Below are positions 1 through 25,553 of a stretch of 25,553 nucleotides of DNA, piece by piece (within the stretch, counting starts at the first letter, position 1; each line of letters opens with the position of its first letter). The DNA is from Agmasoma carcini (nom. nud.). Lineage: Eukaryota > Microsporidia > Thelohaniidae. Made by a program: the position numbers and the translations under genes. The notes beneath the pieces were generated by a model that ran no database searches, had not been told where the DNA came from, and was given only the letters and a program-made list of their open reading frames with translations. The stretch spans positions 1 to 25,553 of the forward strand of contig JAOXFI010000062.1 of assembly GCA_029232285.1 (NCBI GenBank). The letters are read 5' to 3'.

Positions 1-41
<41 letters not shown>

Positions 42-165
42 TTACTATTACTATTACTATTACTATTACTATTACTATTACTATTACTATTACTATAACT
101 ATTACTATTACTATTACTATTACTATTACTATTACTATTACTATTACTATTACTATTACTATTAT
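1..165. repeat. TAC microsatellite passing into an ATTACT hexamer repeat
   Basis: The window opens inside a pure TAC trinucleotide array (about 1 to 41). It turns abruptly into an ATTACT hexamer array running to about 165, with one visible interruption (ATAACT near 93). The left end is cut by the window. It lies about 80 bp upstream of the MIS12-like gene. It does not resemble a telomeric G-rich repeat. Confidence 0.95.
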
Positions 166-244
166 TTAACTTTATAACTAAATCAATATTTCACTTCATG
201 TTTAATTTTTTAAAATTTTTATTTACAAAACCAAAAATTACCAT

Positions 245-877
245 ATGATGAAGAATGAAGATGAAATTGAATACTTTGGCTTTATACCATCTCTTTTCAC
301 AAAAGAACTTGAAGAAAAACTAATAAAAACACTTTCAAACGTATTTGAACAGCACAACATACCTGGTCGTATCGTTAGCAACTTATCAAAACTTTTAGAA
401 AAAAATATCTTAATATTCAGCAATTTTGTATTGAGAAACATTTTAAGATTCCCCACTGGCTTTAAATATGAAAGAAAGGTCACAGACAAGGTAATCAATG
501 CAAATCTACAGGACTTGATCAACCAATTGGTAGAAACCAATGAAAGAGAGGCAGAACTTAAAAATAATTTTATTAAATTAAAATTTGAATACAACAAATG
601 TTTATACACAAATATTAGCTTTAAAAAGCTATTGAAGAATTCAGAAGGTTATGAAAACATGCTTTATGGATTGAGAGAAATTAACGAATTTATTGATGAA
701 ACACAAGAAAATTATGAAAATTTGGCTTATTACTCTTCAAGGCAAAATGATATTGCTAAGCTTATGGAATATAAAAATATAAAAAGTGAATTTTATAAAA
801 ATGAAAGAGAAAGGCTTATTGATGTTGCTTCATTTGAAATTTTAAGTCATTTGAGCGGAGATGATGAAAAAATATAA
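245..877 (+). CDS. MTW1: MIS12/MTW1-like kinetochore protein
   Basis: Likely subunit of the MIS12/MIND complex, which links centromeric chromatin to the NDC80 complex at the kinetochore. The 210-residue product begins with the short FGF-x-P element (residues 11 to 15) that opens MIS12-family proteins. At residues 51 to 70 it has LEKN...FVLRNILRFP, very like the yeast Mtw1 segment in which a phenylalanine-rich helix leads into a V-LRNI-x-x-P stretch. The rest is predicted helical and charged, as expected for the coiled-coil rod. Yeast Mtw1 is nearly 300 residues, so the C-terminus is shorter. Translation could start at 245 or at the adjacent ATG at 248. The gene faces the ARP8-like gene across a minisatellite. 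The assignment is from recalled motifs, not a database search. Confidence 0.68.
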   Translation: MMKNEDEIEYFGFIPSLFTKELEEKLIKTLSNVFEQHNIPGRIVSNLSKLLEKNILIFSNFVLRNILRFPTGFKYERKVTDKVINANLQDLINQLVETNEREAELKNNFIKLKFEYNKCLYTNISFKKLLKNSEGYENMLYGLREINEFIDETQENYENLAYYSSRQNDIAKLMEYKNIKSEFYKNERERLIDVASFEILSHLSGDDEKI

Positions 878-904
878 ATAAAATATGAATTGAATATTTT
901 TCTT

Positions 905-1148
905 GATATGTCATGGCTAATCTGACATGGCTAATCTAATCTGGCTAGATTTGACATGGCTAACCTTGATATGACTAACATTGACATGACTAACCTTGAT
1001 ATGGCTAATTTGATATGATTAACCTTTACATGACTAATCTAATCTAACATACTTTGACATGACTAACCTTTACATGACTAATCTAATCTAACATACTTTG
1101 ACATGGCTAATCTAATCTAACATACTTTGACATGGCTAATCTAATATT
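905..1148. repeat. Minisatellite (15-bp unit, 44-bp higher-order unit)
   Basis: This stretch fills the space between two convergent genes. Its basic unit is about 15 bp, close to TTGACATGGCTAATC with variants (GATATG, TTACATG, GGCT/GACT). From 1024 a 44-bp compound unit appears twice almost perfectly (1024 to 1067 and 1068 to 1111), followed by a 29-bp partial copy (1112 to 1140). The right-hand copies are more alike than the left-hand ones, suggesting recent expansion on that side. Confidence 0.92.
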
Positions 1149-1201
1149 CATTTGTATATTATTCCACTAAATATATAAAATATAAAAAATAAATGATCAA
1201 T

Positions 1202-2149
1202 TTATATATAAAACATAACTTTCTCTCTTAATGTTCTTATACGATAGTCATACCACTTCTGTTTTTCAATCCATAATTCTTTAGCACATTCAAGGTTATA
1301 AAAATTCACTGCCCCTCTCACAGCCATTTCATAAGGATTTTCAATCTTAGAACCACCTTCAAATTCACAATCAACAGTAAATATTTTTTCTTTTAATTTT
1401 TTAGCCTTTTCTTCATAAAATACAAAATTAAGTCTTAAGTCAACCATTTGCTTAAAATTATCAACCGTTTTATATTCAAAATAGTCACCATTAGTATGTT
1501 CCTTAGCTATGTGCTCTTGTATCTTATCTACACTGCTCTCATTAGTCTCACATTTCATACAAGAGAACTTTAAATGACCATCAAATACTTTTAATCTACT
1601 ATATTCTTCTGCAATATCAAAATCACATGGTTCAACCTCTAAATACTTACGTTCTTTCATTAAATACGTATCAACTAGTACAAAATCATCAATTGAACTA
1701 AAATAATCTTTATATATAAAAATACAATTATTTTGAGGTATTGCAAATGAAATTGATAGTGATAAAGGAATAATCATTAGACTGCTAGTCTTTAAGACCA
1801 TAAACAAGGTATCAATCAGTAAAACAATATCAGATCTACAAAATGTATCATTGAATATGAATTGAACACTCTCTGTGACTTTATTTTCAAAAAGAAATCT
1901 TTTAAGAATTGAAATAGCATTTTCCTTTGTTTTATATTTATCTAAGTTAAAAGAATTATCTATAAAAAAATCTTGTTGTATTTCTTTTTCAGCAATTCTT
2001 AAATAATTGTTATCAAGAACTATTTGAGTCACAGAGTCAGGCTTTAAGAGACTAATAGTGTCATTCTTGCCAAAGAAGCTTTGAATGTATTTGTTAGGGG
2101 TGGTTATTGGATTGATAACGTATATATTCGACTCTGGATTGTATCGCAT
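1202..2149 (-). CDS. ARP8: Reduced ARP8-like actin-related protein with a C2H2 zinc finger
   Basis: Probably a nuclear actin-related protein, the ARP8 subunit of INO80-type chromatin remodellers. The C-terminus (residues about 271 to 315) reads NPYEMAVRGA, then KELWIEKQKW, then RTLREKVMFYI. This tracks the end of ARP8, which has a WKGGA element, ELWI, a Trp, and an RMLRE...F-x-W ending. Residues 97 to 148 (DTF-R...LLIDTLF, then an IIPLSLS-like segment and a short hydrophobic strand) match the actin-fold segment before the second phosphate loop, but the usual QES and DxG residues are not kept. Residues 197 to 218 form a textbook C2H2 finger (C197, C200, H213, H218). At 315 residues it is much shorter than yeast (about 880) or human ARP8 (about 620). 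It is divergent from the lectin gene, with 286 bp between. Loss of nucleotide binding is my inference. Confidence 0.65.
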   Translation of the reverse strand: MRYNPESNIYVINPITTPNKYIQSFFGKNDTISLLKPDSVTQIVLDNNYLRIAEKEIQQDFFIDNSFNLDKYKTKENAISILKRFLFENKVTESVQFIFNDTFCRSDIVLLIDTLFMVLKTSSLMIIPLSLSISFAIPQNNCIFIYKDYFSSIDDFVLVDTYLMKERKYLEVEPCDFDIAEEYSRLKVFDGHLKFSCMKCETNESSVDKIQEHIAKEHTNGDYFEYKTVDNFKQMVDLRLNFVFYEEKAKKLKEKIFTVDCEFEGGSKIENPYEMAVRGAVNFYNLECAKELWIEKQKWYDYRIRTLREKVMFYI

Positions 2150-2435
2150 ATAAAATTTTTATTTATTCCTTTTACACTAAAAAAATGTTAATATTTTTGT
2201 TATTGTGAGTTGTATTATTTCTTAAATATAATATTAATAATTATACATCAAATTGTAAATATGTTTTTTATTTGTAGGTTGATATGAAAAGTTTACATAT
2301 ATAGTGAAAGATTTGAAATTAGATATATAACCTTTATATTAATACATTTAAATAATTGATCATAATTAAAATATCTGAAACAAAACAAAAATATTTACAC
2401 TTTTTACTATAAATACAAAATAAATATAATAAACA
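2150..2435. promoter_or_regulatory. Shared upstream region of ARP8-like and lectin genes
   Basis: These 286 bp separate two divergent genes and must hold both promoters. The sequence is almost entirely A and T. I see no distinct operator or repeated motif, only several TATA-like stretches that cannot be told from background. Confidence 0.4.
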
Positions 2436-3563
2436 ATGTTTCTCACATTCTTCAATGATGTATTTGGTTTCGATAGGAATGTAAATGAGGCATTAGTTGC
2501 TGATTATAACACCCCTAATGTTCTAAAGTCTCATACTACTAACCAAAATGTATACTTCGAGGAAGATCATGTCGTATTTTATGATAGTATTTTAAATTTT
2601 GATAAAGAACTTAACGTAGAAGATTTCTCAATCAAATTTACACTAAATAAAATCAACACAAAGCGAAACCAAAAGGCTGGTTTCTATATTTGGTTAACAC
2701 AAGAAACAGTAGAAAAAGGTCCTTTGTTTGGTGGTAACAGCACCTACAACGGCTTAATAGCAGGTGTAGAGTATGAAAATGGAAACACTGATCTAACTCT
2801 TGCTTATAACTATGGCTTTAACATACATGACAAGCATGAGCCTATCTTTAAAGGTGATACAATTAACAAACAAAAATTAGAAAATTTAAATGAAATTACA
2901 TACAAAATCATACACACAAATAATAACATTAAAATTGAAGTTTATGACAATGATAAATTGCTTAGCGACACATTTAAGTTGGCCTATCCTAATCAAGATC
3001 TAAAAAATGGTAAGCCAAAATATTTAACTTTGACTTCAAAACATATCGGAAATGATGAACCTATCATCATGAAAGACTTCTCAATTTACAGAAGAAATGA
3101 AAATACCGACTACAATCCTATGAAAACCTTTACATATCATAACAATCATGACATTAACGAAGGTGAAGATGAACTAAGAATGTTTACAGCTAAGCAGGCA
3201 TATCTTTATAAATATCTAACACTAGCTCTTGGTGATAATGGTGAAAATATTTTCAATACTGTAGAAAATACCATAAAAAATGCATTAGATGAAGTAAATG
3301 ATAAAATGAATGGAACATTGGAAGAGGTGGGGGCTACAGAAGAAAACGTAGCAAATGATGAGAATATGGAGAGAATAGATGACTTTGAAGATAGAGTTGT
3401 ATCAATATATGAAAAATTAGAAAAATACAAAACAAAACTTAAGGCATTTAAGGACAGGCAAAATTCACTTACATCAAGAATGAGTCGATTAGCAATTGGT
3501 TTTGCTGCCTTTTCAGGTATTTTCCTAGCAGCTAGAGAAGCATATTTGAGAAGAAAGAAATAA
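2436..3563 (+). CDS. L-type lectin (ERGIC-53/EMP47-like) cargo receptor
   Basis: A 375-residue protein of the legume-lectin-like family, which carries glycoproteins between ER and Golgi. Residues about 15 to 215 form the lectin sandwich: KAGFYIWLTQE, then GPLFGGNSTYNGLIAGVEYE (about 93 to 112). This matches the family's G-P-V-F-G...F-x-G-L-x-V core, though the Asp/Asn metal ligands that normally follow look degenerate. A charged coiled-coil stalk spans about 265 to 345, a short hydrophobic anchor about 352 to 367, and the chain ends in YLRRKK. That basic cytosolic end resembles ER-retrieval signals, although the lysines are not at the -3/-4 positions of the classic KKxx. The N-terminus is hydrophobic for only about six residues, so the signal peptide is weak or missing. 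No upstream in-frame alternative start was found. Confidence 0.72.
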   Translation: MFLTFFNDVFGFDRNVNEALVADYNTPNVLKSHTTNQNVYFEEDHVVFYDSILNFDKELNVEDFSIKFTLNKINTKRNQKAGFYIWLTQETVEKGPLFGGNSTYNGLIAGVEYENGNTDLTLAYNYGFNIHDKHEPIFKGDTINKQKLENLNEITYKIIHTNNNIKIEVYDNDKLLSDTFKLAYPNQDLKNGKPKYLTLTSKHIGNDEPIIMKDFSIYRRNENTDYNPMKTFTYHNNHDINEGEDELRMFTAKQAYLYKYLTLALGDNGENIFNTVENTIKNALDEVNDKMNGTLEEVGATEENVANDENMERIDDFEDRVVSIYEKLEKYKTKLKAFKDRQNSLTSRMSRLAIGFAAFSGIFLAAREAYLRRKK

Positions 3564-3818
3564 AAACTTTTTGAAATTTTTTTAAAAAAAAAACCAAATT
3601 TTAAAATAATTTGATAAAAAATATTTTTGTATTAAATTTTAAGAATTATCCGTCTTAATTTGTATCAAATTAGGTTTATTAATCTAATCTAAAATATTTA
3701 ATCAATTTCTTACCTTTTTCGCAATTGTTACCCCTTAAGAAATAGCTTGTCATGATATTATATTCTGTTATATGAATAAATAATCTTTTTACATTTTACT
3801 CTTTTTAAAATTTTCTCC

Positions 3819-4196
3819 ATGTCAGAAGATGAAAAAAATTCAGAGAGGGAGAATTCTATAAAAGATGAATCAACTAAACTATCACCAGAAGAAACACTAG
3901 GGGACGAGTCTATAAGAGCACAAGGAGTGACTGAGTCACTCAATGAAGAAGAGAAGATCATCATCAACTTAAACGGTGGTTTACACAACAAACCAATTCA
4001 AGTAAGAGCAAAACCATCTTCTACAATTGGCAAACTTATCAAATCATATGCAACATCAGTTAATGTTAACATGAAAAGCATTAAAATGTCAAAAGATGGC
4101 GTACTTTTACGCGATATGCAGTCATTGAGCGATTTAAACATGAAAAACGGTGATGTAATTGATGTCGTTGCTAATCAAGTAGGTGGAAGTAATTAA
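3819..4196 (+). CDS. SMT3: SUMO (SMT3) ubiquitin-like modifier precursor
   Basis: Small ubiquitin-like modifier, conjugated to lysines of nuclear proteins. The 125-residue precursor has an acidic, flexible N-terminal tail of about 45 residues and a ubiquitin fold from about 46 to 123. It ends in Q-V-G-G followed by Ser-Asn, the two-residue tail a SUMO protease (Ulp1 type) would remove to expose Gly123. The glutamine two residues before the diglycine is typical of SUMO rather than ubiquitin. The tail contains I14-K15-D16-E17, a psi-K-x-E consensus, which would permit SUMO chains. The usual F-x-F-D-G-x-R-I surface is changed here to a KMSKDGVLLRD segment, so the binding groove may be altered. 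It is convergent with the PAF1-like gene. Confidence 0.88.
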   Translation: MSEDEKNSERENSIKDESTKLSPEETLGDESIRAQGVTESLNEEEKIIINLNGGLHNKPIQVRAKPSSTIGKLIKSYATSVNVNMKSIKMSKDGVLLRDMQSLSDLNMKNGDVIDVVANQVGGSN

Positions 4197-4430
4197 ATTT
4201 TGATAATTTTTATTTTTTTAGTACAGTAGAAATTTATTCTTGTAACTTCCCATTTTGATTAATTCTTAGCTATAAATATCACCTTACCATATAGGCAGTG
4301 AGCAGACTAGCAATATAAGTAAATATATTGGTAACAATGTTTACAATATTTATATTCTTTATATCTATCAATTAATTTTGAAATATTGATATTTTCTATT
4401 TTTACATCATAATTCTTTATATCCATTAAT

Positions 4431-5090
4431 TTATTTATAAGATCTCTCAAATCTAAGTATATAACTAAGATCACAATAACAAGCCACTCCATTATTAATA
4501 CAAATCGCTAAATAATCATCAATCCTCTGTTTTGATACACGAAACCTCGTACCTTCAATAACACAATGACTATATAATGAACTCTCACTTGGATATAAGC
4601 TAAAATCAAAACTAGGCTCTGCAATATCACTCTTCATAATAAAAAATTCACTGTCATCATTATAAAACAATGGATACTCCTCTACAATCTCTAATCCTTC
4701 AACATCATCAACAGCAACAAAAGATTCTTCTAAAAACTTATTATAATCAAATATTTGTTCTAACTGTTCTTTAGCTTCACCTCTCTTAATCTTATCAGAC
4801 TTTTTCTTCTGATCCCTATAATACTCACTATCACGTACTTCTGACTTTTTCAACCAAGAATATTTATTTGTAGATTCCCAAGAATCATAAAGCGTACCAA
4901 AAACGTCTAACTCAAAATTTTCGGAAAAAGGTGTGTATATCTTTTTGTTTTCATTATCTAAATATGAATCATGACACTGTGTATCTATGTTAGGAACCAT
5001 ATCAATGAAGACAGGGCCTGGGAGGTCAGGAGGGGGTGTTTTTCTTAATCTTACTACTTTCTCAATCTGCTTATCGTCCATTTCTTTCAT
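4431..5090 (-). CDS. PAF1: PAF1-like subunit of the RNA polymerase II PAF complex
   Basis: Probably PAF1, the scaffold of the PAF transcription-elongation complex. Near the N-terminus it has a PPPDLPGPVF stretch, like the proline-rich opening of PAF1 (L-P-x-P-P). At residues 79 to 84 it has W-L-K-K-S-E, close to the family hallmark W-L-R-K-T-E-Y. A charged KKKSDKIKRGEAKEQLEQIF helix and a short beta-rich end follow. I start it at 5090 (ATG-AAA-GAA-ATG); the longer frame to 5168 would add 26 residues rich in Phe and Ile that look like translated upstream AT-rich DNA. The next in-frame ATG, at 5081, is also possible. The product is 219 residues against about 445 in yeast, so only the core would be present. 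It could be an unrelated protein sharing the W-L-x-K motif. Confidence 0.52.
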   Translation of the reverse strand: MKEMDDKQIEKVVRLRKTPPPDLPGPVFIDMVPNIDTQCHDSYLDNENKKIYTPFSENFELDVFGTLYDSWESTNKYSWLKKSEVRDSEYYRDQKKKSDKIKRGEAKEQLEQIFDYNKFLEESFVAVDDVEGLEIVEEYPLFYNDDSEFFIMKSDIAEPSFDFSLYPSESSLYSHCVIEGTRFRVSKQRIDDYLAICINNGVACYCDLSYILRFERSYK

Positions 5091-5343
5091 AATAAAATTT
5101 GGAAAAAATTTACTAAATTTGAAAAAAAATATAAAATATTCACACAACTTAATGATAAGCATCATCATACATGACTATAATCATTTCAGTATTAGTAATG
5201 CATTAATCTTTTATGTTCATTTTGTGATAATTGTTCAGGGTTCTGTTGTATTAACAGGGGCACGGTAAATTAATGGGGGCAAAGGCATCAAAAGTCGATC
5301 ATACACACGCATACGTGATGAAATATATATCACAAGATAAAAT

Positions 5344-5350
5344 AAAAACA
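5344..5350 (-). terminator. Candidate Pol III T-run after RNase P RNA
   Basis: On the minus strand a TGTTTTTA run follows the RNase P RNA about 16 nt beyond the P1 helix. Five consecutive T residues are a standard RNA polymerase III termination signal. T-runs are common in this AT-rich DNA, so position next to the RNA gene is the main support. Confidence 0.5.
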
Positions 5351-5365
5351 ATAACTTAAATCATG

Positions 5366-5592
5366 GGGGCCAATTATCAGACGAAGAGTAGTCTGAATTA
5401 TGTTACGGAAAACCGCCTTCTGCATTCGACTATTTTTACGGAGATACTACCTTTCCAAGCTCTAGTAAAAAAGCGAATTTCTATTATAGTAGCCCATAGC
5501 TTTAACTATTCACCATTTCGGTGTGGACACTCCTCTCAGACCTTCCTAAGAGATTCACTCCTTGCAGAAGCTTTCAACTGATAATTGGCACT
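5366..5592 (-). ncRNA. RPR1: RNase P RNA
   Basis: RNA subunit of RNase P, the ribozyme that trims tRNA 5' leaders. Read on the minus strand, GGAAGGTCTGAGA (5534 to 5546) is the eukaryotic conserved region CR-I, and AATTCAGACTACTCT (5385 to 5399) is CR-V; both match my memory of human H1 RNA base for base. CR-I and CR-V form P4 (GGUCUGA with UCAGACU). The ends pair as a perfect 12-bp P1 helix, GCCAATTATCAG (5578 to 5589 with 5369 to 5380). P2 is CTTCTGC with GCAGAAG (5564 to 5570 with 5417 to 5423). Between P2 and P4 only a five-base-pair hairpin (5548 to 5562) stands where P3 should be. A T5 run on the minus strand (5345 to 5349) may be the Pol III stop. The span is about 225 nt against about 340 in human. 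It has higher GC than its surroundings. CR-II/III were not placed with confidence. Confidence 0.9.
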
Positions 5593-5699
5593 AAAACTTT
5601 TCATTAGCTTTTTTATTTCAACTTTTTTCTAGAAAAAAAAAATCAATTTTTTTCATTTCCCTAGATTTATGTATTTTCATGTTGTAAAAAATTTGTCCA
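5593..5699. promoter_or_regulatory. Shared upstream region of RNase P RNA and SMC4
   Basis: About 107 bp separate the 5' end of the RNase P RNA (read leftwards) from the SMC4 start codon (read rightwards), so a Pol III and a Pol II promoter must share it. It contains long A/T runs and a TTTCCCTAG element about 45 bp before the SMC4 ATG. No clear A-box or B-box was found. Confidence 0.35.
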
Positions 5700-8600
5700 A
5701 TGGTTAAGTTACTGTCCGTGGAAATACATAACTTTAAATCCTACATGGGTACATACCTTATTGAAGGGTTTGACCCTCATTTTACTGCAATTGTAGGACC
5801 TAATGGCTCAGGAAAGTCAAATATAGTTGATTCAATACTATTTGTGCTAGGATATAGAGCAAAAAAGATGAGACATTCTTCTCTTAAGGATTTGATCAAT
5901 ATAAACTGCTCAGAGGCATATGTCGAGCTTAATTTTGATAAATTTAGTCTGAGAAGGGAAATCAACAAGAGTTCAACATCAAAATATTATTTAAATAAGA
6001 AAGAAATAAGCAATCAAAAATTACTTGAATACTTAAAATCAAATGATATAGACGTGGATAATAACAGATTTCTTATTTTACAAGGTGAAATAGAAAACAT
6101 AAGCCTTCTGAAACCATTAGAATTGTTATCGTATGTTGAAGATTGTATAGGAACATCTGATTATAAAAATAAGATTGATCAGATGAAAATTGATATTCAA
6201 AATGATGAAAATACTTTACAATCTAAGAAAGTGAATCTAAAATTTGTTGAAAATGATTTTAACTTTAAAAAAGAAAAGAGAGAGAAGAATCTGGAGATAT
6301 TGAACTATAAATATTGTGATTCCACTAGGAAGCATGAGATTCTTCAATATAAGAAAGAAATTGCACAAAGAAAGTATGATGAGATTGATAATACTGAATT
6401 AAATAATAAGTTACAAGAGATCACATCCTTTACAAAAGAGGGAAACATCTTAATTAATCAGAAGAATCAACAACTTTATGATCTTGATCTTAAAAAATTA
6501 GAAAATGATTATTTTAATTTAAAAAAAGAGGTTTCATCAGTACAAAACTATAATAATTCTTTAGAGAAGAAAAGTCAAAGGATAAAAAATGATATAAAGT
6601 CGTGTAATGATGATCTTATGGCTTGTGATGATCGTATGAAAGCTTTTAATCAAGAAAAGGATACTTTTAACTCGGAATATAAACAAAATATAATTGATCT
6701 AGAAAGTTTCTATAAGGATTATAAAACGTTAAAGTCTAGGATTAATAATAATAAGGAATATAAAAAGCTTGGTGACAAAATAAAAAATTTGAATATGAAG
6801 CTGATAGAGGTAAGATCTAAGAATGAGAAATATTCAGGATATGCTGACCAAGTAAATGCACTAGAGACTGAGAACATGAAGCTTTTGTGTGTAGTCAAAG
6901 ATATTAAAGATCTTAACACCTTAAAGACTGAGATAGAGTGTATAGCCAGTGATATCAACAAGACAAAGAGTGCTATTTCAATGAGAAAGTCAAGAAAAAA
7001 AGAAAATATGTATCTTGAACAACAATATAGAAGAGAATGTGAAATTAAGGACAGTCTAAGACACATAAATGGTGTTTATGGCCAATTAAAGGATGTATGT
7101 AAAATTAAGGATGGATATGAAACTGCTGTAGATGCATCCACGAAATCATTTTCAAATATTGTAGTTGAAAATAAAAGTGTAGCTGATAAATGTATAAAAA
7201 TCATAAACGAGCGAAAATTAGGACGACAAACGTTCATTGTCCTTGATAAGGTTGAAGAATTTAAGAATTATGAGCCAGGATTTGATTATCTTGTTGATAA
7301 AATTCATTGTGAGAAAAAGTTTGTTAGTTGTGTTAAATTTGCTGTTAAAGATACAATTGTGGTTTCTACCATTGAAGAGGCCAATAGTATTGCTTTTGGA
7401 AAGAAAAGGAGGCGTGTTGTTACGTTAGATGGTAAATTATTTGAAAAATCTGGTATAATGAGTGGTGGTCAACAAAAGAAAGTCAAGAGTATTAGTGAAT
7501 TAGAAAATATTTTAGTAAATATGGAAAAGGCTTTAAGTGATAAGGATGATGTTTACAATAAGATAAAGAAATACAACAGTAACTTGGATTTAATTCAGAA
7601 ATACAAGAAATATTCGGTTGATACCAACAACAATGAAGAAATAGAGGGGGTTATTAGCCAAATAAACAAGTATTCCAAAGAAATGGATAATCTAAATATT
7701 AAGGGCCTGCAATCTGAACTGACAGTTTTAAATGAAAAGATCAATTTCTTAGAGAAAAGGAACAAAGATATCAAAATTAAAGTTGAGTCATGTAGTTTTA
7801 ATGAACGTGATCAAATATTAAGCAAATTGGATAGGCTTAATGAAGAATTAAGACGGCTTGTAGCGAAAGAGATCAATTCAAAGGCAATTAAAAACATAGA
7901 AATACATTTTGGAAATGATTATGATAAAAGGAAAATTAAGGATGTTGACGAGCTTCTTGAATTATCAGAAAATCTTTATAATGAAAGATTTACACTCTAT
8001 AAACAGCTTAATAACGAGATTAAAGACATAAGAAACAACATGGGACAGAAATATCATGAAGAGGCTGAAATTAAAGCTAAAATTGAGGAAAATATGGATA
8101 TGCTTGCTAATTGTGAAAGGATTTTTACTAATTGTGATCAGAAGGAGCATGTTTTGAGAAGTGAAGTAAAAACTATATCTGCTTTACTCAAAGAACTTGG
8201 TGTTGGTGTATCTGACACCCCTGTGAGTGTTGAACTAGCCAATTTTTCTATATCTGAGCTTAAACAAAAGAACAAAGAACTGCTTGATGAGTTAAACAAG
8301 ATCGATAAGGAGAATCTTGAACTGATTTCAAGTGCTGAGAACTTAAGTGAGGTAGCAGCATATACCATCGTATTTGCCGAGTATGAAACATCAAAAAAAG
8401 CATATGAGGAGGTTCTGGCTGAGGTTCAATACTTTGAGAGTAAAGTTTCAGATTTAAAAGTTAAAATGACTGAAGCAATATCAGAACGGACAAATAAGTT
8501 TATGAAGGGCTTTAATGAAATCAATTCTCACCTAAAGCAAATATTTTCTCAAATCACATACGGTGGAAATGCAATTTTGGATTTAATTGATTTTTTGAAT

Positions 8601-8948
8601 CCTTTTGAAGGAATAGTTTTGAATATTATGCCTCCTAAAAAGAGTTGGAAGCAAATAAGTCATCTTAGTGGAGGAGAAAAAACATTGTCATCACTTTCCT
8701 TAATATTTGCATTACATAAGTACAAGCCATCATCTTTTTATGTTATGGATGAAATTGATGCAGCTTTGGATCATAAAAATGTTTCAATTATCTCTCAGTA
8801 TTTGAGTCATGTTCAATCTCAATTTATTGTGATTTCATTAAGAAATGATATGTTTGAAAAAGCTGAGAAACTTTTGGGTGTTTATAAAAAGGATGAAGTG
8901 TCTAAGTTTTTGATGGTTGATATTAAAAAATATATGAAAATGTTATGA
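5700..8948 (+). CDS. SMC4: Condensin ATPase SMC4
   Basis: Structural-maintenance-of-chromosomes ATPase that pairs with SMC2 in condensin to compact mitotic chromosomes. Residues 10 to 60 give HNFKSYMG, Walker A GPNGSGKS (33 to 40) and FVLGYRAKKMRHSSL. The family form R-A-x-K-M-R separates SMC4 from SMC1 to SMC3. The Q-loop is at Q128. Coiled coil runs about 160 to 450 and 595 to 940, with the hinge at about 455 to 592 (NGVYGQL at the start, MSGGQ at the end). The C-terminal head has signature LSGGE (989 to 993), Walker B FYVMDEID (1013 to 1020) and a D-loop ALD. All catalytic motifs look intact. Length is 1082 against about 1290 to 1420 in human and yeast; the N-terminal extension is missing and the coils are shorter. 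The start follows directly after the short intergenic region shared with the RNase P RNA gene. Confidence 0.96.
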   Translation: MVKLLSVEIHNFKSYMGTYLIEGFDPHFTAIVGPNGSGKSNIVDSILFVLGYRAKKMRHSSLKDLININCSEAYVELNFDKFSLRREINKSSTSKYYLNKKEISNQKLLEYLKSNDIDVDNNRFLILQGEIENISLLKPLELLSYVEDCIGTSDYKNKIDQMKIDIQNDENTLQSKKVNLKFVENDFNFKKEKREKNLEILNYKYCDSTRKHEILQYKKEIAQRKYDEIDNTELNNKLQEITSFTKEGNILINQKNQQLYDLDLKKLENDYFNLKKEVSSVQNYNNSLEKKSQRIKNDIKSCNDDLMACDDRMKAFNQEKDTFNSEYKQNIIDLESFYKDYKTLKSRINNNKEYKKLGDKIKNLNMKLIEVRSKNEKYSGYADQVNALETENMKLLCVVKDIKDLNTLKTEIECIASDINKTKSAISMRKSRKKENMYLEQQYRRECEIKDSLRHINGVYGQLKDVCKIKDGYETAVDASTKSFSNIVVENKSVADKCIKIINERKLGRQTFIVLDKVEEFKNYEPGFDYLVDKIHCEKKFVSCVKFAVKDTIVVSTIEEANSIAFGKKRRRVVTLDGKLFEKSGIMSGGQQKKVKSISELENILVNMEKALSDKDDVYNKIKKYNSNLDLIQKYKKYSVDTNNNEEIEGVISQINKYSKEMDNLNIKGLQSELTVLNEKINFLEKRNKDIKIKVESCSFNERDQILSKLDRLNEELRRLVAKEINSKAIKNIEIHFGNDYDKRKIKDVDELLELSENLYNERFTLYKQLNNEIKDIRNNMGQKYHEEAEIKAKIEENMDMLANCERIFTNCDQKEHVLRSEVKTISALLKELGVGVSDTPVSVELANFSISELKQKNKELLDELNKIDKENLELISSAENLSEVAAYTIVFAEYETSKKAYEEVLAEVQYFESKVSDLKVKMTEAISERTNKFMKGFNEINSHLKQIFSQITYGGNAILDLIDFLNPFEGIVLNIMPPKKSWKQISHLSGGEKTLSSLSLIFALHKYKPSSFYVMDEIDAALDHKNVSIISQYLSHVQSQFIVISLRNDMFEKAEKLLGVYKKDEVSKFLMVDIKKYMKML

Positions 8949-9627
8949 AATAATAAAAATGATTAAATTTTATGATTTTGATGTTAAAATTATTAAAGAT
9001 TAAGAGATGGATAATATACTTGAGAAAAATGAATGATTTTTAGTCAATTTTGAAAATATTTGTTATAGTTGTCGTAATTACTATATATTGTTATATATTT
9101 TTACGAATCTTGTAAACTTGCCGGAAATTATATATCTGTTAAAGATCTTAATTAATTTTCAATCGGACCTTATATTTTTCATTGCAGAAATCAAGTTTTT
9201 AACAAAGGTTATCTGATATATCAGAACAAATTTTCAATATTAAGAACATTAAGATATTTAAATTTCTTTTTATAGGGTTTTCCAAAAGTTTAAGGGTTTT
9301 ATCAATATGTTAAATTATTTTTTTCAAAAATATCCATAAACTTTATATATCTAATAATAGACAAAAAACAATAATTATAAGCATTTTTGTTTATATTTGT
9401 AAAAAGAATTTAACGTCTTGAAAAAAATTTAAATTTTTGATGTATAATCTAAATATATTTAATTGGGCTTAATCGGGTTAATGAGCTAGACAATCCATGA
9501 AATTAATATCATTTTCAACCTAGAAATGTAATTTTGTTGAAGCTTGAATTATACGAATGACATCATTTATGCTGAAGGGTGTACCATGTGTGCTATAGGA
9601 TCAATATAACCTCATGAATTTAATATT
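8949..9627. other. Gene-free AT-rich stretch after SMC4
   Basis: About 680 bp with no open frame of note, no RNA structure I recognise and no clear repeat. It consists of AT-rich decayed sequence between SMC4 and the candidate intron gene on the other strand. Confidence 0.5.
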
Positions 9628-9829
9628 TCATTTATAATCAGCAATCTTCTTTATCCTTGATCTGACATGCAACCTCAATATATTAAAAACTTCCTCCGGT
9701 TTTTGTGGTTTTATTAATACACGCTTCTTTGAACCTATCTCCTGAACTTCTTCATACCTACCCTTTTCCTGTCGTTCGTATTTAATTTAAATCCACACTA
9801 ATAAATTTATATTATCTTACCCTAATCAT
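9628..9829 (-). CDS. Possible 49-residue protein encoded with one 52-nt intron
   Basis: On the minus strand a clean 46-codon frame (9768 down to the stop at 9628) has balanced, gene-like codon use that stands out from its surroundings, but it lacks its own ATG. Just upstream lie ATG-ATT-AGG (9829 to 9821) and then GTAAGA, with TACGAACGACAG ending at 9769. Removing 9769 to 9820 joins three codons in frame to the rest. The predicted product is small and basic, starting MIREKGRYEE, with a central KKRVLIKPQK and ending RIKKIADYK. An intron directly after the first codons is the usual place in microsporidia, often in ribosomal protein genes. I do not recognise the protein. It could instead be a fragment of a dead gene with chance splice-like signals. 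Confidence 0.4.
9769..9820 (-). other. Candidate 52-nt spliceosomal intron
   Basis: On the minus strand the stretch begins GTAAGA, ends CAG, and carries TACGAAC just before the 3' end, close to the yeast-type branch site TACTAAC. It contains in-frame stops, so the flanking frame is only usable if it is removed. Both exon junctions keep frame. The weakest point is the very short first exon (nine bases). Confidence 0.4.
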
Positions 9830-9897
9830 CTTTTATTTTTTTGAAATATATATATATAAATTATAATATAATATCTTATAAAAATAAACACTATATA

Positions 9898-10081
9898 CAG
9901 TACTCCAAAAAAAAACCGGAAATCCCAATAAGTTTGTTTAAAAGGTGTAAATTTTTGAATAAAAAATAAATCGAGTTTAATAGTATGAGTATATTATAAT
10001 ATTTTTTATTTTTTAAATCGCGCATTTTATATAAACTCTTTTGATAATTTTGATTAAAAAACATATAAAAAACGGACACCT
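9898..10081 (+). repeat. Left terminal inverted repeat of Tc1 copy 1
   Basis: Starts CAGTACTCC, followed by A-rich DNA and a degraded outer motif (ACCGGAAATCCC near 9915). The intact inner motif CGGACACC lies at 10073 to 10080. It aligns over its whole length with the reverse complement of 11134 to 11332, for example TTTAAAAGG, TTTTTGAATAAAAAAT and ATAAACTCTTTTGATAATTT. Confidence 0.88.
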
Positions 10082-10149
10082 AGAAAAAAATATCATATAA
10101 TTTTTTCTCTTTATATGACTATTAATAAGAAATACAAAACAAATACTCT

Positions 10150-11129
10150 AATGGGAAACATGTTTCTGAATTCGACAAATGTCGAATTTTTCAGTTATTT
10201 TCTATGGGGTTTTCAATACGCGAAAACGGTGTAAAAACCGACTTAAAAAGATCTATAATACAAGATTACGTTAGAAAACACAATAATGATGAAGAAGATA
10301 AAAGAAAGGGTTGTGGTGACAGGAGAAATCAATTTATATCAGCAATATCAATTTATTAAAAATGATCAATTAAATTCCTACGCTACATGCCACAATATCA
10401 AAAAATAAGTATCTGTGATGAAAGTGTGCGTCTTTTTTATTAAAGAAAATTACTTTAGATGTGTTTATCCTTCTTCTAAGCCAAAATTATCAAATGCACA
10501 AATCATTAACAGATTAAGAATTGCAAAAATATGGCTATTTAAAGGCAAATACTACTTTAGCGATTTTATTTTTTTTCAAATGAAGGTTTTTTAGCATTTA
10601 TAATGACTCTGAGAGACAAAAGGTGTGGGTCGAAGAAGAAAAATCAACGCTTATAAATATAACTATTAAATTTGGTAAGAAGAAAAAATTGATTGGGTTG
10701 TATGAGTAGAAAAATGTTGGAAATTTTGTTTTTTTGGATGACCTTAAATGTACTATATTATACTCAAATATTAAGGAAAAAAATAATTGAGAGTGCACGA
10801 AAATTATAGTTTTCAAAATATAAATTTCAACAACATAATGATCTAAAGCATAAAAATAAGATGGCATCAAAGTTTTTTAAAATATGATCATTTAAATGTT
10901 AGAATAGCCTTCATAAAACCCAGATCTTAATCCAATAGAACATCTAAAGGTATGTTTAAAGCAGAAACTAAAAAACGTTGTTTTGAAAACAAACAAGGCG
11001 CATTTAATATCAAAAATTACTAAAATGTGGTCTGATATCAATATTTTATATTGTAGAACACTAGTAGATTCTATGAGTGACAGAATTAAAAACGTTATCG
11101 TGGCAAAAGGTGGTCATAAATCATATTAA
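10150..11129 (+). pseudogene. Tc1-family transposase remnant, copy 1
   Basis: A DD34E-type transposase broken by several stops and frameshifts. The N-terminal helix-turn-helix is readable from 10153 (GKHVSEFDKCRIFQLFSMGF, then SIRENGVKTD). In the middle a QKVWVEEE piece corresponds to the family's K-x-V-W-R region. FQQHNDLKH (from 10825) matches the family's FQQDNDPKH, with the second catalytic Asp changed to His. The end, from 10923, is one open frame: DLNPIEHL with the catalytic Glu, then KMWSDI, LVDSMSDRI and a final GGHKSY before the TAA at 11127 to 11129. The coding part ends a few bases before the inner direct repeat of the right inverted repeat. It cannot make an active enzyme. Confidence 0.9.
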
Positions 11130-11133
11130 ATAA

Positions 11134-11332
11134 AGGTGTCCGATTTTTCATCAGATTTTTATTATTTTTTTTATCAAAATTATCAAAAGAGTTTATATGA
11201 AATTTCTGATTTAAAAAATAAAAAAACATTATAGATATACTTATACTATTAAACTCAAATAATTTTTTATTCAAAAATTTACGCCTTTTAAACAAACTTT
11301 TTGGGGTGTCCGGTTTTTTTATAGAAAATCTG
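11134..11332 (-). repeat. Right terminal inverted repeat of Tc1 copy 1
   Basis: Inner motif AGGTGTCCGA starts at 11134 and outer motif GGGGTGTCCGGTTTTTTT at about 11303. The outermost bases are more decayed than on the left but still end in CTG followed by TA. This side keeps a better outer motif than the left repeat. Confidence 0.88.
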
Positions 11333-11351
11333 TATATAATTATGAAAATAA

Positions 11352-12195
11352 TCATTTTATTAAATCATACAATTCATTAAAATTATCTTTTGCAATATTA
11401 TACTACCACTCGAGCAAATAGGATTCTAATAATCTAGGATAAGAGCCCATCACATTTTCAATCTTCTTTTTAATTTGTTCCACAAAGATTCAATGTTTTG
11501 ATTGTGAACGCTATTAATCAAATTGACGAAGTTTAAGCCATGGTGACTGTTGATTGAGAGAGATTTAGATCATGAATATAGCTATGCCATTCATCACACC
11601 ATATTATTTAACCTTATCCACACATTGCTTATTATAGGTAAAAGGCTGGCTGCACTTCTACTTTTCAATAATTTGGTAAAATATTTTGAGGGTTGGTGTG
11701 ATGTATCCAAAATACCAAACCCCTATCTCTCTTCACTTCATACTCTTCCACCATGATGCTTTTGTTCATATTTAAACATAGATTCATAAATTTGACAAAT
11801 CACACCAGCCCTAGAAAAATTTGTTATAAATCAAAATATTTTTTTCTCGATTTATGGATATATTTTATTTGCACAATCCTTAGACAAATTAGGTTCGCAA
11901 ACAGTCGTAGCTTGTGGAATATTTTCAAACCATCTTAAACATAAAATAACTGCCTTACGTAATGATATTTTAATATCACCAAAAAATTATTTAATCTTAT
12001 ATTTATTTCTTTTAAATAGTTACTAAAGATGACTTTGTAAGAAATAAAAGCCATATTATCAACTGAGAGAAAATATTTAAATTATTTAAAAGGGTTGTTA
12101 CGTACAACCCAGTATACAATCCTTTATATAATACCTTTATTTCTTAGAATTTCATCACTTTTTCAACATTATTCTGGTTCAATGCAAAATTAAAC
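11352..12195 (-). pseudogene. Merlin (IS1016/ISXO2-like) transposase remnant 1
   Basis: Reading the minus strand through frameshifts and stops recovers a full-length Merlin-type transposase. NNVEKVMKF comes near the start (about 12190). It is followed by NFFGDIKISLRKAVI and LRWFENIPQATTV, and later VKRDRGLVFW, CDEWHSYIHDL, GLNFVNLINS and VHNQNIESLWNKLKRRLK. The end is KDNFNELYDLIK with a stop at 11352 to 11354. The family hallmarks (S-F-F near the N-terminus, S-D-E-W, N-H-x-x-N-F-V, H-T-Q-N-I-E-S-x-W) are all recognisable in order. About 844 bp long, like remnant 2, though the two are quite diverged. Its terminal repeats were not identified; the nearby Tc1 element may have removed or displaced one. 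Confidence 0.82.
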
Positions 12196-14149
12196 ATGCT
12201 AAAATGTACTAGAATCAAATTTTCTTTAAAATCCACTTTTAAACAATTTTTTGTGTAATTTAGTCAAAATAAATTTATTGGATGACCCTATTATTTGAAT
12301 ATTAATATCATGGAATGTATTTCTGTGGATGTGAAAAATATATATTTAATATTTATAAATTATGCTTAAGTCACCACCTCAATAGCTCTATATCTCCTAG
12401 AATTACATAAATTTTATAAATTATTGTGTTTTTGTAAAATAAGTTGCACCGATGATCTGGATATAGCCGTGTTTCATAAATCTTTTATATTGAAATTTTA
12501 TCTTCTTTTAAGTCTCAAAAATTGATTTTTAAATCTAAATATTAATGACTACTAATGAAGCAATTATTTATATGATATTATTGAATTTTATGGAAATAAA
12601 CGGTATATTTCCACCATGTTCCGGGGTTTTCAGCAAATTTACAACACTATACATGATACAAAAAATTAAAATCAATATACAGTACTAACTATAAAGGTAC
12701 TTATATCCATTTAATTATTTTTAATGTTCACCAAAAATCAATCATTTTAGGGGTGTCCGGTCGTTTCATGGCACCACTCGTTTCTCAATAATAATGAGTT
12801 AAAATATGACAAAATCCGTAAAGTGATTTCCACCCTTTTAGTTATTAAGGATTTAATCTCACTGATAGGTATCTATAGGCTACTAACACCAATAAAAACA
12901 TTAAAAAAACCATTAAAAAAACCATAAGACTACAATTTTGTTTAAAATGAAAAAAATCAAAAATTTTATATTATCAGCCCCCCTTTGGGCTATACAATAT
13001 CTGGTATATCATCTAAAGTTGATTTGAAATTATAGGAATACCTCGCTCGCATGTAATTGTCTCACCCACATTCAATTAAAGAGGTATATTTCGACATATT
13101 TACAAACAAATTCTAAGGTTATTCTTATTTTTTTATACTAAAGTAGCTAACTCAGGTCTGACTCCAAAGTCAAGAAGAAAAGACATTCTTGTCAGAAAAT
13201 GATACACCAATTCAATACTAATACGATATATTCTATGTCATGCTTATCTTAACCTCACATCATGATTTTAATTTACAGATACTTGATACAACCTTAAAAT
13301 TCACACATTTTCTAAGCAATTGATAAAATTTCTCTGATGTAGAACATTCTTAATACCAACTACATTATCCCATCTCCATCTGTTTGTTCTTTATTTATTT
13401 ACGTGCAGCTCAATCTAAAACACTAATAATATCAACTTCTTGTATGCTTTAGATCTTTACAGTTCTCAATACTTTCTTAACAGCTCAAATTCCTTTTCAA
13501 ACAGAAAAATCAACCCATAGAACATCGTTCGTATTTGCATTCTCTCATATCGCAAATTTCTGTTCACAATTGCTATACTCCGTTAGATTCAGTATATTCT
13601 ATTTCTTTTACAAAGGCACTTGAATCTCTAGGCTTCTTTCGATGTATAAACATACAGTATCAATAATATCTTTATTTATATCGTCATATTGTTGGAACTA
13701 CTTTTATTGTTATTCTCCATTCCATTGTCTCTCACCATCTAGGAATAGATATTTTGGCTTTTAAATATTTAATTAACAACTGTCAAATATAATAATCACT
13801 ACAAGCATCCATAAAATCTAATACAAAGCTGATATATATGATCTTATCTTGTTGGGATGGTTAAAATCAACATCTTTATCTATGATTATTATCCCTAAAG
13901 GTATCTAGTTATTTTTCTTCTGAAAATTAGCTTCGGCACAATATCTGACAAAAATTATAGAAAACAGACAATTTCCCGATAACGTCTATTATATCAGTTA
14001 ATTCGACTTACACCATTTCATACGTAATATACTTTAAAAAGAGATAAATATATTAAAACATACTATAAATATTCATAGTAGAAGTATATTCTTTATTGAC
14101 CCAGGGGTTAGTTGCCTCTTTCCCAAAAATCAATTTATAAACTAACAAA
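12196..14149. other. Two kilobases of decayed intergenic DNA
   Basis: No intact gene. Features noticed are a small Tc1-end-like fragment (12680 to 12760), a GC-rich hairpin AGCCC/GGGCT (12976 to 12991) in otherwise AT-rich DNA, and a duplicated CATTAAAAAAAC at about 12899. Between roughly 13300 and 13980 the base composition is less AT-rich. The minus strand shows short out-of-frame coding-like pieces (FVLDFMDACSDYYI, EYTESNGV) vaguely like a retroelement integrase, but I could not assemble a family. It probably holds further mobile-element debris. Just before the P0 gene a CCCAGGGG and a TTTCCC element occur. Confidence 0.4.
12680..12760. repeat. Possible Tc1-type terminal repeat fragment
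   Basis: TA-CAGTACTAAC at 12678 to 12689 resembles the Tc1 copy 1 tip (CAGTACTCC). GGGGTGTCCGG, ending at 12760, matches its outer direct-repeat motif exactly. No transposase lies beside it. This could be a small non-autonomous element or debris of a related family. Confidence 0.3.
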
Positions 14150-14182
14150 GTGCTAAAAATTTTTTATAAAAATTTTATCCAT

Positions 14183-14977
14183 ATGAGTGGAGCATGCGTA
14201 GCTAAACAAAGAAAAGCTTCTATGTATCAAAATACAATAGATTCATTTAATAACTATCAAAATTATATGATAATTCAAATCACCAAGCTAAAGTCTTACC
14301 AGTTTGAATCTATTAGAAGGTCAATACCTAGTGGTGTTAAGTTCCTTTTCGCTAAAAATAAAATTATGAAATTAGCTTTGAAGAATTTGGATGCTGAGAA
14401 ATACAGTGACATAATTGAGAACTGCATTGGTAACATCATTATATGTTTCTTTGATAATGTTGAGCCTTCAGCAATCTTAGAGGCTGTTGAGGAGAACTTG
14501 AGGAAAACATATGCTAATCCAGGTGATATCACTGTTGAGGACATTTTCCTAGAGGCCGGACCTACCAGCATTGGTCCTGATAAGATTGGTGTTTTCCAGT
14601 CCAATAAGATTCCTGTTAAGGTAAACAAGAACAAAATTGATATCGCCTCACAGTTTAAGTTATGCGAAGCCGGCAAACCCATCGGTAACGCTGAAGCCAG
14701 TCTTCTTAAAATGTTAGATATTATGCCTTTTGAGTTCGGTGCAAAAATCACTAGAGTCTATGAAGGAAAGGAAGCCTTTGAGGCCGATGTCCTTAGAATT
14801 TCTGAATCTGATATAAAAGAGAGTATCATGTCTGGTATTACACAGGTTGCTGCATTATCACTTGGTATTGACGTTGCAAACGAGTGCTCTGTTCCATACA
14901 TGGTTGCTAATTCATTTGCTGATGTTGTTAAAGTTTCTCTTGCTACAGGTTTCAAGATTCCAGAATTTTCAGAATAA
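14183..14977 (+). CDS. RPP0: Large ribosomal subunit stalk protein P0 (uL10), tail-less
   Basis: Base protein of the ribosomal P stalk, which binds 25S/28S rRNA and anchors P1/P2. I choose the ATG at 14183 (MSGACVAKQRKA) rather than 14150, because the extra 11 residues look like translated leader. The RNA-binding domain is recognisable (YMIIQITKLKSYQFESIRRS, then FLFAKNKIMKLAL). Domain II follows (ITVEDIFLEAGPTSIGPDK), then NAEASLLKMLDIMPFEFGAK and RVYEGKEAF, which equal the human P0 motifs NKVGQSEASLLNLLNISPFTFG and VYDNG. It stops at KIPEFSE, where others continue with the helices that bind P1/P2 and the acidic ...DDDMGFGLFD end. The product is 264 residues against 312 to 317. No acidic tail is encoded in any frame just downstream. 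Confidence 0.9.
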   Translation: MSGACVAKQRKASMYQNTIDSFNNYQNYMIIQITKLKSYQFESIRRSIPSGVKFLFAKNKIMKLALKNLDAEKYSDIIENCIGNIIICFFDNVEPSAILEAVEENLRKTYANPGDITVEDIFLEAGPTSIGPDKIGVFQSNKIPVKVNKNKIDIASQFKLCEAGKPIGNAEASLLKMLDIMPFEFGAKITRVYEGKEAFEADVLRISESDIKESIMSGITQVAALSLGIDVANECSVPYMVANSFADVVKVSLATGFKIPEFSE

Positions 14978-15313
14978 AAATTTCTATTTTTTATTTTATT
15001 GTTAAATTTTCGTATTTTTGTGCCAAATCTTTGGTCTTTATTTGGTTTGGTAGTGGCTTATTTAAGCCATCAATAATTTTTGATTTAATTAGTGTGATCA
15101 TGTTTCTTTATGATAAGCTTAAACATCTATATAACAATTAATTAGTAAGTTTTAGTTAATTTATATTTTTTATGGTTTAATACCAATCCCATGCTAACTT
15201 TTCAATAGGAAAGCCTTTAATTGATCAATTTTAAACATTTTGGTCTTTTACCAATAAAAAACAAATATCAAACATTCCGAAAATATAAAAGCAATTTTTT
15301 TATTTCATAGTAA
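14978..15313. other. Intergenic region between P0 and PKC genes
   Basis: 336 bp of AT-rich DNA containing the 3' flank of the P0 gene and the upstream region of the kinase gene. A TATAAAAG stretch lies about 30 bp before the kinase ATG. I see no gene, RNA or repeat. Confidence 0.4.
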
Positions 15314-17398
15314 ATGAATAATTCTAATGAAAACAAAATTAAAAGTCTAAAAAAATATTTAGAAAAGACGTCTGGGCGGGAAAAGGAGAGTGTTGAATAT
15401 AAAATAAGAAAGCTACAGCTTAAAAAACCAGATAATTATTATTCAACAAATACTACAACACCTAAGGAAATAATTGAAGAAATAAAAGAAAATCAAATAT
15501 TAATTTTGTCAGGTATCCTCAAGTTGATCAATCTTGATCCGAGCCTTAAGGCAAATACCTTATCCAAAATACAGGAATGTAGAATGAAAATACTTTTGTA
15601 CAACAATATTTTAAGCGAGAAATTTACAAATAAAACAGGTGAAGTTGAAGAAGTTACAGGTACAATAAAATTAGAAATCAAAAAACTGGAAATTGATCCT
15701 TCTTATGAAATAAAGAGAATAGAAGCATCAATACTTAACAAAAACATTAATACATGGCCTATACATGAAAAAACAATAGAATTTTCTGTTGATGATGAAC
15801 CTAACATTATTTTGACCTTAACCGGTTCAAATCGATCGATACATGGTATAATAATCTTACCTTGTGATTTTTTTATTAAAAATAATAAAAAAACAGTTAT
15901 TTTGGATTTTAATAACTTCAACTCAATCGAAACAGTAATTAGTTTCGATCATAGGATTATACTTAAAAGGGTTCCAGCAAGACTTAACTGTATTATGTCC
16001 TTTAATCATTTTATGGAAAAAGATTCTAAATCAAAGTCTTTTTATTGTAACGTTTGCGAACAGAAAATAAATGCGCTGGAGAAATCACTTGTATGTAAAC
16101 AATGTAAGGTTAGAACACATATCAAATGTGCTTCAAGTATATACTTTTATTGTAAAAATACTCGTATTGCATCTAAGAAGAGAAATTCTAATTATACAAT
16201 ACAACATACACTGAAAAAAACACGTACGTTTATTGGAATACATTGTTCACACTGTGGTAATGAATTCAGATTCCTTTCAGAGGCTTATTGGTGTAGTAAA
16301 TGCTTTTTATATTTTCATATCAGTTGTGAAAAATATATATTTGATTCATGTGAAATGACGACAGTATTAAGATGTAGATTATCATTATTTGTTTCTCCAA
16401 TCCTTAGTAACAAAATTTATCAGAACGAAAGTATAAATAACTATGAACTTATCAGAGTCATAGGAAGAGGTGGGTTTTCTAAAGTAATATTGGCAAAAAA
16501 ACACTACACTAACCAAAAGGTTGCATTTAAAGTAATAAAGAAGGAAAATCTAAAAACAATATTTGATATAAGCTACATCGAGGCAGAAAGAAAGGTTTTA
16601 GAACAGTTAAGTTATAATAATCATACCTTTATAGCCAACCTTAGAACATTATTTCAGGATAAATATTATATTTACTTCGGATTGGAATTTTTATCAGGAG
16701 GTGATCTATTACATCATACTAAAAAACAAATTTTCCTTGAAAATGAAGTTAAGTTCTACGCAGCAGAGTTATTTTTGGCAATAGAATTTCTTCATAAGAA
16801 AAATATTGTTCATAGGGATTTAAAACTTGATAATATTTGCTTAACTTACGACGGTCATATAAAAATAACTGATTTTGGCATGTGTGCAATGCATATTGAT
16901 AATAATTCAGTAACTTATACATATTGTGGTACCCCTGATATCATAGCACCAGAGATTTTAAAATATGGAGGATATGGTCCTTGTGTTGATTGGTGGTCTT
17001 ATGGTGTTGTTATTTATGAACTTATTCATAGAAAACCACCGTTTATAAGTTCAAATATTAAAAAATTGATTTATTGTATTGAAAACAATAAAATAGAATA
17101 CAGGACCGACATCTCTAGTGAAATAAAATCATTTTTATCTGGTCTGCTGGAGAGAAGAGTAGTCAAAAGATTGGGATATGGGCCTGATGGATTTAATAAT
17201 ATAAAAAACCATTCCTTTTTCAGTGATATTGATTGGGAAATGGCAGAAGGACAGCATTTAAAACCACCATTTGAACCAGGTGATGATCCTAAGAATTTTG
17301 ATGATAATTTATCAAAGGAGCCCTGTATATTGACACCATCTGCTACTCCTAAGGTTTTTGAGAAGTTTTGTGAAGCCTTAGAAATAGACAAAAATTAA
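15314..17398 (+). CDS. PKC1: Protein kinase C, fungal Pkc1-like (HR1, C2-like, two C1, kinase)
   Basis: Serine/threonine kinase of the AGC group, in fungi the Rho-activated head of the cell-wall-integrity pathway. Two short HR1-like leucine-rich helices (about 5 to 40 and 50 to 105) are followed by a C2-like beta domain (about 124 to 225). Two C1 zinc domains follow (232 to 280 and 298 to 346). Both keep every ligand, with spacing H-x12-C-x2-C-x12-C-x2-C-x4-H-x2-C-x7-C. The kinase starts near 377: glycine loop GRGGFSKV (384 to 391), Lys406, HRDLKLDN (500 to 507), DFG (520 to 522), activation site T536 in TYCGTP, and APE (545 to 547). The turn motif LTPSATP is at 673 to 679. The hydrophobic motif is FEKFCE (682 to 687), with Cys where Ser/Thr is normal. 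Just before the first C1, LKRVPARLN may be the pseudosubstrate. Length is 694 against 1151 in yeast. Confidence 0.93.
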   Translation: MNNSNENKIKSLKKYLEKTSGREKESVEYKIRKLQLKKPDNYYSTNTTTPKEIIEEIKENQILILSGILKLINLDPSLKANTLSKIQECRMKILLYNNILSEKFTNKTGEVEEVTGTIKLEIKKLEIDPSYEIKRIEASILNKNINTWPIHEKTIEFSVDDEPNIILTLTGSNRSIHGIIILPCDFFIKNNKKTVILDFNNFNSIETVISFDHRIILKRVPARLNCIMSFNHFMEKDSKSKSFYCNVCEQKINALEKSLVCKQCKVRTHIKCASSIYFYCKNTRIASKKRNSNYTIQHTLKKTRTFIGIHCSHCGNEFRFLSEAYWCSKCFLYFHISCEKYIFDSCEMTTVLRCRLSLFVSPILSNKIYQNESINNYELIRVIGRGGFSKVILAKKHYTNQKVAFKVIKKENLKTIFDISYIEAERKVLEQLSYNNHTFIANLRTLFQDKYYIYFGLEFLSGGDLLHHTKKQIFLENEVKFYAAELFLAIEFLHKKNIVHRDLKLDNICLTYDGHIKITDFGMCAMHIDNNSVTYTYCGTPDIIAPEILKYGGYGPCVDWWSYGVVIYELIHRKPPFISSNIKKLIYCIENNKIEYRTDISSEIKSFLSGLLERRVVKRLGYGPDGFNNIKNHSFFSDIDWEMAEGQHLKPPFEPGDDPKNFDDNLSKEPCILTPSATPKVFEKFCEALEIDKN

Positions 17399-17802
17399 AA
17401 TAAATTATAAGGTTAAAATATTTCAATAATTCAATTTTGATAAATTTATAAAGGTAAACATTAATTATAGGACATCATTCATAGTATTATTGACATTCAT
17501 TTATGATATAACAAACAATAATGCAATATTTCTAATAATTTTCATCATTTTTGATACTCTACTCTAATATATGAAATAAAAAATAAAGATTGAAAATTTA
17601 TTAATAATGTTTTTTACTGATGTTCTGTTAAATATACAATTATAATTATATGTGTATATTCATTAGCGGTACACTGTAAATACAACTTTAACGATCACTA
17701 ATATCATTTATTGATGTTTAGTAGTGATTACATGTATTTAATGTAATTAATATCACATCATTAACGATTTATAACCTTTCTTTAACTATTTTAAAAATTT
17801 AT
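17399..17802. other. Intergenic region between PKC and SEC3 genes
   Basis: 404 bp of AT-rich DNA. A loose palindrome (CACTA...TAGTG) lies around 17690 to 17730, and several ATATCA/TGATAT words occur near it. Nothing supports a gene or a structured RNA. Confidence 0.4.
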
Positions 17803-19248
17803 ATGTCCATGGAACAAGAAATAGACGAAATTTTCTTAAGCAAACAAAAGGAATCAACAGACAGGGAGAAAATTGAAAATATTGAGAACTGTGTCTCTGA
17901 TCTACCCTTGTTGAAACCAAATACAGATTTTCTTAGATCTGAAATAGACTCTTTGTATACTTTTTTCTCTGTTAACAATATTCAGCTGTCTGCTCTGGCT
18001 GAAGATCTTGGGACGATTCAATGTAAAACAAAGGGGATTGATCTTGAAATAAAGAACGAAACTGCAATCTATGAAAACCTGAAAAGGCTTGTTATAGCTT
18101 TGGATATTGATGACGAATATTTAGAAATACTAGAATCGGGTTCTTTTAATGATGTAGATGATTTAGTAAAAATGGAAAAAAGCTTAAACATCTTAAGTGA
18201 TCTAGATTTTGGGAAATTTAAGCTTAGGATTGTAAAAGAAAAGGAAACAGCAATAAGAAATTCACAATTTAAGTTTTTGAAAAGATTTATTACGTTCCTT
18301 AACAAAGCTTTTGTAAAATCTGAATCAACAGGTGAACTTAAAGTTCATAAAAATTTATATAAAAATATGTCAAAATACAAATTCATATATAAATACAGTA
18401 AAAAGTATGATGATTATTACTCGATGAACTGTCTTGCATATATTAATCACTCTAAAAAGCTTTATGATGAAGAATTCTCTTCAAATTTAGATACAATCAA
18501 AAAGCTTATCAATGATAAGGAGAAGTTAGAATTAGGTATTTATGTTTTGGTTGAGAGTTTTAAGTCTTTAGTAAAGGTAGAGTCAAACTTCCTTAAGATT
18601 ATTTGTATTGATGACTCAGCTAGCGAAATATTTAGGAATGTCACCACATTGATATTAGATTTTATAGATGATATGTTTAAACTATTACCAGACGTAGTGT
18701 TAATGTCTATAAATAGTCATTGCTTTGGTGATATTGAGCCAATTGATGTGTTAGAAAGCTTTAAGCAAGATCTAACGAGAAAGTACGAAGTTCTTGAAGA
18801 TTTGTATATTCAAAGCCAAATCAAAATGAAAACTGCTGATGGTATTAAAACATTGAATGTTTTTGCATCAAAAGAAGGGTTTGATAAAGTAAAGCAGGGC
18901 TTATCAACTTCTTTCATTAAAAGAATTGTAAATGAGAAGTATAAAAACATTGAAGGCTACTTTAAAGCTTATAACAGAATTTCTTCTATAGCATATGAGT
19001 GTGATGAAAAGAAAAAGGCAAAAAAAGAAATTGAGAAAAAGGTAGAAGAATCGGTTGTTTCATATGTTTTTGATAGTGATGATGAAATTAAAAGGATTAA
19101 GGGAATGATTAAGTTGATAGATAACAAATTAGAGGGTTCCATGCAGTTATTAAGGATAGTAAAACGTGTTATTGACGATAATATTGATCAAGATAAAAAG
19201 AGAAAGGTTGATAAAATATTTTCAGATAATTTAATACAGAATAAATAA
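17803..19248 (+). CDS. SEC3: Exocyst subunit SEC3, core only
   Basis: Subunit of the exocyst, which tethers secretory vesicles to the plasma membrane. Residues about 53 to 95 read FFSVNNIQLSALAEDLGTIQ, then KTKGIDLEIKNETAIYENL. This is the SEC3 signature: L-x-x-L-x-x-D-I-x-x-I-E, then N-x-G-L-q-v-q-t-x-N-q-x-x-L. After it come LDIDDEYLEILESGSF and long amphipathic helices typical of exocyst rods. The last 60 residues are highly charged, ending in a lysine-rich tail. At 481 residues against over 1300 in yeast and about 890 in human, it lacks the N-terminal PH-like lipid-binding domain. Two start codons lie close together (17803 and 17809); the first is taken. No neighbouring gene suggests a cluster. 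Confidence 0.78.
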   Translation: MSMEQEIDEIFLSKQKESTDREKIENIENCVSDLPLLKPNTDFLRSEIDSLYTFFSVNNIQLSALAEDLGTIQCKTKGIDLEIKNETAIYENLKRLVIALDIDDEYLEILESGSFNDVDDLVKMEKSLNILSDLDFGKFKLRIVKEKETAIRNSQFKFLKRFITFLNKAFVKSESTGELKVHKNLYKNMSKYKFIYKYSKKYDDYYSMNCLAYINHSKKLYDEEFSSNLDTIKKLINDKEKLELGIYVLVESFKSLVKVESNFLKIICIDDSASEIFRNVTTLILDFIDDMFKLLPDVVLMSINSHCFGDIEPIDVLESFKQDLTRKYEVLEDLYIQSQIKMKTADGIKTLNVFASKEGFDKVKQGLSTSFIKRIVNEKYKNIEGYFKAYNRISSIAYECDEKKKAKKEIEKKVEESVVSYVFDSDDEIKRIKGMIKLIDNKLEGSMQLLRIVKRVIDDNIDQDKKRKVDKIFSDNLIQNK

Positions 19249-20878
19249 AAATTGTTAAGTATTATTTGGTATTTAATTTGAATAAATCATTAATTTTTGG
19301 GTTTAAACACAAATATCGTTTTATATCAGATGAATTAAGTTAGTGTAGGTTTATAGAAAATAAAATTATTTAGATGGTAAAATATGTGACTATTTTGTAT
19401 CTAGTTCTACAAGAGAGGGTTTGACTACCTCTGGATTGAGAGGATCTATACATAAGTATTCATTAATATAATTTTTAAATATTTAAATCAATTTTTGAAG
19501 TAATATTGATATTAGTAAAAAAAATTAACAAAGTGTCAAGAGCATATAGTAGTTTAAGCCGAGTTTACATATCGCGTTGAGCCTTGTAACGTTTTTACAT
19601 ACAGGTGTACCAATAAATAAACTAAATAATATTATTTAAAAGGTTTATGAAATAACTGATTACAAATTATTACTATGTTATCTAAAGAACGCTTATTCCA
19701 AAATTATAATCTTAGAGAATAAACACCACTAACTTGTCTATAAATATTAATTTTTATTGGTTCTAAGGAAATTATGTTTATTGATTTACTTATTTTTGCG
19801 ATGCTGAGATTTTGTGAAAAAATAAAAATAAATAATTTAAAATTTTGAATTTGTATGTTGTTAAATCAGATCACATATATCATTATATAGTGTATTATTC
19901 TAAAATTTATTGTTTAATTTAAATGTATTTTATAACTGACAAATAGTCCAGAATTCAACGTGATAATGTTGGAAACGCGTCTAATTTTGCTATAACAGGC
20001 CAGGGGCTAAATCAAGGCCGTGGGGGATCGGATAATCTTGTTCATTCTGGGAAACTAGTTTGAGGTCAATAGACATACACCTCATCTTCATTAGCAGGGA
20101 AAAACCATTTCTTCAACATATAAGCTGGTTGGTGTACGTAATTCACTAAGTATAGCTACATCAGCATCCTATAGCATGGTGTCTTTAAAGTCTCACTGTC
20201 ATAATCTAAGATGGTTTAAGATAGCATGACAATCAAGTTTTCCTACTGCTTTTTACTGAAGCACGAATAGTGTATGGTCATTATCCCAGCTTTCTGTCAT
20301 TTTTATTATTGTTTGATTTAGGTGTTTTTACTTGATGTTCGGCTTTTCTCTTTGTGTAAGTTGATTGTATATTAAGATTTTTTCTATAGAAAATATTCGA
20401 AGTAGTTTTCAATTGATACTACTTTGTGCTGTTTGTGTTTTTCATATTTTTGGCTTGAGCAAGTATATTGGATAAATAAACCTAAGTTTATTTATATATT
20501 TCATTTTTTATAAGTTTTATATTGAAGTTACAGTAAGTATTCACCCGATCATATATGTATAGTCTATGTTGACTATCAAATAAGAATAAGAGCTTGATCA
20601 ATGACTATTGTTTTGCTTAGGGCTGTATAAACATATTAGAATATTTATTTAAATAATTACAAAATTCATATAAATATAAGCTTAATTATCAATAAAAACA
20701 AATAAATAAATCATAAATTTCACATTCTTCCATTTTTAATCTTTATTTATATTTAAAAATAGTCTTTCAATTTATAACTATTATAAAAAACATATTTTAG
20801 TTTAAAAATAAATATTGTGAAACTATTTTTTTTTCCGTTTCAAAATTCTATTTAAAAATTTTTTTAAAAATTATTTAC
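19249..20878. other. Long intergenic region with a dispersed repeat
   Basis: 1.63 kb without a gene. The first part is AT-rich and featureless, apart from a small hairpin around 19420 to 19440 (CCTC...GAGG). From about 19965 to 20320 the DNA is clearly richer in G and C and holds repeat copy A. The last 250 bp before the transporter gene are again A/T runs. Confidence 0.45.
19965..20320 (+). repeat. Dispersed repeat, copy A
   Basis: Shares ordered blocks with 25000 to 25420. GCCGTG...CGGATAA...TTGTTC at 20026 to 20062 matches 25016 to 25052. GCATCCTAT...TTTAAAG...TTTAAGA at about 20164 to 20230 matches 25331 to 25400. The spacing between the blocks is about 180 bp longer in copy B. No coding frame is evident; a solo LTR or a non-autonomous element is possible. 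Confidence 0.42.
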
Positions 20879-22576
20879 ATGTATGAGAAGATGACTGATC
20901 TTCAGATTATTTATAGCATATTCAAAGAATATATCATGAGGGATACACTCGTTAAAAAGCTATTATTCCCAGTCGCTACTATCATGATATTCTCTAGAAT
21001 ACTTGAGGTCGAAAATGCAGAACAAGTAAGTAACATTGTCAAAGCTCTCACTGACAATAATAATATCAGAAGCACAGTAATCACTTATTCAGCAATATTT
21101 TTACTTAAAGTGATATTGTCCAATCTTCAATCATTCATTATATGTGTTGCTGGGCAGAGGGCATATAGGAAGAGCAACGTCTTAACTTATAAATACTTCT
21201 TGAACCTAAGCCCTTCAAACTTTCCCTTATACAAAAAGGGTGATATTACCAACATCATAAATAGAAAAAGCCAGGCAGTTCAAGACATCATAGATGTTAT
21301 AACTTTGAACTTTCTCCCCACATCTTTACTATTATTGTTTTCTGGCCACAAAATATTAACAAGATTGGGCCTTGTACCTCTTATCATTATCCTATCTTCT
21401 ATTTTCATTTATGCCTTTACTACAATCAAAATCACAATATGGAGAAATAAAATCAGAACTAAAATCAATGGGGTTTCTAACAGATCATCAAACATTCTTC
21501 TAGATGGTTTATCAAATTATGATACAATAGTAACACATAATTCTGAAGATTTCGAAGTTGATCGTTATAATATTGGTCTTAAACAATATGAACGTCATTC
21601 TACAGACTTAAGTCGTTCTTTATACATGCTTAACTTTGCACAACAAAGTATTTGGTGTTTACAATCAATATTTGTTGTTATTATGTGTACTCAAGGCCTT
21701 TATGTTTCCAAAATGACTGCTGATGACTTCGCTTTCTATATCAAAATAACAGAAACACTGAAAGAAAGTTCATTTAACTTTGGTTTTATGTATGGAAAAT
21801 ACAAATCAGCAATGGTTAACATAAGAGAAACCAGCATAGAGTCAAGAGAGGAAAAAGGATCTGGTTACTTAAGTGTATATGAATTTAAAAACTCTGTAAG
21901 AGTAGAAAATTTAGAATTTTCTGTCAACAACAATAGAAAAATTTTGGATTGTGTTAATTTTGAGATTTTTAAGGGAGAAAAAATAGCAATAGTAGGTGCC
22001 AATGGTGCAGGTAAAAGTACATTAATAAGATCTCTTCTTAAGCTAAACAATAGTGTTGGTGATATTTATATAGATGATATATTAGTTGAAAAATTATCAG
22101 ATGCTTCTTATAGAAGTCTGATTTCGTATATCCCACAGAACTCTGTATTGTTTGATGAAAGTGTTATTTATAACATAAAATATGGAAATAGAAAATTGTT
22201 TGATGAAAATATCTATAAAATAAGCAAGATGATGAATATACACAATTCGATTTTATCACTTGATAATGGATATGATAGTAGTTGTGGTGAGCAAGGTAAG
22301 ATGCTTAGTGGCGGAGAAAGACAAAAAATATTAGCACTTCGATCAATATTGAAGGGATCACCAATACTTTTCATGGATGAACCTACAGCTAATTTAGATA
22401 AAGCCTCTGAAGGTGAAATTCTTTCTGAAATAACTAGAAACCAAGACTTAACAGTACTTGCTATTATCCACAATCAGAGTTTATTACCAATGTTTGATAA
22501 AGTTCTGTTGATCAAAGACTGTAAGGCTAATGTATATGACCTTAAAGATTATCTTAACTTAATCCAGGCAGAATAA
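20879..22576 (+). CDS. ATM1: ATM1-like half ABC transporter (mitosomal)
   Basis: Half-size ABC exporter of the ABCB7/ATM1 type, which sends a sulfur or glutathione-linked product from the Fe-S cluster pathway out of the mitochondrion, here presumably the mitosome. The membrane domain (1 to about 310) has hydrophobic segments near 28 to 42, 66 to 90, 141 to 155, 160 to 182 and 252 to 277. The loop ILLDGLSNYDTI...EDFEVDRYNIGLKQYE is diagnostic for ATM1 (LD-L-NYE-V, FE-ERY, L--YE). The nucleotide-binding domain has Walker A GANGAGKST (373 to 381), signature LSGGE (476 to 480), Walker B ILFMDEPT (496 to 503) and switch His531 in AIIHN, where most have AHR. At 565 residues it lacks the mitochondrial presequence of yeast Atm1 (690). 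The start could be 20879 or 20891. Confidence 0.9.
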   Translation: MYEKMTDLQIIYSIFKEYIMRDTLVKKLLFPVATIMIFSRILEVENAEQVSNIVKALTDNNNIRSTVITYSAIFLLKVILSNLQSFIICVAGQRAYRKSNVLTYKYFLNLSPSNFPLYKKGDITNIINRKSQAVQDIIDVITLNFLPTSLLLLFSGHKILTRLGLVPLIIILSSIFIYAFTTIKITIWRNKIRTKINGVSNRSSNILLDGLSNYDTIVTHNSEDFEVDRYNIGLKQYERHSTDLSRSLYMLNFAQQSIWCLQSIFVVIMCTQGLYVSKMTADDFAFYIKITETLKESSFNFGFMYGKYKSAMVNIRETSIESREEKGSGYLSVYEFKNSVRVENLEFSVNNNRKILDCVNFEIFKGEKIAIVGANGAGKSTLIRSLLKLNNSVGDIYIDDILVEKLSDASYRSLISYIPQNSVLFDESVIYNIKYGNRKLFDENIYKISKMMNIHNSILSLDNGYDSSCGEQGKMLSGGERQKILALRSILKGSPILFMDEPTANLDKASEGEILSEITRNQDLTVLAIIHNQSLLPMFDKVLLIKDCKANVYDLKDYLNLIQAE

Positions 22577-22756
22577 TTAGTAAATTTTATTAGAATCAAA
22601 AATATTTTTATGATCATTATTGATTTTTTTAGAAAAGTTGTAAATTCAACACTATTTTGTGAAAAGGTGTAATTTAATACATTAATAATCATATTTAGAA
22701 GTATATTTTATGAATTACACTGGCTTATTATCATATGAGGATAAAATATAGTTCTA

Positions 22757-22880
22757 AAAATACTCCTAAAAACCCTTACACCTCAAAAAGTTGATTTGAA
22801 AACCGAAAATATTAAATAAAAAAATATAGTCTAATCATATAAGTATATTTGTTTTTTTTTCAATAAAAAACAGACACCTT
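22757..22880 (+). repeat. Tc1 copy 2 terminal inverted repeat (3' side of the transposase)
   Basis: Contains a degraded outer motif (CCCTTACACCTC near 22773) and an inner motif CAGACACC (22871 to 22878). Between them AGTTGATTTGAAAA and the ATTAGAC/ATAAGTATAT words correspond to those in copy 1. It is shorter than the copy 1 repeat, with an internal loss. Confidence 0.72.
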
Positions 22881-22883
22881 TAT

Positions 22884-23825
22884 TTAATATGATGTATGAC
22901 GATCCTTTGCTAAATAAATTCTTTAATTCTATCACTCATGATATCTAATAATGTTCTACAATATAAATCACATTTCATCAAATTTTATATTAAATGTGCC
23001 TCGTTTTCAAACCAACAATTCTTAATTTCTGCTTTAAATAAGCCCATAGATGTTCTATAAGGTTAATATATGGGCTCCGTAAAGGTCATCCCAAACCACA
23101 ATGTTCACATATTCAAAAAACTGTGATGCTATCTTATTTTTATGTTTTGAATCATTGTTTGCTGAAATTTTGTGCACTATTTTTAAAATATTGATCAACA
23201 TTTGAATATAAAATAGTGTATTAAAGGTTCCATTAAAAACACCAAATTTCCAACATAATTTCTACTTATACACCCTAAACTATTTTTGCTTTTTACAAAA
23301 ATCAACAGTTTCGATTATAGGCGTTGGTTTTCTTTGACACACATCTTTTGCCTCTTAGAATCATTATAAATGTTAAAGAAACTTTATCAGAAAAAATAAA
23401 TCACTAAAATAGTCTCCTATTCAAATAGCCATAGTTTTGAAACTCTTAACCTGATGATTATTTTCAAATTTGATAATTTTGTCTTAGAAGAAATATAAAT
23501 ATATCTAAAGAAGTTTTTCTTTAGGAAAAGAATTACACGTTCATCTCAGAAATTCTCATTTAAAATATCTTAAATCAATTTTTGATATTTCGGCATGTGG
23601 TGTAGGGGTTTTTATTGCTTATTCGTGATTTAAATCAATATGCCTTATATCAATTAATTCATCCTTACGACTACCACCCTTTCTTATATCTTTTATAATA
23701 TCATTTGACGTGATTTTGCACATTAGATCTCTTCAAATAAGCCTTTTACACATTTTTCGAGTATTGAAACCCACATGAAACTAGATGAACATTCGACCTT
23801 TGTCGAATTCGAGAAATTTACGCAT
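22884..23825 (-). pseudogene. Tc1-family transposase remnant, copy 2
   Basis: Minus-strand homologue of the copy 1 transposase, more decayed. It begins near the ATTCGACCTTTGTCGAAT palindrome at about 23788, which corresponds to ATTCGACAAATGTCGAAT at 10170 in copy 1 (the EFDKCR part of the helix-turn-helix). The block ATTCTAAGAGGCAAAAGATG on the minus strand equals copy 1 around 10605. The C-terminal NLIEHLW and ATCATATTAAATAAAGGTGT are still readable. Many stops and deletions exclude function. Confidence 0.82.
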
Positions 23826-23871
23826 CATAATAGTTCTATGTTTTCATTTATTATTTTATAAGAAGGGAAAA

Positions 23872-24725
23872 TTACATGTTCTTTATTTTTTTTATAATAT
23901 GAAATATTTGTTCAAAATCATTTCGCAGAACACCATCTTTTACCATCATTTCTGCAAAAAGGACTTTTACTTTAGTATATTGCGATTCTTTTTTCCTTTA
24001 ATTCGTGTCTTGATTTTGGTCCAATAAGACTCAATATTTTGAGTATGATTTAAAGTCTCAGGATTAACTGTTCCATGAACCAAACCAAGGTTAGGATATA
24101 TCCCAGAACAAGGTTTCTATTCATCAGAATAGATCATTGAACCTCGTCGATATACACTGTGGTTAATTGGGTATAGAGTTATGCACTTTTATAAACAGAT
24201 ACTCTATATATACTTTTGAAAGCCTTGATAAAATATCATAAATACCAAAGACACAAATAAAAGTATTTTAATACCTATTTATTTCTTCTTTTGTTTGTGG
24301 TTTAATTTTGTTTTATCAACTTGGCATATAATATTTGACCTCTAGTTCTAAAGGGTTAAATTCAAAATAATTTATGGCCAAATTATGTAATTTCAAATAT
24401 ATTTTTGAAACTGAATTCTTTGAATTATTGATAATTTTAACAGCTTTACATGTTATTATGTTATTTTACCTTAAATTTATAATTTTTAATGCGTTACTCA
24501 AAGTAACGTTCAAATCACAGAAAAACCCACCTTTTCTAACTGACTTTTTAGTATGAGAAACCTGTTATATGCACACGCCTACATGCTCTCTTTTATCAGT
24601 ATTTCGCGCATATTTAACAATATAACAAATTGAAAAACAAACAGTACATCGATTTTTTTCCTCAAAACACCAATCTCGCACATTAATTGTATCAGATGAT
24701 CTATATCATCTAAAAATGGTTCCAT
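23872..24725 (-). pseudogene. Merlin (IS1016/ISXO2-like) transposase remnant 2
   Basis: Reading the minus strand with frame changes gives a complete-length Merlin-type transposase. It starts MEPFLDDIDHLIQLMCEIGV (ATG at 24725). SVRKGGFFCDLNVTLSNALK and SVSKIYLKLHNLA follow, then RGSMIYSDE, NPETLNHTQNIESYWTKIK, and finally DGVLRNDFEQIFHIIKK with a stop at 23872. Family residues S-D-E, H-T-Q-N-I-E-S-x-W and K-G-x-F-F are well preserved. It contains several stops and frameshifts. It is better preserved than remnant 1, so it is probably younger. Exact element ends and target-site duplication could not be fixed. Confidence 0.85.
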
Positions 24726-24780
24726 TTTATTTATTAAAATAATTACTATATTAATATAGAGCATTAAAATATCATTTTTA

Positions 24781-24953
24781 TAAATGATTTCTTATTATTT
24801 TTTGATAATTGGTACAAAATTTTATCAAAAGAGTATATATAAAATGCGAAATTAAAAAAAACATTACAGATATATTTATACTCTTAAAAATTTTATTTAA
24901 TATTTTCTGTTCTTTAAATGGACTTTTGGTGTGTCCGATTTTTTGGAGTACTG
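24781..24953 (-). repeat. Tc1 terminal inverted repeat (5' side of copy 2)
   Basis: On the minus strand it reads CAGTACTCCAAAAAATCGG, then ACACACCAAAAG, and later ATATACTCTTTTGATAAAAT, matching the left repeat of copy 1 in order. It is followed by TA on the plus strand (24954 to 24955). The inner direct repeat is absent, as if the repeat was cut at about 24781 by the Merlin insertion. Confidence 0.8.
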
Positions 24954-24999
24954 TATGCTCTGCGATGAACAAAGACCATAATATATTACAAAGCGAAAA

Positions 25000-25420
25000 C
25001 AACGTCTAAAATAGAGCCGTGCAGATACGGATAACCCTGTTCACACAGGAAATTCATTTTCGGTAATAGATATTGTCATAGTGGGATAGCGTATCAAATC
25101 TTAATTAGTATCTTACATACGATAACTTGATTTCAAAATTTTATTATATACTTTGGGGTGTCTCTTTTGGTTCAGCTCTTTGTGTTACGGCTCTTCTCGG
25201 ACTACCATTTCGACAATAAAAAAATTTCCTTATTTATACCCGAGCAAATTCCAGTGGATCTGCTTTCTTTACATGTGGTCATCACAATATAAATTGGCTT
25301 ATGTGCGTAAAGCAATGGATTCAGCTGCACCCCGCATCCTATGATATGTATGTTTAAAGGATTACCTTCACCACCTATGATGCTTTAAGAAAGTATGTCA
25401 TTCTGCCTTTGCTGCATTTT
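25000..25420 (+). repeat. Dispersed repeat, copy B
   Basis: Shares two separated blocks with 19965 to 20320 (see copy A), in the same order and orientation. It has about 180 extra bases between them, including a short frame near 25155 (LWGVSFGSALCVTALLGLPF) that reads like a membrane segment but ends at once in a stop. It starts about 45 bp after the Tc1 inverted repeat. No gene is supported here. Confidence 0.42.
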
Positions 25421-25553
25421 ATTAAACATGATATATGTATCTTTGTTATATTCGCTATCAATTTTTATCTTTGAATCTTTCTGTTGATTTTTTAGATAAT
25501 ATTAATTGGTTTTTATCTTATTATAGAGGAAGAAAGGTTTCCTAATCACATTA
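25421..25553. other. Window end, nothing recognised
   Basis: AT-rich DNA with no visible gene or repeat before the window stops. Confidence 0.4.

Follow-up and report, generated by a model that had tools for sequence, protein, structure and literature searches.

A microsporidian nuclear RNase P RNA with a stub P3 hairpin in a genome in which no Alba-type subunit was detected

The RNase P RNA gene and its contig

The window analyzed in this study is an entire contig of 25,553 bases, belonging to a genome assembly of 4.26 Mb in 69 contigs. On its minus strand, a nuclear RNase P RNA gene occupies the gap between the gene for the condensin subunit SMC4 and a 245-aa open reading frame, as follows:

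5369..5589, minus strand: RNase P RNA gene, from the first to the last base of P1, 221 nt, placed by the Rfam match and the helices; the true ends may differ
5700..8948, plus strand: SMC4 (condensin), divergent neighbour, 1082 aa, placed by a Pfam match and its relatives
4431..5168, minus strand: 245-aa open reading frame, downstream neighbour, without a Pfam match at E≤0.001
5344..5348, minus strand: run of five T, 20 nt past P1, read from the sequence

Using cmscan on the whole window, the nuclear RNase P RNA family (Rfam RF00009) was the sole Rfam family at or above its own gathering score, matching positions 5581-5377 (minus strand) over model positions 1-301 with 76.5 bits (E 2.2e-20), well in excess of the curated gathering cut-off of 28 bits. 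Within the stretch 5200-5750, RF00009 was the only family with E≤1, and no match to the RNase MRP RNA family (RF00030) was obtained there. Together with the helices described below, this score confirms the proposal of a sequence-only reading that a minus-strand RNase P RNA lies at 5366-5592, a span equal to the P1-bounded gene plus 3 nt at each end; comparison with the Rfam covariance model was the check which that reading had itself suggested. It had also named a better RNase P RNA elsewhere in the genome as counter-evidence; the genome-wide RF00009 search (4.26 Mb, 69 contigs), in which 15 of the 50 first-look candidates were scored, reported this one match and no second. A pseudogene or chance match was rejected in view of the score, the one match reported among the candidates scored and the intact core. 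Misreading of an RNase MRP RNA as RNase P was rejected too, since RF00009 is the one family matched here and the genome has its MRP RNA at another locus. The locus is probably transcribed and its product probably active in the 5' cleavage of pre-tRNA, and the run of five T at 5344-5348 could act as an RNA polymerase III stop.

Among the 120 relatives of SMC4 listed (of 5106), the nearest named ones were those of Enteropsectra breve (40% identity), Glugoides intestinalis (38%) and Pancytospora (36%). One further gene in the window matches the Pfam family Actin_micro, which we take to be a microsporidian family. On these two grounds the genome is regarded as that of a microsporidian. The plus strand at 15314-17398 encodes a protein kinase of 694 aa with a C1 (diacylglycerol-binding-type) domain. 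A TACTAT repeat opens the contig, which also contains a 15/29-base minisatellite array (spans 1-164 and 912-1145). Approximately 5 kb (8949-14149) are devoid of any 100-aa frame, such long gaps being unusual in small microsporidian genomes; transposon remains fill only part of this interval. Two apparently decayed transposon copies lie in opposite orientation at 9904-11325 and 22865-23529, the former bounded by inverted repeats (9904-10076 and 11151-11325, 83-85% identity) that enclose a frame with a DLNPIEH motif (10917-11129), from which we presume the remains to be of the Tc1/mariner type.

Conserved core and reduced domains of the RNase P RNA

The helices and conserved regions (CR) of the RNA, all on the minus strand and given from its 5' to its 3' end, are listed below:

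5578..5589, minus strand: P1, 5' arm; 12 bp with 5380-5369, no G-U
5563..5570, minus strand: P2, 5' arm; 7-8 bp with 5424-5417, no G-U
5548..5562, minus strand: P3 stub, 5 bp, loop UGAAU, without internal loop or distal helix P3b (cmscan alignment and folding)
5535..5546, minus strand: CR-I, including the P4 5' strand (5535-5542); GGAAGGUCUGAG, identical to the Rfam consensus
5477..5482, minus strand: AGAAAU, which we take to be CR-II; matches the consensus in the cmscan alignment
5452..5460, minus strand: GCUUGGAAA, which we take to be CR-III; matches the consensus in the cmscan alignment
5423..5431, minus strand: AGUCGAAUG, presumably CR-IV (cmscan alignment)
5417..5424, minus strand: P2, 3' arm (folding)
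5385..5399, minus strand: CR-V, including the P4 3' strand (5390-5397); AAUUCAGACUACUCU, in agreement with the family consensus (folding)
5369..5380, minus strand: P1, 3' arm (folding)

A perfect helix of at least 12 bp pairing the first 30 nt with the last 30, as seen for P1, was found in none of 2000 dinucleotide shuffles (longest, 11 bp), and a helix of at least 8 bp at the places of P2 in 18 of 2000. The length of P2 is given as 7-8 bp since its eighth and last pair has a probability of 0.34. In the fold, P4 comprises 8 bp, two of them G-U, formed by 5542-5535 with 5397-5390. The 12-bp P1, the 7-bp P2, and the CR-I and CR-V reported in the sequence-only reading are thereby all borne out, the two conserved regions agreeing with the family consensus. 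Accordingly, the features by which membership in the RNase P RNA family is recognized, namely the CR-I/CR-V pairing (P4), the CR-IV stretch, CR-II and CR-III, are present, CR-II and CR-III being the regions that tell RNase P RNA from MRP RNA.

The large internal P3 loop, a feature of most eukaryotic RNase P RNAs, is absent and only a 5-bp hairpin is found. P3 consists of AGGAG (5562-5558), the UGAAU loop and CUCUU (5552-5548), forming five pairs of which one is G-U, and takes up 15 nt compared to 45 positions in the Rfam model. In the cmscan alignment, matching within P3 is confined to its outer helix, whereas the internal loop and the inner helix, 15 positions per side, are deleted. P2 and P4 are separated by 20 nt that contain no hairpin exceeding 3 bp besides P3, so that the position and length of the lone five-base-pair hairpin noted at 5548-5562 were correct and the suggested reduction of P3 to a stub is supported. 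With the P4 strands held unpaired and nothing else forced, the pair probabilities of P3 are 0.69 for the outermost pair and 0.84-0.87 for the others; additionally forcing P1 and P2 gives 0.65 and 0.80-0.82, respectively. The unconstrained minimum-energy fold lacks P3 (-67.5 versus -60.8 kcal/mol) and pairs 5553-5545 with 5540-5532, an arrangement which is incompatible with P4 and which drops out once P4 forms, because it consumes CR-I. As none or one base joins P2 to P3, P3 presumably stacks on P2.

The alignment also deletes most RF00009 positions between CR-II and CR-III, in the P12 region, and trimming of this RNA therefore goes beyond P3. In comparison with RF00009, the RNA thus matches the full model, including P1, P2, P4 and the conserved regions, and differs from it in the sizes of P3 and the P12 region. 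Short P3 and P12 domains could also be expected of a decayed or truncated copy that no longer works as RNase P RNA; however, decay would have had to spare the full-model match, the conserved regions and all 12 pairs of P1 in the only RF00009 match reported from the genome, and the P3 of the MRP RNA is trimmed likewise (see below), which makes this explanation highly improbable.

The RNase MRP RNA and the protein subunits of the same genome

The RF00030 search placed an RNase MRP RNA on another contig (C21:38808-38962, minus strand; 155 nt matched, E 3.1e-11) with 44.6 bits, which is below the curated cut-off of 50 bits; at E≤10, 13 of 14 prokaryotic controls matched this model as well, none of them above the cut-off. 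According to the motif definitions in PMC1796607, MRP RNAs carry a GARAR loop on P8 and a CR-IV of the form AnAGUnA located 0-3 nt before the P2 3' strand. The locus holds a GAAAG loop, which fits the former, and a CR-IV-like AUAGUUC (last letter C, not A) directly 5' of AAUGCUGUU. Its P1 carries a small bulge, and a run of four T directly follows the match.

In the MRP alignment, 33 of the Rfam model positions in P3 are reduced to 2 nt. The corresponding hairpin, UUGGAG-CACG-CUCUAA, has 6 bp at most, and its extent varies with that of P2: the unconstrained fold prefers a P2 extended to 12 bp, which absorbs the outer and some inner P3 pairs, a P2 ending at 9 bp leaves a GGAG/CUCU core free, and a P2 ending at 6 bp allows a P3 of 6 bp. 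Hence, depending on the length of P2, the MRP P3 is a helix of 4-6 bp at most. The inner core GGAG/CUCU, including its G-U pair, is common to the P3 of both RNAs. This likeness could stem from the descent of both RNAs from one ancestor, and they may also share a binding partner.

The genome was also searched with eight protein profiles (POP1_N, RNase_P_p30, RNase_P-MRP_p29, Rpp14/Pop5, Rpr2/Rpp21/Snm1, Alba, Rpp20 and RMP1). Five profiles matched over their cut-off, identifying Pop1, Rpp30, Rpp29/Pop4, a Pop5/Rpp14-family and an Rpr2/Rpp21/Snm1-family protein, with lengths of 111-367 aa; their frames were additionally scanned as proteins. The PF01900 protein is probably Pop5 and the PF04032 protein probably Rpp21, these families also including Rpp14 and Snm1, respectively.

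The Pop1 found is shortened to 367 aa; the best piece of its genome match scored 27.9 bits, or 40.3 with a neighbouring piece, and its predicted structure has a mean pLDDT of 78.8. Residues 38-48 keep F-Q-R-x-P and R-R-R in 20 of 20 aligned sequences and correspond approximately to residues 87-99 of yeast Pop1, as interpolated from a weak match (E 0.88). In yeast, Pop1 residues 91-99 contact P4 and CR-IV (PMC7351766).

In contrast to these five, neither the Alba (PF01918) nor the Rpp20 (PF12328) profile gave any match at E≤10 in the genome search, and no candidate passed the first look for either. Both profiles worked in positive controls on yeast proteins: Rpp20 gave 109.2 bits for Pop7, and Alba gave 26.7 bits for Pop7 and 53.2 bits for Pop6. 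The RMP1 profile (PF20945), run without a positive control, likewise gave no match at E≤10. Yeast Pop7 as a query returned 36 proteins, the species-named ones being from budding yeasts and none microsporidian, by a method that reaches close relatives only.

Since the profiles recognize yeast Pop6 and Pop7 and five other subunits were matched, the absence of Alba-type matches is informative. It is not proof, given that the weakest true finds scored 27-28 bits and the first look passed no candidate. In addition, the small-subunit rRNA model RF02542 had no match in the 69-contig assembly (5 of 64 candidates scored), and the assembly may therefore be incomplete. Within these bounds, the search for Pop6/Pop7 homologues, another check proposed in the sequence-only reading, lends support to its suggestion that the protein pair may be lost.

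These limits bear on an alternative in which the P3 stub is real and a very diverged Alba-fold pair nevertheless persists, binding to the short hairpin or to Pop1 alone. Microsporidian proteins evolve fast (PMC3919561), and a very diverged Alba protein could thus escape a search whose first look passed no candidate; moreover, with Rpp29 found at only 27.6 bits and Pop1 at 27.9 for its best piece, a relative weaker than these would be missed. On the other hand, two profiles that recognize yeast Pop6 and Pop7 yielded nothing at E≤10, subunits with small profiles of 84, 104 and 90 positions (the Rpp29, Pop5/Rpp14 and Rpr2/Rpp21/Snm1 families) were found, and the internal loop is gone from both RNAs. 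We therefore regard persistence of such a pair as unlikely, and loss of the Alba-type genes, as opposed to their escaping detection, as the probable state.

Implications of a P3 stub in RNase P and MRP

A Pop6-Pop7 dimer binds P3 and helps to engage Pop1, as described in PMC7351766. We consider it likely that the locus encodes a working microsporidian nuclear RNase P RNA and, since P3 docks this pair, both P3s are stubs and no Alba-type gene was found, that the P3/Alba module has been lost from RNase P and MRP alike. The catalytic core (P1, P2, P4, CR-I, CR-IV and CR-V) and the tRNA-recognition motifs (CR-II and CR-III) are retained while outlying parts are reduced, P3 to a 5-bp hairpin and the P12 region by most of its length, and the MRP RNA lacks the same part of P3. 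In the model we propose, the core would be supported directly by the shortened Pop1 and the archaeal-type Pop5, Rpp30, Rpp29 and Rpp21, with P3 forming a simple hairpin next to P2, similar to the bacterial arrangement.

The novelty that the sequence-only reading had attached to the reduced P3 was overstated. Microsporidian RNase MRP RNAs without the distal P3 helix P3b are reported in PMC1796607, and the shortest MRP RNAs named in PMC3228867 are those of Nosema locustae and Encephalitozoon cuniculi. The MRP RNA of the genome studied here shares the absence of P3b, and its 155-nt match fits this picture; these statements on microsporidia concern MRP, whereas the present data combine an RNase P RNA with the MRP RNA and a list of protein subunits for one organism. 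In Giardia intestinalis, a distant lineage, RNase P and MRP have short P3 helices without an internal loop, likened to the bacterial P3 (PMC3228867), and the authors found no grounds to assume that proteins and RNA relate differently there than in other eukaryotes, in contrast to the present genome, in which no Alba gene was found. An internal P3 loop is thus not required for membership in RF00009, and PMC13022451 ascribes the large loop to most, not all, eukaryotes. The prokaryotic P3 is a single helix (PMC8509007), as here; the RNA described above differs from bacterial RNase P RNA in having conserved regions of the eukaryotic type and more than one or two proteins as subunits. Reduction of P3 is accordingly of a known kind. 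What is added here is the description of the two RNAs together with the protein subunits of a single genome, and a microsporidian RNase P RNA whose P3 is a stub may already have been published. A structural study of RNase MRP from 2026 (PMC13184271) does not use the word "microsporid" in its main text. Three scans of bacterial, archaeal and viral contigs for the CR-I to CR-V pattern, two of them of the viral collection, gave no hits, a zero that says nothing on microsporidia because the collections hold only those three groups. A study by Piccinelli in 2005 reportedly described a 160-nt MRP RNA from Nosema locustae.

According to a review, MRP RNA without the P3 hairpin no longer binds Pop6 and survival is reduced in yeast, and alterations at the Pop7-bound end of the MRP P3 cause no noticeable harm (PMC8509007). 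Microsporidia keep only some 50% of the ribosome biogenesis factors, and Pop6 is counted as a young factor confined to fungi (both PMC3919561), which would weaken "loss" as a term for Pop6; in PMC11621453, Pop6 is treated as a homologue of Rpp25. A stub P3 alone should not be expected to improve the ribozyme, and proteins would still be needed, since human H1 RNA with a bacterial-type P3 was less active in protein-free reactions (PMC13022451; H1 RNA 8 versus H1 RNA 1, 5.1e-7 versus 1.1e-6 and 2.3e-6 versus 1.4e-5 per min).

P3 with the Alba dimer helps to hold Pop1 and is one of the features by which RNase P and MRP of eukaryotes are distinguished from simpler RNase Ps. On a reading that we hold to be somewhat better than even, the present genome encodes a natural minimal form of the two eukaryotic enzymes, in which archaeal-type proteins surround a mini-Pop1 and P2 and P3 are arranged in a bacterial-like manner, and the P3/Alba module would prove dispensable when both enzymes have lost it. 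The parts are few, an RNA of 221 nt and proteins 111-367 aa long, and could lend themselves to reconstitution in vitro. If true, two RNAs with the same stub, an undetectable dimer and a reduced Pop1 would amount to a natural deletion experiment on the P3/Alba module.
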